The position numbers and the translations under genes are program-made. Positions 1-64,000 of a DNA stretch of 64,000 nt are shown piece after piece; position 1 is the first letter of the stretch; each line of letters opens with the position of its first letter. The DNA is from Thermococcus peptonophilus (GTDB lineage Archaea > Methanobacteriota_B > Thermococci > Thermococcales > Thermococcaceae), in the NCBI RefSeq assembly GCF_001592435.1, contig NZ_CP014750.1, positions 806,001 through 870,000 on the forward strand, written 5' to 3'. The notes under the pieces are model-generated. The model saw only the letters and a list, made by a program, of their open reading frames with translations, made no database searches and had not been told where the DNA came from.

Positions 1-1
1 T

Positions 2-388
2 GAGGAGCTCACCGAGGAAAAGTACTCCGAGGTAACCGTGAAGGCCGAGGAGAACAAGGTGAGGCTCGGAGTTGTCTACAACGGGAAGGAATACGGACTC
101 GGCTTCCTCAGCGGCGGCGAGAGAATTGCCCTCGGCCTTGCTTTCAGGCTTGCCCTGTCCCTCTACCTTGCCGGAGAGATAAGCCTGCTCATCCTCGACG
201 AACCGACTCCTTATCTCGACGAAGAGAGGCGGAGAAGATTAGTGGACATAATGCAACGCTACCTCAGGAAGATACCGCAGGTCATAGTGGTCTCCCACGA
301 CGAGGAGCTGAAGGACGCGGCCGACAGGGTGATAAAGATAAGCCTTGAGAACGGCGTTTCAGTCGTCAGAGAAGCGGAGGTGGGCTGA
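2..388 (+). CDS. rad50: Rad50 ATPase, C-terminal end (5' truncated by window)
   Basis: This is the C-terminal ATPase lobe of the DNA double-strand-break repair protein Rad50, which works with Mre11 and, in archaea, with HerA and NurA in end resection. The frame is open from base 2, so the gene starts outside the window. Visible motifs are the ABC signature FLSGGER, Walker B LLILDEP followed by the D-loop region YLDEE, and the switch histidine in VVSHDEEL. The next gene, nurA, starts inside the stop codon (ATGA-type overlap at 386-390), the usual Thermococcales operon order. Only about 128 residues are visible. Confidence 0.93.
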
Positions 389-1722
389 TGTACAGGCTCA
401 TCGACAGGAAGAGCGTGGACAGGATAAAGGCGCTCCTGGAGAGGGGCTACCGCGAGGCGGAGAGCAAGCTGGCCGAGATAGAGTGGAGGTCTCTGCCGAA
501 GGAAAGGAAGCAGACGAGGGTCTACGCCGTTGACGGAAGCCAGGGGAAGCAGAGGCTGAGCGGTACGATCTTCTACGCCGTCTCAAGCTACGCCTTCGGC
601 AACGGGCCAGCTTATCGGCTTGTCTACACTAACGCTATGCTCTACAACCAGGGTATCTCCGATCAAATAATCCGCCTCCAGATGGAAACCCTTGAGAATA
701 AGCTGGGCTACCTGTCGGCGAAGCTCGGGGACGTTGACTACGTCATGATGGATGGAACCCTGACGGGCTCCCTGACGAGGCCGCCCGTCTATCCTGAGAG
801 CGTGAGAGGAATAAATGCCCTTGAAGCCCTATTAAAAGATAAATTCAGCGATTTGATTACTGAGTTTCTTGATGAGCTTGATCGCAATTACGAAAACTTG
901 ATGAATGCCCTTGAAGAGTCTCAAAAAGCGTATTCAGGAGTTATCCTTGCCGATGAGCTACTCAACAAGTTCGTTAAGAAATACGCATCCTCAAGGCTTC
1001 TGGGATACGCTAGAAAGATAAGGATCTCGTCCTGCGAAACACTTCCCGAGAAAATCCCAATACCACTTGAATACTTGGAGGAAAACTCAGATAAAACCGT
1101 CCAGGAGATACTCAACGAAATCAAGAAAAAGTACTGCAAGAAAATAATCATCGAAGACATTCGAGATGCAATCCACGTTGTCTTGAGCTACCTCGAATAC
1201 CTGTACTCTCTAGATAAACTTCTCTCGGATGATATGGCCCTTATCTACCTCGCGAAAAGTTTTTACAATAAATCACTGGCCAAGCAGGTCAAGCTGGATA
1301 TCGTAGACGTTGCATACTTAGATGCATTCCTTAAAAAAAGATATGGAGGCGAACTCCCAGGTTATTACAGGTTCCCAAAACGAACAAAGGTTGAGCATTC
1401 GATTCCAGATGTCCTCTCAGGAGTTTTTAAGAATGTCGAGGAGATGATAACAAAAGGAGTACCAAGCGCATACATAAGGACTATGAAGGGCGGGGTAATC
1501 TACCTGCTCCAGAGCAACCGCGACATAGACGATGAGCTTTTGAGCGGCATCCTGTGGCACGAGAGCAGCGGCTACTTCAGGCCGCTTCAAAGGGCTCATG
1601 AGGGCGTCAAGATCGAAAAGAAGGCCTTTGAGGCCGAGCTTAAAGCTCTGCTCAACATAATAAAGGCCGAGAGCCCAGAACTAAGGGTGTTCCTGAAGTA
1701 CGGAAGGAGCCCACTGGAGTAG
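388..1722 (+). CDS. nurA: NurA 5'-3' nuclease
   Basis: NurA is the nuclease partner of the HerA translocase; together with Mre11-Rad50 they generate 3' single-stranded tails for recombination. The 444-residue protein has the N-terminal NurA motif YAVDGSQG (an RNase H-like fold with a metal-binding Asp) and a second acidic site in DYVMMDGTL, which fits the family length. It overlaps rad50 by one base, implying coupled translation. Odd feature: the middle of the gene (about 820-1480) is much more AT-rich than both ends: roughly 35% GC in 841-900 against about 60% in 541-600. That suggests a replaced or fast-evolving central segment; the reading frame stays intact. Confidence 0.9.
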
Positions 1723-1729
1723 CGAAAGG

Positions 1730-1755
1730 TTTAAACACCTGGACAAAAAGTCCAG
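1730..1755 (+). promoter_or_regulatory. Leaderless promoter with operator-like inverted repeat for the ABC permease
   Basis: A TATA box (TTTAAA, 1730-1735) with purine-rich BRE-like bases before it lies about 25 bases ahead of the ATG at 1759, so the transcript should be leaderless. Between them is a perfect inverted repeat, CTGGAC (1739-1744), five A, GTCCAG (1750-1755). Its place between TATA and start is where a repressor would block transcription. The regulator is not identified; metal- or cofactor-dependent control is a guess from the transporter downstream. Confidence 0.5.
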
Positions 1756-1758
1756 CAC

Positions 1759-2772
1759 ATGCGGAAGATTATCCCGGCGCTCATCGTGCTCTCGCTCATT
1801 TCAATCTTCCTTGGCGTCTATATCGGGCCGGTTGACCTGACCCCCTCTGACGTGACTAAAGGGATAACCTACGGGGTTAAGCTGACCCTCTCCCGCTTCT
1901 TCTCGCTGAGTCTCGATGAGCCACCGAAGTACTTTTCCATAATATGGAAAATCCGCCTTCCTGAGGTTCTCCTTGCCTATCTTGTGGGCATATCTCTCGC
2001 ATCGGCTGGAGTTGCATCACAGGCCCTCTTCAGAAACCCGCTCGCGGACCCTTACATAATTGGAATAAGCTCCGGAGCGGCGTTCGGCGCGGCGCTCTCA
2101 CTGCTGGTAGGGATAACCTACATGCCCTACCTATCGCTGGCCTTCTCGTTCCTCTCGGTCTTCATCGTGTACTCCCTGGCCAGGACAAACGGGAAGGTGC
2201 CCGTTAATACCCTTCTCTTAGCAGGAATAGCCTACGGCTTTCTCGCAAACGCCGCAACTTGGTACATCTACGTGACCCACCCACACAATGCTTACATCAC
2301 CTGGACGTGGCTTCTGGGAAGCTTCAACGGAGCGGAGTGGAGGGAAGTCTTGGTGATGTTCTTGGTTTCCCTGCTCGGGACGGGCTTTCTCATCAGGAAG
2401 TGGCGCGAGCTGAACCTTATTCTGCTCGGCGAGGAAAGCATAGCCCTCGGCTTAGATCTCCACCTGTACAGGAAAGTTTTCCTCGGTGTTATAGCCACGC
2501 TGACTGCCTTCGCGGTCTACACCTCGGGTGTCATCGGCTTCGTTGGTCTTGTTAGTCCGCACATAATGCGCATCATTCTGGGGCCGAACCACAGGGAGCT
2601 TACCCCCTCAACTGCCCTCTTCGGCGGGATCCTTCTCGTCGTCGCAGACCTCCTGGCAAGAACCGTTGCAAAGCCCCAGGTAATCCCAGTTGGCATAATC
2701 ACGGCCTTCATGGGCGCGCCTTTCTTTCTGTACTTACTCATGAAGTACAAACGGGGTGAGCTGATGAGATGA
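1759..2772 (+). CDS. FecCD/BtuC-type ABC transporter permease (iron-siderophore/cobalamin family)
   Basis: Integral membrane permease of the FecCD/BtuC family, importing iron complexes, cobalamin or related cofactors together with an extracellular binding protein. The 337 residues contain about nine to ten hydrophobic segments and family signatures: RLPEVLLAYLVG, the segment ASQALFRNPLADPYIIG, SSGAAFGAAL, and GFVGLVSPHIMR near the C-terminal ATPase-coupling loop. It overlaps the ATPase gene by four bases (ATGA). No substrate-binding protein gene lies next to it, so that partner must be encoded elsewhere; the substrate cannot be told from sequence. Confidence 0.9.
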   Translation: MRKIIPALIVLSLISIFLGVYIGPVDLTPSDVTKGITYGVKLTLSRFFSLSLDEPPKYFSIIWKIRLPEVLLAYLVGISLASAGVASQALFRNPLADPYIIGISSGAAFGAALSLLVGITYMPYLSLAFSFLSVFIVYSLARTNGKVPVNTLLLAGIAYGFLANAATWYIYVTHPHNAYITWTWLLGSFNGAEWREVLVMFLVSLLGTGFLIRKWRELNLILLGEESIALGLDLHLYRKVFLGVIATLTAFAVYTSGVIGFVGLVSPHIMRIILGPNHRELTPSTALFGGILLVVADLLARTVAKPQVIPVGIITAFMGAPFFLYLLMKYKRGELMR

Positions 2773-3497
2773 GGCTCTTTGCGAGGGTTTCATACTCCTA
2801 CGGGCAAAGGGAAGTGCTGAAGGATTTGGAGATAGAGGCCAGAAGGGGTGAGCTGCTAGCCATAATAGGACCAAACGGGGCCGGTAAATCAACCCTTCTC
2901 AAGTCTCTCGTGGGCATTTTGAAGCCAATTGGAAAGGTCGAGCTAGATGGAAAGGACCTTCTCTCCCTCAAGCCGGCCGAGAGAGCCAGGCTGATAACGT
3001 ACGTTCCCCAGAGCTCCTTCCCGGAGTTTGCCTTCACCGTTGAGGAGTTCGTGGAGATGGGGAGCTACATGACGGGAGGAAGCGTTGAGGAAGCCCTGAA
3101 GAAAGTCGGCCTCTGGGAGAGAAGGAGGGATAGGATAACCACACTCAGCGGGGGAGAGTTCCAGCTCGCGCTGATAGCGAGGGCTCTAGCACAGGGGAGC
3201 AGAGCTGTTCTCCTAGACGAACCCACGAGTCACCTCGATGTTAACCACGCACTGACGGTTATGGAGCTTCTCCGCGGGCTGAAGGCTGAGAAGATAATCA
3301 TCACGGTTCTCCACGACGTAAACCTGGCCCTTGAGTATGCCGACAGGCTCGTCGTGATGAAAGATGGAGAGAAGTTCTGGGAGGGGAAGCCCGGGGAGAT
3401 AACGCCCGATGTCCTTGAAAGGGTTTACGGAATTAGAGCAAAAATAGTAGAAGTTGATTCCCACAGGGTCTTTATCCCAGAGCTGGCAAAGGTTTAA
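2769..3497 (+). CDS. ABC transporter ATPase, FecE/BtuD type
   Basis: ATP-hydrolysing subunit for the permease encoded just upstream. Its 242 residues carry Walker A GPNGAGKST, a Q-loop in TYVPQSS, the ABC signature TLSGGEFQ, Walker B AVLLDEPTSHLD, and the switch histidine in TVLHDVNLALEYADR, all in normal order. The start ATG overlaps the stop of the permease gene, with GGTGAGCTG upstream as ribosome site. The final codons contain GGTTTAAAAC, which probably doubles as the TATA box of the following proteasome gene. Confidence 0.92.
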   Translation: MRLFARVSYSYGQREVLKDLEIEARRGELLAIIGPNGAGKSTLLKSLVGILKPIGKVELDGKDLLSLKPAERARLITYVPQSSFPEFAFTVEEFVEMGSYMTGGSVEEALKKVGLWERRRDRITTLSGGEFQLALIARALAQGSRAVLLDEPTSHLDVNHALTVMELLRGLKAEKIIITVLHDVNLALEYADRLVVMKDGEKFWEGKPGEITPDVLERVYGIRAKIVEVDSHRVFIPELAKV

Positions 3498-3524
3498 AAC
3501 GAACGTGCGTTTCTTAGGTTAGGG

Positions 3525-4133
3525 GTGAGAAAGGTGGAGAAGAAAACGGGTACGACAACCGTGGGAATCAGGACGAAGGAAGGCGTCGTCCTTGCCGCTG
3601 ACACTCAGGCTTCACTCGACCACATGGTTGAGACCCTCAACATAAGGAAGATACTCCCGATAACCGACAGGATAGCGATAACAACAGCTGGAAGCGTGGG
3701 CGACGTCCAGGCCCTCGCGAGGATGCTGGAGGCGGAAGCGAGGTATTACCAGTTCACGTGGGGCAGGCCGATGACAGCGAAGGCGATGGCCCACCTGCTC
3801 AGCAACATCCTCAACGAGAACAAGTGGTTCCCGTACATGGTTCAGATTATCATCGGCGGCTATGTAGAAGAGCCTACACTGGCCAACCTCGATCCGCTCG
3901 GAGGGCTTATCTTCGACGACTACACTGCAACCGGCTCGGGCAGTCCCTTCGCAATAGCCGTTCTCGAAGATGGATTCAAGAAGGACATGAGCCTTGAGGA
4001 AGCCAAGGAGCTGGCAGTAAGGGCAGTTAGAACCGCTGGGAAGCGCGACGTCTACACGGGAGACAGAAAAGTCCAGGTTGTCGTCATAACCAGGGACGGC
4101 ATGAAGGAGGAGTTCGTTGAGTTCAAAGAGTAA
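3525..4133 (+). CDS. psmB: Proteasome subunit beta
   Basis: Catalytic beta subunit of the archaeal 20S proteasome, an N-terminal-threonine protease. Translation starts at GTG. A nine-residue propeptide (ending KKTG) precedes TTTVGI, so autocleavage at Gly9-Thr10 would expose the catalytic threonine. The active-site Asp lies in AADTQAS and the lysine in LNIRKI, with the conserved GSVGDVQ segment after it; 202 residues is normal. A TATA-like GGTTTAAAAC (3491-3500) sits about 30 bases upstream, overlapping the end of the ABC ATPase gene, so it likely has its own promoter. Thermococcales usually carry two beta paralogues; which one this is cannot be settled here. Confidence 0.93.
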
Positions 4134-4305
4134 ACTAACTTTTTTAACCTCTTCTTTAGAGTTTATACCATGCGGAAACCGGAGAGCAAAACACCAGCAA
4201 GTTCTATAGGAATACTCCTGTCTCTTCTCCCAACTATGGGAATCAGCTCTGAGACAACGCTAAAGGAAAATACAGCTTTATCCAAAGCTACTGGGAGGGT
4301 TAGAA
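4134..4305 (+). promoter_or_regulatory. Structured leader upstream of threonine synthase, with a 48-codon ORF
   Basis: The gap holds two TATA-like tracts (TTTTTTAAC near 4140-4147 and GTTTATACC near 4158) and three small perfect hairpins in a row: AGGA/TCCT (4208-4219), TCCCA/TGGGA (4228-4241) and AGCTTT/AAAGCT (4274-4289). An open frame of 48 codons runs from ATG 4170 to the TAA at 4314-4316, crossing the thrC start. It begins about 26 bases after the first TATA, as a leaderless message would. It resembles no protein I know and contains five threonines. It may be a regulatory leader or chance. Confidence 0.35.
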
Positions 4306-5448
4306 TTGAAGCTTAAATGTCCGATATGTGGAAAAACTTACGATGAGCCCGTCCAGAGGTGCGAGTGCGGTGAACCCGTGGAGTTTGAAGCCTTCAATGC
4401 AGAGCCTTACCTTGGAAAGACCGTCTGGGAGAGATTCTGGGACTTCTGGCCGATAGAACCAGCAATGGAGCTCTCACTCGGCGAGGGGGATACTCCTCTC
4501 GTGAAGTCCAAACTTGGAAAAGAGCTCGGTGTGAGGCTCTACCTGAAGAACGAGACCACAAATCCGACCTGGAGCTTCAAAGATAGGGGGACGTTTCTAG
4601 CGGTGAGCTATGCGGTGAAAGCGGGATACAAGGCTATCGGAACGGTTTCCACGGGCAACATGGCGGCCAGTGTAGCCGCTTACGCCACGAGGGCTGGACT
4701 TAAGGCGAAGATCCTCGTTTCAGAGAGCACGAGCGGGGAGAAGCTCAAGGCAGTGAGCGTTTACGGCGCGGACGTGATAAGGGTCAGAGGGGACTATGGG
4801 AGGCTCTACTTCGAGAGCCTGGAGCTGGGGGAGAAGCTTGGAATATACTTCATCAACTCCGACAACCCGTTCCGCGTCGAAGGCTACAAGGGGATAGCCT
4901 TCGAGATAACTGAGGAGCTAACACCAGACTACGTTTTAATTCCGACTAGCTCCGGTGGTCTATTCAGAGGAATTGCCAAGGGTTTCATCGAACTGAAGGA
5001 GAGCGGACTTATTGATAAACTCCCAACGCTGATAGCTGTTCAAGCGGAGGGCTGTTCACCGGTATGCAGGGCCTTCAGGGAAGAGAAAGAGAGAATAGAG
5101 CGCTTCGAAAACCCAAAGACGATAGCAAAGGCCATAGCAAATCCGTACCCCCCGAGCGGGAACGCCGTCCTTAAGCTGCTCCACGAGTTCGGCTGGAAGT
5201 GCACCGCCGTGAGTGACGAAGAAATCCTCGAAGCCCAGAGAGAGCTTGCAGGTGAGGGCCTCTTCGTCCAGCCCGCGAGCGCGACGGGAATAGCGGCCCT
5301 CAAAAAACTCATGGAGATGGAAGAGATCAAAGAAGGAGCGAAGGTTGTGTCCATCCTCACTGGTTCCGGCTTAAAGGCTCTCTCCCACGTTGAGGGTGGA
5401 AAAGTAAGGGAGTGCTCACTCGAAAGCCTTGAAGAATGCCTGAGGTGA
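4306..5448 (+). CDS. thrC: Threonine synthase
   Basis: PLP-dependent enzyme converting O-phosphohomoserine to threonine. The N-terminus bears a zinc-ribbon-like pair CPIC...CECG, seen in archaeal threonine synthases. The PLP lysine is Lys92 in WSFKDRG, the phosphate/cofactor loop is STGNMAASVAAYA, a second glycine-rich loop is SSGGLFRG, and the C-terminal segment LTGSGLKA closes the fold. The 380-residue length is typical. Translation starts at TTG with GGGAGGGT eight bases upstream; no better start exists because the zinc-finger cysteines follow directly. The next gene begins across its stop codon. Confidence 0.93.
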   Translation: MKLKCPICGKTYDEPVQRCECGEPVEFEAFNAEPYLGKTVWERFWDFWPIEPAMELSLGEGDTPLVKSKLGKELGVRLYLKNETTNPTWSFKDRGTFLAVSYAVKAGYKAIGTVSTGNMAASVAAYATRAGLKAKILVSESTSGEKLKAVSVYGADVIRVRGDYGRLYFESLELGEKLGIYFINSDNPFRVEGYKGIAFEITEELTPDYVLIPTSSGGLFRGIAKGFIELKESGLIDKLPTLIAVQAEGCSPVCRAFREEKERIERFENPKTIAKAIANPYPPSGNAVLKLLHEFGWKCTAVSDEEILEAQRELAGEGLFVQPASATGIAALKKLMEMEEIKEGAKVVSILTGSGLKALSHVEGGKVRECSLESLEECLR

Positions 5449-5453
5449 TGGAG

Positions 5454-6242
5454 ATGCTCGTTGGAATAGGCCTTATGCCGCACGGGAACCCGGTTTTAGA
5501 CCCGCCCGATGAGGAAACGAAAAAGCTGGCCAAGGTTTTAAGGGACATTGGAAGGGAGTTCAGTAGTGTCGATGCATACGTCCTCATAAGCCCGCACAAC
5601 GTAAGGATGAGCGACCACCTGGGCGTTATCATGGCCCAGCATCTAATTTCCTGGCTCGGCTTTGAGGGCGTTGAACTGCCCGGAGAATGGGAAACAGACC
5701 GGAAACTTGCCGAGAAAATCTACAATGCCTGGAAAGAGAGTGGAATCCCTGCCGTTGACCTGCACTTCGCCAGCAGGAGCGGACAGTATTCGAGGTGGCC
5801 CCTAACATGGGGCGAGCTCATACCGCTCCAGTTCCTTGAGAAAAAGCCGCTTGTTCTGCTAACTCCCGCTAGAAGGCTGAGCAGGGAGACGCTCATAAAG
5901 GCTGGAGAAGTTCTCGGTGAAATTCTTGAGGGGAGCGAGAAAAAAATCGCCTTTATAGTCAGCGCAGACCACGGGCACGCGCACGACGAGAACGGGCCAT
6001 ACGGCTACAGAAAGGAGAGCGAGGAGTACGACAGACTTATCATGGAGCTGATAAACGAGAACCGCCTTGAGGAGCTTCCAGAAATTCCGGACGAGCTGAT
6101 AGAGAAGGCCTTACCCGACAGCTACTGGCAGATGCTCATAATGCTTGGGGTGATGCACAGAGTTCCAGTCAAGCTCGTCGAGAGCGCCTACGCCTGCCCG
6201 ACCTACTTCGGCATGGCAGGAGCGCTGTGGGTGAGGAAGTAG
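5454..6242 (+). CDS. Extradiol-dioxygenase-like protein (LigB family)
   Basis: Member of the class III extradiol ring-cleavage dioxygenase (LigB) superfamily, related to the MEMO branch. Putative metal ligands are seen in LMPHGNP near the N-terminus, in ISPHNVRM, and in SADHGHAHDENGPYGY. Two earlier ATGs exist (5436, 5448), but GAGGTGAT at 5442-5449 lies four bases before the ATG at 5454, the spacing used by neighbouring genes, so 262 residues are preferred. The gene is coupled to thrC. Aromatic catabolism is not evident nearby, so the substrate is unknown; a non-dioxygenase role, as for MEMO proteins, is possible. Confidence 0.75.
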   Translation: MLVGIGLMPHGNPVLDPPDEETKKLAKVLRDIGREFSSVDAYVLISPHNVRMSDHLGVIMAQHLISWLGFEGVELPGEWETDRKLAEKIYNAWKESGIPAVDLHFASRSGQYSRWPLTWGELIPLQFLEKKPLVLLTPARRLSRETLIKAGEVLGEILEGSEKKIAFIVSADHGHAHDENGPYGYRKESEEYDRLIMELINENRLEELPEIPDELIEKALPDSYWQMLIMLGVMHRVPVKLVESAYACPTYFGMAGALWVRK

Positions 6243-6266
6243 TGTGTAGTTGAAATACACACTTTT
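6241..6266 (+). terminator. Hairpin followed by T-run after the LigB-like gene
   Basis: A perfect eight-base inverted repeat, AGTGTGTA and TACACACT with a seven-base loop, starts inside the stop codon of the LigB-like gene and is followed by TTT. It is positioned to end the thrC unit before the convergent gene. Archaeal termination depends mainly on T-runs, so the hairpin itself may be a processing or stability element. Confidence 0.4.
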
Positions 6267-6324
6267 CCACTATTTTGTGTACCGACGATAAACAACAAAA
6301 ACAGGAAAAGGAACGAAAGCCCCC

Positions 6325-7896
6325 TCAGCGCCTTATATCCACAATCCTGCCCTCGCTTATGACCACCGTGGCGTTGTCCCCAGGCTTAAGGGACAGCAAC
6401 TTGAAAATGAGCTCCTCGCTCAGGTCAGCCGCGCTTATGTAGAGCGTCCTGTTGCCAACTACAAGTATCCAGTGGGTGTTGCCGTCCTTGATGTAGGAGT
6501 AGAGGGCCTTTATCTCGCCCTTCACCTCCTCGGCCTGAACGACTTCTCCCCGGAGAAGGAACTCCTTCACCTCACGCTCGTCTTCGAATATCTTTACCTC
6601 CTTGGTCTCCGCGTTGACGAAGGCTATTTTGGCAACACCCGAGCCGCTCCGCGGGATGATCGCCACGCGCCACCAGAGCGTCCCGTCAATGAAAACGGGT
6701 ATCGGCTCAACAGCCATGAACTGGCTCCAGTCGAAGGTTGGGAGGGCCTTCTTTACATAATCAATCGCCTTAACCGGGCCGGTTAGTGGAGTTTCAAACT
6801 TGACCTGACTCATCTCCCCCGTACGAGCGTCCATTAGGTAAATTGCAGCCAAACCGTGGGCCTTTCCGTAGGGCTCGACTGCCGTCATCCAGTACTTCCT
6901 CCTGTCGCTGGCCACGACTAAGAAGGGCTGTCTGTTGCCCTGGTTGCTGACATCGATGAGCTCTATCTGGTTCTCGTGGTGGAGCCAGAGGTTCTTTATG
7001 TTGGCAAAGACGCCCTCCTTCCAGTAGTTCTGGGCCTTCACAACACTTCTCACCAGCTTCTCCGGAAAGATCGGGAAGTCCCTGAGGCGCTCGTCCTTCA
7101 TGGCTTCCTTAGGACTTAGGTCCTCAACGTTGCCCTCCTCATCAACGATGAAGACGCCGCCCCACTTTGGAACCGTGTAGAAGACCTTGAAGTCGTAGGA
7201 TATGTAAGGGACGACTATGTAGAGCTTTCCGTTGTAGTATAGGGCCCTCGGAAGGTCGAGGTCGATGAGATAGTGCTTCTTGTAGAGAACCCAGTTGAGG
7301 TTGTCGAAGAACTGCATCCCCGGGCCGACCTGAAGTTCTTCCTCGATGCGCTTCATCTTGGCCTGAGTCGTGCCCATATCCACGAACAGAATGCCCTTGC
7401 CCTTGAGCCTGATAGAGTTCCAGGCGCCGTCGGGAACTATGTAGAAGCCCCACACAGGAGTGCCGTTGAGCATCGTCAGATGCCCATCGCTGAGGGTGTA
7501 GCGCGCGTACTCGATCGTGTCTATGGCGTAGCGATAAGCGGTAAATTTGGGAAGGATTCTGATGTAGCTCGTGGAGAGGTTGAGCTCTCCCGTTACAAGC
7601 GAGGGATGGTACTCCTTGTATAAGGCCGTATTGGCAAAGGGAGACGAAAGAATCAGTGCCACTATCGAAAGGAGAAACAGCCCGCCGAGGATCAGCAGAA
7701 GCGTGTAGTTTTTCCCCAGGACGTAGCGCTTTGGTTTGACGGCCATTAACGCTCCCAAAGCGAGGAACATGTAGAGGAGCGCAGGGTTCCTGTAGAAGCC
7801 CATCACAAGCCCGTGGAACCATGGCCTGAAGAACCAGCCCAGGAGAAGAACCGCCAAAGCAACTACTAACGCGGAATAATCACGCATTCCCTTCAT
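6325..7896 (-). CDS. Membrane protein with large C-terminal beta-rich domain, unknown function
   Basis: Unrecognised protein. About three hydrophobic segments fill the first 130 residues (ALVVALAVLLLGWF, PALLYMFLALGALMA, LLLILGGLFLLSIVALIL), followed by about 390 mostly polar residues rich in beta-type sequence (aromatic and Gly/Val alternation), probably outside the membrane. The open frame extends to 7935, but GAGGTGAG lies five bases before the ATG at 7896 while the upstream ATG has no well-spaced site, so the shorter 523-residue form (starting MKGMRDY) is preferred. It stands alone between a convergent gene and a divergent one; no operon partner hints at its role. Confidence 0.7.
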   Translation of the reverse strand: MKGMRDYSALVVALAVLLLGWFFRPWFHGLVMGFYRNPALLYMFLALGALMAVKPKRYVLGKNYTLLLILGGLFLLSIVALILSSPFANTALYKEYHPSLVTGELNLSTSYIRILPKFTAYRYAIDTIEYARYTLSDGHLTMLNGTPVWGFYIVPDGAWNSIRLKGKGILFVDMGTTQAKMKRIEEELQVGPGMQFFDNLNWVLYKKHYLIDLDLPRALYYNGKLYIVVPYISYDFKVFYTVPKWGGVFIVDEEGNVEDLSPKEAMKDERLRDFPIFPEKLVRSVVKAQNYWKEGVFANIKNLWLHHENQIELIDVSNQGNRQPFLVVASDRRKYWMTAVEPYGKAHGLAAIYLMDARTGEMSQVKFETPLTGPVKAIDYVKKALPTFDWSQFMAVEPIPVFIDGTLWWRVAIIPRSGSGVAKIAFVNAETKEVKIFEDEREVKEFLLRGEVVQAEEVKGEIKALYSYIKDGNTHWILVVGNRTLYISAADLSEELIFKLLSLKPGDNATVVISEGRIVDIRR

Positions 7897-8080
7897 TGCA
7901 CTCACCTCATTTTTTACTATGTCTAATAGTTCCATAGAGCTTATTAACCTACCTCAAGTGCAGCCCCACCAAGCCGCTTCCAGTTCTTGTTCACTGTTTC
8001 GCGAAAAGTCTTCACATCATCAATGCTCACATCGAAAAACCCTCACAGAACGCTTACACCGGTAAACAAAAACTGTTATA

Positions 8081-8128
8081 AATGCCAAAAACAATACACT
8101 AGCGCCAAAACGGAAATTTTGAGGTGAT
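8081..8128 (+). promoter_or_regulatory. TATA box and strong ribosome site for the cyclic-DPG-synthetase-family gene
   Basis: TTATAAAT near 8083-8090 is a good archaeal TATA box, placing transcription start near 8110. GAGGTGAT at 8121-8128 is a near-perfect complement to the 16S tail, four bases before the ATG at 8133. A GTG inside this site (8124) is therefore not the start. Confidence 0.6.
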
Positions 8129-8132
8129 ACCT

Positions 8133-9479
8133 ATGGCAGAGAAGAAAAAGAAGAGGGTTCTGATTTTGGGCGCCGCCGGAAGGGACTTCCACAACTTCAA
8201 CGTGTTCTTCAGGGACAACCCCGAGTACGAGGTAGTCGCTTTCACCGCCACCCAGATTCCCGACATCGAGGGCAGGATTTACCCGCCAGAGCTCGCCGGT
8301 GAGCTCTACCCGAACGGGATTCCCATCTGGAGCGAGGACGACATGGAGAAGATCATCAAGGAGCACGACATCGACATCGTCGTGTTCGCTTACTCCGATG
8401 TCTCTCACGAACACGTAATGCACCTCGCGAGCAGGGCTCACTCAGCTGGAGCCGACTTCTGGCTCCTTGGCCCAAAGAGCACTATGCTCAAGTCAAGCAA
8501 GCCAGTGGTAGCGGTTACCGCTGTAAGAACCGGCTGTGGAAAGAGCCAGACCTCAAGAAAGGTCGCCCAGCTCCTCCAGGAGATGGGCTACAAGGTCGTC
8601 GCCATAAGACACCCAATGCCCTACGGCGACCTCAGGAAGCAGGTCGTTCAGCGCTTTGCCACCTTCGAGGACCTTGACAAGTACGAGTGCACAATCGAGG
8701 AGAGGGAGGAGTACGAGCCGTACATCGAGCGCGGCATGGTTGTCTATGCCGGCGTTGACTACGAGAAGATACTGAGAGAGGCCGAGAAAGAGGCCGACAT
8801 AATTCTCTGGGACGGAGGAAACAACGACTTCCCGTTCTACGAGCCGGACCTCTGGATAGTCGTCACCGACCCGCACAGGCCCGGGCATGAGTTGAAATAC
8901 CACCCAGGTGAGACCAACTTCAGGGCTGCTGACGTCATAATCATCAACAAGATCGACACTGCCAACCGCGACGACATCCAGAAGGTCAGGGAGAGCATTG
9001 AGAAGGTCAACCCGAACGCGACCGTCATAGAGGCCGCTTCACCGATCTTCGTTGACAAGCCCGAGCTCATCAAGGGCAAGCGCGTTCTGGTTGTAGAAGA
9101 CGGGCCGACACTCACCCACGGTGGCATGAAGTACGGAGCGGGCTACGTTGCTGCCAAGAAGTTTGGAGCTGCTGAGATCATCGATCCGAGGCCCTACGCC
9201 GTCGGTTCAATAGTGGAGACTTACAAGAAGTACCCGCACCTGGACGTTATCCTTCCGGCTATGGGCTACGGCAAGAAACAGATCAAGGAGCTTGAGGAGA
9301 CCATTAACAGGGCCGATGCAGACGTCGTCATCATGGGGACTCCAGTTGACCTCCGCAGGTTCATGAACCTCAACAAGCCGGCTGTGAGGGTCAAGTACGA
9401 GCTTGAGGAGATCGGCCAGCCCAAGCTCAAGGACATCCTTGAGGAGTGGGCCAAGAACTGCGAGAAGCTCAAGAAGTGA
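8133..9479 (+). CDS. Cyclic 2,3-diphosphoglycerate synthetase family P-loop protein
   Basis: Protein of the family that includes methanogen cyclic 2,3-diphosphoglycerate synthetase, often labelled GTPase in Thermococcales. An N-terminal Rossmann-like part (VLILGAAGRDFHNF) resembles a nucleotide-binding domain. A P-loop follows in AVRTGCGKSQ, then WDGGNNDFP (Walker B-like) and INKIDTAN, resembling the NKxD base-specificity motif of GTPases. The 448-residue length matches the family. In methanogens the product is a thermoprotectant; whether Thermococcus makes it is not shown by the sequence. Codon use is strongly biased to GAG/AAG, as in highly expressed genes, and the gene has its own promoter. 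Confidence 0.8.
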   Translation: MAEKKKKRVLILGAAGRDFHNFNVFFRDNPEYEVVAFTATQIPDIEGRIYPPELAGELYPNGIPIWSEDDMEKIIKEHDIDIVVFAYSDVSHEHVMHLASRAHSAGADFWLLGPKSTMLKSSKPVVAVTAVRTGCGKSQTSRKVAQLLQEMGYKVVAIRHPMPYGDLRKQVVQRFATFEDLDKYECTIEEREEYEPYIERGMVVYAGVDYEKILREAEKEADIILWDGGNNDFPFYEPDLWIVVTDPHRPGHELKYHPGETNFRAADVIIINKIDTANRDDIQKVRESIEKVNPNATVIEAASPIFVDKPELIKGKRVLVVEDGPTLTHGGMKYGAGYVAAKKFGAAEIIDPRPYAVGSIVETYKKYPHLDVILPAMGYGKKQIKELEETINRADADVVIMGTPVDLRRFMNLNKPAVRVKYELEEIGQPKLKDILEEWAKNCEKLKK

Positions 9480-9550
9480 GCTTCTCTTTTCTTCAACCTT
9501 TCCCTGTTTTACTCTTAAACCGCAAGACTTTTAGTGAAAAAACCCAACTT

Positions 9551-9602
9551 CTTCTGCCCGGGGAGTGCCGCCGAAGGCGGAGCCGATGAACTTGGGCGGG
9601 TT
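9551..9602. ncRNA. GC-rich structured RNA candidate between convergent genes
   Basis: In an AT-rich 183-base gap lies a roughly 50-base GC-rich island. It folds as a five-base stem CCGCC/GGCGG with a GAA triloop (9568-9580), enclosed by GCCC (9556-9559) pairing GGGC (9594-9597), and AACCC (9541-9545) can pair GGGTT (9598-9602). The plus strand has CCGATGA, close to a C-box or kink-turn element. The minus strand has a TATA-like TTTAAATA near 9650 and, past the island, a T6 run. GC islands in intergenic DNA of hyperthermophiles often mark guide RNAs; no clean H/ACA or C/D pattern is visible and the strand is undecided. Confidence 0.45.
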
Positions 9603-9662
9603 ATTACCCCCTTTATTCTCGTAAAATGAGAACTTGGATTTCTCAGAGTATTTAAAAGACGG

Positions 9663-10076
9663 CTACTCCCCCATAACCTGCACTACAACGCGCCTGTGCC
9701 TCGGCCTAACGTCGAGCTCGACGAAGAATATCTGCTGCCAAGTACCCCTGACAAGCCTTCCATCCACCACGGGGAAGCACTCGCTTGCCCCCAGCAGGCT
9801 CGCCCTCAGGTGGCTGTGGGCGTTGTCGTCTATCCTGTCGTGGAGGTAGCCGGCACCTTTTGGGATAAGCTCCTTTAGAATTCTCTTGAAGTCCTCCAGA
9901 AGGCCGCTCTCGTGCTCGATCGTTATTATGGCCCCGGTAGCGCCGGGCACGAATACGAGAACCTGCCCGTTCTGAATCCCGCTCTCTTCCACGATTCTCT
10001 CGACTTCATGGGTTACGTCCACCAGGTCTATCTCTCCTTTCGTTGAGAAGCGCAGTTCCCTTGTGAAGACCTTCAT
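9663..10076 (-). CDS. YjbQ/UPF0047 family protein (thiamine-phosphate-synthase-like)
   Basis: Compact 137-residue YjbQ family protein. The family motif GATGAIITIEHESG and the histidine-rich stretch DDNAHSHLRASLLG, followed by a GTWQQIFFVELD segment, are all present. Members can show weak thiamine phosphate synthase activity, though the physiological substrate is debated. GAGGTGAGGTTTC before the ATG is its ribosome site, and the gene overlaps the preceding regulator by four bases. That regulator carries a ThiN (thiamine-phosphate synthase-like) domain, so context strongly favours a role connected to thiamine phosphate metabolism. Confidence 0.85.
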   Translation of the reverse strand: MKVFTRELRFSTKGEIDLVDVTHEVERIVEESGIQNGQVLVFVPGATGAIITIEHESGLLEDFKRILKELIPKGAGYLHDRIDDNAHSHLRASLLGASECFPVVDGRLVRGTWQQIFFVELDVRPRHRRVVVQVMGE

Positions 10077-10975
10077 GAAACCTCACCTCTGAGAACCCCA
10101 ATTAGTTTCTCGACCTTTCTCAGCACCTCAAAAGGAGTCCTACCAAATATGTAAACGAGCGGCTCAACGCCTTCTCCTCCTTCATCTATGATGGCGTCGT
10201 GAACTTCCTTTTCGAAGGGAGCTGCAAGGATTCTCATGGCATCGGCTTCATCCATGCCCCCGGTCTTTACCTTCGCCGTCTTGAATCCCATCATTTTCAG
10301 GGCCTTTTCAATATCCTTTCCGTAGCGGATGTTTACAACGCTCCTGATCTCAGGTCTGCGCTTCATAACTTCAAGTAGAAGCCCTGCAGTGAACTTGCTA
10401 GCTCCAAACTCCGGGGGAAGGGCGAATGGTCTGCCCTTGACTAGCGTTATTCTTCCGGGTACTGAGGCAACGTCCGAGGGAGCCTTCGCTTCAGGAAGGG
10501 CATAGGCAAAGTTGCTCCTGACTTCGGGAATAAGATCGCCGAACTCCTCAAGGGCAAGGAGCTCCCTCAACGCAATTCCCAGCTCAGAAAGGACGTCCTT
10601 TTCTGGCGTAGAAGAGAAGAACTGGGAGCACAGTTCAGTGCTGACTCCAGCATAGCGAGAGTAGTGCTCGCAGAGTGTTTTCTCTCTAAAGAGGCCGATA
10701 ATGCGCCTGGTCGTGAACAGGATAATTTCATCTTTCCGCGCACCGTCCTCTATCAGTCTGGCAATCTCCTCGGCAAGCACATTGAGAAGTTCTTCAACCT
10801 CGCGCGGTGGCGCTTTGATCCTGCCAGAGAGGTACTTGCTCACCATCGCCTGTGTCGTTCCAAGCCACGCGGCTATCTGAGCCTGGGTAAAGCCTTTAGA
10901 ATACAGAATTTTTGAGATTCTCGCGCGAAGGTATGGCATCAACTCTTCCGCTATATACACGCTGGGAACTTTCAT
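10073..10975 (-). CDS. HTH-ThiN transcriptional regulator (ThiR type)
   Basis: A DNA-binding regulator with an N-terminal helix-turn-helix (GFTQAQIAAWLGTTQAMVSKYLSG, about residues 30-55) and a C-terminal ThiN domain from about residue 190 (RSVVNIRYGKD, HDAIIDEGGEGVEP). In archaea this fusion is the thiamine repressor ThiR, in which ThiN senses thiamine phosphates. A middle region with HYSR and cysteines follows the HTH. The GTG at 10984 belongs to the ribosome site GGGTGAG, so translation starts at the ATG of MKVPSV (300 residues). It is co-transcribed with yjbQ and diverges from pyrB across a 120-base promoter region. Confidence 0.85.
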   Translation of the reverse strand: MKVPSVYIAEELMPYLRARISKILYSKGFTQAQIAAWLGTTQAMVSKYLSGRIKAPPREVEELLNVLAEEIARLIEDGARKDEIILFTTRRIIGLFREKTLCEHYSRYAGVSTELCSQFFSSTPEKDVLSELGIALRELLALEEFGDLIPEVRSNFAYALPEAKAPSDVASVPGRITLVKGRPFALPPEFGASKFTAGLLLEVMKRRPEIRSVVNIRYGKDIEKALKMMGFKTAKVKTGGMDEADAMRILAAPFEKEVHDAIIDEGGEGVEPLVYIFGRTPFEVLRKVEKLIGVLRGEVS

Positions 10976-12022
<1,047 letters not shown>

Positions 12023-12158
12023 ATGATTGCAAGCTTAAAGATGCATCCCACTCGGGATATCGTCGGGGATGCAATCAAAGTTGGGAACGTTAATAAGACC
12101 CCCCAAACTTCCGCCAGCGCTTGCACAAGCAAGGGCTGATTGTCTGGAGGTGTGAAAA
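12023..12158 (+). other. Hairpin-rich spacer between pyrB and pyrI
   Basis: The spacer contains three successive inverted repeats: TGCATCCC (12042-12049) with GGGATGCA (12066-12073); AAGTTGGG (12078-12085) with CCCAAACTT (12102-12110, one bulge); and CTTGC/GCAAG with a four-base loop (12120-12133). A 38-codon open frame starts one base after the pyrB stop (12023-12139) but has no known resemblance. It ends with GGAGGTGTG, the ribosome site of pyrI. It may be an RNA element that sets the PyrB:PyrI ratio, or an inserted repeat. Confidence 0.4.
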
Positions 12159-12617
12159 ATGCCGGAGAGCCTCAAAATTGAGGTAATTCCAGAGGGGACT
12201 GTAATAGACCACATCCCCGCGGGCAAGTGGCTCAAGGTCATCGAAATCCTCGGCCTAACAGAACCCAACGGTGGAACACTCCTCATAGCCTCAAACGTTC
12301 CAAGCAAAAAGCTCGGAAGGAAGGACATCGTTAAGGTGGAAGGAAGATACCTAAGCGAGGAAGAGGTGAACAAGATAGCCCTCATAGCGCCGATGGCGAC
12401 GGTGAACATCGTGAAGGACTACAAGATAATCGAGAAGTTCAACGTCGAGATACCCGACGAGATCACAGGAATCCTCAAGTGCCCGAACCCAAACTGCGTC
12501 AGCAACCACGAGTACGTTACGTCGAGATTCCACGTCGAGAGTAGAGAACCGCTTAAGCTCCGCTGCCATTACTGCGAGAGAACGATTGAAGGGGAGGACA
12601 TCATCGGAAGCCTCTGA
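12159..12617 (+). CDS. pyrI: Aspartate carbamoyltransferase regulatory chain
   Basis: Regulatory, nucleotide-binding chain of aspartate carbamoyltransferase. The 152 residues have the allosteric domain start EGTVIDHIPAGKWLKVIEILGL and a C-terminal zinc domain with four cysteines in the patterns CPNPNC and CHYC, which contact the catalytic trimer. GGAGGTG precedes the ATG. Its presence implies an allosteric PyrB-PyrI dodecamer as in other Thermococcales. Confidence 0.96.
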   Translation: MPESLKIEVIPEGTVIDHIPAGKWLKVIEILGLTEPNGGTLLIASNVPSKKLGRKDIVKVEGRYLSEEEVNKIALIAPMATVNIVKDYKIIEKFNVEIPDEITGILKCPNPNCVSNHEYVTSRFHVESREPLKLRCHYCERTIEGEDIIGSL

Positions 12618-12671
12618 TAGTCACAGCGGAAAACTTAAAACCCTCTTTTTTAAATTTTGACTGTGAGTGGT

Positions 12672-14225
12672 ATGAAGAAAAACATAGTAGTGTTGGTGAT
12701 TGCTTTCCTAATCATCATGTTGTTGACTGGAGGAGTTTTAATCACCCATTTCTCAAAAGAGAAGACCTCCAACTCCGGGAATGTCCGGGTTTATGTAATG
12801 CTTCTTGAGAAAAACGCGGCTTTTGAGATGGCCGATTTCTCAATTAAAGTTGGTAACGCCCTTCTAAACGAAACCAACAAGCCAGTTTTGGCCTATCAGG
12901 GGCAGCCAAGAGAGATCCAAATGGAGGTCCGGGGCACGACCAGAAACTGGAACGGCATCGAGTTCAACGTAGAGGGAAATATCGACATCAACGCCACAGA
13001 GGGAGGAAAGGACTATCTGGTAACCCTTGAGGCCACTCACGAGCCGGGGGTTTTCGTCCTAAGGCAGGTCCCAGAGCTGAGCGGGCTCATTGGAAAAGAC
13101 GTTCCAGAGACAATACTCCTTGAGAATTATCCCACAGCCGAGAAGGTAATGAAAGAGGTCAATGCTCTGGGAGAGCTGAAGAGAAACCAGAAGCTGAGAG
13201 AAAAATACCTGAGACTATGGGATGAGACCGGAAACTTAAGCTACCTACTCGCCTATAGGGATCTAAGCTACCACCTGAAAACCCTCGCCCTCATGAAGAA
13301 GCTCGGGAATCTGGACGCCGTTGGAGTAAAGACCTACGTAATGGACATTATTGCAACAGACTATTACTACAGCCACTTTACTAAGCCAGGAAAAAAGGAC
13401 ATGACGCTCGTTTTTGACAACAGCTCTCCATATTATGGAACGATCAAGGCAACCGAGGGACCGCTCAAGAGCAGCCTGCCCTTCGTGTATTACCCCGCAC
13501 GCGGCTTCAACATCTATCCGGTGTCCGCGGTTCACTGGGCACACAGGTACTTCCTCATGGGAAGACGCGACCTCTCTTTGAGGATACTAGGCCAGCTCAT
13601 GCCCTTCATCGAATACCGAAAGTGCAATGGAGAAACCTGCGCACTTCTTCCCGTGTACTTCCATTTCCAGAACGCAAGCGTCCCGTGGGTTTCGGGCTAC
13701 GCCCAAGGAATGGCGGCGGGTCTTTACGCTCTGGCCTACAACATGACAAGAAACGAGAGCTACCTCAACATCGCAAAGTTTTTTCTGAACTCCTTTGACC
13801 TCCCTCTCAGTGAGAACGGGTTTATAGCTGAGACAAAGTACGGTGTATGGTACCTTGAGTACAACTACTATCCGGAACAGCTCGTTCTGAATGGGCACAT
13901 AATAACGCTCCAGGGTCTCTACCATTACTGGGAGGTTACAGGGGACGAGAAGGCCTATGAACTCTTCATCAAAGGGGTAGAAAGCGTCAAGAAGGCACTT
14001 CCTGATTTCGACACCGGAAACTGGAGCAGGTACGCGAGCGTATACAACTCATCGAGCGAGTTCTACCACCGGCTTCACATAAGGCTTCTCCTGTGGCTCT
14101 ACGCAAAAACGGGCGACGAGACCTTCATGGAGTATGCAGAGAAGTGGAACAGCTACCTGGCTGAGAGAGGACTGAAAAAAGAGAACATAGAGAAACTACT
14201 CCAGGAGATGCGGGATTCTCCTTAA
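12672..14225 (+). CDS. Exported D-glucuronyl C5-epimerase-like protein
   Basis: Membrane-anchored extracellular protein of 517 residues: an N-terminal hydrophobic anchor (IVVLVIAFLIIMLLTGGVLI), a beta-rich region to about 140, a helical linker, and from about residue 260 a C-terminal domain matching the D-glucuronyl C5-epimerase family. The signatures are VYYPARGFNIYPVSAVHWA, GYAQGMAAGLYALA, WYLEYNYYPEQLVLNGHI, and WSRYASVYNSSSEFYHRLH. Eukaryotic members convert GlcA to IdoA in heparan; here a cell-surface polysaccharide or N-glycan would be the substrate (inference). The frame opens at TTG 12657, but the ATG at 12672 follows GTGAG and starts the anchor. The end overlaps the convergent gene by 30 bases. 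Confidence 0.75.
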   Translation: MKKNIVVLVIAFLIIMLLTGGVLITHFSKEKTSNSGNVRVYVMLLEKNAAFEMADFSIKVGNALLNETNKPVLAYQGQPREIQMEVRGTTRNWNGIEFNVEGNIDINATEGGKDYLVTLEATHEPGVFVLRQVPELSGLIGKDVPETILLENYPTAEKVMKEVNALGELKRNQKLREKYLRLWDETGNLSYLLAYRDLSYHLKTLALMKKLGNLDAVGVKTYVMDIIATDYYYSHFTKPGKKDMTLVFDNSSPYYGTIKATEGPLKSSLPFVYYPARGFNIYPVSAVHWAHRYFLMGRRDLSLRILGQLMPFIEYRKCNGETCALLPVYFHFQNASVPWVSGYAQGMAAGLYALAYNMTRNESYLNIAKFFLNSFDLPLSENGFIAETKYGVWYLEYNYYPEQLVLNGHIITLQGLYHYWEVTGDEKAYELFIKGVESVKKALPDFDTGNWSRYASVYNSSSEFYHRLHIRLLLWLYAKTGDETFMEYAEKWNSYLAERGLKKENIEKLLQEMRDSP

Positions 14226-14780
14226 CACGGGCACGGTAACCAGCAGGCTGATAAAGACATCTATGGCGCTCTGGATGGCGTTCGGGAGGGCTATTGCAAA
14301 CCAGAAGGGGACGCCCGTCCAGTCCTCCACCGCCGAGATGACCTGCTCCCTTGGGAGACCCAGCCAGATGGGGAGTGCCACGTAGTAGTTTAGGGCTATC
14401 ATCAGGGGGATCCTGATGAGGATCCCAACGATGTACGCAACCAGTCCAAACACGACGAGCCTTTTCTTGTTAGAATAGTCGAACCCCACTGTTCTTCTGG
14501 CAACTTCCAAGCCTATGAGAACACCAAACGTCGCCAGGGTCTTCATCATTGCACCCAACCAGCTCGCGGAGGATACAACGCTCAGACCGAGGAAGAGCAT
14601 GGCGAGGGTTATCAGTCCGCCCCAGAAGCCGAGGATGAAGTAGGCAACGACGATTGGAACTGCAACGAGATCTATCTTCATGCCCCACACTGTCGGCATC
14701 TCAACGGGCATTACGTCCAGAGCGAGGGCAAGGGCCAGCATTAGTCCTATTATGGCAATTTCTTTTGAACTGATTTTCAT
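14196..14780 (-). CDS. ECF transporter S component (substrate-specific membrane subunit)
   Basis: Small integral membrane protein (194 residues, five to six helices) resembling the S component of energy-coupling-factor vitamin transporters. The N-terminal pattern SSKEIAIIGLMLALALALDVMP is typical, and the membrane segments around WGMKIDLVAVPIVVAYFILG line the substrate pocket. It needs a shared EcfT-EcfA module, not present in the window. Start at ATG 14780 is favoured because GGTGGTG lies just upstream; a TATA-like AATTTAAAAA on this strand near 14811-14820 gives a near-leaderless message. The vitamin is unknown; a thiamine link through the nearby regulator is conceivable but unsupported. 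Confidence 0.75.
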   Translation of the reverse strand: MKISSKEIAIIGLMLALALALDVMPVEMPTVWGMKIDLVAVPIVVAYFILGFWGGLITLAMLFLGLSVVSSASWLGAMMKTLATFGVLIGLEVARRTVGFDYSNKKRLVVFGLVAYIVGILIRIPLMIALNYYVALPIWLGLPREQVISAVEDWTGVPFWFAIALPNAIQSAIDVFISLLVTVPVLRRIPHLLE

Positions 14781-14875
14781 CTCCACCACCGTTACAAGTT
14801 TGTACCCAAATTTTTAAATTTTTGTTCTATATCTGGAACAATTCTCTTATAAGCCAAGATCCCCACCAGAGTGCG

Positions 14876-15679
14876 ATGGACGTTAAAGACATTGAAAAGC
14901 TTGTTAGAGAGATAAGACATGAGCACGGCCTTCCAGACAGCCCGTTCAGGATAGATGAGGTGAGGTACGACGAAAAAAACGACAAGCTCTTTATAATCGC
15001 TCACGACAGGACAGACAAGAGTGTAATTATCGGCAACAGCCTAGTGATAGGGAGGCTGAGAGAAAAGCTTGGAATCCAACAGGTAACTGTCTACTCAAAC
15101 CTCGACCTTGAAATAAAGCGTAAAAAGCTGGAGCTGGCTGAAAAAGCTGTTAGGGAGACGAAGCTTGAGTTCCTCCTCCCCATAATCGAGGCCGAGAAAA
15201 AATTTCCACCAAGAGAGTGGCCGGAAGTAAACGGAGAGCTAAAAACACTGGTATTCCTCAGCTTCAACGCGAGGGCCCTGATCGGCTTCGCTGAGAAGCT
15301 CAGACTCCCATATAAAGCCGTTGGGCTGAAGTACGCGTTCCCCAAGCTCAACTATGAACCCATTGAAGGAGAACCGGGGGAATTGTTCTTTCCAGACGAA
15401 GAAAAGCTCGTTAAAATTGCCAAGGAGAAAGGAGAAGAGCTGGTTCTCGCAGACTTCCCGTTTGGGCTCAAGTGGAGAGAGGATATAGCACTCCTAAACC
15501 CGTTCCGCTTTCTCCACATTGGCTTCTTCGAGCTGAAGTACCTCTTCGGCTTCGACTGGCCGACCATCGTGGATAAAAACGCCCTCATCGAATTCGTTGT
15601 TGAGCTGACGTATGAGGGCCTTATAGAGTCCACAGATGGTGCAAACCTTATATGGCGCGCATGGAGGCGGAGAAGATGA
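14876..15679 (+). CDS. Conserved-looking protein of unknown function
   Basis: A 267-residue soluble protein that I do not recognise. It begins with a charged region (VKDIEKLVREIRHEHGLP), has a beta-rich strip with the phrase FIIAHDRTDKSVIIGNS, a long basic helix, and a second domain with repeated Phe/Leu motifs (FLSFNARALIGFAEKLRLPYK, LADFPFGLKW). TTATAAG at 14847-14853 is about 25 bases before the ATG at 14876, so the mRNA is probably leaderless; an earlier TTG lies upstream of the TATA box and is unlikely. Its stop overlaps the next gene's ATG, which makes it first in a three-gene unit with a P-loop kinase and a TudS-like protein. Confidence 0.75.
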   Translation: MDVKDIEKLVREIRHEHGLPDSPFRIDEVRYDEKNDKLFIIAHDRTDKSVIIGNSLVIGRLREKLGIQQVTVYSNLDLEIKRKKLELAEKAVRETKLEFLLPIIEAEKKFPPREWPEVNGELKTLVFLSFNARALIGFAEKLRLPYKAVGLKYAFPKLNYEPIEGEPGELFFPDEEKLVKIAKEKGEELVLADFPFGLKWREDIALLNPFRFLHIGFFELKYLFGFDWPTIVDKNALIEFVVELTYEGLIESTDGANLIWRAWRRRR

Positions 15680-16248
15680 TAATAGGCGTCGTTGGGAAGA
15701 TAGCCGCTGGAAAAACTACAGTTGCAAAGTTCTTCGAGGAGAAGGGCTTCTGTCGAGTTTCCTGCAGCGACCCACTGATAGACCTGCTCACCCACAACGT
15801 ATCCAACTACTCCTGGATCCCCGAACTGCCCGAGAAGGCCGAGCCCACCCGTGACAGGCTCATCGAGTTTGGAAAGTACCTGAAGGACAAGTACGGCGGC
15901 GACATTCTCATCCGTCTGGCTGTGGACAAGAAGAGGCACTGCAGGAACATCGTCATTGACGGCGTCCGCTCAAGGGAAGAGGTTGAGACAATCAAACGCC
16001 TCGGTGGAAAGGTCATCTACGTGGAAGCGAGGCCCGAGATAAGGTACGAGCGGCTGATGAGGAGAAAGGCCGAGAAGGACAAGGTCATCCAGAGCTTTGA
16101 GGATTTTTTGAAAATGGACGAAGAAGAGGAGAAGCTATACCACACGACGAAACTGAAAGATATCGCCGACTACGTTATAGTCAACGAGGGTACTCTGGAA
16201 GAGCTGAGGGGGAAAGTTGAAAAGATAATCTCGGAGGTAGTGGAATGA
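15676..16248 (+). CDS. P-loop nucleotide/cofactor kinase-like protein (dephospho-CoA kinase-like fold)
   Basis: A 190-residue P-loop kinase related to the dephospho-CoA kinase/UPF0200 group: Walker A GVVGKIAAGKTT at the very N-terminus, a CSDPL segment, VIDGVRSREEVETIKRLGG (Walker B-like, with the DGVRS motif of this group), and a lid segment with RRKAEKDK. Archaeal CoA synthesis uses an unrelated GTP-dependent kinase, so a true dephospho-CoA kinase is doubtful. Two in-frame ATGs lie upstream, but GGAGG at 15663-15667 is eight bases before ATG 15676, which overlaps the previous stop (ATGA). Confidence 0.75.
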   Translation: MIIGVVGKIAAGKTTVAKFFEEKGFCRVSCSDPLIDLLTHNVSNYSWIPELPEKAEPTRDRLIEFGKYLKDKYGGDILIRLAVDKKRHCRNIVIDGVRSREEVETIKRLGGKVIYVEARPEIRYERLMRRKAEKDKVIQSFEDFLKMDEEEEKLYHTTKLKDIADYVIVNEGTLEELRGKVEKIISEVVE

Positions 16249-16829
16249 ACCTCCTCATCATAGCCCCCTGCCTTCTCAGCCCCTTCTACGTCTACCGCGG
16301 GCCGAAGGATAAGGAGTACGAAACTGCCAGAAGGTTGAGGGAACTTATAAGAAAGCTCGGTGAGGATTGGCAGGTTTTGGCCTACCCCTGTCCGGAGTTC
16401 GAGCTGATTGGCTGGCCGCGTGCCCCAGCGAGCAGGGAAGTTTACGAGAGGCTTGGGATGAGGGAGAGGGCCAAGGCAATCGCCGATTTCATTGGACGTA
16501 TTTTGACTGAAGAAAAACCTGAAAAGGTTGTTTTCGTCGGAGTTAAGGGTTCTCCAACCTGTGGCGTCTTCCACACCAGCTCCAGCAACCCGGATAAGTA
16601 TCCGTACAGAGCAATGCAGGAGTTTTTCTACCTAGGCAAGAAAGAGAGAATACAGCACTCAAAGGAACTCGTGAAGGAGCAGAACTTCGAGCTGAAGCCC
16701 CTACCCGGAATACTCTTCGAGATACTGATGGCGAGATTCCCGGAGGGAGTTTACTTTGAGTTCGACAAAGAGGATGTTGAGGGGAGCATCAAACGGTTAG
16801 GGACAGTTCTGCAAGTCTCCAATGCATAG
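16245..16829 (+). CDS. DUF523/TudS-related protein with three conserved cysteines
   Basis: A 194-residue protein with the pattern of the DUF523/TudS family (2-thiouracil desulfurase-like, three-cysteine [4Fe-4S] proteins): Cys9 in IIAPCLLSP, Cys49 in AYPCPEFELIGWPRAPASRE, and Cys106 in VKGSPTCGVFH. The VCPE...PRAPAE-type and KGSPSCG-type motifs are the family hallmarks; the 50-residue spacing fits. Iron-sulfur binding and sulfur removal from a modified base are inferred, not shown. ATG overlaps the kinase stop codon. Its partners might provide or use a thiolated or salvaged nucleotide, which would tie the operon together. Confidence 0.7.
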   Translation: MNLLIIAPCLLSPFYVYRGPKDKEYETARRLRELIRKLGEDWQVLAYPCPEFELIGWPRAPASREVYERLGMRERAKAIADFIGRILTEEKPEKVVFVGVKGSPTCGVFHTSSSNPDKYPYRAMQEFFYLGKKERIQHSKELVKEQNFELKPLPGILFEILMARFPEGVYFEFDKEDVEGSIKRLGTVLQVSNA

Positions 16830-17023
16830 GATTCGGAACATAAGCAACCGACTGAATACGGTAGAACAGAACTATAAACAAAGGGCACCCAAGAAGAGCA
16901 GGAGGGCAGAGAAAAGACAAGAGAATCCTCTGCACAGTAAATTCCCCTATAAAAAGATCTGCAGTTACAAAGGCGACAAATCTTATTAAGATGTGTCCCA
17001 CGATAGCATAGTGGGGAGCCCGA
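16830..17023 (+). other. Intergenic region before the DUF835 pseudogene
   Basis: No gene is seen. TATA-like tracts occur at CCTATAAAAAG (near 16947-16957) and CTTATTAAG (16982-16990); the second fits a start near 17010 and the DUF835 ATG at 17024, preceded by GGGGAG. Confidence 0.4.
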
Positions 17024-18084
17024 ATGAATCCCACCCTACTCTTGACAGGTCAGATTCTGAGCCTCAGTACAAAGTTATTCACTGCTATTTACCTAGGGCA
17101 TTCCTATAAAAAAATCTCTTAGAAAGTCAGCTCTGATCTTCTCCCTAGCTCTAATCGCCGCTTCCCTACAAGTTTTTGGAGACCTTATTGGCATTCAGAC
17201 CGTTACAATCTTAATGGAGGCACTTTCGGCTTCGCTCCTGTTCTATGGAACCCTCCGGCTCCTCGATGAGGAGGGGTTTTCATTCACTGTCAATAGGGGC
17301 AAGTACGTCTCCATAACACCCTTTGTTATCACACTCTACATGCTCGTCGCGGAGCGTTCGAGTGAGCCTAACTGGCTCGCCACGGTTGGGATCGCATACG
17401 CTGTCTCTGGCCTCTTCATGGTACTCTCCGGCCTTATGCTGGTGGGATTGAAAGACCTCTATGAGAACTATTCAAAATACCTTGGGATTACGCTGATTAT
17501 AAACGGGACACACGAGATGGACTATCCCCTGCTCCGTCCCGTTGAGTGGTTTGCACCTATTGGGTTCTCGCTGAGCGCCGCGCTGACAATCCTCATAGCG
17601 TATTTCTTCGTAAAGTTCGTGGGTCATGAAGAGTTCCTAAGGCCACACTTAGAAACCGCAAAACCACTAAAAGAAATAGAACCGGGACTCATTCTATTGT
17701 CACCAAAGGAGTACAGGAATCTCCTATCAGAGTTACAAGAACTTCCACTCATAGCATTCACCCGGAGCCTCAATAAAGTACCAGAGAAGTGGATGGTCTA
17801 TACCATAAGCCAAATTGAACACAAACGCACGATACAACCCACCAACCTCTCAAAAATCACGGAAATCGTGAACAGGTACCTCAAGACTGTCGGAAAAGGT
17901 GGTGTAGTTCTCATTGATGGAATTGAATACATCAGCATGTACAACGGCTTCGAAGCGGTTGCTAAATGGCTGAGTACCCTCAGGGACATCGCGTACGTCA
18001 ACGATGGGAACTATACTCGTGGTGACTGATAACAGAGCGTGGGATGAACGGAAGTGGAATCTCTTACTAAGGCTGTTGGGGTAG
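17024..18084 (+). pseudogene. DUF835 membrane protein gene broken by two +1 frameshifts
   Basis: Joined across two shifts, this encodes a 352-residue DUF835-type protein: an N-terminal multi-helix membrane part and a cytosolic C-terminal domain (LILLSPKEYRNLL, VVLIDGIEYISMYNGF). Frame 1 starts at ATG 17024 (MNPTLLLTGQILSL...) and hits TAG; removing one A from the seven-A tract 17108-17114 continues as SLRKSALIFSLALIAAS. The main frame stops at 18029, but removing one G from GGG at 18006-18008 restores the family-like end TILVVTDNRAWDERKW to TAG 18082-18084. Without repair, the long frame would lack its first helix and any normal start before 17214. It is either a decaying gene, a slippage-expressed one, or has two sequence errors. 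Confidence 0.75.
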
Positions 18085-18102
18085 TCTGGTTTCAAAAATA
18101 CA

Positions 18103-18525
18103 TCATAAAGAAACAAGAAGTGCACCAAGAACTATCAGCACCGCCCCAACTGCGGTCTTGAAGTCCATCCTCTCCCCAAGGACGAGCGAAGCTAAAATCA
18201 TGGCGAGGGCGACGCTCATCTTGTCTATAGCTATCACCGCCGTCGTTCTTCCGTTCTTTATGGCCATGAAGTAGAAGAGCCAGGAGAGAGCTCCGGCAAC
18301 GCCCGATAGGGTTACGAAGAGCAGGGCGCGGTGGTCGAAGCCTGCGGTGTTAGTCTTGCCTGTGGCAGTGGCGACGAGGAAGAGAAAGGCAAACATGATG
18401 AAGGCCCTGATCACGGTTGCTACAGTTGAATCAACGTCCCTGAGACCAAGCTTCCCAAAGATTGGTACGAGGGCGGCGAAGAACGCCGCGAGGAGTGCGT
18501 AGAAAATGTAGAGGGGAATTTTCAC
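18103..18525 (-). CDS. EamA/DMT-family small membrane transporter
   Basis: A 140-residue, four- to five-helix protein of the drug/metabolite (EamA) superfamily, half the length of typical ten-helix members, so it would act as a dimer. Recognisable segments are LLAAFFAALVPIFGKLGL, the inner segment GALSWLFYFMAIKNGRTTAV, and the closing GERMDFKTAVGAVLIVLGALL. The frame begins at TTG 18531, but GGAGG (18533-18537 on this strand) is seven bases before GTG 18525, which is preferred. It lies within three bases of the end of the mutase gene and is probably co-transcribed. Confidence 0.8.
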   Translation of the reverse strand: MKIPLYIFYALLAAFFAALVPIFGKLGLRDVDSTVATVIRAFIMFAFLFLVATATGKTNTAGFDHRALLFVTLSGVAGALSWLFYFMAIKNGRTTAVIAIDKMSVALAMILASLVLGERMDFKTAVGAVLIVLGALLVSL

Positions 18526-18527
18526 GA

Positions 18528-19877
18528 TCAAGCCTCCGAGATGGCCTTCTTTACAAGCCTTTCAGCCTTCTCCATCAGCTCCTTCGCCTTCTCCTCCGTG
18601 TGGGCCTCAAGGGTTATCCTCATTATCGGCTCCGTCCCGCTCGGTCTGAAGAGAATCCACCAGTCGGAGTTCTCTATCCTGATCCCATCGATGTCTATCA
18701 GTCTGTCGTAGTCAAACGTTTTTAGGGCCTCACGCGCTATTATCCCCATCGCCTTCGCCTTCTTCTCGTTCGGACAGGGAATTTTGGCACGAAGCGTTAC
18801 GTAGCGCGGGACTTCCTTGGCCAGCTCGCTAAGCGGGCCGAGTCTGTCAATCATCTCCAGAACCAAAGCCCCGGCAAAGATTCCATCAGGAGTTAAGTTC
18901 CACTGCGGGATTATCCAGGTCCCGCTCGGCTCGCCGCCGAAGACGCCACCGTGTTTGGCGAGTTCCTCGGCAACGGCAACGTCCCCAACGCGCGTTCTTA
19001 TGACCTCTCCGCCAAGGGGCCTAACGTAGTCATCGAGGGCAAGGCCGGCATCAACGGTCGTTACAATCTTCCCCTTCCCGAACTTCCTCAGCATGTAGCC
19101 CGCTATGAGCGAGAGCATGACCTCATATTCGACGAAGTTGCCCTCGTCGTCAACGACGCCAATCCTGTCGGCGTCGCCGTCGTGGGCTATTCCAACGTCG
19201 GCTTTCATAACCCTAACCGTTTTCGCCAGGGCGGACAAACTTTTCGCGTTTGGCTCAAGCTCCCTCACGAAGAAGCCGCTCGGGTGGGAGTTGAGAGAGA
19301 TTACCCGGTTACTGAGCTCCCGCTGAAGGTATGGAGAAACTATCGAACCAGCGCCGTTTCCAGAATCAACGACGACCGTGTAGGGGTTCCTAATTTCAAC
19401 AAATTTTAACGCCTCTTTTATGTAGTCCTCACGCGGGTCTGCCTTCCTAAGCGTTCCGATCTCGTTCCAGGGAGCTTTCTTGAAGTTCCCTGAGTCCATT
19501 ATGGCCTCGAGCTCGTTCTCCATCTCCGGAGTGTAGGCCATTCCGTTGGCCTGCCACACCTTTATGCCGTTGTACTCCGGCGGGTTGTGGGAGGCAGTTA
19601 TAGTAACTCCCGCATCGGCACCGTAGAGCTTTATTGCGAAGCCCGTGAGGGGAGTAGGAGACAGCCCAATATCGATGACATCAACACCGGTTGAGAGAAG
19701 CCCGCTTATTACGGCGGATTTGATGACGTCGCCGCTCGTCCTCGTGTCCTTGCCTATAACAACCGTCCCACCGTCAAGGTACGTTCCCAAGGCCTTTCCC
19801 ACTTTAAGAGCCAGCTCCGGCGTCAGCTTTTTGTTGAAGACCTCCCTGATGCCGCTCGTCCCGAAGTACTTTCCCAT
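18528..19877 (-). CDS. glmM: Phosphoglucosamine mutase / phosphohexomutase family
   Basis: Phosphohexomutase of the alpha-D-phosphohexomutase superfamily, here closest in pattern to GlmM, interconverting hexose- or hexosamine-6- and 1-phosphates for UDP-sugar synthesis. The N-terminal [10 protein letters not shown], catalytic phosphoserine Ser96 in [11 protein letters not shown], metal loop [11 protein letters not shown], sugar-binding GGEPSGTWI, and phosphate-binding [11 protein letters not shown] are all intact. 449 residues is normal. GGTGGTC lies directly before the ATG of MGKYFGT, so the upstream GTG is not needed. Archaeal enzymes of this group often accept both glucosamine and mannose substrates; exact specificity is uncertain. 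Confidence 0.88.
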
Positions 19878-19984
19878 GATGACCACCCGTGAGAGTTATG
19901 GGTGATGGTAGAGAAAGGCAAATATAACCTTTCCGCCCGGGTTAACCCATTCCAACGGAAGAAAAGGAACAAAGAAAAAGGGCC

Positions 19985-20695
19985 TCACGGGCCGAACGTT
20001 GTCAGCTCGTTCCCGTCCGGATCGAGCACGTGGAGAACGACGCTACCGTTCAGAGCGGTTTCAAGGCCCGATACCAGCTTCATGTACGTGTCCTTGATGG
20101 AGTTGACTTCTTCCTCGCTTGTGAATGAGCTCATAGCCCTGACGTGGTATGTGGAGCCACTCTTCTCGAGGATTACATCCCACGGCCCCTCTCCCGCGAA
20201 ATCAAGCAGGTAGTTCAGCGCTTTCTGGGCCTCCTCGTCGCTCACTCCCGTGTACCAGACGTTGATGCCGTTTGATGACACGTAGCGGTACTTGCTCTCC
20301 ACCTGGTAGAGGACGTTCTTTTCGTCATCAAGAATCTGGAGGAGCACGTGTTCACCGCCAAAAACGTCCTGCGACATCTTTGACGCCAAAAAGACAAGGT
20401 AGAACTTTAGAGAAGCCTCAAGCTCGTCGGGGCTTCCGTAGGTGCTCGTGAGTCTCACGGTGTATCCCCCGTTCTTTTCCACGTAGACGTCCATTCCGTT
20501 TTCGGGGTTCAGCTCGGTGTTGATGAAGTCAATAATTGCCTTGGCCTGACTCATTGAGACGTCTCCGGAGTAGTGAACGGTGATGTCGTTTATCGTGAGC
20601 GTTTTCTCGGTCTTGATGTTAGTATTCGGACTTTCGCAGCCGCTCGCGAGCACGACGACCGCAGCCAGGACAAGTGCAAGCAGCAATTTCTTCAT
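19985..20695 (-). CDS. Lipoprotein with a duplicated domain, unknown function
   Basis: A 236-residue putative lipoprotein: signal peptide ending in the lipobox LASGC (Cys20). The mature part contains two similar halves, each starting with an IN-x-VxYxG strand (INDITVHYSGDVS and INVWYTGVSDEE), a helix, a VxxEKxGxxYxVR strand (YVEKNGGYTVRLTS and ILEKSGSTYHVRAMS) and a final LxxLDxxxN strand. It is the last gene of a six-gene minus-strand cluster of exported or membrane proteins, ten bases after the previous one. No enzyme motif is visible; a surface binding or structural role is plausible. Confidence 0.75.
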   Translation of the reverse strand: MKKLLLALVLAAVVVLASGCESPNTNIKTEKTLTINDITVHYSGDVSMSQAKAIIDFINTELNPENGMDVYVEKNGGYTVRLTSTYGSPDELEASLKFYLVFLASKMSQDVFGGEHVLLQILDDEKNVLYQVESKYRYVSSNGINVWYTGVSDEEAQKALNYLLDFAGEGPWDVILEKSGSTYHVRAMSSFTSEEEVNSIKDTYMKLVSGLETALNGSVVLHVLDPDGNELTTFGP

Positions 20696-20704
20696 TCTCC
20701 CACC

Positions 20705-21088
20705 TCACTTCCTAACCAGTCTGTAAATCCCGACGCTGACAGTGTAGGAATCAACGTTAGCCGGGCTCTTGTAGTCAACCCTTACCTGGAAGGCCTTGCT
20801 TGAGCCGTATATCATGCTGTCCGTTTCCGACTCGGTTAGGACGTTCCCCTTCTCGTCGAGGATCGTTATCTTCTCCACGGTCCCGGTGCTGCTCGCGTTT
20901 ATGTAGTACTTACCTGGCTCAAGGACGTGTGAAAGGTAGAAGACGTCACCGCTGACGGTTTCCGTTTTTACTTCAACCGGAACCTTCTCGTAGAAGGTGT
21001 TGTAATAGTACTGCATGCCGAAGATTCCCGCAATGCCGATAATCAGTAGCACGAGGAAGCCAACAAGGAGCTTTTTAATGAGTCCCAT
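20705..21088 (-). CDS. Single-pass membrane protein with small beta domain, unknown
   Basis: A 127-residue protein with one N-terminal transmembrane helix (LLVGFLVLLIIGIAGIFGM) and an outside domain rich in beta pattern (VEVKTETVSGDVFYLSHVLEPGKYYINA). GGAGGTGAG lies five bases before the ATG at 21088, so an in-frame earlier ATG is rejected. It sits between the PH-like gene and the lipoprotein gene with 20-base gaps or less, so it belongs to the same operon. The domain resembles stress-type or pre-peptidase-like beta sandwiches only loosely; function is unknown. Confidence 0.7.
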   Translation of the reverse strand: MGLIKKLLVGFLVLLIIGIAGIFGMQYYYNTFYEKVPVEVKTETVSGDVFYLSHVLEPGKYYINASSTGTVEKITILDEKGNVLTESETDSMIYGSSKAFQVRVDYKSPANVDSYTVSVGIYRLVRK

Positions 21089-21108
21089 ATATCTCACCTC
21101 CATTACCT

Positions 21109-21558
21109 TTAAAACCCGAATAGCCCTCCTCCCTTGACCTTAATGTTGAGGTCGGAGAGCTTCTTCTTTATCTCACGCTGGTTCATGTTCCCGGAGAACT
21201 TGCTCTTCTCCTTCCACTTTATCTCCATCTCATCCTTCTTGCCCTCATCGATGTTGCCGCTCTTGAGCTTGACTTCCTTTATTCCGTTCAGCGGAATCGA
21301 GAAGTTCTCTGGGGCCTCATTGACTATGTCTTCGGGAGACATCCCGTAATAGCGCTCGTGCATCGTCCAGCCAGAAGAGATTCTCTTGAAGAAGCCGTCT
21401 CCCCTCGCCTTGGCCTCCTCTCTGGCTTTCTGGATCATCTCCCTTTTCACGTGGGCGATGATTATCCTCTGGTCGGTCACAACCAGGTTTACAAGGGCGT
21501 TCTTCAGGAAGCCCTTGTGGTACTCCAAGTTGGGTATCACGTAAACAACTTTCTCCAT
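21109..21558 (-). CDS. PH-like (bPH) domain protein
   Basis: A 149-residue cytosolic protein. The strip NLVVTDQRIIIAHVKREM matches the core of bacterial/archaeal PH-like domains, where LVVTDxRII is the most conserved stretch; a further strand EVKLKSGN and a basic C-terminus follow. AAGGTG precedes the ATG at 21558 with good spacing; a longer frame from 21600 would overlap the small membrane gene. A separate PH/SHOCT protein is encoded 5 kb away (26223). It may link the membrane proteins of this cluster to the cytosolic face. Confidence 0.65.
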   Translation of the reverse strand: MEKVVYVIPNLEYHKGFLKNALVNLVVTDQRIIIAHVKREMIQKAREEAKARGDGFFKRISSGWTMHERYYGMSPEDIVNEAPENFSIPLNGIKEVKLKSGNIDEGKKDEMEIKWKEKSKFSGNMNQREIKKKLSDLNIKVKGGGLFGF

Positions 21559-21592
21559 AATCAAACACCTTCCCATTTTCTTTCCAATCTCA

Positions 21593-21718
21593 TCAAACAA
21601 GCCTCCGAATTAGCCTAAAGGTCAGCTTTGCAAACAAAACAAAGAGAACCCCGGCTACTAAAAGCAGGAAAAGGCCCAGAAGCGGGCCGAGGACGTGGAA
21701 TCCGGTTAAGGGTTCCAT
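21593..21718 (-). CDS. 41-residue single-helix membrane protein
   Basis: A short gene: one hydrophobic helix (VLGPLLGLFLLLVAGVLFVLF) followed by a basic tail (RLIRRLV), giving a positive-inside orientation. It starts two bases after the stop codon of the 447-residue gene, with GGAGG about eight bases before its ATG, the pattern of a translationally coupled gene. Its TGA falls just before the PH-like gene. It probably serves as a small subunit or anchor for the products of this cluster. Its length, ribosome site and hydrophobicity support it; I know no homologue. Confidence 0.6.
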   Translation of the reverse strand: MEPLTGFHVLGPLLGLFLLLVAGVLFVLFAKLTFRLIRRLV

Positions 21719-21719
21719 T

Positions 21720-23063
21720 TCAGCCCCCTCCAAGGTTTGCGTACCTTATCGTTATCCTGTGAGAGCAGTCGCCAGTCTTCTCGTGGGATACGAGCTCAAA
21801 GGCGGTAAGCGTTCCGTCGGAGTTGAGGTTCACGTAGACGTGGCCCGCTTTTATCTCTCCGCTGACTTCCCCCGTTGGGTAGCCAGAGGTAGGTATCTTG
21901 CCCGGGTCCAAGGCATCAAGGCTCCCTTCTCCGAGATCTATCCAGTGACCGAGCAGAGCTGGGTAATCAACGCACCACGGCTCTGCAGCCACGTCAACGT
22001 CCTTCCACATGTCATCTCCTATCTCGTCGAAGCCATTCATCTCGCCCGTGGAGAACTCTACCCCCGCCGCTCCCTCAGTATCAAGGGTCACGGTCTTGAT
22101 TTCGCCCACTTCTCCGCTGGAAGCAGCGGAGGTCGTCGTGGTCAGGAAGGACTCGTAGCAGGCCCTGGCCTTCTGGTATTCCGCGTAGGCTTCCCGAATC
22201 TCCTCATCGCTCGCTCCGGAGGATTGGAGGGAGGTGACGTTGTTGTAGGCCTGGACGAAGAGCCTATAGGCGTCTTCCTTGCTCGGGGCACACGTAGATT
22301 CAGGCTCAACGTTTCCCCCGGTATTCTCGGCACTTATGTGAACTATGCCGGGAAGTTCTTCCGCCGTGATTTCCCCCGAATGGAGCCTCAAAAGGTCGTC
22401 GCTTGAAGTAGATACCGTTAAACTCCCGTTGTCGGCCAGGTAGGTTATCGAGATTTCCTTAACCCATGGGGCATCCTCAAGGATGAGGAAGCTCATCGCG
22501 AAGTAGTCCTTCCAGAAGCCCTCCTTATCAGCGAGGTACTCGAGGGTGACGCTGGCGGTATCATTAGTTATCGTGACGTTGTGGACGAGGACATCGAATA
22601 TCCAGAGGTCTGACTCCACCTTAAATTCAGGCCTCCTTATGTCCTCAAATTCAGGGTTGTCGAAGTCGCCGTTGTGTACAGTCAACCCCAAAACCGGCTC
22701 GCCGAGGTAATACGCCTCCACTCTGACTTCTTTCGTTGGATTGGCCTCGTAGGCCTTCTTTGCCACCTCATAGGCCATGCCCATTAGACCCTCATCCACG
22801 GCCGGAACCTCGAACTGGACGAGTGTTCTCCCGCTCGACAGGGAGACGTAGGCATCCGAAGCGCCCATTGAGATGACAGTCTGCCTGAGGTTTTGGGCAT
22901 CGCTGGATGTAAGCCCGTTGCTGAAGCCCCCTGAACCCGAGCCTCCTCCAGGAGGGTATGGATTGTTGTCCGGGCCGAGGTTGTCGGGGATTTTGATGTA
23001 GCCGTTGAAATACAGATAGCCGCCGAGGAGCAGGAGTATCAGGAGGAGCGCTTTCCCCTTCAT
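21720..23063 (-). CDS. Exported/anchored protein of unknown function, cluster gene 2
   Basis: A 447-residue protein with an N-terminal hydrophobic anchor (ALLLILLLLGGYLYFNGY), a Pro/Gly/Ser linker (PPGGGSGSGG), and a long extracytoplasmic part. The first domain (about 50-260) is mixed alpha/beta; a cysteine-containing helical segment (CAPSKEDAYRLF ... ARACYESF) around 270-320 precedes a Thr/Ser linker (LTTTTSAASS), then a final beta domain with two further cysteines (EPWCVDYPALLGHW; GDCSHRITI). Paired cysteines suggest disulfides outside the cell. GGAGGG precedes the ATG, and it overlaps the 718-residue gene by four bases. Confidence 0.7.
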   Translation of the reverse strand: MKGKALLLILLLLGGYLYFNGYIKIPDNLGPDNNPYPPGGGSGSGGFSNGLTSSDAQNLRQTVISMGASDAYVSLSSGRTLVQFEVPAVDEGLMGMAYEVAKKAYEANPTKEVRVEAYYLGEPVLGLTVHNGDFDNPEFEDIRRPEFKVESDLWIFDVLVHNVTITNDTASVTLEYLADKEGFWKDYFAMSFLILEDAPWVKEISITYLADNGSLTVSTSSDDLLRLHSGEITAEELPGIVHISAENTGGNVEPESTCAPSKEDAYRLFVQAYNNVTSLQSSGASDEEIREAYAEYQKARACYESFLTTTTSAASSGEVGEIKTVTLDTEGAAGVEFSTGEMNGFDEIGDDMWKDVDVAAEPWCVDYPALLGHWIDLGEGSLDALDPGKIPTSGYPTGEVSGEIKAGHVYVNLNSDGTLTAFELVSHEKTGDCSHRITIRYANLGGG

Positions 23064-25216
23064 ATCTTACCCTCCTCGTGGAGCTTTTTGAGGTAGAACT
23101 TTATTCTCTCCGCCTGACTCTGGTACTTCCCCTTGGACTGGGCGTTCATCGTCTGAACCTGTCGGGTAAAGCCTATCGACTCATCAACGTCCCTTATCGT
23201 CAGGGCAACAATATCCTCGTATTTCATGCCGGCTTTTTTGTACTTCATTGCGGTCTTTGCAGTTTCTTCGAACTCCCAGTTGTAGTTGTTTGCCAGGGTA
23301 TGCTTGAACCCCTTTTCAAGCGCGCCAAAGGTGAACTCGAAGGGCTTGGTCAGCGGGGTCGATGGGGCAAGGTTCTTGTAGGGCGATAGCGCGAGCTGTC
23401 TATCTTCAATTCCGCTCATCTCATTGTAGCTTTCAGCCCCTTCCTTGCTCACGTGCAGATCCTGCATGGTTTTTTTGGTTGCATCGTCTGCCTGGAAGAG
23501 CTGGCTGTCCTTGTAGGCCTTAACGTAGTCCTTGCAGAGACCGACCGGGGATGGCATGAACTTTTCAACCAGCTTGTCAAGGGCACCTGAGGCAGAATCA
23601 ATGACGGTGTCGAGCGCCTTGCCGCCGTAATATTTGAGCTTAAACCAGAGGGAGGAACCTTTCTTGGTCTTCACTTTCTCGTCCTTCTGGTAAACCTTAA
23701 CGTCCTTTCCGTACGGGGTCTCGACCTCAACGGTTTCAAGACCCTCTCCAGAACCTATGCCCTTGAGCTTGTCGATGGTTATCTTCATCCGGGCGTTTGC
23801 CTCTTTGCTGAGCATTCCTTCCATCCTTACTCCCCGTAAGGAGTTCTTGAACTTCGATGGATCCCCCGCTTCCTGTTTCCCCTCTATTGGAGACTTACTT
23901 GATGTTGGTGTGTTTGTAGTGGAAGAAACACCGGGGGTTGTAGAGGTAGAGCTGGTGGATGGGGCCGAAGAGCTCGTGGAAGCAGTTTTCTCCCTGAGGT
24001 AGACGGTTATGCTCTTCTCAACATCGTTTCCACCGGCATCCTTCGCGTAGGCCCTTACAACGCCGGTAACGTTCCCGAGGTACTCAGGCTCAAGGGTTAC
24101 GGTTACGGAACCTACCCCTCCACCCTTGCCGAGTCTGGGCTGGAGCTCGCCACCGATCATCACTATCTTTGGGGATCCGCTCTCGTAGTGCGCCCCCGCA
24201 TAGGTTAAGTCTTCGTCGGTAACCTTGACCCTTATCTCAAAGGTCAGTGGCTTCCCCAGCTCAAAATATATCGTCTGGCCGTTCGAGGGGGAGAGTATCT
24301 CAATCTGTGGAGGGTCCCCGTACGTCTCGCTAACCGGAGGTGCTGTGCCTCCGAGAAGGGATATCACCCTGCCCGTGATTGTGTTTCCGATGTAGGTAGA
24401 GAACGAGAGGGCCTTTCCGTGAACGGCTTCGACGTGACTAAGGTAGGCCACGTAGGCGTTCTCATCAACAGTTAAATTAAGCACAGTGCTGTCGTCAACG
24501 GTGAGAAAAGAGGATACGAGAACCGAGCCGTCTTCCAGTACTCCCATCACCCCAGATGTAATGTTTTTTCTGATGTTTTCGCCGTTGTAACTGCCCGAGT
24601 AATACAGGTAATTCCCTAGGTCCCACGCATCACCTGATACGGACACTGAAATGCGGTACTGGCCGTAAACTTCTTGCTTGAGATATTTGAAATGCTGATT
24701 GGCCCTATGATTTGTCAAATCAGGCTTTTCAGGGCTGGACCTTACAAAGTCGGTGTAGAAAGTGTAGCAGTATGCTTTTCCGTCTCCCTCGTGATGCATT
24801 ACTGCCTTATCGTCCGGCAGAAGGCCTGGCTTGGGACTGCAGGAAAGCTCTGTGTTTGAGAAAGCGTTCTGAGCGTTGCTCTCGTTTCCATAATCGGTCA
24901 CGGTCAGATCAACCTGTGCGGTGAGGTTCTCGTTGATTTGATACGTTCCGGAGATGTGCATCTCAAGTTCTCCGAACCAGCTTAACCAGGGTTTTGATAT
25001 AGAGGAGTCCTTCACCGTTATCCCGAGGGACGACAGTTCCGAGATAGTGTCGTTCAGAATTTGCGGAAGGATGCTCGTCACGTTTTGAGATTCGTTAGAT
25101 GAGAGGGATATCCCCGCCGTGGTCGCGCTAACCCCCGAGATGTTGCCCCCAAATGGGGCGACATATGTTAAAATAAGCAGGTAAGCAAAAAGGAGGCATC
25201 CCAACAGTTTCCCCAT
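23060..25216 (-). CDS. Large exported multidomain protein of unknown function, cluster gene 1
   Basis: The first and largest gene of the exported cluster (718 residues). A signal peptide (LLGCLLFAYLLILTYVAP) is followed by a domain to about residue 290 with N-glycosylation sites and cysteines (LSCSPKPG, KAYCYTF), a beta-sandwich-like domain about 305-405 (IEILSPSNGQTIYF ... VTVTLEPEYLG), a Ser/Thr/Pro linker about 412-445, and a lysine/glutamate-rich helical C-terminal domain to the end. No catalytic motif is visible. The Ser/Thr linker is typical of cell-surface proteins spanning an S-layer. No transmembrane segment closes the C-terminus. Starts at ATG with GTGAG upstream. Confidence 0.7.
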   Translation of the reverse strand: MGKLLGCLLFAYLLILTYVAPFGGNISGVSATTAGISLSSNESQNVTSILPQILNDTISELSSLGITVKDSSISKPWLSWFGELEMHISGTYQINENLTAQVDLTVTDYGNESNAQNAFSNTELSCSPKPGLLPDDKAVMHHEGDGKAYCYTFYTDFVRSSPEKPDLTNHRANQHFKYLKQEVYGQYRISVSVSGDAWDLGNYLYYSGSYNGENIRKNITSGVMGVLEDGSVLVSSFLTVDDSTVLNLTVDENAYVAYLSHVEAVHGKALSFSTYIGNTITGRVISLLGGTAPPVSETYGDPPQIEILSPSNGQTIYFELGKPLTFEIRVKVTDEDLTYAGAHYESGSPKIVMIGGELQPRLGKGGGVGSVTVTLEPEYLGNVTGVVRAYAKDAGGNDVEKSITVYLREKTASTSSSAPSTSSTSTTPGVSSTTNTPTSSKSPIEGKQEAGDPSKFKNSLRGVRMEGMLSKEANARMKITIDKLKGIGSGEGLETVEVETPYGKDVKVYQKDEKVKTKKGSSLWFKLKYYGGKALDTVIDSASGALDKLVEKFMPSPVGLCKDYVKAYKDSQLFQADDATKKTMQDLHVSKEGAESYNEMSGIEDRQLALSPYKNLAPSTPLTKPFEFTFGALEKGFKHTLANNYNWEFEETAKTAMKYKKAGMKYEDIVALTIRDVDESIGFTRQVQTMNAQSKGKYQSQAERIKFYLKKLHEEGKI

Positions 25217-25342
25217 TTTTTCTCACACTCCCAAAGCAAAACCACCGCAGAAAAGCAAAGCGGTAGGGGGTTCTGCTTTGTACAAGTTACGCACTACTGG
25301 GTAATAAACATTTCGCAAAAAGAAATTCGACAAAAGGAAAAA

Positions 25343-26128
25343 TTACGGCAAATTTCTCCTAAGGTTATTCGCAAGTTCAACCAGCTTCCTTGCCCTTTCC
25401 ATTGATACCTCGTTCTCCACCTTCCCACCGCGCTTTATCCATGTGCCTACTATGAAGCCGTCGGCGTAAGGCCAAAGCTCCGGAAGGTTGTCGTAGCTCG
25501 TTCCAGAACCGACTATGACCGGAACTGGAGAGATCTCCTTAGCGAGCGCGAGTTTTTCCACATCAACGGGCCTTCCGGTTGCCTTCCCGCTGACTACAAC
25601 TGCATCCGCTAAGCCCCTCTCCACGGTGTCGAGGAGGGCATCCTCAAAGTCCCCAAAGTGAACTGCATGCTTGACGTGCACATCAGCGAAGACCTTTATC
25701 TTTGAGGGAAGCCTATTCCTCAGCATCGCCAGTTCGTGGGCGATGCCCTCTATAATTCCCTGATCAGTATAGACGACGCCGCTCAGCACGTTCACTCTGA
25801 TGAAATCGGCCTTCACGGCGTAGGCTATTGAGTAGGCGGCTATCCCGTCGTTGCGGAGGACGTTTATTCCGAGCGGGAGGGAGACTTCATCCCGTATCGC
25901 CTTTGCGACAACCGCAAGGGAAGCGACTGTAGTCTTGTCGGCGTACTTCGGGAAGGGAACGTCCCCAAAGTTCTCCACCATGATCGCGTCGAAGCCCGCT
26001 TTTTCAAGCGTTTTAGCGTCCCTTAGAGCACGCGCAATGACTGAATCGAAGTCCCCATCGTAGAGGTAGGAACCCGGAAGGGGTTTGAGGTGAACCATCC
26101 CGATGAGGGGATTTCTCTCGAAGTCCAT
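25343..26128 (-). CDS. BtpA/SgcQ family TIM-barrel protein
   Basis: A 261-residue protein of the BtpA family: LIGMVHLKPLPGS at the start, DAIMVENFGDVPF, LPLGINVLRND, FIRVNVLSG, VFADVHVKHA, DAVVVSGKATGRP and GSGTSYDNL mark the beta-strand ends of the barrel. Cyanobacterial BtpA affects photosystem I assembly, but archaeal members have no known substrate; phosphate-binding residues at the C-terminal loops suggest a phosphorylated ligand. The frame extends to 26245, but GGTGGTGAT lies just before the ATG at 26128. It stands alone. Confidence 0.82.
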   Translation of the reverse strand: MDFERNPLIGMVHLKPLPGSYLYDGDFDSVIARALRDAKTLEKAGFDAIMVENFGDVPFPKYADKTTVASLAVVAKAIRDEVSLPLGINVLRNDGIAAYSIAYAVKADFIRVNVLSGVVYTDQGIIEGIAHELAMLRNRLPSKIKVFADVHVKHAVHFGDFEDALLDTVERGLADAVVVSGKATGRPVDVEKLALAKEISPVPVIVGSGTSYDNLPELWPYADGFIVGTWIKRGGKVENEVSMERARKLVELANNLRRNLP

Positions 26129-26222
26129 GATATCACCACCTTTAGCATATCCGCTGGGATAATTAAACCTGCCGGAAGGTAGATAAGGAATGAAGTTCAA
26201 ATTCCCAATCAGGTGATGTATA

Positions 26223-26810
26223 ATGGGGATCAAAGAGAACCCCAAACTGCCGAAGTCCGTGGTGAGACACTTGGAACCAGACGAGAGAGTCCTATTTGCG
26301 ATAAAGAAAAAGGTAAGCCTCGAAAAGCCGAAGTGGCTCCTCGTTACCGACAGGAGGATAATCTACCTCGACGAGAAAGTCCTCGGGAGGTACGATCTCA
26401 AGGCCATTCCCTACCAGAAGCTCGAGCAGGTTCTCGTCAAGCTCGGTATAATGAGCTCAGAGTTCATCATACAGGGCGAAGAAGAGGTAACGCTCAAGCT
26501 TGGCTGGATGAACAAGGAAGAAGCGAGAAAGGCAATAAACGCCATAAAGGACGCCCTTAACGCCATCGCGGTTGAGCCAGTATCTATAGACGTCAAAAAG
26601 GGGTTAACCAGCGAGACCTGGGTGCTGAAGAAACCTAGGGAGTTCGTAACGAGGACGATGCCGGCTTACCAACCAGCCCAAGCCCCAATTCAGGAAGTGA
26701 AAGAAGACCCGCTTGAAAAACTCAAGAAGTTGAAGGAGCTCTACGACATGGGCGTGATAAGCCAGGAGGAATACGAAGAAAAGAGAAAGAAATTGTTGGA
26801 AGAGATCTAA
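26223..26810 (+). CDS. PH-like domain protein with C-terminal SHOCT motif
   Basis: A 195-residue cytosolic protein: residues 15-100 form a bacterial-type PH domain (KPKWLLVTDRRIIYLDEK), followed by a linker rich in Pro/Ala (PAYQPAQAPIQ) and a C-terminal SHOCT motif (LEKLKKLKELYDMGVISQEEYEEKRKKLLEEI shortened here to its pattern: L-K-x-L-x-D-x-G-x-I-x-x-x-E-F/Y). GGTGATG precedes the ATG. SHOCT tails mediate oligomerisation or binding to membrane-associated partners. It converges with the GH13 gene (gap of one base). Confidence 0.8.
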   Translation: MGIKENPKLPKSVVRHLEPDERVLFAIKKKVSLEKPKWLLVTDRRIIYLDEKVLGRYDLKAIPYQKLEQVLVKLGIMSSEFIIQGEEEVTLKLGWMNKEEARKAINAIKDALNAIAVEPVSIDVKKGLTSETWVLKKPREFVTRTMPAYQPAQAPIQEVKEDPLEKLKKLKELYDMGVISQEEYEEKRKKLLEEI

Positions 26811-26811
26811 C

Positions 26812-28953
26812 TCATCCTTTTTGTTTCCAGATTACAAGGGCTAAAACCGCTGTCAAGATTACCGGTAGGGCATAGAAGAGGGCCCTCTCTCCACTCGACT
26901 TCTGTCCCTCTAGAATCCTCGGAGGCTTCTCAGTAAGGATAACGGTTCTGTTCCCAACGCCGTAGAGAGTCAAGTTCAGCGGCCTTAAAACACCCCAGGC
27001 TTTCCCCTCATAGAATCTAACGGAGAACGGCACGCCCTCCGGGAGCGGAGCAACCGTGAAGTAATAGCCGGTTGACGACTTCAGGAGAGGCCTCGGTTCC
27101 CCAAGCTCCGGCAGGTCGCCGATGAGCCACAGCGTTCCGGAGACATCCCCCACGAAGCTGGCGTTGAGGGCTATGAGCGCGGGAACGTCGTTTCCGGAGT
27201 AGTAGTGGAGCGGCCTCGGAGAGCTTCTCCTTCCGCCGGAAAGGACCGTAACGTTCACCCATGCCGCCAAGGTCTCCAGACGGGGAACCTCAACGACTAT
27301 CTTCCCATCCCCCCAGGACAGAACCTTTGCCTCCCTATCGCCGATTATGACCTTGCCACCCTTTCCAAATCCTGCACCCCCGATGACTATCTTCTGGCCT
27401 GGCTGGGCCGCGTAGGGAGTTATTGAGCCGATGAGAGGGATTTTCTGCTCTCCCTCGGTGTGGAAGACGTAGACGCTGTCCCTCGGGAGATAAACAGAGG
27501 CCTTCCCGCCCGATACGGCCATCTCCCCACCGTAGAGGGCGTCGCGGTATGTGCCGTCGGGCCAGTCTATGGAGAAAGTCAGGTTGACCGCAGGCCCCTT
27601 GTTCATGACCACGAGGAGGCTGTGGTTCCCAAAAGTTCTCTCGAAGGCCCAGGTCTCGTAGGATGCAGTTAGGGTTCTGAAGTCCCCGAAGGCGAGGGCA
27701 TCGTTGGTCTTTCTCAGCCCTGCAAGGGTGCGAATTATTCTAGAAGCTTCGGTGGTGTTGTCGAAGACCATCATCGGCCTGTTGTAGGGGTCGCCCCTTC
27801 CGTCCTTGCTAGCGAGGTAGCTCTCGTCGCCGTAGTAGATCACAGGAATCCCGGGCAGGGTTAAGGTTAAAGCGAGGGCCATGTGAAAGCGCTGGATCTC
27901 GTCCTTCCTATCGCCAGCATTTAAAAAGCGGACGAGGTCGTGGCTGTCGAGAAAGTTCACCGCCTTTGTTGGATAGACGAAGTGGGAGTAGTAGTCCTCA
28001 AGCTCCTCGGAGAGCTTGTCGAGGCCGCCGAAGAAGGCGAAGGTCCTCACAATGTCCTCCCTGATTGGAATGCTAAGAACCGGGGAGACGTTCGAGTAGC
28101 GGTAGAACTCGTAGAGGTCATCACCCTTCTGGAGGGAGGGCGTGAAGTACTCGCCGTAGATGAAGAGCGGCCCTTTGGAGTAGAGGCGGAGGTAGAAGGT
28201 CTCAAGCCACCCGAGCTCCATGTGCTTGACGGCGTCTATTCTGAGGCCGCAGGCACCTGAGTCAACGAAGAGCATGGCCCCCTCGGTGAGGTATGAATCC
28301 ACCCACGGGTTGAGCTGATTGAAGTCAGAGAGGCCGTAGAGGTTTGCGTACTTGAGCGGTATCCCGCTCCACGTGAAGATGTTGCCGTTGTGGTGGTAGA
28401 TGTTCTCACGGATTCCGGTAATCGGGTCCACTTCAGCGTTCTTCGTGTCCTTGAAGTAGTCCGTCACAAAGGTGCCGTTGTCGTAGAGGGCACCATATTC
28501 ACCGTCGTTCACCGGGTTCGAGTGGTTGAGCACGTAGTCAACGATTACGCAGATTCCCCGCTTCTCTGCCTCTTTCACGAGCCGTCTGAAGTCGTTCCAG
28601 TCCCCAAAGTGCTCCTCAATTCTCCTGTAGTCCCTCGTCCAGTAGCCGTGATAGGGAGCGCTCCCGTAGGCAAGGGAGTTGATGTTGTCGTTGAGCGGCG
28701 AGACCCATATCATTGAGACTCCAAGGCTCTTTATGTAGTCGAGCTTCTCAATGAGGCCCTCTAAATCTCCACCCCAGTAGAGGCGGTAGTTGGAGTGAGT
28801 CGGGTCGTAGAACGGTTCGTTATTTGAGGTGTTGCCGTCGTAAAAGCGATCCACCATAACCTGGTATATTACCCCCCGCTCGGGAACTTCCCAGGCAGAG
28901 GCGATGGGAGTAATGAGTAGGAGTATCAGCACTGCTGGAATCAACCGCCCCAT
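26812..28953 (-). CDS. GH13 CGTase-like alpha-glucan enzyme, membrane-anchored
   Basis: A 713-residue secreted starch-active enzyme with cyclomaltodextrin-glucanotransferase layout: signal peptide (ends IASA), GH13 barrel with nucleophile Asp240 in GLRIDAVKHMELGW, acid/base Glu268 in FIYGEYF, and Asp339 in FLDSHD; C domain; IPT/TIG-like domain D (SITPYAAQPGQKIVIGG); starch-binding-like domain E; then a C-terminal transmembrane helix (ALPVILTAVLALVIW) with a basic tail. The KHM-GW motif favours CGTase or a related cyclodextrin/maltogenic enzyme over plain alpha-amylase. A perfect TGM operator overlaps its start region, placing it in the maltose/glycolysis regulon. The membrane anchor is unusual for secreted CGTases. 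Confidence 0.85.
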   Translation of the reverse strand: MGRLIPAVLILLLITPIASAWEVPERGVIYQVMVDRFYDGNTSNNEPFYDPTHSNYRLYWGGDLEGLIEKLDYIKSLGVSMIWVSPLNDNINSLAYGSAPYHGYWTRDYRRIEEHFGDWNDFRRLVKEAEKRGICVIVDYVLNHSNPVNDGEYGALYDNGTFVTDYFKDTKNAEVDPITGIRENIYHHNGNIFTWSGIPLKYANLYGLSDFNQLNPWVDSYLTEGAMLFVDSGACGLRIDAVKHMELGWLETFYLRLYSKGPLFIYGEYFTPSLQKGDDLYEFYRYSNVSPVLSIPIREDIVRTFAFFGGLDKLSEELEDYYSHFVYPTKAVNFLDSHDLVRFLNAGDRKDEIQRFHMALALTLTLPGIPVIYYGDESYLASKDGRGDPYNRPMMVFDNTTEASRIIRTLAGLRKTNDALAFGDFRTLTASYETWAFERTFGNHSLLVVMNKGPAVNLTFSIDWPDGTYRDALYGGEMAVSGGKASVYLPRDSVYVFHTEGEQKIPLIGSITPYAAQPGQKIVIGGAGFGKGGKVIIGDREAKVLSWGDGKIVVEVPRLETLAAWVNVTVLSGGRRSSPRPLHYYSGNDVPALIALNASFVGDVSGTLWLIGDLPELGEPRPLLKSSTGYYFTVAPLPEGVPFSVRFYEGKAWGVLRPLNLTLYGVGNRTVILTEKPPRILEGQKSSGERALFYALPVILTAVLALVIWKQKG

Positions 28954-28955
28954 TG

Positions 28956-28972
28956 TATCACCAGAAGTGATA
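28956..28972 (-). promoter_or_regulatory. Thermococcales Glycolytic Motif (TrmBL1/Tgr operator)
   Basis: TATCAC-CAGAA-GTGATA matches the TGM consensus TATCAC-N5-GTGATA exactly. It lies two bases before the ATG of the GH13 gene and downstream of a TATA-like CTTTTAAC (28984-28992, minus strand), overlapping the probable start site and ribosome site. For glycolytic genes the motif sits downstream of TATA, where TrmBL1/Tgr represses without maltooligosaccharide. I saw no other copy in the window. Confidence 0.85.
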
Positions 28973-28997
28973 AGAGAAGGCAGTTAAAAGCTTTGGG

Positions 28998-29657
28998 CTA
29001 AAGGGAAGAGATTTCATCGAGGGTAAACGAGAGTCCTTTTCCCATGACGCGCAGGTTTGCGGACTTTGAAACGTAAAGAACAAATTCTTCACCATTAAAC
29101 GTCCACGTAATCACTGTACTCGCGATCTCCTCTAGGAGAGGCAGAAGCCCGGGGTAAGACATTTCAACCACGTCCCTGTTGATGAAGTAAAAGGCTATCC
29201 TCCTCCTGTCACCCTCAAACATTGCTACGTTCTTGACGAGCCTGAGGGCTCCCCTCCTTTCGAGAGCAAGGAAAAGCTTGTGGACTCCGAGAACCGGGTT
29301 TAGAACGACGTCATTGAAGGACGCCTTCTCAACTATCCTGCCGTAGTAGCTTACATCCAGGGAATACCTGTCAACGTCAACCTCGCCGAGAACGTTGCCG
29401 CAGTTTCTTTCCCCACCACCTATTTTAATAACAGGCACATCGTTGAACCCGGAAACGTCAAATCCCATGAACTCAAGTTTGGTGAGAGTTTCACAGAGAG
29501 TATCAGCAACGTCGTCGATAAGCACCGGTCGGTTTTCCCTGTTCAGGTATATGAGGTAGAACAGCACTTCGGGCATTGAAACCGTGTCGTACTCAATCAA
29601 CACCGTCTCACCAGGATAAAACGCCGACAAAAACTCACGAAGATCAGTTTTGGACAC
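28998..29657 (-). CDS. DUF257 family protein
   Basis: A 219-residue Thermococcales-type DUF257 protein with a RecA-like fold lacking an obvious Walker A motif. Family-like stretches are SAFYPGETVLIEYDTVSMPEVLFY, PVLIDDVADTL, PVIKIGGGERNCGNV and VVEMSYPGLLPLLEEIASTV. Function is unknown. The open frame begins at GTG 29666, but AGGTGG precedes the GTG at 29657, so the latter is preferred. It ends 26 bases after the TGM region of the GH13 gene on the same strand; a shared transcript is unlikely because the GH13 gene has its own promoter between them. Confidence 0.8.
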   Translation of the reverse strand: MSKTDLREFLSAFYPGETVLIEYDTVSMPEVLFYLIYLNRENRPVLIDDVADTLCETLTKLEFMGFDVSGFNDVPVIKIGGGERNCGNVLGEVDVDRYSLDVSYYGRIVEKASFNDVVLNPVLGVHKLFLALERRGALRLVKNVAMFEGDRRRIAFYFINRDVVEMSYPGLLPLLEEIASTVITWTFNGEEFVLYVSKSANLRVMGKGLSFTLDEISSL

Positions 29658-29713
29658 GCCGACCACCTGTGGTTACTTACACTTAGGAAATATAAAAAAG
29701 TATCGAAACTCGG

Positions 29714-29741
29714 AAGATTGTTCAAATAATTAAACAATCTT
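29714..29741 (-). terminator. Hairpin at the end of the TldE-like gene
   Basis: A perfect nine-base inverted repeat, AAGATTGTT/AACAATCTT with a ten-base AT loop, spans the stop codon of the TldE-like gene. The AT content is high and there is no strong T-run on the minus strand, so termination is only suggested. Confidence 0.35.
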
Positions 29742-31019
29742 TGCGTGAACCTTAACCCTCGGAGCCATAAATGAGGAAATTCTTTTAACGACCCTTCCAG
29801 GCTCGGCTGTTTTTAGGAGATCAAAGACGTTGCCAACTAGCATGTTGTCCTTAAAGGGGATGACCTCTCCATTTTTGACAACGTAGCCGAGACCAACTGG
29901 AAGTGAAAAGTCCCCGCTGACGGGGTTGGCAGTGTGCTCACCGAAAACACTCTTTATGATGACCCCCTCAAAGTCCTCCAGGCTTTCCTCTCCAGGTTCG
30001 ACCACAAGGTTGCTCGCTCCTATTGAAGGTGTTGTTCTGAAGCTCCTCACCGCGTTTCCAGTGCTCTTTAGGCCGAGAAGGGCGGCGTAGGTGTGGTCGA
30101 GGAGAAAGCCCTTTAGAATACCGTTCTCGATCAGGTAGCTCCTCTGACCCGGCGTACCCTCACCGTCGAAGGGATAGCTCCCCGGGAGACCTTCGAGGGT
30201 TGAGTCGTCCACGAGGGTAAAGGCATCGGAGGCAACCGGCTCCCCGAGAGTGAAAAACCTGCTCCTGCCGTAGTAAACCTCATCACCGTAGAAGTTCTCA
30301 AGAAGGACCTCCACAACGGACATGACCGCCTCGGGCTCAAGCACGAGTTCTCCATCGTAGGGTTCGACCTTCCTGGCCCTTGCGCTGAGCTCTGCATCCT
30401 CCTTTGCCTTCAGTATGGCCTCCTCTAAGGCCTCAACGCCCTGGAGGGAGCGGTAGCTCTGATAGAAAGAACCGTTTCCGGGCCTGTCTTCCCTAACGGC
30501 GTAGGTGGAAACTCCCATGTACGTTGAGGAGGCTTCAAGCTCAACTCCGTTGGAGTTCACGACACCATACCTCTCAAAGGCTAGAGAAATCGAACCCGAA
30601 AGGGTCTCTTTTCCCTTCAGCTCCCTCATTTTCTCAGCATACTGGAGCGCAAGGGCGTGCGCATCTTCAAAGGGTATCTCTTCGATTCTCCTGTCGTATA
30701 TTCCCTTGACCCCGGGAACTTTAGACGGAACCGGGAAGCCCCTGAAGGGAACCTCGCTGACCTTAGCCAGCTTCATCGTCCGCTCCACGAACTTTTCAAG
30801 CTCTGAAAGAGAGTGGTGGATGCCGGTTATGTACGAGAAGCCGAGCTTTCCGTTCAGTCCCACCCTGAGACTAATGCCGGAGTAGAACTTCCTCTGGGAG
30901 CGTTCGAGGGCTTCTCTCTCTATCCTGAAAGAACCGCTCCTCCCGCTCTCCCAGTAAATCTCCCACTCCACGTTCTTCGAGTTCAGGATTTCAGCTAGGC
31001 TCTCAATAACATCAATCAT
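29730..31019 (-). CDS. tldE: TldE/PmbA-like subunit
   Basis: Non-catalytic partner of the TldD protease. The 429-residue protein aligns in layout with TldD but lacks the HExxxH motif; characteristic stretches are SLAFERYGVVNSNG, GTPGQRSYLIENGILKGFLLDHTYAALLG and the C-terminal VSGDFSLPVGLGYVVKNGEV, typical of PmbA/TldE. The pair forms a heterodimeric metalloprotease that degrades unfolded or modified peptides in bacteria. The ATG overlaps the tldD stop codon by four bases, so the two subunits are made together. Confidence 0.9.
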   Translation of the reverse strand: MIDVIESLAEILNSKNVEWEIYWESGRSGSFRIEREALERSQRKFYSGISLRVGLNGKLGFSYITGIHHSLSELEKFVERTMKLAKVSEVPFRGFPVPSKVPGVKGIYDRRIEEIPFEDAHALALQYAEKMRELKGKETLSGSISLAFERYGVVNSNGVELEASSTYMGVSTYAVREDRPGNGSFYQSYRSLQGVEALEEAILKAKEDAELSARARKVEPYDGELVLEPEAVMSVVEVLLENFYGDEVYYGRSRFFTLGEPVASDAFTLVDDSTLEGLPGSYPFDGEGTPGQRSYLIENGILKGFLLDHTYAALLGLKSTGNAVRSFRTTPSIGASNLVVEPGEESLEDFEGVIIKSVFGEHTANPVSGDFSLPVGLGYVVKNGEVIPFKDNMLVGNVFDLLKTAEPGRVVKRISSFMAPRVKVHAKIV

Positions 31020-32383
31020 CTCAATCCCCCCACCAGGGCCTTCGTGAGTATGTGCGGGCCGCCATCGTCCACGGGAACCGTCTGCCCCTTGCCACAGTAT
31101 CCGGGATACTCAATCCTGACGTCCCTTCCAATGGCGCGGATGCCCCTGAGAACGTCGAGGATCTTTCCGGAGAGAGCAACGTCGCGCACCATTTCCCTAA
31201 GCTCTCCGTTCTCGATTATGTAGCCTTCTTTCGCACCGAAGGTGAAGGTTCCGTTGGCGGTGTCCACCTGTCCTCCCTTGTCGCCTATCATGTACAACCC
31301 GTACTTGACCTCCTCGAGCATTTCCTCGAACGACCAGTCGCCAGCTTCAACGTATGTGTTGCCCATCCTTACGAGGGGCTGGTGAGCGTAGCTCTGCGCC
31401 CTCCCGTGGCCGTTCGGCTCAAGGTCGAAGTACTGGGCAGTCTCGCGGTCGTTGAGGTAGTTCACCAGGACACCGTCGCGGATAATCTCAACCCTCTTGG
31501 CCCTTATTCCCTCGTCGTCGTAGATGTAGGAGCCGAACTTGCCCGGGAGCGTTGGGTCATCAACGACTGTGAGCTCATCAACCGCTATCCTCTGACCCAG
31601 TTTTCCAGCCAAAATGCTGTCTCCGTTCTTCACGAGGTCTGCCTCGACTGCATGCCCAAGCGCCTCGTGGATGAAGAGGCCAGTAAGCTCCGGGTCGGCT
31701 ATTACCGGGAACTCGCCCGACGGGGGGGAACTGGCTTTTAACAGTTCTTTAGCCTTTTCCACCACTGTGGAAGTCCAATAAGAAAAGTCAATCCCCTCAA
31801 CCATCTCCCAGCCGAGAGTTCCCCCGAAGCTCTTCCAGTACTGCTGCATCTCCCCGCTCTCCTTCGCAGTTACGGAAAACCCAAAGCGTATCCTGGGAAC
31901 AACCGTCCTTATCTCGCTCCCGAGGGAGTTGAAATAGAAGGTTTCCACAATAGTATCGCGATAAGAGACGTTTCTGTTCACGATCTTTTCCCCTGTGAGC
32001 ATGGAATCCGCCTCTTTCACAAGGGCAACCTTGTCCTCGATGTTTATCTCAGAGAAGGGCTTTTTCACGGGCATTTCGGCGTCATCCACAACGGGATCAC
32101 CAGTGTATATCTTTGAGTCTCCCTGGGAGAGCTTAGCTATTTTCATGGCTGTTTCTATCGCTCTCTCAAACCTTCCGAAGTCGTTTGCGCTTGAAAACCC
32201 CCACGCGCCGTTGAAGGCTCTTGCACCTATTCCCGTCTCAGAGTTACTGGAAAGCCCCCTGAGCTGGCCGTTGCTCATAGACACCTCGGTCATGACCACC
32301 CTTGAGATCCTGATTTCATAATAATCAACCCCGTGCTTTCTCGCCAGCTCTTCCGCAGACCTCATGAGTCTCTCAACTTCCAT
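31016..32383 (-). CDS. tldD: TldD metalloprotease subunit
   Basis: Catalytic subunit of the TldD/E protease, a zinc enzyme. The active-site motif FIHEALGHAVEAD (HEALGH at 239-244) and the C-terminal cysteine region GYCGKGQTVPVDDGGPH are present; 455 residues is normal. AGGTGAG precedes the ATG and a TATA-like GATATAAAC lies upstream on this strand. Bacterial TldD/E matures microcin B17 and helps degrade CcdA; archaeal substrates are largely unknown. No ribosomally made modified peptide gene is visible nearby. Confidence 0.93.
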   Translation of the reverse strand: MEVERLMRSAEELARKHGVDYYEIRISRVVMTEVSMSNGQLRGLSSNSETGIGARAFNGAWGFSSANDFGRFERAIETAMKIAKLSQGDSKIYTGDPVVDDAEMPVKKPFSEINIEDKVALVKEADSMLTGEKIVNRNVSYRDTIVETFYFNSLGSEIRTVVPRIRFGFSVTAKESGEMQQYWKSFGGTLGWEMVEGIDFSYWTSTVVEKAKELLKASSPPSGEFPVIADPELTGLFIHEALGHAVEADLVKNGDSILAGKLGQRIAVDELTVVDDPTLPGKFGSYIYDDEGIRAKRVEIIRDGVLVNYLNDRETAQYFDLEPNGHGRAQSYAHQPLVRMGNTYVEAGDWSFEEMLEEVKYGLYMIGDKGGQVDTANGTFTFGAKEGYIIENGELREMVRDVALSGKILDVLRGIRAIGRDVRIEYPGYCGKGQTVPVDDGGPHILTKALVGGLR

Positions 32384-32488
32384 CTCATCTCACCTGGAGG
32401 CAGTCTGGAATTGGGTTTATATCATTTTGCCAGCCTAAAAACCGAAGAGTTTATAGTGTAAAAAACAAGCAACGTCCCGGTGATATGT

Positions 32489-34423
32489 ATGAAAAGGGCA
32501 CTTTCCATTCTGCTGGCAGCGTTCCTCATAGCATCGTTGGTAGTAACCCCAGTGAAGGCGCAGTGCCCCTCAGAGGGAACCACTGTCGTCTTGAAGGCAC
32601 CTGCCGTCTCAAAGACTCCAGATGGACGGCTCGTCGGTGTAGCCACGGACTTCGTGATAACCGTCGCGCCGGGCAGCGGGCACGTTTACGTCGAGACCTG
32701 GCCCCTCTCAGAGGTGGACATGCAGGCCAGCGCGAGGCTGGCGGCGCAAATAGCTGGAAAGGTAACGGGCAAAGACATGAGCAAGTACGACGTCTTCATA
32801 CAGGTCAAAACGGACACGCCGATCATAGGCGGGCCATCGGCAGGAGGAACAATGACAGTGGGCATAATCGCCGCCCTCATGGGGTGGAAGGTAAACCCAA
32901 AGGTAATGATGACTGGAATGATAAACCCCGACGGAACGATAGGCCCTGTCGGTGGAATCCTTGAGAAGGCTTCAGCGGCCGCTTCGGTCGGGGCAAAGCT
33001 TTTCCTCATCCCCCAGGGCCAGAGGATTCAGGTCATCCAGGAGACCCAGCAGAAGAGCATAGGCGGGATAGTGCAGGTCGTGCAGACAAAGAGCGAGAAG
33101 GTTGACGTCGTTGAATACGCAAAGGAGCGCTGGGGCCTCGAGGTTAAGGAGGTAAGCGACATATACGAGGCCGTCTACTACTTCACCGGCCACATGCTCC
33201 CCAAGCCGAAGGCACCGGCCAACGTCCTTATAGACACTTCCTTCCTCAAGGACGACGCCGTCAAAGACTACCAGAACACCACTGCCTACTACGAGAGCGT
33301 TAAGGAGAAGCTGAAAAAGAGCAACGTGGATTATTCCACCTACACGGTCCTCAAAGAGGCACTGGATCAGGCAAAGGCCATACTTGATGACGCTAAAGAA
33401 GCTTTGGACTCTGGAATGTACTACACGGCCCTCAGCAAGGACTTCCAGGCGAGGATAGTCCTGAGGCACATTGACTGGTACATCAGCGTTGAGAGCCCAG
33501 AGGACGTTGCGAACCTTCTGACTAGTGTAAACTCTTACATAAACCAGACCGAAAGCCTAGTATCGTCCATGGAGATAAGGGGCATGACGATGCTCCAGGC
33601 GGTTGCCGCCGCCGAAGAGAGGGTAGAGGATGCCAAGGCGAGCCTCCAGGAAGGCTGGAAGTACTACTACAGCGCCGACTACTGGGACGCCGTTGATAAA
33701 GCCGCCTACGCCTATGAGAGAGCGCAGACCGCGCGCTTCTGGGCCAAACTTGGTGAGAGGTTCGCAAAGGGTGAGGTTATAGATAGGGAAGAGCTCAAAG
33801 ACACTGCAAGAAACTACATAGATGAGTCAAGCCTTATAGTGACCTACATCGAGTCCATGTACGGAAACGTCATAGGGAACGACCTCCTAGATACGATCCA
33901 AAAGGCAGAGCAGTACTACGGGGACGGGAAGTACTCAGCGGCAATCTTCACCGCTATGGAAGCGAGGGTTCGCGGGGAGGTGTTCCTTGACACCCTCGGA
34001 ATAGACAACGAGACCATCCTAAGGGAGAAACTTCGGGAAATGAAAGAGGCAGCGAAGACGGCCATAGGAATAGCGCAGATGAACGGACTCCATCCGCTCC
34101 TCTCGGTAGCATACTACGAGTTCGCCGAGAGCTACGAGAAGGGCAACACCACCGACGATCTAGTAAATGCGATGATATTCTACCAGTATGCAAGGGAGAG
34201 CGCCGGCGTGTTCCTGATAAAGGTGAACGAGAGCACACCAAACGTTCCAAGCAACGAAACTGCCATACCAGCCCTGCCAACCAATACGAACACAAACGGC
34301 GGAAGTACTTCCACGCCGAGCGCAACCTCAACAAGTACCCCAAGCTCGGGGATACAATCGGTCTGCGGTCCAGCTTTCATTCTCGCCCTCGCACTTCTCC
34401 CGCTCCTGAGGAAGCGTAGGTGA
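32489..34423 (+). CDS. Exported S16 (Lon-like) serine protease with CGP-CTERM signal
   Basis: A 644-residue extracellular protease. After a signal peptide (LLAAFLIASLVVTPVKA) comes a Lon-type proteolytic domain with Ser117 in GGPSAGGT and Lys160 in GGILEKA; the 43-residue spacing of the dyad equals that of Lon. No ATPase domain is present. Residues about 240-590 are helical, then a Ser/Thr/Asn linker and a C-terminal Cys-Gly-Pro followed by a hydrophobic helix and RKRR: a CGP-CTERM sorting/lipid-anchoring signal specific to Thermococcales. GTG 32480 lies in the ribosome site; ATG 32489 is the start. TTTATAGT near 32448 is its TATA box. The end overlaps the convergent gene by 47 bases. Confidence 0.88.
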   Translation: MKRALSILLAAFLIASLVVTPVKAQCPSEGTTVVLKAPAVSKTPDGRLVGVATDFVITVAPGSGHVYVETWPLSEVDMQASARLAAQIAGKVTGKDMSKYDVFIQVKTDTPIIGGPSAGGTMTVGIIAALMGWKVNPKVMMTGMINPDGTIGPVGGILEKASAAASVGAKLFLIPQGQRIQVIQETQQKSIGGIVQVVQTKSEKVDVVEYAKERWGLEVKEVSDIYEAVYYFTGHMLPKPKAPANVLIDTSFLKDDAVKDYQNTTAYYESVKEKLKKSNVDYSTYTVLKEALDQAKAILDDAKEALDSGMYYTALSKDFQARIVLRHIDWYISVESPEDVANLLTSVNSYINQTESLVSSMEIRGMTMLQAVAAAEERVEDAKASLQEGWKYYYSADYWDAVDKAAYAYERAQTARFWAKLGERFAKGEVIDREELKDTARNYIDESSLIVTYIESMYGNVIGNDLLDTIQKAEQYYGDGKYSAAIFTAMEARVRGEVFLDTLGIDNETILREKLREMKEAAKTAIGIAQMNGLHPLLSVAYYEFAESYEKGNTTDDLVNAMIFYQYARESAGVFLIKVNESTPNVPSNETAIPALPTNTNTNGGSTSTPSATSTSTPSSGIQSVCGPAFILALALLPLLRKRR

Positions 34424-35684
34424 GCGGGAGGTCTTTTACGCCTTTTCTTTTCAAAAGCTCAACTTCCCATTCCGCAAGGCTCGGGCAGACGGTACATCCG
34501 AGCCTGTAGAAGCCCTCATAGTAGAGCGGATGGAGATCAAAGCCCCTCATGAGGATGAACAGCTGAACCATCATCCCACTCCAGAACTTTATGGGCATAA
34601 CCTCAAGGATTTGGCCAAAATCTGTTTTTCTCTCAACTACAGGTGGCTTTAGGCGCCTCCTGGCACTCTCTCCATCGCGGTCACCGACGACTAAAAGCGG
34701 GTTCTCAAACTCGCTGACTGCATTGTAGAGGGCCTCGACCTTCATCTTGGTGCACCAGCGGTTTCTATGGGTCGGCATGCCGAACTTGTCTATTGGCATC
34801 GGAACATCAACCCTAATCAGGTTGACGCCCAGCTTTCCTGCGAGCTTCTCGATGTATTCCTCCGTCTCCGGCATGTCGTACTCCATCCTGACGTAGACCG
34901 CATTAACTTCACCGAACGTTTCCTTTGCCAGTATGAGGGCCGCCGTAGAGTCCTTCCCCCCGCTCCAGGGAACAACTATATCGTATCCTTCAAATCTCCT
35001 CAGGAACTCTTTGCTCGCGTTTGCAAAAGCCTCGATGTAGTCTCTGTTTGCGGCTATCAATTCATCAAGGGAAACATCCTCCGTGCAGGGACACCTCCAG
35101 AGAACCTCGGTCGGAAAGCCGAGCTTCTTGCTAACCTCGGCAACTTTATTCGGACCCGAGAAGTAAACCTCCTGGTTCATCAGCTTCCTAAGAACGATAG
35201 AGTTCTCGCCGAGATCAACGTCAAGGAGGGACTTCATGGCCTTTTTAAAACCATCACCAATAGCCAGATAGATGTCGTAGTCGGGGTGCATTTCTACTCC
35301 AAAAGGGTTCTCAGGATTGAGAGAATAAGCGTTCTTCCACTCGATTCCGAGCCTGAAGCGAGCTTTTATCTCCTCAAGGTGGGCGTATAGCTCATCAACG
35401 CGCATGTTTCGAACCTTCTTGGTCCTCAAAAGCCTCGCGTAGAACGGCCTTTCGCCTTCCTTCACAACCTCGATGATATCCTCCATGAGAGCCTTCTCCT
35501 TCTCCCCGAAGAGGAATATAGGGATGTAGGGTTCTCCAAGAACCTCGTTAAGACTATCCTCTATCTCTTCAAAGCTTCTTCCACCTCCGAGGCTTTTAAC
35601 CCCGAGAAAGCCGCCGTAGTTGCGTTCGTTTATGTACTGGAGGGCCTTTGTGTCCTTTCTGGCTCTTGCGACGACTGTGAACAT
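34377..35684 (-). CDS. PAPS-reductase-like PP-loop protein
   Basis: A 435-residue member of the PAPS reductase/ATP-pyrophosphatase family. The PP-loop is VPWSGGKDST; further features are CPCTED before it, WCTKMKVEAL, VGDRDGESARRR (a family arginine loop) and a C-terminal GCTVCPS cysteine pair that may bind an iron-sulfur cluster. The N-terminal half has no known resemblance. The frame is open to 35843, but the ATG at 35684 lies about 25 bases after TTTTAAGT, so a leaderless start is likely. Sulfate assimilation genes are absent nearby; a tRNA or cofactor sulfuration role is as possible as PAPS reduction. Confidence 0.78.
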   Translation of the reverse strand: MFTVVARARKDTKALQYINERNYGGFLGVKSLGGGRSFEEIEDSLNEVLGEPYIPIFLFGEKEKALMEDIIEVVKEGERPFYARLLRTKKVRNMRVDELYAHLEEIKARFRLGIEWKNAYSLNPENPFGVEMHPDYDIYLAIGDGFKKAMKSLLDVDLGENSIVLRKLMNQEVYFSGPNKVAEVSKKLGFPTEVLWRCPCTEDVSLDELIAANRDYIEAFANASKEFLRRFEGYDIVVPWSGGKDSTAALILAKETFGEVNAVYVRMEYDMPETEEYIEKLAGKLGVNLIRVDVPMPIDKFGMPTHRNRWCTKMKVEALYNAVSEFENPLLVVGDRDGESARRRLKPPVVERKTDFGQILEVMPIKFWSGMMVQLFILMRGFDLHPLYYEGFYRLGCTVCPSLAEWEVELLKRKGVKDLPLTYASSGAGEVRGRE

Positions 35685-35764
35685 GGTTGAGTTTAAAAGT
35701 TGAAAACTTAAAAGACTTTGGCCGATGAGGAAAACTCCCTGCCCCGAGCGGTGAGGAGACCGGC

Positions 35765-36883
35765 TTATCTGAGGCCAGCCAACGCCTTTAGGAAGCTCAG
35801 GTAGACTTCCTTGACCCGCCTGACGGATGAGACACTGACCCACTCGTCGGCGGAGTGCCAGTTGCCCCCGATTGGCCCGAAGACGAGCGTTGGTTTGCCC
35901 AGATAAGTTCCGAAGTAGTTGAAGTCCCCAACGCTCGCTCCATAGGTAATTTCAACTTCCTTACCTCTAACTTCCCGGTATGTTTCCTTGAACCGCCTGA
36001 CGAACCTGTTGTTCTCCTTCACAGCATAAGGGAGCATCTCAGGAGTTGGGCGCCTGTATTTTTCTATCTTAAGCTCGGCCCTTATACCAACCCTTTCTGC
36101 GAGCCTGTAGAGTTCTCCCCTAACCTTCTCCCAGTCCTCACCAACGACCACGTGCCTGTCAATTATCGCAATTGCCTCGTCTGGCACGCTCAATCCATCA
36201 GCCGAGCCAGAGAAGTAGAGGGTGCAGTACGAGCCTTTTCCGAGCTTCTGATGCTTCTTCATCCGTATCCTGTTGAGGTTGGAGACGAGCTTGGCGAGCT
36301 CTTCCACGGCGTTGATGCCAAGGTAAGGTCTCGCCGCGTGGGCCTTCTTTCCCTTTGCCTTCACTTCAATCACGAACCTGCCCCTGGCACCGAGCATGAG
36401 CTTCTCGTTTGTTGGCTCTCCGACGAGAACAAGATCAGCTTTGTCGAGCTTGCCGCTTTTTATAAGCTCCCAAGTTCCCCTCGAAAAGCCTTCCTCATCG
36501 CTGACGGCAGTGAAGATGACGCTAGGCCTTTCCTTCTTGGGGAGCTTTGAAATCTCAAGAAAAGCTGCCAGAAGTGCTACCAGTCCGCCTTTCATATCAG
36601 CGCTCCCGAGTCCGTATAACCTGTCACCCTCGAGCTCACTCCAGGGGTGCCTCGTCCATCCCTGGGATAAGTGCACCGTGTCCATATGGCCGTTTAAAAC
36701 CACAGTTGGACCTTTACCATCGAGGTAAGCGACCACATCATCACCAAAACCCTCAACGGGAACTGTCTCTGTCTTTATACCACTCTCCTCAAGGAGTGAA
36801 GCTACGAACTTCGAAATCCCGTGCTCCCCACCGAAGGGGGACTTTATTGAGACGAGCTTTTTTAGGAGTTCTACCTCGTCCAT
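35765..36883 (-). CDS. M20 family metallopeptidase (ArgE/DapE/acetyl-lysine deacetylase type)
   Basis: A 372-residue di-zinc M20 peptidase/deacetylase. Ligand-containing motifs are in order: VVLNGHMDTVH (His), GLGSADMKGG (bridging Asp), AVSDEEGFSRG (general-base Glu and Glu ligand), VGEPTN (Asp/Glu ligand) and GNWHSADEWV (final His). The dimerisation domain lies between about 180 and 290. The family includes ArgE, DapE and LysW-lysine hydrolases; with no lysine or arginine pathway genes nearby the substrate cannot be fixed. GGTGG precedes the ATG. Confidence 0.85.
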   Translation of the reverse strand: MDEVELLKKLVSIKSPFGGEHGISKFVASLLEESGIKTETVPVEGFGDDVVAYLDGKGPTVVLNGHMDTVHLSQGWTRHPWSELEGDRLYGLGSADMKGGLVALLAAFLEISKLPKKERPSVIFTAVSDEEGFSRGTWELIKSGKLDKADLVLVGEPTNEKLMLGARGRFVIEVKAKGKKAHAARPYLGINAVEELAKLVSNLNRIRMKKHQKLGKGSYCTLYFSGSADGLSVPDEAIAIIDRHVVVGEDWEKVRGELYRLAERVGIRAELKIEKYRRPTPEMLPYAVKENNRFVRRFKETYREVRGKEVEITYGASVGDFNYFGTYLGKPTLVFGPIGGNWHSADEWVSVSSVRRVKEVYLSFLKALAGLR

Positions 36884-36889
36884 ACGACC

Positions 36890-37756
36890 ACCAAAGAGAA
36901 TTTGAGTTAGAGCTTAAGTACTTTTCAGACAAAGTTAGTGGTTCTTGGCCAAAGGGCAGTTTTGAAGGGATTTTCATTAAGGGGCTCGCTGTGCGAGTGT
37001 GAATTCTGTCTTTTAGTAAGCTCCTTTGCACGAGTTTTATTTTTAATTGACGCCCGTAGAGCCTCAAAGTGAGAAAACTCATTTTTAATCAGCATGTTTG
37101 AAGAATTCACCTCTTCTTGGCCCGTGCATCGTGGAAATCCTCGTAGAAGAGCAATTCTAAAAAGAACCACGAACCTTGATCAAACCTCGCACAGGCGAGT
37201 AAACTTTGCTGGGCAAAGTTTAATCAAAATTGCCCGTTTCATAAAAACGTAGAGTGTCAACCGTGCACTCTTTTTATGGTTTTGGCTGAGAGGGGTTTAA
37301 CTTAAAGTGGCCTTTCAAAAGGGTTGCCTTTTGTTTTGGCGTCCGTAGGCGCCTTGTGGGGGGCAAACATTTTTTAGAATAGCATGTGGGGAATAAATCC
37401 CTTGAAAATTTGCATTTTTAGAAAAGGTGCGCTCTCTTCCGCCATCCGTTAAGGACGCTTGAACGCCAGTAAATGCGGCGCTGAAGCTTTTGGAAAAAGC
37501 TTCACTAAACGTGTGCCCTTCTTGTTGAGCTCGCGTGTTAGGAGGTGTATGCTCCAAAAAGGCAAGCTCCGCAGGTTTACTCTCAAAACTCTCTCGCGAA
37601 TTGTGGTTTCGAACTTTCTTTTTAGCGCTCTTCGAGCGCTATACTGTGAGGAAATCCCGCAAGAGTTGCCAATGAAGAGTGGAACACCCTCAATGCAGAG
37701 CTTGTTAGAAGAGCATACCACCTTTCTGCCAGCGCTTTCGTAAGAAAGGGCCGCTA
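36890..37756. repeat. Gene-poor, palindrome-rich region beside tRNA-Pro
   Basis: No convincing gene is seen in this 870-base stretch; its open frames have biased, non-protein-like composition on both strands. It is dense in short perfect inverted repeats: CTCGC/GCGAG (36985-36997 and again 37186-37199), AAACTTTGC/GCAAAGTTT (37201-37221), AGAGTG/CACTCT followed by T5 (37251-37275), CAAAAGG/CCTTTTG (37316-37333), GAAGCTTTT/AAAAGCTTC (37483-37503) and AGCGCTC/GAGCGCT (37624-37640). It lies downstream of the 3' end of tRNA-Pro, a usual integration side. It may be a dispersed intergenic repeat family, structured RNA, or the residue of an integrated element. Confidence 0.5.
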
Positions 37757-37834
<78 letters not shown>

Positions 37835-37861
37835 ACTGCCCGATGATAGCGCACCAGAAGA

Positions 37862-37870
37862 GCTTATAAA
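37862..37870 (-). promoter_or_regulatory. tRNA-Pro promoter TATA box
   Basis: TTTATAAGC on the minus strand lies about 30 bases before the tRNA 5' end, consistent with a short-leader tRNA transcript. No other gene on this strand could use it. Confidence 0.55.
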
Positions 37871-38084
37871 TTTTACGGACTATTTAAGGAAGCCAGTAAG
37901 TTGAAGCTTTCAGCCAGTATTATGACAACAAACCTCTCATGAGCAGGTTGCGTTGTTCTTGTTTCTGCTTGAATGATTTATCTGCTCGCAACTATTTGAG
38001 TTAGTTCTTCTTGCTTGAGGCAGTGTTCACATCTTGTGGGTTACATACCGGGAGCTGAACTATCGGTGGGTTTAAATAGAAAAC
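37871..38084. other. Intergenic region between tRNA-Pro and the KaiC gene
   Basis: No gene or strong structure is seen. The right end holds TTTAAATA (about 38069-38076), the TATA box of the KaiC-type gene, giving a start near 38098. Confidence 0.45.
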
Positions 38085-38105
38085 TTGTGGACAATATACA
38101 GGGGA

Positions 38106-38825
38106 ATGAAGATGTACGTTGGAGAACTTTTAAAGAACCTTGACAGGATACCGAGTGGGGTCCCTGGACTTGACGACTTAATAGGTGGCGGTTTTCTTCC
38201 GGGTAGAGTTTATCTCGTGAGTGGACCACCCGGAAGCGGAAAGACCACACTTGGGATGCAGTTTCTTGCTGAGGGTGCCAAAAACGACGAAAAAGGTCTT
38301 TTCATAGCACTTTTTGAAACGCCAGACCTCATAGTGAGGGATATGCTGCGGTACAATCTGGGAATTCTTGAATACGTGAATTCAAAGAAGATTGTCTTTT
38401 ACGACCTCGGTGAAATTCTCCTTAGTGCAAATCGCGAGCTGAGCTGGGATGAACTTTTCAAGCTTCTCCTGGAGATTATCAAGAGGGAAGGGGCTCAAAG
38501 GGTTGTAATAGATTCCTTCAGCCTCTTTGAGTCTTTCGTTACAAACCCCGAAGGGAAGAGGAAGGAACTGGGCCGTTTCGTCAGAAAGCTCCGCACCATG
38601 GATATAACGACGCTCCTCCTCTCTGAAATGCTGAGCTCCGAAAAGTACACCGACGAGTACTATCTCGCTGACGGCGTCATCGTACTCCACCACTTCATGC
38701 GCAACTACCAGATGGTCAGGGCGATCCAGATACTCAAGATGAGGGGCGTGCCCCACGACAGCAACCTCAAGAGGATGCGCTTTACGAACGAGGGTATAAC
38801 TGTTTATAAGGAGGCACCGATATGA
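38106..38825 (+). CDS. Single-domain KaiC/RecA-superfamily ATPase
   Basis: A 239-residue RecA-fold ATPase of the archaeal KaiC-like group, cytosolic. Features: IPSGVPGLDDLIGGGFLPG entry motif, Walker A SGPPGSGKTT, a catalytic pair of acidic residues in IALFETPDL, Walker B RVVIDSFSLF, and a terminal beta-hairpin KMRGVPHDS typical of KaiC domains. These proteins act as switches controlling partners in signalling or motility; the partner is likely the next gene, which overlaps it by four bases. TTG 38085 precedes the likely transcription start, so ATG 38106 (or 38112) is used. Confidence 0.85.
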   Translation: MKMYVGELLKNLDRIPSGVPGLDDLIGGGFLPGRVYLVSGPPGSGKTTLGMQFLAEGAKNDEKGLFIALFETPDLIVRDMLRYNLGILEYVNSKKIVFYDLGEILLSANRELSWDELFKLLLEIIKREGAQRVVIDSFSLFESFVTNPEGKRKELGRFVRKLRTMDITTLLLSEMLSSEKYTDEYYLADGVIVLHHFMRNYQMVRAIQILKMRGVPHDSNLKRMRFTNEGITVYKEAPI

Positions 38826-39259
38826 CCGACAAGAAACAGCTCGTTAAAGAAGCTTACAGCTTCGGCTACTTCCTTGGCCTGAAGGGCCACAGCGAGTGGG
38901 CTGAGTGGGTGAGGAAGAAGCGCGAAGAGCTTTACAAACAGGCAGAGGAGCTTGGAATATACGACCTAGTTAAGGAGGCCTATAAAAAGGGCAAGGAGCA
39001 GGGACTTCGTGACAGATCAGAGCTGATAGCGAAGAACCTTATAGTGGCGGGAAAAATTGAGCCGGAGGAAACTTCCGGAAAGACAGAGTTTGCCTTTCCC
39101 TCTGAGGAAAGCGAGGAAGAAGTCCAAGAGGCAGGAAAATCACTTGAAAGAGAGTACTTTGAATTCCTCCAGACCACAAATCTGATGCTCCCACCGGAGC
39201 TTCTTAACTCGTTGAAGGCCCTTGAACCACCGAAGATGCTGGGGCTTAGAGGACAGTAA
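38822..39259 (+). CDS. Small helical partner protein of the KaiC-like ATPase, unknown
   Basis: A 145-residue, highly charged, largely helical protein. The first 80 residues contain two aligned helical units beginning LVKEAYSFGYFLGLKG and LVKEAYKKGKEQGLRDRSE, an internal repeat with the pattern LVKEAY-x2-G-x3-GL-x-R/G. A flexible acidic linker (PSEESEEEVQEAG) and a short C-terminal helix follow. The ATG overlaps the ATPase stop, preceded by GGAGG seven bases upstream. Coupling and the narrow context suggest the two proteins form a complex; no family name is known to me. Confidence 0.75.
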   Translation: MTDKKQLVKEAYSFGYFLGLKGHSEWAEWVRKKREELYKQAEELGIYDLVKEAYKKGKEQGLRDRSELIAKNLIVAGKIEPEETSGKTEFAFPSEESEEEVQEAGKSLEREYFEFLQTTNLMLPPELLNSLKALEPPKMLGLRGQ

Positions 39260-39306
39260 CGGATAACTTTTTCTGCCCATTTTCAATTAATTCTTCGGTG
39301 AACTCT

Positions 39307-40992
39307 ATGGAGCACTTCTTAAAGGAGAGTGCCGAGTTTAGCCCCGACAACGTTCTGAACTGGATAGCTGGGATTTCCCGCTTCCACCGGATACAGGGGT
39401 CGAGAGGCCTTGTAGAAGCCGCCGAATACGTTCTCGAAGAGCTGTCTCGTATGGGGCTGAAGGCGGAACTACTCAAGGACGAGTACGACGGCAAACGCTG
39501 GCACATCACGCTTCCCTCCCCAATAGCATGGGAGCTCATTGAAGGGCATCTTGAAGTTCCAGGAAATCCCCTTACAACTGCAGAAAGCCCGCTCCTCATA
39601 ATGGCCCACTCCCCACCCGGGGAGGTCGAGGGAGAAGTACTCCCGATTCTGCGGGAAGAAGACTGGAAAAAGGCAGAGGGAAAGGTCGTTCTCGTCGGGA
39701 AGGATTGGAGGGATGCCTACAGGAGAGCTAATGAGGCTGGAGCTTCAGGCTTCATAGCCTATAGGGAGGGGACGGGCGAGTTTTATCCTTACATCGGCCT
39801 GTTCCTTACCAAAGACGACCTCAAATGGGCACACATTCCAGCCTTTGCCGTCCCAGAAACTGTTGCTAGAGACCTTATTAAGAGGGCGCTTTCGGGAGGC
39901 GCCAAAGTTAATGGTACAGCCGAGACAGAGATAAAAAGTTCGGAGACACTTCCCATGGTCTATGCCGAAGTTGGCGAACCACCGCACCTGCTTTTCACGG
40001 CGCACATATGCCATCCAAAGCCGGGAGCAAACGACAACGCCAGCGGTAGCGCGATGCTCCTTGAGCTGGCGAGGGTTCTCTCAAAGCGGGAAAACGGCAG
40101 GTTCGGCTACGCCTTCCTCTGGGTTCCAGAGTACCACGGAAGCCAGGCGTTCATTGAAAAGGAGGGTGTTGGAGGGTACTATGCTGCCATAAACCTCGAC
40201 ATGGTCGCAGGCAGTCCCGACCGCTCAGGATCAACTCTAATGTTTGTGAGGACACCGTTCTCCCGCTTCTCGATGGTTTCCGGAGCGTTGGAGGTCGCCC
40301 TTGAGCTGAGCAACTCCAGGGGGAAGAGCTTCTCAGGAAGCAGTCTTCCGGTAATGCCCTTCAGGGCATACCAGTACGAGATGGGGAGCGACCACGACAT
40401 CTTCAACTTCTTCAGTGTGCCTTCGGTTATGCCGATAACGTGGCCGGACAGGTTCTACCACTCAAGCGGCGACACCGTGGACAAGGTGAGCAGAGAGACG
40501 ATGAGTATAATCGGGAGGGCAGTTCTTTCGGCGGCTCTGTTCCTTTCAGAGGGAGAAAAGAGCAGGATTGAGCGGTTTGCAAGGGGCTACGCCAGAAAAG
40601 TTCTTGGGGAAATCGGAATGCGCCTTGAACCTAAGGAGAGCGAGAGGCTCATAAAGGCCGGCCTCGCTAGAGATGCAGAGTTCCTTGGGCTGGAGCTTAA
40701 CTCAGAGGTAGAGACCAAGGTAAACCCCTGGCTGAAGTGGAAAGAACGGGGACTGATATCCGAGCGCTTGATCAGGAGCAGAGCGCCCAGTCTGGCTGAT
40801 GATTTCAAGAAGCTGACCGAGGAGAGGGCAACGGTGACGCACCTCCACGAGCTTATAATGCTCGGGGAACTCCTTCCGGAGGAGAGAGCCTACCGGATCC
40901 TTGAAGAAGAGTACGGAAGCATCGAGAGAGAGAAGCTGAAGAGGCTGGTCGAAATACTTGAAGAAATGGGTGTTGTTACCGTCAGTTCTTAG
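39307..40992 (+). CDS. M28-like aminopeptidase (DUF4910 family) with inserted PA domain
   Basis: A 561-residue putative zinc aminopeptidase. An N-terminal helical segment is followed by a PA-like insertion (VEGKVVLVGKDWRDAYRRANEAGASGFIAYR pattern: K-V-V-L-V, AGA-G-F-I) and then an M28-type catalytic part: HICHPKPGANDNASGSAMLLELAR (His and bridging Asp), WVPEYHGSQAF (Glu ligand/base), INLDMVAG (Asp), and FYHSSGDTVDKV (final His). The last 110 residues are a winged-helix-like tail. GGTGA precedes the ATG at 39307; the earlier GTG lies within that site. The end overlaps the convergent HTH gene by 11 bases. Confidence 0.8.
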   Translation: MEHFLKESAEFSPDNVLNWIAGISRFHRIQGSRGLVEAAEYVLEELSRMGLKAELLKDEYDGKRWHITLPSPIAWELIEGHLEVPGNPLTTAESPLLIMAHSPPGEVEGEVLPILREEDWKKAEGKVVLVGKDWRDAYRRANEAGASGFIAYREGTGEFYPYIGLFLTKDDLKWAHIPAFAVPETVARDLIKRALSGGAKVNGTAETEIKSSETLPMVYAEVGEPPHLLFTAHICHPKPGANDNASGSAMLLELARVLSKRENGRFGYAFLWVPEYHGSQAFIEKEGVGGYYAAINLDMVAGSPDRSGSTLMFVRTPFSRFSMVSGALEVALELSNSRGKSFSGSSLPVMPFRAYQYEMGSDHDIFNFFSVPSVMPITWPDRFYHSSGDTVDKVSRETMSIIGRAVLSAALFLSEGEKSRIERFARGYARKVLGEIGMRLEPKESERLIKAGLARDAEFLGLELNSEVETKVNPWLKWKERGLISERLIRSRAPSLADDFKKLTEERATVTHLHELIMLGELLPEERAYRILEEEYGSIEREKLKRLVEILEEMGVVTVSS

Positions 40993-41314
40993 CCTCTCTA
41001 AGCTCCATCTCGATTTCGTTTATTTTTTCCAGGATGTTCTGCTTTATCCTCGCGAGAAGCTCAGAGGGGGAGACAGCGGTGTAAGTGTACCCAAGCCAGC
41101 CCTGCTGTATAAGCTCTCTCCTGAGCATTCCCTTCCTGTAGAGGCTCAAAACGTGCTCCCTGACCGAACGCTCGCTTATTCCAAGTTCACTAACTATTTC
41201 GGTTACCCTCATCGGGCGCTTTTTCTCCAGGAGGAGTCTGTATATCCTGAGCTCGGTTTTCTTCACTCCCAGCGACTTAAGCAGTGCTTCGAGCCTCTCG
41301 TAGACGTCGCCCAT
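40982..41314 (-). CDS. Winged-HTH transcriptional regulator (TrmB/ArsR-like)
   Basis: A 110-residue DNA-binding protein with a winged helix-turn-helix in residues 15-75: KTELRIYRLLLEKKRPMRVTEIVSELGISERSVREHVLSLYRKGML. A C-terminal coiled segment (LLARIKQNILEKINEIEMELREA) would dimerise. GGTGA precedes ATG 41314. Target unknown; it could act on the aminopeptidase or the metallophosphoesterase gene that lies upstream on the same strand (gap 55 bases). Confidence 0.8.
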   Translation of the reverse strand: MGDVYERLEALLKSLGVKKTELRIYRLLLEKKRPMRVTEIVSELGISERSVREHVLSLYRKGMLRRELIQQGWLGYTYTAVSPSELLARIKQNILEKINEIEMELREAKN

Positions 41315-41368
41315 CACACTTCACCCAACCTGCTCTCTCACACCTATGAAAGTGTATCTTCATACCCC

Positions 41369-42019
41369 TTAATAAACCTTTACCCTCCCAACATAAACGC
41401 CTTCAGGAAGGAATATCTCGACCTCGGAAACATCTTTGAGGAACGGAACCAACTTCAGGCCCTCTCGTATGTCAAAACCCTCTATGTACGGGTTGACAGT
41501 CGGTAGGACGAGGAATTTTCCGGCCCTGGCAAAGACTTTGGCCTTCTTCGCAACTCCCCCGCTTTTGAAGGTATAGGCCGGGTGAGCGTGACCAAGGAAG
41601 ACCTCCTGGAACTCCCCTTCTGGTAGTTTTGTATGGCCGTGGAGGAACAGCTTTTTGTCCAGGATAAAGTTCTCAACAACGGAAACGTTTTCGAACTTTC
41701 TGGTTATCTCCTCGATTTTTCCGTCGTGGTTGCCTTTGGTGATAATGACTTGGATGTCCTTTAGTGGAGAGAAAAACCGCAGGAGCATCTCTTTAAGCCT
41801 GAAGCTTAGGCCCAAGGGTTCTTTAAGATCCCCCAGGATTATGAGGACGTCGGGATCCCTCTCCAGTACGAACTGGGCCAGAACCTCTTCAAAACCAGTC
41901 CTGATGCGGAGTCCCCTCGAAAGCTCGAAGCCGATGTGGGGGTCTGCAAAGACGAGGGCCTTCCCGTGGGAGGTACCAAGCTCAAGGGAAAGAAATTGAA
42001 GTTCGGAAAAAAGAGACAT
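41369..42019 (-). CDS. Metallophosphoesterase
   Basis: A 216-residue calcineurin-like phosphoesterase of the archaeal helicase-associated type. Metal motifs: FADPHIGFE (DxH), ILGDLKEP (GDxxx), TKGNHDGKI (GNHD), and LHGHTKLP plus FLGHAHPA (GHxH-like). The substrate is unknown; related proteins are suspected phosphodiesterases in nucleic-acid metabolism. It follows the eL41 gene by 15 bases with GGTGGTTCT as ribosome site, so both are likely co-transcribed. Confidence 0.88.
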   Translation of the reverse strand: MSLFSELQFLSLELGTSHGKALVFADPHIGFELSRGLRIRTGFEEVLAQFVLERDPDVLIILGDLKEPLGLSFRLKEMLLRFFSPLKDIQVIITKGNHDGKIEEITRKFENVSVVENFILDKKLFLHGHTKLPEGEFQEVFLGHAHPAYTFKSGGVAKKAKVFARAGKFLVLPTVNPYIEGFDIREGLKLVPFLKDVSEVEIFLPEGVYVGRVKVY

Positions 42020-42034
42020 AGAACCACCGGAGCG

Positions 42035-42148
42035 TCAGATAAGTCCGCGCTCCTTCCTGCGCTGCCTCTTGAGTCTCCTAATCCTTTTCTTGATCCACTT
42101 CCACCTCATCCTTCCCTTCTTTTTCCACTTCCTCGGGCGCCTCTTCAT
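42035..42148 (-). CDS. rpl41e: Ribosomal protein eL41
   Basis: A 37-residue, extremely basic gene product ([19 protein letters not shown]...). From the internal methionine onward, [19 protein letters not shown], it matches the eukaryotic L41 pattern MRxKWxKKRxRRLKRKRRK. eL41 sits at the subunit interface of archaeal and eukaryotic ribosomes. GGAGGTGA lies five bases before the first ATG, supporting the 37-residue form with a 13-residue extension over the yeast protein. It is too short to be found by length-based gene callers. It precedes the metallophosphoesterase gene by 15 bases. Confidence 0.88.
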
Positions 42149-42507
42149 GATCGTCACCTCCTTTTCCTGAGCCGACCTCTGGTGGAGAGTTTTTAAGGTT
42201 TTCCTTTTGGCTCGCAGGGGTTTGCATACCCAGAAGGGCTATTAGGTAGTCTCTTTCGGAGCATAGATGCGTTCTAATGGCCGTTTTCGTTGGATATACT
42301 AACAACATTTTTGATGGTTTTATAAGTGTTTAGCGGATTTAAATTTTCTAGAAGGTTTGATGCGTTGTAAAAATTAACGCACTGTCTTCAAAAACATCTG
42401 AAAATCTGGAAAAGACATTTTCAAAGTCTAAAAAGTCTGGAATATCTTGAACATCTGAACCCATCAGGTTTATCAACTTTGGGACTTTATACCGGGTAGG
42501 TGATACT
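42149..42507. promoter_or_regulatory. AT-rich region between eL41 and nitrilase with promoter and short repeats
   Basis: Divergent gap of 359 bases without a gene. On the plus strand TTTTATAAGTG (about 42318-42328) is a good TATA box, implying a 5' leader of about 150 bases for the nitrilase. The leader contains a direct repeat AACATCTGAA (42393-42402 and 42450-42459) and several short CTGGAA/AGTCT repeats. GGTAGGTGATA before the ATG is the ribosome site. The eL41 promoter must lie in the left part on the other strand but is not clear. Confidence 0.4.
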
Positions 42508-43302
42508 ATGAAGGTTGCCTACGTTCAGATGGAGCCTGTTTTTCTTGATCCCGAGGTCAACTACTCCAAAGCGGAGGAGCTGATACGGGAGGTCGCTGAT
42601 CAGGGCGCCAAGCTCGTGGTTCTCCCAGAGCTGTTCGACACCGGCTACAACTTCAGGAGCAGGGAAGAGGTTGCGGAAGTGGCCGGCCAAATTCCAGACG
42701 GCCCGACGACAGAGTTTCTGGTTGAACTCGCGAAAGAGCTTGAGGTCTTCATAGTGGCGGGAACGGCCGAGAAAGACGAGAAGGGCAACCTCTACAACTC
42801 TGCGGTTGTGGTCGGTCCTGTGGGCTGGGGCTACATCGGGAAGTACCGGAAGGTGCACCTCTTCAACAGGGAGAAGCTCTTCTTCAGACCCGGAAACCTC
42901 GGCTTCCACGTCTTCAATATTGGCATAGCGAAGGTCGGCGTTATGATATGCTTTGACTGGTTCTTCCCCGAGAGCGCGAGAACGCTTGCCCTCAAGGGCG
43001 CTGACATCATAGCCCACCCGAGCAACCTCGTCATGCCCTACGCTCCAAGGGCCATGCCGATAAGGGCCCTTGAGAACAGGGTCTACACGATAACGGCCAA
43101 CAGGATTGGAGAGGAGTTCGGGCTGAGGTTCATAGGAAAGAGCACGATAGCCTCGCCGAAGGCGGAAGTCCTTGCAATGGGAAGTGAGGATAAAGAGGAA
43201 GTCGGGGTGGTCGAGATAGACCTATCGCTGGCGAGGGACAAGAGGATAAACGAGATGAACGACATCTTCAAGGACAGGAGACCGCAGTACTACACGCTGT
43301 AG
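42508..43302 (+). CDS. Nitrilase-superfamily carbon-nitrogen hydrolase
   Basis: A 264-residue amidase/nitrilase-superfamily enzyme with the Glu-Lys-Cys triad: Glu41 in LPELFDTGY, a lysine in GKYRKVHLF (Lys115), and Cys148 in VMICFDWFFPE. Overall layout and length match the thermostable Pyrococcus nitrilase, which hydrolyses aliphatic dinitriles; physiological substrates may be amides. GGTAGGTGATA precedes the ATG. It ends by overlapping the convergent methyltransferase gene by 13 bases. Confidence 0.9.
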   Translation: MKVAYVQMEPVFLDPEVNYSKAEELIREVADQGAKLVVLPELFDTGYNFRSREEVAEVAGQIPDGPTTEFLVELAKELEVFIVAGTAEKDEKGNLYNSAVVVGPVGWGYIGKYRKVHLFNREKLFFRPGNLGFHVFNIGIAKVGVMICFDWFFPESARTLALKGADIIAHPSNLVMPYAPRAMPIRALENRVYTITANRIGEEFGLRFIGKSTIASPKAEVLAMGSEDKEEVGVVEIDLSLARDKRINEMNDIFKDRRPQYYTL

Positions 43303-44081
43303 CTGGCGAGAATCTCCTCTGCTACCTTTTTTCTTGGCTTTCTGAAGAGCAGGATGTCTCCAACTTTTCTTCCGTGCTCCTCTTGAGTTATCAGTTCAGC
43401 TTCCTTGAAGAAAACGCCGCCAATGGCGAGCTGGGTCGCCAAGTCCCAGTAGTGGAAGTCAACGTCGCTTATCTTTTTGAACCCGGGGATGATGTAGTAA
43501 CCTCTCTTAAAAGTTCCCCTCGCGAAATCGTAGCCCTCGTGCATCGAGGCTATGGTGTAGTTCTCCCTCCGCCCTTCGATGAGGAACTTTTTATATCCAG
43601 CGCGGTAGAGAATCCAGTAGACCCTGTCCATGTCCTCTATGATAAAAACGCCGTCATCGCTCAGGATGGATGCAACGTTCGCGAAGAGCCTCACGGCATC
43701 AAAGGGGTCGAAGTGCGGCATCGTGTAGCCCCAGAGGACTGCAACGTCGTGCTCGCCCACGAGCTTCGCTGTCTCTCTCGCATCACCCTGGACGAGATTG
43801 AGTTTGGGGTTTATATCAGCGATTTTGAGCCACTCACTGGCGAGTTCGAGGTCGTCTTTCCTGGCGTCGAGGACCGTTAGGAGTTTTGCCCTGGTTGCCT
43901 TGGCAAGAGCCACCCCCGCCACTCCAGTTCCAGCGCAGATATCTAGAATTCTGCCTCCATGGGGTAGTCCATCCGAGATTGACTCAAAAAACTCCTTTAT
44001 TCTCTCGAACCTATCCCGTGCCCTCTTGTCCGCTGGGTTCATCCGCCAGTTTAAGTATCGGTAGAGCTCCTCAAGGGACAT
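43290..44081 (-). CDS. Class I SAM-dependent methyltransferase
   Basis: A 263-residue methyltransferase with motif I ILDICAGTGVAGVALA, an acidic residue at the end of strand 2 (TVLDARKDD), NLVQGDARE and VAVLWGYTMPHFDPFD. Substrate unknown; the long C-terminal part (IPGFKKISDVDFHYWDL) may bind it. GGTGAT lies a few bases before the ATG. It diverges from the membrane-protein gene at 44175 across a palindromic shared promoter, so the two may be co-regulated. Confidence 0.85.
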   Translation of the reverse strand: MSLEELYRYLNWRMNPADKRARDRFERIKEFFESISDGLPHGGRILDICAGTGVAGVALAKATRAKLLTVLDARKDDLELASEWLKIADINPKLNLVQGDARETAKLVGEHDVAVLWGYTMPHFDPFDAVRLFANVASILSDDGVFIIEDMDRVYWILYRAGYKKFLIEGRRENYTIASMHEGYDFARGTFKRGYYIIPGFKKISDVDFHYWDLATQLAIGGVFFKEAELITQEEHGRKVGDILLFRKPRKKVAEEILASYSV

Positions 44082-44112
44082 ATTATCACCACATGAGAAA
44101 GTGTGTAAAATA

Positions 44113-44138
44113 ATTTAAGCCTTTAGAAAGGCTTAAAT
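44113..44138. promoter_or_regulatory. Palindromic divergent promoter
   Basis: ATTTAAGCCTTT (44113-44124) and AAAGGCTTAAAT (44127-44138) form a perfect 12-base inverted repeat with a two-base centre. Each arm reads as BRE plus TATA (AAAGGCTTAAAT) for one direction: right, start near 44160 for the gene at 44175; left, start near 44088 for the methyltransferase at 44081. The two promoters are therefore the same sequence back to back. Confidence 0.65.
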
Positions 44139-44141
44139 ACG

Positions 44142-44165
44142 TTGTCAACTTACTAAGATTGACAA
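44142..44165. promoter_or_regulatory. Operator-like inverted repeat TTGTCAA-N10-TTGACAA
   Basis: A seven-base inverted repeat with a ten-base spacer lies just after the right-facing TATA box, over the expected transcription start. The spacing (17 bases centre to centre) suits a dimeric HTH protein on nearly two helical turns. The HTH protein encoded at 45538, last gene of the downstream unit, is the natural candidate. Confidence 0.45.
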
Positions 44166-44174
44166 GGTGGTGGT

Positions 44175-44840
44175 ATGAGGGGTGACTGCTACCCTTACCC
44201 AACGGGAGGAGTACCGCTTCTCCTGAACATAGCCGGTTTAGGTGTTATGGTTGGTAGTATTTTAGCCGGATCGACCTATTTAATGCTGATCGGGCTGGTT
44301 CTTTTCCTGTCGTCGCAGGGTAGGGGGATAGAACCCGAGAGAAAGCGGCTCCGCTATGTCTTTGGAAGCGTTGAGCTCGGCGATGTGGTTGAAGTTGCAA
44401 GGTTGTCCGAGATGGAGCGCGGCAGGATTTTGACCATGGCAAAGGCCTTTGGAACGACGCCTGTAGCATTGACTGCTTTTTTGATGGCTTTTGTGACAAA
44501 AGGGGCACCTTACACCGAGCTTCTTGCCGTTTATGCTTACTGGCTTGTCCTTTACCTTGAAATCTTCATCTTTCCCCTCAAAGAGCTTAAAAAGAAGAAG
44601 CTATCGTTAACAATCTTACCGATTCTCCTCTCACTTCCTCTGCTTGCCTTCAGCTCTCTGAAAACGCTCCCAGTAACCCTGCTCACATGGCTCTTTGGAA
44701 GCTTTCTCCTGAACGAACTTCTTAACAGGGATCTGGTTGTTGTGAGAACTGAGAAGGAGAGCTATCTCGTCTCCTGTGCCAATGGGGAGCTGATAGTAGG
44801 GTTGATCAGGTATGGTGGAATTATGGAAGCTAAGGGGTGA
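44175..44840 (+). CDS. Multi-pass membrane protein, tandem paralogue 1, unknown
   Basis: A 221-residue protein with two N-terminal helices, a cytosolic stretch (ERKRLRYVFGSVELGDVVEVARLSEMERGRI pattern: LRYxFGx5, VxxVxRLSExER), two to four further helices, and a short C-terminal tail (VVVRTEKESYLVSC). The next gene has the same plan: LRLKYAFG, VKVVSRLERA, and a terminal YVVITTQRKRYSL, so the two arose by duplication. The tail resembles a PH-type strand pair. Function unknown. GGTGGTGGT precedes the ATG; the gene is under the palindromic promoter. Confidence 0.72.
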   Translation: MRGDCYPYPTGGVPLLLNIAGLGVMVGSILAGSTYLMLIGLVLFLSSQGRGIEPERKRLRYVFGSVELGDVVEVARLSEMERGRILTMAKAFGTTPVALTAFLMAFVTKGAPYTELLAVYAYWLVLYLEIFIFPLKELKKKKLSLTILPILLSLPLLAFSSLKTLPVTLLTWLFGSFLLNELLNRDLVVVRTEKESYLVSCANGELIVGLIRYGGIMEAKG

Positions 44841-44846
44841 TCCGTG

Positions 44847-45554
44847 ATGAAAGTGGGGGATGCAAAGCCCGCTAGCTTTTCGGGGCTTCCACTCATCTTG
44901 TTGGGATTCTCATTTCTCCTGATAATAGGCTTTCCAAGACTTGCTCCGGATTGGTGGTACTTCTCTATTGTGGGCTGGCTCATCCTCGGGGCTTCGTGGG
45001 GGACATCGGTTGAGGTGGAAGGATGGACATTGAGGCTTAAGTACGCCTTTGGCAGATTAGCAATTAACGTTCCCCTCTCTGAAATAGAAGACGTTAAAGT
45101 AGTGAGCAGGCTTGAGAGGGCAGTCCTGATAAGGGAATTTCCGGGATTGTATGTCTTAATCACCGCCAGTGTGCTGTTCGTCTTCCTTGACCTTTTGCTC
45201 CTCCCCAGCGGGCTTTTGGAGGGGTACTACCTCGGCGACATAGGGCTGATATTCTTCGGCATTCTTTACCTTGCGATTATGTCTCTGCCGTTCAGTAGGA
45301 CTAACATCGCCCTCCTCTTCGGGGTTCTCGATCTGCTCTTTGCGGCACTTCTTATGGAGCTAAAAGTAGGCCATATTAACCCCATATCCGTTTTGGTCTT
45401 GGGTGTATTCGGCCTCCTTTTTGTTGCCGAGTATTACCGTAAGGACTACGTTGTGATAACGACCCAAAGGAAAAGGTACTCCCTAATGACCGAGGAGCCT
45501 GAGGCGGTATTACGAGTCCTGATCAGGGGGGTCGCCAATGCTCAAGCTCCCTGA
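44847..45554 (+). CDS. Multi-pass membrane protein, tandem paralogue 2, unknown
   Basis: A 235-residue membrane protein of six or so helices, paralogous to the preceding gene (see the shared LR-x-Y-x-FG and VVxT...RYSL motifs). ATG 44847 has GGTGAT five bases upstream; GTG 44844 is too close. The genes are six bases apart, and this one overlaps the HTH gene by 17 bases, so the three are one transcription unit. Two unequal membrane paralogues with a small HTH protein suggest a membrane sensor or transporter pair with its own regulator (inference). Confidence 0.72.
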   Translation: MKVGDAKPASFSGLPLILLGFSFLLIIGFPRLAPDWWYFSIVGWLILGASWGTSVEVEGWTLRLKYAFGRLAINVPLSEIEDVKVVSRLERAVLIREFPGLYVLITASVLFVFLDLLLLPSGLLEGYYLGDIGLIFFGILYLAIMSLPFSRTNIALLFGVLDLLFAALLMELKVGHINPISVLVLGVFGLLFVAEYYRKDYVVITTQRKRYSLMTEEPEAVLRVLIRGVANAQAP

Positions 45555-45930
45555 GGGGATGGAACGCGTCTGGCTAATGAGGGCCAAGGACATGCGGGAG
45601 GTGGAGATAGCGGAAGCCCTCGGAATCTCAAGGCAAGCTGTAAATAAGGCCCTGAAAGATGCTAGGGTGAAGCTCTTCGAGGCCTTCTTTTCCATAGCTG
45701 AGACGTTCTCGTTGGATGTCGTGAGAGTCAACGCGGAGAAGGGCTTTGCCGTCTTCACGGGAAAAGTCCTCGGGAAGAGAGTGAGAGTTTACGCCTTCTA
45801 CCTGCCTGGAAAGGGGATTAGAGCTTTCTTTGGGGATGATGTCCCGGATTACATCCTCCAGCACGCCTTGAAGGTTAGGATAATCGAAAAGCCAGAAAAG
45901 GAGAGGCTGATAAGGGTGCTTGAGAGCTAG
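45538..45930 (+). CDS. Small HTH DNA-binding regulator
   Basis: A 130-residue protein with an N-terminal helix-turn-helix of the sigma-region-4/MerR-like form (MREVEIAEALGISRQAVNKALKDARVKLFEAF, residues 18-50) and a C-terminal alpha/beta domain (DVVRVNAEKGFAVFTGKVLGKRVRVYAFYLPG) that could bind a ligand or dimerise. It is the last gene of the unit starting at 44175, overlapping the membrane gene, and is a likely controller of the palindromic promoter and operator 1.4 kb upstream. It overlaps the convergent gene by four bases. Confidence 0.78.
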   Translation: MLKLPEGMERVWLMRAKDMREVEIAEALGISRQAVNKALKDARVKLFEAFFSIAETFSLDVVRVNAEKGFAVFTGKVLGKRVRVYAFYLPGKGIRAFFGDDVPDYILQHALKVRIIEKPEKERLIRVLES

Positions 45931-46658
45931 TAGTAGCCCTCCTCGTAGGCAGAGGTCAGCATGACGTAGGCCGCGTAGAAAATAACCAGCAGGAAAATCG
46001 GAAGCAGCAGTATTCCCAGAACGTCATTCTCAAAGCCCGTCCATACGAGAAAGGCTTCGAAGGTAATGAGTGCAGAGATCAGCGTAAGGGCCTTTGCAAA
46101 GCCGCGCGCCATTATTCCCGAGAACTTTGGAGCGAGCTGGAAGACGAGCGGCCGGGATGCGAGGAGCGTTAGACCTATGATGAGGGCCATTACAGAGCCG
46201 AGGACAAAGGCCATCCCCCTCGGGAGCTTTGGGGACATGAGAAGAAAGAGGAAAGCGAGGACCAGCTGTGTTATCAAATACTTCCCGAGTCTGGGCGTTT
46301 CTATGCTTTTTCTTGGCTTTTCCAGTGCTTCCCTGGAGATGTCCTCAAGTTCGTACTCGCGCCTGGCCACGACGTAGCCGATCGCAAGGACAACGGCGAC
46401 TCCTCCGATGAGGAGAACGAACATGCCGCAGAGCGGCAGGAAGAAGGAGGAGAGCATAAACAGCACACCCAAGAGGATCAGACCTATTCCAGTCACATTA
46501 TTCGCCTTTTTCCTGGCCCGCTCGCTGAGGTAGGTATAGCCTATTCTGAATCCGACTCCAGGTTCGCCCTTGGAGGTTGAGGTAAGTATGCCCCCTATCA
46601 CGAAGGCCAGTCCAAGGAAAACGCCGTAGAGGACCCTTAGAAGGGAGTACGGGTTCAA
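45927..46658 (-). CDS. SdpI-family membrane protein 2
   Basis: A 243-residue membrane protein with seven or so helices. The motif GVGFRIGYTYLSERARKKAN, followed by NVTGIGLILLGVLF, is the SdpI signature (compare the next entry), found in the Bacillus immunity protein against the SdpC toxin. The frame extends upstream to 46742 but would overlap the preceding gene by 88 bases. TTG 46658, overlapping the stop codon (TTGA) with AGGTGGGG six bases before it, is the likely start. It is the last gene of a five-gene operon. Confidence 0.75.
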   Translation of the reverse strand: MNPYSLLRVLYGVFLGLAFVIGGILTSTSKGEPGVGFRIGYTYLSERARKKANNVTGIGLILLGVLFMLSSFFLPLCGMFVLLIGGVAVVLAIGYVVARREYELEDISREALEKPRKSIETPRLGKYLITQLVLAFLFLLMSPKLPRGMAFVLGSVMALIIGLTLLASRPLVFQLAPKFSGIMARGFAKALTLISALITFEAFLVWTGFENDVLGILLLPIFLLVIFYAAYVMLTSAYEEGYY

Positions 46659-47449
46659 GTTGCCCCACCTCTCACCCAAAAGATCCTGAAAATCATCCCG
46701 AAGGTAACTATCAGGAAAGCCCAGACGGAATAGCCTATCCAACTCGATGGGACGTAACCAACGTTGTAGAGTAGCATCAAACTATCAATAACAACGATTC
46801 CAAGGGCCATAACGGTCATAAACTCGGCAAAGGCTCTCCAGCCCTTCCTGCTGAACCTGAGGAGCGGTGCGAAGGCCGGCTCTTTGAGGAAGTACGTCAT
46901 GGTGAGGAAGAGCGGATAGACCACCAGCGGAAATAGAAGAGTGCCAACGGTCTTTGGGGCGAAGCTGTCCGGCTCTCCGGAGGCGTTGAAATGGATTGCG
47001 ACTCTCACTGGAAGTTTGTCCCAGAGGAGAACCGCGAGGACGAAGTAAGCGGCCAGTCCAAGCAGTTGAGCAATGAGATATGGCTTAACGTTGACCTCTA
47101 TCCTCTCGATCGGTTTTTCAGGAGCCTCTATTGAGAGTTCCTCCTCTTCGTAAGCCCTCTTGGCTATCCTGAAGCCGGCTACCGTGAGAAAGACGACCCC
47201 GGCGAGCATTATGAGTATGAAGGCGAGAATCCCAATGCCCGCCAGCGCAAGCCCGAGCAGTAGAACCGAGAAGACCATCATGAACAGCCCGGCGAATGTG
47301 TTGGTTTCCCTCCAAGCTCTGTCCGACATGTAGGTGTAACCTATCCTGAAGCCGATGAGGTAGTTCCTTTTGTTCCGGAAGGAGTAGGTCAGCAGACCGG
47401 CCGCCAAAAAGGTGAGGGATATGAACACCTCAAAGGTCAGTTCGCTCAT
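46655..47449 (-). CDS. SdpI-family membrane protein 1 with DUF1648-like domain
   Basis: A 264-residue polytopic membrane protein. The first half has the SdpI pattern (GFRIGYTYMSDRAWRETNTFAG), the second a DUF1648-like stretch (KLPVRVAIHFNASGEPDSFAPK), the two domains that make up SdpI-type proteins, here in reversed order. The paralogue next door lacks the DUF1648 part. The ATG overlaps the padR stop (ATGA). In Bacillus, SdpI with the SdpR repressor provides immunity and signal sensing; the PadR partner here gives a similar arrangement. Confidence 0.8.
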   Translation of the reverse strand: MSELTFEVFISLTFLAAGLLTYSFRNKRNYLIGFRIGYTYMSDRAWRETNTFAGLFMMVFSVLLLGLALAGIGILAFILIMLAGVVFLTVAGFRIAKRAYEEEELSIEAPEKPIERIEVNVKPYLIAQLLGLAAYFVLAVLLWDKLPVRVAIHFNASGEPDSFAPKTVGTLLFPLVVYPLFLTMTYFLKEPAFAPLLRFSRKGWRAFAEFMTVMALGIVVIDSLMLLYNVGYVPSSWIGYSVWAFLIVTFGMIFRIFWVRGGAT

Positions 47450-47805
47450 TCAGATCCCTCCAGTTTCTCAAGGACGGATTCAATAACTCTTATCTCCTCC
47501 CGCAACTGGGCGAGCACTATCTTTCCCATCTCTGTGATTGAGTAGTACTTCCTCGGTCTTCCGCCGGCCTCTGCCCAGCTGTCCTGGAGGAGGCCGAGCT
47601 TTTTAAGGCCCTTCAGAATGTCGTATAGGGCTCCCTCACTGGGAACGAGCTTCCCTCCGCTCAGCTCCTCAAGCCTCTTCCTTATCGCGTAGCCGTGTAG
47701 CTCCCCCTCTCTTTCGAGGATGGATAAAACCAAAAAGGAGTAGAGGCCTGAGCGGAGCTCCTTCCTGAGCTTCTTGAGGGCTTTCTCCTCTCTTTTCCCG
47801 AGCAA
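47446..47805 (-). CDS. PadR-family transcriptional regulator
   Basis: A 119-residue PadR regulator: winged helix with LYSFLVLSILEREGELHGYAIRKRLEELSGG, the hallmark VPSEGALYDILKGLKKLGLL, the wing AEAGGRPRKYYSITEMGK, and a C-terminal dimerisation helix. Translation starts at TTG; GGTGAT, overlapping the stop of the YhfC gene, is five to six bases upstream. Small PadR proteins typically repress transport or stress genes and respond to small ligands or cell-envelope stress; it is placed in the middle of the operon it likely controls. Confidence 0.88.
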   Translation of the reverse strand: MLGKREEKALKKLRKELRSGLYSFLVLSILEREGELHGYAIRKRLEELSGGKLVPSEGALYDILKGLKKLGLLQDSWAEAGGRPRKYYSITEMGKIVLAQLREEIRVIESVLEKLEGSE

Positions 47806-47811
47806 AGCCTA

Positions 47812-48534
47812 TCACCAGATTACCTTATTCTCATCGGGTTCTTCGATCCTGGCGAGTGGTAGAGTGTAGGCGATTAAAGCTGTTGCTGTAACGGCGAAGA
47901 CTACCTCCAGGCCAATCGTGAACTTCATCGCCAGCTCCTCACTCTTCAGGACTAAAAACTGGCCGTAAACAGCGAGCGTATCAACGAAGCCGTGCAGGGT
48001 TGCCATCGTGAGGAAGCCCTTTCCGCCGAGGCCATTCTTGGAGGCGTAGGCGAGATAAACTGTTGTTCCGACGTGGAAGAGGACTGCAAAGTAGCGCTCC
48101 ACCATTGAGAGGAGTGCCTGAAGAACCGGAACGTCAAGCTTTCCTCCGGCAACGGCCACCGCGATGATCGGTGTAACCGCAACGGAGAGAACCTCGGTTA
48201 TTCCGAAGCCGAGGCCGACGAACAGCGCATCATTGGGACTCCTGTCCTTGACGAAGAAGTACTTAACTCCTTCCTGGACGAAACCTGCAACGAGGCCCAG
48301 CCAGATAGCAACTCCGACTGTAAAGGCCGTTCCTCTGGCAATAACATCCGCGTTGCTCCGTATGCCGATTCCGAGGAGGGGAAGCTGTTGTATCGGGTTC
48401 TGGATGACCATCGCCAGTATGAAGGCCACCGCACCGAGGATCAGCTCGGCCCACTTCTGCTTCTTGAAGCCTAAGAAGTAAACCGTTGTCCACGCCAGAA
48501 TCCCGCCGAGAAGCGGGAATGGCGGAAGGTACAT
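47812..48534 (-). CDS. YhfC-family intramembrane protease-like protein
   Basis: A 240-residue protein with seven to eight helices, resembling the YhfC family (distant relatives of CPBP/PrsW glutamate intramembrane proteases). Candidate active residues: Glu in GFVQEGVKYFF, Glu in GFGITEVLSV, the pair MVERYFAVLFHVGTTVYL, and His in ATLHGFVDTLAVY, each inside a membrane helix. GGAGTGAAC precedes ATG 48534. In bacteria such proteases are tied to peptide processing or bacteriocin immunity, which fits the SdpI genes of the same operon. Confidence 0.72.
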   Translation of the reverse strand: MYLPPFPLLGGILAWTTVYFLGFKKQKWAELILGAVAFILAMVIQNPIQQLPLLGIGIRSNADVIARGTAFTVGVAIWLGLVAGFVQEGVKYFFVKDRSPNDALFVGLGFGITEVLSVAVTPIIAVAVAGGKLDVPVLQALLSMVERYFAVLFHVGTTVYLAYASKNGLGGKGFLTMATLHGFVDTLAVYGQFLVLKSEELAMKFTIGLEVVFAVTATALIAYTLPLARIEEPDENKVIW

Positions 48535-48536
48535 GT

Positions 48537-48875
48537 TCACTCCTCCTCAACGACCACCGCGGTTCCATAGGCGTAGACCTCGGCAACACTAGAACCGACG
48601 TTTGCAGTAGCGAAGCGGACGTTAACGACCGCATTGGCACCGAGCTCCTTGGCGTGGAGCACCATTCTCCTAAGGGCCTCTTCCCTGGCCTCTGCCATCA
48701 TTTGTGTGTACTCCTTGACTTCGCCACCCTTGATGTTTCTAAGGACGGCCATTATGTCCCTGCCTATGTGTGTGGCCTTGACTATTCCGCCCCTCGCTAT
48801 TCCCTTGACCTCAACGATGCGGTAGCCGGGAATCGTCTCGGTCGTTACGACCATAATTCCTTCAACGGTCTCCAT
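48537..48875 (-). CDS. YbjQ/UPF0145 family protein
   Basis: A 112-residue protein of the UPF0145 (YbjQ) family, which forms pentamers of unknown role. The signature MVVTTETIPGYRIVEVKGIARGGIV is followed by a helix (EALRRMVLHAKELGANAVVNVRF) and a final strand. GAGGTGGTGAG precedes ATG 48875. A TATA box on this strand (ATTTATA, about 48926-48932) starts the operon here, with the YhfC gene two bases downstream. Confidence 0.87.
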   Translation of the reverse strand: METVEGIMVVTTETIPGYRIVEVKGIARGGIVKATHIGRDIMAVLRNIKGGEVKEYTQMMAEAREEALRRMVLHAKELGANAVVNVRFATANVGSSVAEVYAYGTAVVVEEE

Positions 48876-48969
48876 ACTCACCACCTCGATGCATCGGACT
48901 TCGAGTTATTGTTGAACTTTGGAAGTATAAATGCTTTATGCAGTCAAAGGGAAGAAGAAAAGGGAAGAA

Positions 48970-49584
48970 TCAGGCCTCGTCGTAATAGATGGTGTAAGTC
49001 ATCGGGTCGTCGTAGACTTCCTGTGGAGCGACCGAGTAGAAGTACTTCCAGTCAAAGGCCCCATCGTTCTTGTCGAGGTTTATCTGATAGTTGCTGGCGA
49101 CGAGATAAGCCGCCCAGACGAGCTGGGAGCAGTAGTACTTGTCGGAGTAGACCTTTGGCTTGCCGAGGTAGTTGTAGTTGTAGGGCTTGCCGAGCTGCTG
49201 GTAAGCGAACTCAACAGCTTTCTGCCTGACCTCGTCGGTCGTCTTAACGCGCTGGAGGGCGACGACGTCGTACCTGCTGAGGAACTCCCTGAGCGGGCTG
49301 ATGATGACGCCCTTGCCTATTTTGGCCTCTATAACCATCCAGTCGTCAATGGTGTCGTTGTACCATGCCACGATGGCAACGTGTATCCAGTAGCCTGGAA
49401 TGATGGCGTTGAAGAGGTCGGGACTGTGGCCGTAGACGAGATCGCCCGGCCTGACGTCGGTCGGGTAGGGGTGCTGGTAGGTTCTGGTGTCCCAGATGTA
49501 GTTCAGGAGGTCGCCGGCGCTGACGCTTGGAATGGTTGCTCCCAGAAGGAGGAGCACCAGAGCTATTATTTCAACCTTTCTCAT
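48970..49584 (-). CDS. Exported permuted papain-like amidase (YiiX/NlpC-P60 type)
   Basis: A 204-residue secreted protein: signal peptide (IIALVLLLLGATIPSVSA) followed by a domain of the YiiX-like permuted NlpC/P60 group. The N-terminal block RPGDLVYGHSP and catalytic His in GYWIHVAIVAW precede the catalytic Cys in KYYCSQLVWAAY, the order of permuted members. YNYNYLGK and the following YSDKYY form the loop before the cysteine. Archaea lack murein, so it may cleave pseudopeptides, lipids or protein amides on the surface. It precedes the YbjQ operon by 95 bases but has its own start. Confidence 0.82.
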   Translation of the reverse strand: MRKVEIIALVLLLLGATIPSVSAGDLLNYIWDTRTYQHPYPTDVRPGDLVYGHSPDLFNAIIPGYWIHVAIVAWYNDTIDDWMVIEAKIGKGVIISPLREFLSRYDVVALQRVKTTDEVRQKAVEFAYQQLGKPYNYNYLGKPKVYSDKYYCSQLVWAAYLVASNYQINLDKNDGAFDWKYFYSVAPQEVYDDPMTYTIYYDEA

Positions 49585-49830
49585 TTTATCACCCCCTTAT
49601 TGGGCGGGATAAAAATGGATGTGGGAGTTAATAAGTTTTACTTCCCAATGTTAGTTTTTGAAACTATTCCGAGAGTTTTGCACTTCTCTGAAGCAAAGTA
49701 TAACACACAGCTTCCAGTTTTAGAACGAGATGATCTAAGAACCGAAAAAATCCTTGGTATTTAGGTATGGCACAAAGCGAGAGAAGTGGAAATTTAAAAA
49801 GGCCCATTCAAACTCTACACGGTGAGTTCA
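49585..49830 (+). other. Intergenic region with a 49-codon AT-rich ORF and the dph2 promoter
   Basis: An open frame 49615-49764 would encode 49 residues (MDVGVNKFYFPMLVFETIPRV...). It reads like protein, but its codon use is AT-rich and I know no relative; it may be a gene remnant. AAATTTAAAAAGG (about 49791-49803) looks like the TATA box of dph2, with GGTGAG four bases before its ATG. Confidence 0.3.
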
Positions 49831-50856
49831 ATGCACGAGGTTCCCTTCGGCGAGATACTTGAAAAGCTCCAGGAACTTAACGCTCAAAGGGTTCTCATCC
49901 AGACTCCCGAGGGCCTCAAGAGGGAGGCGCAGGAGTTGGCCGACTTCCTTGAGGAGAACGGGATTGAGACAATAATAAGGGGGGACATAAACTACGGCGC
50001 CTGTGATCCAGCCGACAGCGAGGCTAAGAGATTAGGATGCGACGCACTAATCCATCTTGGACACTCATACATGCAGCTCCACCTCGAGGTTCCAACGATT
50101 TTTGTGCCTGCCTTTGCGAAGGTTGACGTACTCCCCGCCCTTGAGAAGAACCTCGAGGAAATCAGAAAACTCGGAAGAAGGATAGCACTCGTCACGACGG
50201 CCCAGCACATCCACCATCTTGAACGGGCGAAAGAATTTCTGGAAAAGAACGGCTTTGAGGTGCTGATCGGAAAGGGCGACTCAAGGGTGAGCTGGCCCGG
50301 TCAGGTGCTTGGGTGCAACTTCAGCGCGGCTAAAGTTGACGCCGAGGGCGTTCTCTTCATCGGCGCCGGCTACTTCCACCCGATAGGCGTCGCCATGGCG
50401 GTTAAGAAACCAACGCTCGCGATCAACCCGTACTCCGGCGATGCTATATGGATGGAGGAGGAAGCGGAGAGGCTCGTGAGGAAGCGCTGGGCGCAGATAG
50501 CCAAGGCGATGGATGCGCAGAGGTTCGGAGTGATAACGAGCACGAAGAAAGGCCAGCTGAGACTTGCGGAGGCGAAAAGAATCGTCAAGATCCTCCGCGA
50601 GCACGGAAAGTACGCGAGGCTTTTGGCGATGAACCACATAAGCTATCAGGCTTTAGAGGGATTCGACTTTGACGCTTACGTAGTCGTCGCCTGCCCGCGC
50701 GTCCCGATAGACGACTACGAGAACTGGATGAAGCCCGTGCTTACCCCAAGGGAGGTTGAAATCCTCCTCGGGCTGAGGGAAGACTATGAGTTCGACGAGA
50801 TTCTCGGCGCCGAGAGAAAGGAAGACGAGCCCATTGGCATAAGTCTGCGCTACTGA
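49831..50856 (+). CDS. dph2: Diphthamide biosynthesis enzyme Dph2
   Basis: Radical enzyme that transfers the 3-amino-3-carboxypropyl group of SAM to a histidine of aEF2, first step of diphthamide synthesis. The three cluster cysteines are Cys58 (INYGACDPAD), Cys162 (LGCNFSAA) and Cys288 (VACPRVPIDD), one in each of three homologous domains, which together hold a [4Fe-4S] cluster. Length (341) matches Pyrococcus Dph2. GGTGAG lies before ATG 49831; GTG 49822 is part of that site. Confidence 0.95.
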   Translation: MHEVPFGEILEKLQELNAQRVLIQTPEGLKREAQELADFLEENGIETIIRGDINYGACDPADSEAKRLGCDALIHLGHSYMQLHLEVPTIFVPAFAKVDVLPALEKNLEEIRKLGRRIALVTTAQHIHHLERAKEFLEKNGFEVLIGKGDSRVSWPGQVLGCNFSAAKVDAEGVLFIGAGYFHPIGVAMAVKKPTLAINPYSGDAIWMEEEAERLVRKRWAQIAKAMDAQRFGVITSTKKGQLRLAEAKRIVKILREHGKYARLLAMNHISYQALEGFDFDAYVVVACPRVPIDDYENWMKPVLTPREVEILLGLREDYEFDEILGAERKEDEPIGISLRY

Positions 50857-50955
50857 CCCAACACCCTGCTTAAATTTTTAAAATTTTTCATGTTTTGTGT
50901 TCGAATAACAAAATCCTAATAAGGTTTGACGTAGAAAACAGTCGGGCGGTGCGCC

Positions 50956-52734
50956 GTGTCTGATGATTCAAAGCTCCTCGAGGAGTACCTCAAGTCGGGG
51001 AAGATCAAAAAAGCTTCAGAGCTTGTTCTCGGCAATGAAGAAGCCCTCACACTGCTTTTGTCTTTTCTTCACAGCAAAGACTCAAAGATGAAGCTGGCGG
51101 CGGTTATGGCCCTCGGAGAGGCCTTGAAGCGAATGCCCGACATAATGCGTCTTAGAATCCTAAAGAGAACCCTTGATGACTTGATAGCTCTGGCACTGGA
51201 GAACGACGACAGGGTTCCAATCTATGCCCTCAGAGCAATAAAAGCCCTCATTACTGGACTCCCTCTTGATCCTGAGAGCTTCGTGAAGCTCGGCCATGCG
51301 CTCAAAGACCTCGTAAAGGCACGCAGGAACGAGATTGTTCTCCTTGAAATTCCACCCATCCTGGAGAACGTTAGGATAACCTTCCCAGATCCAAGGGTTC
51401 ACGATGTTATTGCCAGGCTTCTCCGCTCCAAGAACCCCAGGCTTAGGGCAATGGGCCTCAGACTCCTCCTAAACATCACCGCTTACACGGGAGACCCCTC
51501 CCTTTTAAAGACGGCTTTTTCTGAAGTCCGCGATATGATTACTGGTGAAGACATACCCCTGACAGACTTCGCTTTGAACCTGCTCCTTGAGATATCACAC
51601 TATCCCCTGCGTGAGGAGTTCATTGATGATGTTACCGGTGTGTTAACCCTCGTGAAGAACCTCGCATTAAAAGGAAAACCCGAAGTAAGAGATAAGGCTC
51701 GAATAGTAGCTGAAAAGCTGGAGGATGCCATATCCAGATACTACAAAAACCGACCCGAGGAAGCGAGGAGAAAAATCCAGGAGCTTCTGATAAACGAACG
51801 CTTTTACGAAGCCATTGACCTTGCTCTGGCCGTGGGGGACACCTACGTCCTCAGCTGGCTGGCTCAGGAACTTGAGAGGATGGAAAAGGAGAGGCTGAGG
51901 ATAAACGAGAGAGTATTATCCGGGCCGAAATACCCGTCCCCTCCACCCGAGGCCGAGGCCCAGAAGTCCCTACAATTCCCGCACATATCTCAGTTCGGCA
52001 GGAAGAAAACGGGAAGAGAAAAACTGATGGACCATATAGGGAAATCAGAACAAATACCCAAGATGCCAGACGAGGAGACTAAAAAGGAGCTGGAAAAGGC
52101 AATAACCTCTGGAAAAACTTCTGAACTTACTGAGCTGGCGCTGAAAAAACCTGAAGTTATCTTTGAGCTGGAAAGAAAGCTTGAGGAAGGTGATAAGTTC
52201 GAGAAAATGGACGCCCTTTGGGCGCTCTCAAAGCTCGCTGAGAAGCTCGACGAAACGAATGCATTCATTCTCAAGCCTGCGGTCGGGCCTCTGATGGAGA
52301 TAGCCTCCTCTAAACACAGGTGGATGCGCTTCAGGGCCGTTAGGACGCTGGCTACCATTGTCCCGAAGGCCCCCTACGGCGACGAAATAGTCGGTCGGTT
52401 CCTTGAGTGGTACCTATCTGGGGACGAAGAAAAGGTTGTACCCTCACTCGAGTTCTTCAGCTATTATTTCCAGAAAACCTGGGACGAGAAGACGGTGAAG
52501 GTCGTCCTGTCCCGCCTTTTGGAATACCTTGAAAAGGAAGGGACGCGCTTTGATGCGCTCCTTACGCTTGACGCGCTGGTTGGGTCCGCCCCGGTCGAGA
52601 AGATCTCCCTACTTAAGCCGTTCGTTGAAAAGCTGAAGGAGATCAAAAAGACTGCCTCGCCCGACGAGCAGAAGCTCGCGATAAGAATTCTGGAGAATAT
52701 AGCTTCGAAGTCTAAGGCCCTGGTTGCCCACTGA
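50956..52734 (+). CDS. HEAT-repeat-like protein of unknown function
   Basis: A 592-residue all-helical protein made of HEAT/ARM-like repeats, e.g. LLLSFLHSKDSKMKLAAVMALGEAL, VHDVIARLLRSKNPRLRAMGLRLLL, MDALWALSKLAEKLDETNAF, and AVGPLMEIASSKHRWMRFRAVRTLA. A disordered Pro-rich stretch (PSPPPEAEAQ) splits it near residue 330. A segment ARRKIQELLINERFYEAIDLAL is paralleled by ARESAKRLRREGLEYEAVFI in the protein at 55369, so the two are related. GTG start with GGCGGTG upstream. Binding of a partner protein is the expected role; the partner is unknown. Confidence 0.75.
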   Translation: MSDDSKLLEEYLKSGKIKKASELVLGNEEALTLLLSFLHSKDSKMKLAAVMALGEALKRMPDIMRLRILKRTLDDLIALALENDDRVPIYALRAIKALITGLPLDPESFVKLGHALKDLVKARRNEIVLLEIPPILENVRITFPDPRVHDVIARLLRSKNPRLRAMGLRLLLNITAYTGDPSLLKTAFSEVRDMITGEDIPLTDFALNLLLEISHYPLREEFIDDVTGVLTLVKNLALKGKPEVRDKARIVAEKLEDAISRYYKNRPEEARRKIQELLINERFYEAIDLALAVGDTYVLSWLAQELERMEKERLRINERVLSGPKYPSPPPEAEAQKSLQFPHISQFGRKKTGREKLMDHIGKSEQIPKMPDEETKKELEKAITSGKTSELTELALKKPEVIFELERKLEEGDKFEKMDALWALSKLAEKLDETNAFILKPAVGPLMEIASSKHRWMRFRAVRTLATIVPKAPYGDEIVGRFLEWYLSGDEEKVVPSLEFFSYYFQKTWDEKTVKVVLSRLLEYLEKEGTRFDALLTLDALVGSAPVEKISLLKPFVEKLKEIKKTASPDEQKLAIRILENIASKSKALVAH

Positions 52735-52979
52735 GCCTCTTTATTACCTTGATGACGCTCTCTTTATCCTTGACCTTTATCCCCAAACCTCTTTCATCGG
52801 CCACTTCTTGGAGGATGGCTCTCGTAGGGAACTCACCTAAGGAAAGTGACGAGGGTGTTGTAAATTTCTTCAGGAGTGCCCTGTTCTTCCATGTGTTCAA
52901 TTGCCATCTCAATGCTCTCCAGCATTACTGACAGAAAAGCGTGCTTATCCTTGAGAACCCGGATAAGCTCACTCACCAT
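52712..52979 (-). pseudogene. Probable frameshifted third gene of the KaiC-like unit
   Basis: The frame from ATG 52979 (MVSELIRVLKDKHAFL...) stops after 48 codons at TGA 52833-52835, preceded by GGTG. A second frame, without a start codon, continues with convincing coding sequence (FPTRAILQEVADERGLGIKVK...) to 52712. Removing one T from the TTT at 52843-52845 joins them into one 88-residue helical protein. It overlaps the preceding gene by 11 bases. It could instead be a truncated 48-residue protein in use. Either way the second half is unlikely to be chance. Confidence 0.55.
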
Positions 52980-53283
52980 TCTCGACACCCGCGAACTTCT
53001 TCAGCAGGGCAATCGCGGTCTCTTTGTCCCTCTTATCAGGCTTGAGGCGGAGCTCCATCAGCAGGTTGTAGAAGAACATCGCCGCGCCGAACTCTCCGAA
53101 GAGCTCTTCTATTGCTCTGTAGAACTTGGCGGGGTCTCTACCAGCTATGTCAAGGGTTGTCCCGTATTTAGACTTAAGGTAGGCCTCAACTGTCGGGAGG
53201 AAGTGGGGACCTAATTGAGTCAGAAGCTCTTTGGCAGTCGCGACTATGAGAGCCCTGTTGATTTCGGCCTTGAGCTCACTCAA
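52969..53283 (-). CDS. Small NitrOD5-like partner protein of the double-KaiC ATPase
   Basis: A 104-residue alpha-helical protein resembling NitrOD5-type domains: INRALIVATAKELLTQLGPHFLPTVEAYLKSKYGTTLDI, then DPAKFYRAIEELFGEFGAAMFFYNLLMELRLK. These domains accompany KaiC-like ATPases and response regulators in archaea. The ATG overlaps the end of the ATPase gene by eight bases, so it is coupled to it. Likely it senses or transmits the state of the ATPase; the target is not known. Confidence 0.72.
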   Translation of the reverse strand: MSELKAEINRALIVATAKELLTQLGPHFLPTVEAYLKSKYGTTLDIAGRDPAKFYRAIEELFGEFGAAMFFYNLLMELRLKPDKRDKETAIALLKKFAGVENGE

Positions 53284-54622
53284 TCTTTATCCCTCCTTCC
53301 CCGATGGTGAACTCTCTCAAGGTCGGATCGTTCTCGGAGTGTCTCGTCTTCAGGACGAGGATATATCTCTTGAGGGCTTTTCCTGCCTCTTTGGGCACGT
53401 GGTAAGTGAGGAACAGCAGGTTGTCCACAAGGGTGCTAAATCCAGTGGTTGCAAGGTCTGTCATGCTCCCCGTGACGTAGGTTAGTATGAATGTTACTCT
53501 CCTCTCCTTGGCGAGAAGCTGGAGATACCTAACGGCCTTTATAAATTCCTTTTCATCCATATGGGCCTTCATTGCCGAGAGAGAGTCTATCACAAGAACG
53601 TTGAAGCTCTCCTTTTCAATTAGCTTCTTTATGAAAGCGTAGAATTCCATGGGCGTCCTGCCTTCGGGAACCATCGAGATTATTTCGAAGTTTTCTACAA
53701 GGCCGAGCTTGTGGAGGGTATCCTTCAGGGCGGCGGCGCTCTCTTCAAAGGCTATGTACAGAATGTTTCTGCCCGAGCTGGTGAGGTTTGAGGCAAAGTT
53801 GAGGGCCAGTATTGTCTTCCCTGAACCCGTTGGGCCCGCTATAAGGGTGATGCTGCTCTCATAGAGGCCGCCCCCAAGGAGCCTATCAAGGCCTTCGATT
53901 CCAGTCTTGAACCTGGATTTTAGTGCTTCTTTCTCGGTAAATTCGAGTTCAGGAACAGTAAAGACCTCTATTCCTTCCTCCGTTATAACATACTCATAGG
54001 CCGAGCGCCTGAGTGGCCTGCCACGCATCTTAGGTATTGTGAGGTACCGTCTTATCACTTCTCTGGTCCTTTCCATCTCAAGGATTATGACTCCATCAAC
54101 TACAAACTCTTCAATTCCAAAGCCGAGCCTCTTTTCGCCGTAGGGTATTTCATCAATGAGGATGGCCAGCGCGTCAAAGGCGTTTACCAAGCGGCCTATT
54201 ATGGAATGAAGGAAGGAACGCAGGTACTCTTCGCCAAACATCTGACCGAACACTGTAACAGAGTCAAAAACTATTATGTCTGGTTTGAACTCAACGATGT
54301 CGTTGATGAGGAATGCAATCATTCCCTCAAGCTCGTCCCTGGGAACAGTAAGCATGTCGTAGAACCTGAAGAGGGCGACCTCCTCCATCTTCGATAAGTC
54401 AATCCCCGCCTGAAGCGCGTTCCTGTAGAACTGCTTCTTAGTCTCTGCAAAGGAGACGTAGGCCCCCTTGAGTCCTCTCCTCATGTTGTTGTAAAGTATG
54501 TGAATTGCAAGGTGTGTCTTGCCAGTACCTGGGTTTCCTGCTAGGAGTATCGTTGAACCCCTTGAGAACCCGCCGTTCAGGGCCTTATCAAGACTGGGTA
54601 TTCCTGTTGGTATCAGTTCCAT
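53276..54622 (-). CDS. Double-domain KaiC-like ATPase
   Basis: A 448-residue cytosolic ATPase with two RecA/KaiC domains, the architecture of cyanobacterial KaiC. Domain 1: IPTGIPSLDKALNGGFSRGSTILLAGNPGTGKTH, DIIVFDSVTVFG. Domain 2 from about 225: GIEGLDRLLGGGLYESSITLIAGPTGSGKTI, VLVIDSLSAM, and a terminal hairpin KTRHSENDP. Both domains keep Walker A and B. GGAGGGGG precedes ATG 54622; MGGGRGT upstream is excluded. It is the first gene of a unit with the NitrOD5-like and the frameshifted small gene, bracketed by two HEAT-like genes. Confidence 0.85.
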   Translation of the reverse strand: MELIPTGIPSLDKALNGGFSRGSTILLAGNPGTGKTHLAIHILYNNMRRGLKGAYVSFAETKKQFYRNALQAGIDLSKMEEVALFRFYDMLTVPRDELEGMIAFLINDIVEFKPDIIVFDSVTVFGQMFGEEYLRSFLHSIIGRLVNAFDALAILIDEIPYGEKRLGFGIEEFVVDGVIILEMERTREVIRRYLTIPKMRGRPLRRSAYEYVITEEGIEVFTVPELEFTEKEALKSRFKTGIEGLDRLLGGGLYESSITLIAGPTGSGKTILALNFASNLTSSGRNILYIAFEESAAALKDTLHKLGLVENFEIISMVPEGRTPMEFYAFIKKLIEKESFNVLVIDSLSAMKAHMDEKEFIKAVRYLQLLAKERRVTFILTYVTGSMTDLATTGFSTLVDNLLFLTYHVPKEAGKALKRYILVLKTRHSENDPTLREFTIGEGGIKIE

Positions 54623-54689
54623 TGTCCCCCTCCCCCCACCCATGGTATTGCGCTAATGATATAAATAACTTTTTCAAACGGTGGACGGG

Positions 54690-55331
54690 ATGGAAGTGAA
54701 AATAAAGAAAAAGCACCTTGCAATGCTCCTTTCGAGGCTCAGGGGCTTTGAGAGCCCAAAGCCAGAGCTAGAGCAGTACAGGACTCCCGGCGATGTGGCC
54801 GCTGAGCTCTTGTGGTTAGCGTATTCCCTCGGTGAGGTCGAGAGAAAAGTCATCGCGGATCTGGGTGCTGGCACTGGTGTTTTGAGCATCGGCGCAGTCC
54901 TGCTGGGCGCTGAAAGGGTCTACGCCGTCGAGAGGGACAGAAGGGCCCTTGAAATCGCCCGGGAAAACGCGCGCTCACTTGACGTCGAAGACAAAATAGA
55001 GTTCGTAAACGCCGACGTTTCAGAGTTCTCGATGAAAGTGGATACTATCATAATGAACCCTCCCTTCGGAAGCCAAGTAAAGCACGCCGACAGACCCTTC
55101 CTCCTCAAGGCCTTTGAGGTGAGCGGCGTTGTCTACTCAATCCACCTCGCAAAGCCCGAGGTGAGAGCTTTTATAGAGGCCTTTGTCAGGGACAACGGGT
55201 TCGTCATAACCCATCGTCTGACGCTGCCATTTGAAATCCCTGCCCAGTTCCACTTCCACAGGAAGAGAATCGAGAGGATACCAGTTGACGCCTACCGATT
55301 CGAAAGAAAAATCGAAAAAGCTATATTGTAA
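54690..55331 (+). CDS. METTL5-like rRNA N6-adenine methyltransferase
   Basis: A 213-residue class I methyltransferase of the METTL5 type (COG2263): an initial helical part (LEQYRTPGDVAAELLWLA), motif I ADLGAGTGVLSIGAVLLGA, VERDRRALEIARENA, and the catalytic NPPFGSQVKHADRPFL, in which NPPF marks adenine/guanine N-methylation. Human METTL5 methylates 18S rRNA A1832; the archaeal protein presumably acts on 16S rRNA (inference). GGTGG precedes ATG 54690. The gene is followed by the second HEAT-like gene. Confidence 0.85.
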   Translation: MEVKIKKKHLAMLLSRLRGFESPKPELEQYRTPGDVAAELLWLAYSLGEVERKVIADLGAGTGVLSIGAVLLGAERVYAVERDRRALEIARENARSLDVEDKIEFVNADVSEFSMKVDTIIMNPPFGSQVKHADRPFLLKAFEVSGVVYSIHLAKPEVRAFIEAFVRDNGFVITHRLTLPFEIPAQFHFHRKRIERIPVDAYRFERKIEKAIL

Positions 55332-55368
55332 TACCCCACAACTTGGTGTAGTGTATGGGGGAACTGGT

Positions 55369-56301
55369 ATGGCCTACGATGAAATCCTCAAGACTCTTGA
55401 GTCATGGGATGCTAAGAGTCTGATCTCTCTGGCCCAAGAAGATGAGGAGATACTGATTACCTTAATTCGCATGCTCGATGAAGAGCGCTTCCAGCTCAGG
55501 GTTCTGGCCCTTCTGGAAGAGCTACTGCCCCTGCGGACGAACAGAGAAATATACAAGGAACTCTTCCCCCGTCTTCTCCTCCTGCTCACGAGGAACAGGA
55601 AGACAGCAGTAAAGGCCGCGAGGGTCATGAAGGTGCTCCTTCTCCAAGAGCCCCCCACAAAGGGAGATCTGCGGACCCTTCTGAAGGTCATGCTCGATAC
55701 TCCTGTAGAACAAAACGACCCCCGGTGGCTGGAGCTTGTTGACGCGGCCGACAAGCTGCCACCCATGGATTACAGGAACGTTGAAAACCTCGTGCTGGAG
55801 CTTATAAGAAGTGATAACCCTGGCCTGAAGCTCGTTGGACTTAAATTCGCAAAATCAATACCAGGAATCCGGGCCGAGGAGGTCATAAGAGAGGTATTGG
55901 GCCTCCTCCTGAATTCTAATAACCCGGTAATAGTTGACAAGGCGCTTGACCTAGTGTTCGAAATCCTCACGTCGCCCATCCCCCTCCGCATGGAGGATGT
56001 AATAAGATACCTGTACTCCCCCCTGAAGGCCCTCACGGAGTCCGCCCCCGACGCCATAATAACGTCAAAGGCCAGGGAAGTCTTCAGCGCGCTCGTAAAA
56101 AGCGCCCAGAGGTACTACGCCATCAGGCCAACCGAAGCCAGGGAGTCAGCAAAGCGGCTGAGAAGAGAGGGGCTTGAGTACGAGGCAGTCTTCATCGAGG
56201 AGATAGCCGGACAGCCCCACTCCCCCGTGCCGTATGGAAAGGAAACGCTCAAAATGCTGACAGAAGACCGCTCCGACCTCCCGGACTTCCTGAAGGGTTG
56301 A
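55369..56301 (+). CDS. HEAT-repeat-like protein, related to the 50956 gene
   Basis: A 310-residue helical-repeat protein. Repeats such as LITLIRMLDEERFQLRVLALLEELLP, LFPRLLLLLTRNRKTAVKAARVMKVLL and LVLELIRSDNPGLKLVGLKFAKSI follow the HEAT pattern; the end (ARESAKRLRREGLEYEAVFIEEI) parallels the middle of the larger HEAT-like protein. ATG 55369 has GGGGGAACTGG upstream. Both proteins flank the KaiC-like unit on opposite sides, suggesting a shared pathway though strands differ. Function unknown. Confidence 0.72.
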   Translation: MAYDEILKTLESWDAKSLISLAQEDEEILITLIRMLDEERFQLRVLALLEELLPLRTNREIYKELFPRLLLLLTRNRKTAVKAARVMKVLLLQEPPTKGDLRTLLKVMLDTPVEQNDPRWLELVDAADKLPPMDYRNVENLVLELIRSDNPGLKLVGLKFAKSIPGIRAEEVIREVLGLLLNSNNPVIVDKALDLVFEILTSPIPLRMEDVIRYLYSPLKALTESAPDAIITSKAREVFSALVKSAQRYYAIRPTEARESAKRLRREGLEYEAVFIEEIAGQPHSPVPYGKETLKMLTEDRSDLPDFLKG

Positions 56302-56340
56302 ACTTTTAAACCGAACCAGAAACTTTTTACAGGTGGTTCT

Positions 56341-57669
56341 GTGTCAAAGCTCAAGCTCAGCGACAGACAGCTCTATGCCCTCATAGAGGCCCTCAAGCTC
56401 GGCGAGGAGGTTAAGCCCAGCCAGCAGGCGAAGAGGAAGGCCTTTGCAAAGTACAGGATTGAGGGCTGGGAGAACTCCAAGCTGACTGGGATATTCTACT
56501 CAATCCAGAGGCGCCTCGGTTTGATAGACGAAATCATTGAGGAGCTCATTGGTGTTTCCCCACTCATCCTCGATCCCTGGCTGAGGGCCGCTTTAAGGGT
56601 GGCCGTTGAAGTGGGGGTCTTCCGCGAGCCCAGCGAGAAGACCCTCCAGCACCTCAAGGGAATCGCCCAGTTCCTCTCAAAGAGAACACACCCCTACGTC
56701 GGCTATTACTACTACGACCTCCTGCCAAGGGTCGTCAACTACGTACCAAAGCTCGACACAGAGGAGAAGAGGCTCAAGTGGAAGTACCTCTTCCCGGAGT
56801 GGTTCATAGCAAGGATGCGCGCCCTTCTTGGAGATGAAGCAGAGGAACTGCTCAAGGCACTTAACGACACCCTTCCGACGAGCATAAGGGTGAACCGCCT
56901 CAAGGCGAGCGTTGAAGAGGTGGAAAACTACCTAAGGAAGAAGGGCGTCCGCTTCGAGAGAAGTGAGAGAGTGGACACTGTAATCAGAATTCTCGACCCC
57001 TTCAACCCCGGGTGGCTCTTCAACAAGGGCTACGCCATAGCGCAGGAGGAAGCCTCTGCTGTCGCTTCCCTCATCCTCGACCCAAAGCCCGGGGAGAGGG
57101 TCGTTGACCTCGCGGCTGCCCCGGGAGGAAAAACAGCCCACATGGCGGAGCTGATGGAAAACAGGGGCAAAATTTATGCCCTCGATGTGGATAGCGCCAG
57201 AATAAAACGCATGAAAGAGATTTTCAAGAGAACCGGCGTTGAAATCGCCGAAGTTATTAAAGCCGATGGGAGAAAAGCTCCAGAGCTACTAGGCGAGGAA
57301 ATCGCCGATAAGGTTCTCCTCGATGCCCCGTGCACCAGCGACGGCACTATAGCGAAGAACCCCGAGCTCCGCTGGAGACTCCGGGAGAAGAACATTCCAA
57401 AGGTGGTTGCCCTTCAAAAGGGTCTCGTAGAGAGCGCCTGGAAACTCTTGAAACCTGGAGGAAGACTGCTATATTCAACGTGCTCAATGCTTCCAGAAGA
57501 GAACGAGGAAGTTGTGGAGTGGTTCCTTGAGCGGCATCCTGAGGCCGAGCTTGTGCCCCTAAGCGGCCCTTACGACCCGGGCTTTCTCGAGGGGACAATG
57601 AGAGCCTGGCCCCACAGACACAGAACTATCGGGTTCTTCTACGCACTGATAGAAAAGAAGGAAAGTTAA
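56341..57669 (+). CDS. RsmB/NOP-family RNA cytosine-5 methyltransferase
   Basis: A 442-residue m5C methyltransferase. Residues 1-150 form a NusB-like helical domain as in RsmB; then IRVNRLKASVEEVENYL, AQEEASAVASLILDP, motif I VVDLAAAPGGKTAHMAEL, DVDSARIKRMKE, KVLLDAPCTSDGTIAKNP (catalytic-site PC motif), and LLYSTCSMLPEENEEVVEWF (TC motif). Two cysteines, in APCTS and STCS, carry out catalysis and release. The GTG start follows AGGTGGTTCT. Target is rRNA or tRNA; related archaeal proteins act on either. Confidence 0.9.
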   Translation: MSKLKLSDRQLYALIEALKLGEEVKPSQQAKRKAFAKYRIEGWENSKLTGIFYSIQRRLGLIDEIIEELIGVSPLILDPWLRAALRVAVEVGVFREPSEKTLQHLKGIAQFLSKRTHPYVGYYYYDLLPRVVNYVPKLDTEEKRLKWKYLFPEWFIARMRALLGDEAEELLKALNDTLPTSIRVNRLKASVEEVENYLRKKGVRFERSERVDTVIRILDPFNPGWLFNKGYAIAQEEASAVASLILDPKPGERVVDLAAAPGGKTAHMAELMENRGKIYALDVDSARIKRMKEIFKRTGVEIAEVIKADGRKAPELLGEEIADKVLLDAPCTSDGTIAKNPELRWRLREKNIPKVVALQKGLVESAWKLLKPGGRLLYSTCSMLPEENEEVVEWFLERHPEAELVPLSGPYDPGFLEGTMRAWPHRHRTIGFFYALIEKKES

Positions 57670-58772
57670 GAGCTATCTTCTTTTGGCTCTTCTATCTTTA
57701 CCCTCAGTGCCTCCGCGAACCAGTTGACCCTCTGCGGGAACGGTATCTCGATGCCCTCTCTGTCGAGTGCCTCTTTGATCTTCTGGAGGAGGCGGTATTT
57801 CGAGCGGAGGAGGTTCTGACCCAGCCAGAGCTCGCTTGGAACCCACGCCCAGATCGTTATGTTGACCGAGCTGTCCCCGAGTTCCCTCACGTAGACCCTC
57901 GGCTCAGGTTCTGCGAGCACTATGGGTTCCTCCTCTAAGACCTTCATGATGGTGTCTATAGCCTTCTGGGCATCTTCCTTGTAGGCTATTCCCACGGTTA
58001 TCTCGGCCCTCCTTGCAGGATATTTCTGGAGGTTGATTATCTCGCTGTTAAACAGCTTCTCGTTTGGTATCCTGACGAGCGTGCCATCCCACTGCCGTAT
58101 TCTTGTGGAAAGGATTCTAATATCATGGACTATACCCTCAAAGTCTCCTATCCTTACCGCGTCCCCTATCCTAAGGGGCTTGTCGAAGTACATGAATATG
58201 CCCGAGATGAAGTTTGCTACAACAGTCTGGGCCGAAAAACCGAGGACGATACCCGTTATTCCCGCGGCGGCGATTATCGTTGACAATCTGCCACTCAGCC
58301 CTGCTATGTTGAGGGCCATGAAGAACGCCAGCGTGACGAAAGTATAGTAGTAGAGCTTCGCCTTGAGCTGAACTTCCGGAAGTTTCTGCTTTGAAGAACG
58401 CATTATAATGTAGTCCTTTGACTTTTTGGCAAGGACGTAAGAGAAGTAGAACACAAGGAAAGCGACGAGGATATTGCTCAGGCTGGTGCCAGCCACGGTA
58501 ATTGAGAGAACCCCAAGGGCGTCAAGGGAGTACACCAGAGCGACGACCACCACCATGTTGTGAATCGTTGAGGCAGTATCCTCGTTGATTATCCAGACGT
58601 ACTTTGTGGTTCTAGCAAGGCTGAGCAAGTACCTCCTGAGAACCTTTGCTATAACGAGGCCTACCATGAGGATTAAAACCGCCTTTACAACGGCACCTGT
58701 GGTTAGAGTAAAGAGGATCTTTCTTCCCAAAACGCCCTGATTCCAGAAGGAGGTACTGTTTGCAGCCCCCAT
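57666..58772 (-). CDS. MscS-family mechanosensitive channel
   Basis: A 368-residue small-conductance mechanosensitive channel. Four hydrophobic segments precede the pore helix SGRLSTIIAAAGITGIVLGFSAQTVVANFISGIFMYFDKPLRIGDAV (core motif AAGITGIVLGFSAQ), followed by the beta domain (GDFEGIVHDIRILSTRIRQWDGTLVRIPN) and a C-terminal alpha/beta region. The gene follows the DUF432 gene by one base with GAGGTGGTAGC as ribosome site. It ends overlapping the convergent methyltransferase gene by four bases. Protects against osmotic downshock. Confidence 0.93.
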   Translation of the reverse strand: MGAANSTSFWNQGVLGRKILFTLTTGAVVKAVLILMVGLVIAKVLRRYLLSLARTTKYVWIINEDTASTIHNMVVVVALVYSLDALGVLSITVAGTSLSNILVAFLVFYFSYVLAKKSKDYIIMRSSKQKLPEVQLKAKLYYYTFVTLAFFMALNIAGLSGRLSTIIAAAGITGIVLGFSAQTVVANFISGIFMYFDKPLRIGDAVRIGDFEGIVHDIRILSTRIRQWDGTLVRIPNEKLFNSEIINLQKYPARRAEITVGIAYKEDAQKAIDTIMKVLEEEPIVLAEPEPRVYVRELGDSSVNITIWAWVPSELWLGQNLLRSKYRLLQKIKEALDREGIEIPFPQRVNWFAEALRVKIEEPKEDSS

Positions 58773-58773
58773 G

Positions 58774-59418
58774 CTACCACCTCATCAGGAAGTTGGGTAG
58801 CGAAAGGCCTTTTCCAACCGCGTTCAGGCCCTCTTTTGGCGGCCTACCCGTGTTGTTTACCTCCGGGCTGTGGTTCTTGAGCGTGACGAGAAGTAGGGGA
58901 TAGTAAGCTTTTGTCTTCTCGTAGTACATTGAAGTCCCCTTTATCGGGACGACAACCCTCTCGAGGGACTTCCACTCGGGGGAGGGGTTTGAGACTATGA
59001 GCTTCGCAACCCCTATGGCCTCTGGCTCCTCAGTGTAGAAGGGGCTAACATGATAGCGGCAGATTACACCGGCCTCTATGGCACCGTAGAGGGCGTACTT
59101 CTCCCTCCCGAGAATGAAGTGATCGATTGTTAGGTCACCGATTTTAACGTCAACCTCTACCGGGGCCTCAACGAACCCAGCTATGGCGTCTTTTGGAGGT
59201 ATTACAAGGGGTTCTCTGAACTTTATCATCAGAAGCCTCACACCGTACCCCAGGGCTGGAGCGGGGAGAACCCTCAGCTTTTCGCCGTTGTTCTTCTTTA
59301 TGATTGCCTCAAACTCCTCCCGCCTGTACCTGACTAATCCCCCCTTATCCTCCAGGAGATGGATTTTTTTGTCAGCGATCTTGATGAACTGGGTTTTGAG
59401 TTCATGCTCTCCAAACAT
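58774..59418 (-). CDS. DUF432 protein, linked to MscS
   Basis: A 214-residue DUF432 protein: FIKIADKKIHLLEDKGGLVRYRREE, a mid part VDVKIGDLTIDHFILGREKYALYGAIEAGVICRYHVSPFYTEEPE, and a C-terminal VPIKGTSMYYEKTKAYYPLLLVTLKNHSPEVNNTGRPP. The family is often encoded next to MscS channels in archaea, as here. A minus-strand TATA-like CTTATATCC lies about 25 bases before the ATG, so the mRNA is leaderless. It may modulate the channel; no catalytic motif is apparent. Confidence 0.8.
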   Translation of the reverse strand: MFGEHELKTQFIKIADKKIHLLEDKGGLVRYRREEFEAIIKKNNGEKLRVLPAPALGYGVRLLMIKFREPLVIPPKDAIAGFVEAPVEVDVKIGDLTIDHFILGREKYALYGAIEAGVICRYHVSPFYTEEPEAIGVAKLIVSNPSPEWKSLERVVVPIKGTSMYYEKTKAYYPLLLVTLKNHSPEVNNTGRPPKEGLNAVGKGLSLPNFLMRW

Positions 59419-59449
59419 AGGGGGAAATATGAATGAAAGGATATAAGCT

Positions 59450-61274
59450 TTAGCTCACCAGGACGAGCTCAACATCTTCCACGGTGACGTGGAGATACAT
59501 TGCTCCCTCCGGCATCGCTAAGGAAGCCTCAATCTCCACGGGAATTGGAAGTTCCGAAACAACCGCGGTTTTTCCGTTGGCGGTGACATAGCCCTGCAGG
59601 AGACCGCTCCACTGGATTACGTACTTATCGAAAGTCATATCCGCTAGGCTCACGCTTCCATCTTTCTGGACGGTGTAGCCGTCCCCGTTCGAGGAGAGGT
59701 CTGCAACGTATACGACATCGCCGTAGATTCCGCCCGCGAAGCCGTTGTAAACGTCCCACAACATATCGAAGGGGCTGTTAGTTATCTCCGCACCGCAGTT
59801 CATATCCCCCGATATCCCGCTCTCACCGTATGTGTAGCCGCAGTTTGGCCCCTGAACGGTGTATTTCTCAAAGCTGGATCCGCTCTCAATTAGCTCGAAG
59901 ACGGAGGGAATCCAGAGAACCCAGCCCGTGTACTCATCTATGTTTGAGGTATAGACCTCGAAGCGGTATGTTGAACCGTCGTCCATATGGACTATAGCGT
60001 AGGCAACGTAGCCATCGTTGGTCTCGTTGTAACCGCGCTCCATTGTATAGTGCATCTCCCCGTTCTGTGTCTTGTAAGTGATGTCGTAGGTCACGCTTTT
60101 CAGTAGGTACTGGTTGCCGTTGATTTCTATTGGTTCCGAGGCGTCCCAGGCCCTCTGCCAGTTTTGAGAACTTTCTGAGGGAGCTGAAGTTTCCGTCTGG
60201 GTCTCACTAACTGTTTCAGTACTCGTGCCCTCAGATGTAGGCTTCTCGATGCTCACGCTCATTCCACCGAACTCCTTTGAGAGCTTCAGGCCTTCAATTT
60301 TTATCTTTGAGTAGGCTTTCGTCCTCGAGCTCAGGTCAACGAACGTCCCCTCGCTCTCAACGGGGATTGGAAGAGCGGGCGATATCTCTGCCCGTCCCTG
60401 GAGGGTGACCCCTCCGAAAGAGTAGCTCCATTCCACGTTGCTTACTCTGAAGTCCTTACCATCGAAGGTAACCGTCCCGTCTGGGTCTATCCTGTAATGG
60501 TACGCAAAGGGTGGGAAGCTGTAGTCGTACTCCTCGGCTTTCATCAGGTCGCGATCCTCTAGACCGCTCCAGACTCCCGAGCTTAACATCGAAAGCCAGA
60601 ATGCATAGAGGTAGCTTCCCATATCCTCAAGGACTTCGTCCAGGTCCCCTTCGGTGTAGGGAAGCTCACTGTACTGTCCTATAGATCCCGGATTGCTCCA
60701 GTAGAAGTAGGCATTTCCTGATTTTGCCTCGGCCACCACGGCGCCCCCCGTTCCAAGGGCCCCAAAGTTTGGTATGGGCTCCAGAAAGTATTTGTCGCTG
60801 TCCTCGCTCCTCTCCTTGACCATCACTATGTACTCAAGGGGTGTTCCATTTCCAGTTACTGGAATTATCTTCCCGTAGTAGGCAAACAGGTTAAACTCCC
60901 CCAGGTCTTTCTTTTCGCCGTTCTCATCGGCGTAAACGCGGGCCTTCACGTAGCCACGCTTTTTGATAACGTTGAACGTCTTCTCGCCGTCAGAAGTTTT
61001 GAGAGTGAAAGTGTACTCAATTTCTATTATATAGTTATGAATCCCCATTCAGGCTAATGGGGTGGTAGGCATCCCACGGGGTCTGCCAGGTTGCCGGGTA
61101 TGACTCTGAACTACTTGTAGTTTCTTCTGAGGTTGATCCGGAAGAACCTCCGGAGGTTTCTTCATGCGAGGTGGAGGGAGTGCCTCCTCCATTGCTTCCC
61201 CCACCGGTGCAGCCGCTCGCCAGCACTAGACCAACCAGCAATAAAACAACCAGCGTAGTTGTCAGGGTTTTCAT
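59450..61274 (-). pseudogene. Lipoprotein with duplicated large domain, split by a +1 frameshift
   Basis: Frame 1 from ATG 61274 has GGAGGG upstream, a signal peptide and lipobox LASGC, a Gly/Ser/Thr linker, and the start of a domain (WQTPWDAYHPISLNG), then TAA at 61035-61037. Frame 2 (ATG 61048 to 59450, 532 residues) continues the same domain, then a second copy beginning WQRAWDASEPIEINGNQYLL. Aligning the copies shows that the first should run LNG-IHNYIIEIEYTF; removing one G from the four at 61043-61046 restores this and yields 607 residues. As sequenced, the large part lacks any export signal. Function unknown; it is probably a surface protein. Confidence 0.75.
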
Positions 61275-61422
61275 GTATTTTCCCTCCAAGACCCGCAGAA
61301 AAGGAAAGCGGCAGTACACATAACACATTGAGTTAGTTTTGTCCCTCATTCTATTTAAGGGTTTCTAAAAGTTCAATTTTAGTTGTAGTTACTCAAGGAA
61401 AATCCTCGGAATAGAGTTTAAT

Positions 61423-62079
61423 TTAGCGCCTTTTAACTTGGAGTATATCAAAAATACTCTTGATCCTTATGCCAAGCCTTTCGGATACATAGTGAGGGAC
61501 ATCAAAAACGTGCTCTACTCTGAAGATTATCCCTATGTCGGCCGTTGCAACGGTGTTGAAAGCCCTAAGCTCGAAGTCGGGGCTTTTTACGAGCATCACT
61601 TCTCCCTCCAAGCAGTATCGATGCAGAGCTTCTTCGGTAATTTTTTGGACAATCCCGCTCTTTGGGACGTTCTTGCCGTAGAAGAAGAGTGCTTTGGAGA
61701 TTTTCAGTCCGGTAAGAGCTTCAACGACAATTTCGACAACTTTGGGGGTTCTCTCATTCAGCCGATACTTTCCCTGGTACTTCAGGTCCCTAACCAGGCC
61801 GTCCTCGCAGAGTATCGCCTCGCCGTCGAGGACGGATTCGAGGGTTATGAGGACGTTGAAGCCGTCAACGGCTAGAGCTTTCCCCTTCAGTTCCCCCGGT
61901 GTGAGGAGCTTTTTCCTAACTTCCGCTATCCATTCATCGGAGAAAACGCACCTCGCCAGAAGGTATCTATCCCTCAGCGGGAGCCGGTAGTGGTCCGCTA
62001 CGAACTTCAGGGCGCTCTTCTTGGAGTAACCCCTGTTCAGGAGGTACTTTAAATCGCGGTAAGCATCGGGGAGAGACAT
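61423..62079 (-). CDS. DUF434-domain protein
   Basis: A 218-residue protein: an N-terminal DUF434 segment (YRDLKYLLNRGYSKKSALKFVADHYRLPLRDRYLLARCVFS) followed by a PIN-like or nuclease-like alpha/beta domain (ALAVDGFNVLITLESVLDGEAILCEDGLVRDL, SPDFELRAFNTVATADIGIIF) with several acidic residues (D-G-F-N-V, ...D at end of strands). Function unknown; an RNA-related nuclease is possible. TTTTAATC on this strand about 25 bases upstream implies a leaderless mRNA. Confidence 0.78.
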   Translation of the reverse strand: MSLPDAYRDLKYLLNRGYSKKSALKFVADHYRLPLRDRYLLARCVFSDEWIAEVRKKLLTPGELKGKALAVDGFNVLITLESVLDGEAILCEDGLVRDLKYQGKYRLNERTPKVVEIVVEALTGLKISKALFFYGKNVPKSGIVQKITEEALHRYCLEGEVMLVKSPDFELRAFNTVATADIGIIFRVEHVFDVPHYVSERLGIRIKSIFDILQVKRR

Positions 62080-62111
62080 GAGAAAGAATAAGGCAAGGAG
62101 ATTAAAAGCCT

Positions 62112-62888
62112 TTAGACGACTTTCTCGAATATCTCCCCGTCTGCCCCAGTGTGTATCCTGAGCCTGATCTTTCCGCTGAGGAGTGAGCTCTTGACCTTCT
62201 TGGTCAGTATCTCGTCCACCTGGAAGATTCCCGCCGGGTGCTTCATCCAGATCTCAATGAGTATGGGCTCTTCCTCGTTCCCTTCCTTGATCTCAACCCT
62301 CTTTATAGCCAGCGCCGAAACGGCGTGGATGTCCACCTTGTCCTTCTTGTGGACGAGCCTGCTCCTTCCTGCCTCCATGTCACAGCCGTCCGCTATCGTT
62401 ACCAGAGAGCCCTCTATGGTCGTGCACGGCACGTGCTCGTCGTGAGTGTAGATGGCGTTGAGAGTGAGGGCCTTGAGGAGAAGCGGATCGCGATTTTCAA
62501 ACTCGGACACGAGCTTTTCTATTATCGGCTCAGCCAAGAAGACGCTGAACTGGTAGTGGGGAGTTCTGTGTATCATGTTTCCAATGTCGTGGAAAAGTGC
62601 GCCGAAGGCAACGATGAACTTGCTCCAGCGGAAGGGCTTTCCGAGCTTTTCGGCTGTAGTCTGGATGCCGAACTTCTTGATTATCCTGAGGAGCTCAAGT
62701 GCCCTCCTCGTCGTCAGGAGGACGTGAATTGGCCCATGGTCGTTGAAGTTGTAGACATTGAGGACTATGTAGTTTGTAGTATCGAAGTAGTAATGGTACT
62801 CTCTAAAGGCTCTCTCGTACATTTCAAAGAGCTCCTCATCGTCCATGAGCTCACGGATCTCATTCAAAAGTCCCTCTTCGGTGTACAT
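62112..62888 (-). CDS. HD-domain phosphohydrolase
   Basis: A 258-residue HD superfamily metal-dependent phosphohydrolase. The motifs HGPIHVLLTTRRAL (first His), FGALFHDIGNMIHRT (HD pair), IYTHDEHVPCTTIEGSLVTIADGCDMEAGR (later His and Asp) are in family order. A C-terminal beta domain (RVEIKEGNEEEPILIEIWMKHPAGIFQVDEIL) is typical of archaeal members. GGAGGTGAG precedes ATG 62888; the frame upstream to 63011 lacks a site. Substrate unknown, possibly nucleotides. Confidence 0.85.
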   Translation of the reverse strand: MYTEEGLLNEIRELMDDEELFEMYERAFREYHYYFDTTNYIVLNVYNFNDHGPIHVLLTTRRALELLRIIKKFGIQTTAEKLGKPFRWSKFIVAFGALFHDIGNMIHRTPHYQFSVFLAEPIIEKLVSEFENRDPLLLKALTLNAIYTHDEHVPCTTIEGSLVTIADGCDMEAGRSRLVHKKDKVDIHAVSALAIKRVEIKEGNEEEPILIEIWMKHPAGIFQVDEILTKKVKSSLLSGKIRLRIHTGADGEIFEKVV

Positions 62889-63007
62889 TTTCTCACCTCC
62901 CATTCTCGGAACTGGAGAAGGTTCGGTTTTAAGGGTTTTGAACGGTGAAGTGAATAAAATGAGCCGTTGATTGGGGTTGAATAGGCACTGGAATTCAAAA
63001 ACGCCCT

Positions 63008-63430
63008 TCACTCAAGCATTCCTTCAAGCTCCAGAATCTTCTTCGAGCGAAGATAGACGACGGGAACGCCCCTTTCGCGGAGCCTCTTCTTAAGCCCCTT
63101 GTCGTTCGTGCAGACGATTACGCGCTCGTTCTCCACCGCGAAGTTGAATATCTGGTCGTCTATGGGCTTTTCCCCAAAGCGGCCAATCTCAACGGTCTCG
63201 AACCGCTCCACCAGCTTCTTCGCCATCCTGACGGCCATCAGGTCTCTTCCACGGGACTTCCCTTCTATGACGTTCAGCTCATCAAGGACGACGTTTGGAA
63301 CCACTACCCTGAACTTAACGTCAAGGATTCGGTGGAGTTCACTAATTATATCGACGCCGAACTGACCCGGAACGAGGAGGAAGTTCGTGTCCGGAACGAC
63401 CAGCCACTCTCTCCTCCGGCTTTCGCTCAT
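63008..63430 (-). CDS. PIN-domain nuclease (Fcf1/VapC9-like)
   Basis: A 140-residue PIN domain protein with the acidic residues of the active site: Asp in VVPDTNFLL, Glu in LDELNVIEGK, Asp in KPIDDQIFNFA and Asp in CTNDKGLKKRL. The order and the context next to aIF2 gamma are typical of archaeal PIN proteins related to eukaryotic Fcf1/Utp24, involved in rRNA processing (family knowledge). No antitoxin gene is adjacent, which argues against a toxin role. GGTGG precedes ATG 63430; 42 bases separate it from aIF2 gamma. Confidence 0.85.
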   Translation of the reverse strand: MSESRRREWLVVPDTNFLLVPGQFGVDIISELHRILDVKFRVVVPNVVLDELNVIEGKSRGRDLMAVRMAKKLVERFETVEIGRFGEKPIDDQIFNFAVENERVIVCTNDKGLKKRLRERGVPVVYLRSKKILELEGMLE

Positions 63431-63472
63431 AAGAACCACCAGGACTTCAAAATTGAAATTTAGAGAGAAGAG

Positions 63473-64000
63473 TCACTCCCTTATAAAGCCGTAGCCGATG
63501 AGCCTCCACCTGCTCCCGACCTGCCTGCTGATGGCAACCCTATCGCCGACCTCGGCGCAGACCGGTATCTGGAGCTTGAGCTCCACGGTGTCCTTTCCAA
63601 GGCCGGTTACGAGACCCATCGTCCTCGCTGTCCCGACGTTGAGCAGGAGGACTTCCCTCCTCTTTATCGGCTCGACCTTGAGCTCCTCCTCGGTTCCAAC
63701 GACGCGCTCAAGCAGGTGAACTTCGAGTGTAAGTTCGTCCCAGACGGGCGGGAGCTGTCCCGGCTTTCCGACGACGTTTCCGGCCATCAGGTCGCCCTTG
63801 GTGAGGTAGGGGTCGAGCTTGGTTCCAACACCAACAAGACCGCCCGGATAGGCCTCTTCAACGAACCTACCGCCTGCCTGGAGAGACACTATCTCGGTCG
63901 TTATCGGCTCATACTTTATCCTGCCGTGCTCCTCGTACGGCACTCCAGGTCTTATCTCGATCTCGTCCCCAACTTTCAGCTTGCCCTGGACTATTGAACC
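63473..64000 (-). CDS. eif2g: Translation initiation factor aIF2 gamma, C-terminal part
   Basis: C-terminal domains II-III of archaeal initiation factor 2 gamma, the GTPase that brings initiator tRNA to the small subunit. Recognised by GSIVQGKLKVGDEIEIRPG at the start of the visible part, followed by LVGVGTKLDPYLTKGDLMAGNVVGKPG, RREVLLLNVGTARTMG and ELKLQIPVCAEVGDRVAISRQVGSRWRLIGYG. The frame runs on beyond base 64000, so about 175 residues and none of the G-domain are visible. It is followed by the PIN-domain gene, as in other Thermococcales. Confidence 0.93.
   Translation of the reverse strand, partial: GSIVQGKLKVGDEIEIRPGVPYEEHGRIKYEPITTEIVSLQAGGRFVEEAYPGGLVGVGTKLDPYLTKGDLMAGNVVGKPGQLPPVWDELTLEVHLLERVVGTEEELKVEPIKRREVLLLNVGTARTMGLVTGLGKDTVELKLQIPVCAEVGDRVAISRQVGSRWRLIGYGFIRE

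Follow-up and report, generated by a model that had tools for sequence, protein, structure and literature searches.

By sequence comparison, six minus-strand genes of Thermococcus peptonophilus are one version of a hypervariable, mosaic island, in this case a hybrid of its two types, A and B. We regard the locus as a variant of the kind of system first described as VARTIG, a hypervariable mosaic of surface genes whose regulon is marked by an RNA.

The gene cluster and its products

The window, i.e., the whole 64,000-nucleotide stretch that was analyzed, holds the cluster at positions 19985 to 25216. All six open reading frames were found on the minus strand where the earlier note had placed them, consecutive and with overlaps or short gaps, and they look like one operon. 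With starts supported by homologues, the gaps within the cluster are 1–34 bp, and P1 and P2 overlap by 4 bp (full range, −4 to 34 bp); the codon counts are then 718 for P1, 447 for P2, 41 for P3, 149 for P4, 127 for P5, and 236 for P6. P1 (23060–25216) is predicted to be secreted and has a hydrophobic segment at residues 1–26, and P2 (21720–23063) is a putative membrane-anchored ectodomain whose N-terminal helix, at residues 5–23, is the anchor. P3 (21593–21718), a single-helix membrane peptide with the sequence EPLTGFHVLGPLLG, was read from the ATG at 21718, the listed frame of 46 residues being 21593–21733. P4 (21109–21558) was given the start at 21558 on the basis of its homologues (listed frame, 21109–21600), and P5 (20705–21088), N-terminally anchored, was read from the ATG at 21088 (listed frame, 20705–21103). 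The last product, P6 (19985–20695), is a putative lipoprotein in which one domain occurs twice. By hydropathy, P1, P2, P5, and P6 each start with a single hydrophobic segment, P3 has a transmembrane segment, and P4 lacks any; in agreement with the earlier note, P1 can thus be regarded as exported, P2, P3, and P5 as membrane proteins, and P4 as cytosolic. Beyond P6 follows a phosphohexomutase gene with a TATA-like box of its own, AGGTTATATTT, read in the sequence at 19920–19930 (minus strand), and we take this box as the end mark of the island.

The statement that the large families could not be named was borne out. Searches of Pfam, NCBIfam, PADLOC, and PDB sequences gave no significant match for the cluster proteins, profile searches returned no family for P1, PHROGs yielded marginal matches only, and no cluster protein matched a defense family. 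No relatives were found in viral contigs (searched with 1C, the C-terminal module of P1), phages (P1), or plasmids (P5).

Distribution and mosaic structure of the island

P1, P2, P4, P5, and P6 were searched for in 115 genomes of Thermococcota, and wide regions around the matches were compared for gene layout. Some form of the island was present in 59 of these genomes. Its usual site is between btpA and a phosphohexomutase (PGM) gene, and the island or part of it stands elsewhere in G095, G098, G099, G113, and G114. At the six empty sites inspected (G035, G055, G065, G078, G093, and G025), btpA is followed by the mutase gene at a distance of about 10–130 bp; G075 retains a decayed leader. The complete order P1-P2-P3-P4-P5-P6 was observed in only four examined genomes, i.e., the window, G037, G050, and G095. 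Elsewhere, island genes are missing, re-ordered, duplicated, differently fused, or split over two sites, and what stays constant is the P1–P2 pairing, P5, and a common promoter and RNA hairpin.

Two kinds of P1–P2 unit account for this pairing. In type A, P1 ends in the module AC, and P2 starts with A2N, which is rich in aspartate repeats, and ends in 2C; in type B, the end of P1 is 1C, and P2 is short and consists of 2N only. Hybrids, with a P1 ending in 1C and a P2 made of 2N and 2C, were found in the window, G037, G050, G052, G067, G095, and G098, and A and B units stand together in one island in G062 and G044. Counted by locus across the 115 genomes, 1C (23060–23869 in the window, minus strand) was followed by 2N in 30 of 30 cases and AC by A2N in 16 of 16, with no mixed pairs. 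Orphan partner genes were nearly absent, the one case being a degraded 2N in G047.

The identities of 1C and 2N were not correlated with those of the flanking btpA and PGM genes (rho −0.14 to 0.07). Correlation was observed between 1C and 2N (0.73), between AC and A2N (0.67), and between the two flanking genes (0.72). The 2N of the window is 85–87% identical to that of G095 and G098, which belong to another genus and whose BtpA is 71–75% identical, and horizontal transfer is therefore indicated. Since 1C and 2N are neighboring DNA, linkage alone favors their co-inheritance; in G052, 1C is 47% but 2N 84% identical, so the alleles of one pair are separable. Against the exchange picture, the similarity of P6 (rho 0.66) and P5 (0.37) in part tracks that of the flanking mutase gene; the value for P4 was 0.26.

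Many islands contain an additional protein, either of about 570 aa with a CGP-CTERM sorting signal (TIGR04288) or of about 950 aa with an SBBP beta-propeller and accompanied by a P5-like partner (L112:8434-10164, L148:4245-5957, L140:6466-9306, and relatives). A hairpin of its own accompanies the propeller unit in G108, G111, and G067. In the last of these (L119, about 2067-2481 and 5909-6697), a btpA remnant precedes the intact btpA with the propeller-P5b unit between them, an arrangement that looks like the scar of a cassette insertion by recombination in the flank.

Modules of P1 and P2

The comparison of the 115 genomes also set the module borders of P1, which is built of a signal peptide, a variable module 1N (about residues 30–300), 1M (about 300–410; Ig-like by eye), a Ser/Thr-rich linker, and the helical 1C (about 450–718). 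The heads AN and BN are homologous (hhalign 95.5%), and no homology was detectable between AC and 1C (hhalign 0.8%). When P1 of G098 and G095 were compared in blocks of 30 residues, identities were 60, 28, 34, 26, 30, 43, and 72%, then 87–100%; most of the head is thus 26–43% identical, and the remainder of the protein 87–100%. The window and G062 show the reverse arrangement, with a common head (57–97% over the first 210 residues) and unrelated C-termini. Read from these alignments, the N-terminal domain of P1 is swapped between strains.

P2 of the window is composed of 2N (residues 1–245) and 2C (250–447), and the latter contains the cysteines that the earlier note had pointed out, four of them invariant (258, 302, 364, and 433), together with two invariant histidines (H427 and H435). 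The alignments used for structure models were limited to four and eight sequences. The 1C model, from a four-sequence alignment, was mostly helical and of low confidence, and for this reason it was left out of the fold search. The P2 model had a pLDDT of 61 and gave a weak Foldseek match to the HmuY-like fold (best E = 2e-4, TM(target) about 0.35–0.46). As even the best TM-scores stayed below 0.5, we treat this match as no more than a lead. The resemblance to HmuY-like heme-binding lipoproteins thus consists of this weak fold match, probably to 2C, and the two invariant histidines; P2 differs in having no sequence match to them, and its model is of modest confidence. In 2C (within 21720-23063, minus strand), H427 and H435 and the weak fold match could mean heme or metal binding. 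An internal duplication of 2N, hinted at by the secondary structure of the model, was unsupported by sequence (z = 0.65).

P3 to P6 in related genomes

In many relatives, P3 follows P2 or precedes a type B P1. It resembles the beginning of a multi-helix protein of about 150 aa from related genera and looks, by sequence, like a shortened relative of it. This longer protein, with an acidic tail and a YLTGF..GP motif, follows a hairpin in related genera (L140:13275-13739, L141:6824-7294, L145:8423-8896, and L143:13469-13903).

Homologues of P4 were found in 26 of the 115 genomes, and in G067 the gene has its own hairpin leader. The suggestion in the earlier note that P4 is PH-like was not upheld: the bacterial PH family bPH_3 scored 14.3 bits against a cut-off of 23 (E = 0.057), and hhalign gave 8% with the family of a genuine PH-SHOCT neighbor. 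That neighbor, a bacterial-PH and SHOCT protein (26223-26810, plus strand; bPH_3 E = 5e-25), is divergently oriented and adjoins btpA; its gene stays by the island in many relatives and may be an ordinary neighbor or a partner.

The most widespread island protein was P5, in 55 of the 115 genomes, and a search for it beyond Thermococcales in a bacterial and archaeal genome collection returned Thermococcus and Thermococcaceae MAGs only. P6 was found in 35 of the 115 and stands alone behind its own hairpin in G113. Its two halves proved to be a true duplication, as the earlier note had read them (z = 10.5, with none of 500 shuffles as good).

Promoter and leader hairpin

Whichever gene comes first in the island, the stretch that separates it from btpA is conserved and holds three elements: a TATA-like box, the block GCGTAA, and a hairpin. 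In the window, the BRE/TATA-like promoter GCGAAATGTTTATTA is at 25302–25316 on the minus strand, the same place as in nearly all loci, and the hairpin at 25278–25231 on the same strand, with a 16-bp model, an 11–12 nt pyrimidine-rich loop, and a minimum free energy of −20.6 kcal/mol (z = −4.1). All the island units examined, including displaced ones, start with a TATA-like box and this covarying 5′ hairpin. In alignment A7, changes on both sides were observed in 10 of 16 pairs, and the covariation score exceeded all 500 shuffles and every slid control. Covariation also held in A8, with 61 distinct sequences, an alignment that was fitted to the structure and is by its making biased toward it. 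When the 115 genomes were scanned with a covariance model, strong matches came up in 59 of 59 island genomes and in none of the 56 others. Displaced or multiplied units each carry their own hairpin, and its persistence there although the upstream sequence differs indicates that it is not a passenger of btpA.

That the inverted repeat would be a DNA element, either an operator or a recombination site, is rather improbable. It does travel with the units, and a conserved leader would suit as an anchor for homologous exchange. The coding strand is asymmetric in a manner expected for RNA, with 85 G-U against 10 A-C in the inner stem, or 41 against 10 without one pair that contributes 44 of the 85 G-U, counts that are inflated by shared ancestry. 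Since the stem accepts G-U but not A-C, the hairpin probably acts as RNA, as far as its base changes can tell, rather than as a DNA operator. Its presence suggests a common post-transcriptional control of the island. Pairing of the loop with the ribosome-binding site was tested and rejected: native pairs did not surpass those made with swapped loops, and their lead over shuffled loops was slight. In Rfam, the window gave no match at the gathering score except one tRNA, and the leader none up to E = 1.

Comparison with known systems and alternative explanations

VARTIG (VARiable Thermococcales IG) was described by Makarova et al. in 2021 as hypervariable, horizontally shuffled, restricted to Thermococcales, and of unknown function; it has a variable C-terminal Ig domain with a C-terminal DNNxxxGG motif, and recombines beside an RNase III homologue (arCOG05836) (PMC8416519). 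The present island is likewise hypervariable, horizontally shuffled, and Thermococcales-only, and a large exported protein comes first, followed by small membrane proteins. These features, with the shared archaeal order and exchange between species (PMC8416519), would fit an island that is a member or derivative of VARTIG, a reading that we nevertheless consider very improbable. The motif D[ND]NxxxG[GD], sought in the last 15 residues, was absent from all island ORFs. The variable part of the island is the N-terminal head, with C-termini of two discrete types, and not a hypervariable C-terminal Ig domain; its main site is between btpA and the mutase gene, exchange of VARTIG having been seen next to an RNase III homologue; and it has two C-terminal/partner pairs and a leader hairpin on each unit. 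The text of the VARTIG paper contains no phosphomannomutase, promoter, or untranslated region (PMC8416519). By the motif and the variable end as published, the island is thus probably distinct from VARTIG, the large protein of which is arCOG07710; the usual neighborhood of the island differs as well. The motif search had one match outside the island, a 685-aa ORF of G040 (L096:13674-15731) that ends in DNNLICGG; lying about 4 kb away, it may be a VARTIG protein.

The main rival is a system like polymorphic toxins, in which the C-terminal domain of P1 would be an effector, the start of the next membrane protein (2N or A2N) its immunity partner, and their exchange the outcome of toxin-immunity arms races. 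The C-terminal domain and its downstream partner are indeed swapped as a unit, in all 30 and all 16 loci, although in hybrids the pair includes only the start of the partner gene; the distribution is patchy, with exchange between genera, and a large first gene precedes small membrane proteins. Nonetheless, we judge this explanation unlikely. Toxin systems have recognizable toxin domains and many C-termini, and here there was no match to a toxin, nuclease, or protease family, and only two C-terminal versions occurred in 46 cases. Hypervariability lies in the N-terminal head, opposite to what toxin systems show; the partner here is an ectodomain anchored in the membrane; and orphan partner genes are almost absent. 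Less probable still is that the one envelope complex suggested by the earlier note is of fixed composition, has a housekeeping role, and simply evolves fast. The tight operon of envelope proteins fits it, as does the similarity of P6 and P4, which partly tracks the mutase gene, and an envelope-located, co-transcribed, unnamed gene set is supported. The fixed composition did not hold: the island is undetected in about half of the genomes, its composition differs in most others, and domains are swapped abruptly instead of diverging gradually. Gene neighbors differ in most relatives, much of what the earlier note had itself set down as counter-evidence.

Leaders with structure are known in this archaeal order, i.e., the 5′-UTR-derived ncRNAs sRk28, sRk33/sscA, and sRkB, some of which covary (PMC3124441, PMC4247193). 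Judging by the text of these papers, they belong to other genes and contexts, and no such hairpin motif is described. Within the open-licence literature, no paper mentioning both Thermococcales and BtpA was found; an earlier mention elsewhere is possible.

Proposed explanation and its meaning

On balance, and with somewhat better than even confidence, we propose that the cluster represents one allele of a cell-surface system of Thermococcales that is mosaic and exchanged horizontally, in which a variable P1 docks on P2, the units form one RNA-controlled regulon, and recognition is the likely role. P1 would be exported and would carry its hypervariable N-terminal head on an Ig-like stalk. Apart from its signal peptide, it has no membrane segment, and a partner would be required to keep it at the surface; P2, which by inference faces outwards, would hold it at the membrane through docking of the P1 C-terminal domain on the outward-facing start of P2. 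There would be two unrelated docking pairs, 1C with 2N and AC with A2N, each passed on as a unit; recombination would exchange the head and the distal P2 domain 2C. Binding is the best explanation for the strict coupling of the C-terminal type of P1 to the N-terminal type of P2 despite exchange on both sides; against docking, P1–P2 binding was not predictable, and the 1C model was of low confidence. P3, P5, and P6 would be membrane-bound accessories and P4 a cytosolic one. Because every unit has the same kind of promoter-hairpin leader, the genes would make up a single regulon under RNA control. The distal tip would then be what varies, which fits a recognition molecule under diversifying selection, not a C-terminal effector; the likely purpose would be to recognize other cells or viruses, or to interact with them, while diversifying under selection.

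To our knowledge, little is known about how archaea distinguish neighbors, mates, or viruses. A more specific proposal, which we hold tentatively and at less than even confidence, is that the island is a previously undescribed system of archaeal self/non-self or anti-virus recognition, with interchangeable secreted heads on matched docking pairs and with units switched together genome-wide by one leader hairpin. Since the allele classes of the island are clear, and natural hybrids, empty sites, and a common cis element are available, the recognition and RNA-control ideas lend themselves to testing in genetically tractable Thermococcus strains. As for the hairpin, it is a candidate for a new RNA family of archaea, and it offers a simple computational tag with which all pieces of the system can be located. 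With this island, Thermococcales would have a second hypervariable surface module, one that seems to have no relation to VARTIG, and, if the more specific proposal is true, the island would represent a hypervariable surface system of Archaea whose regulon is defined by an RNA.
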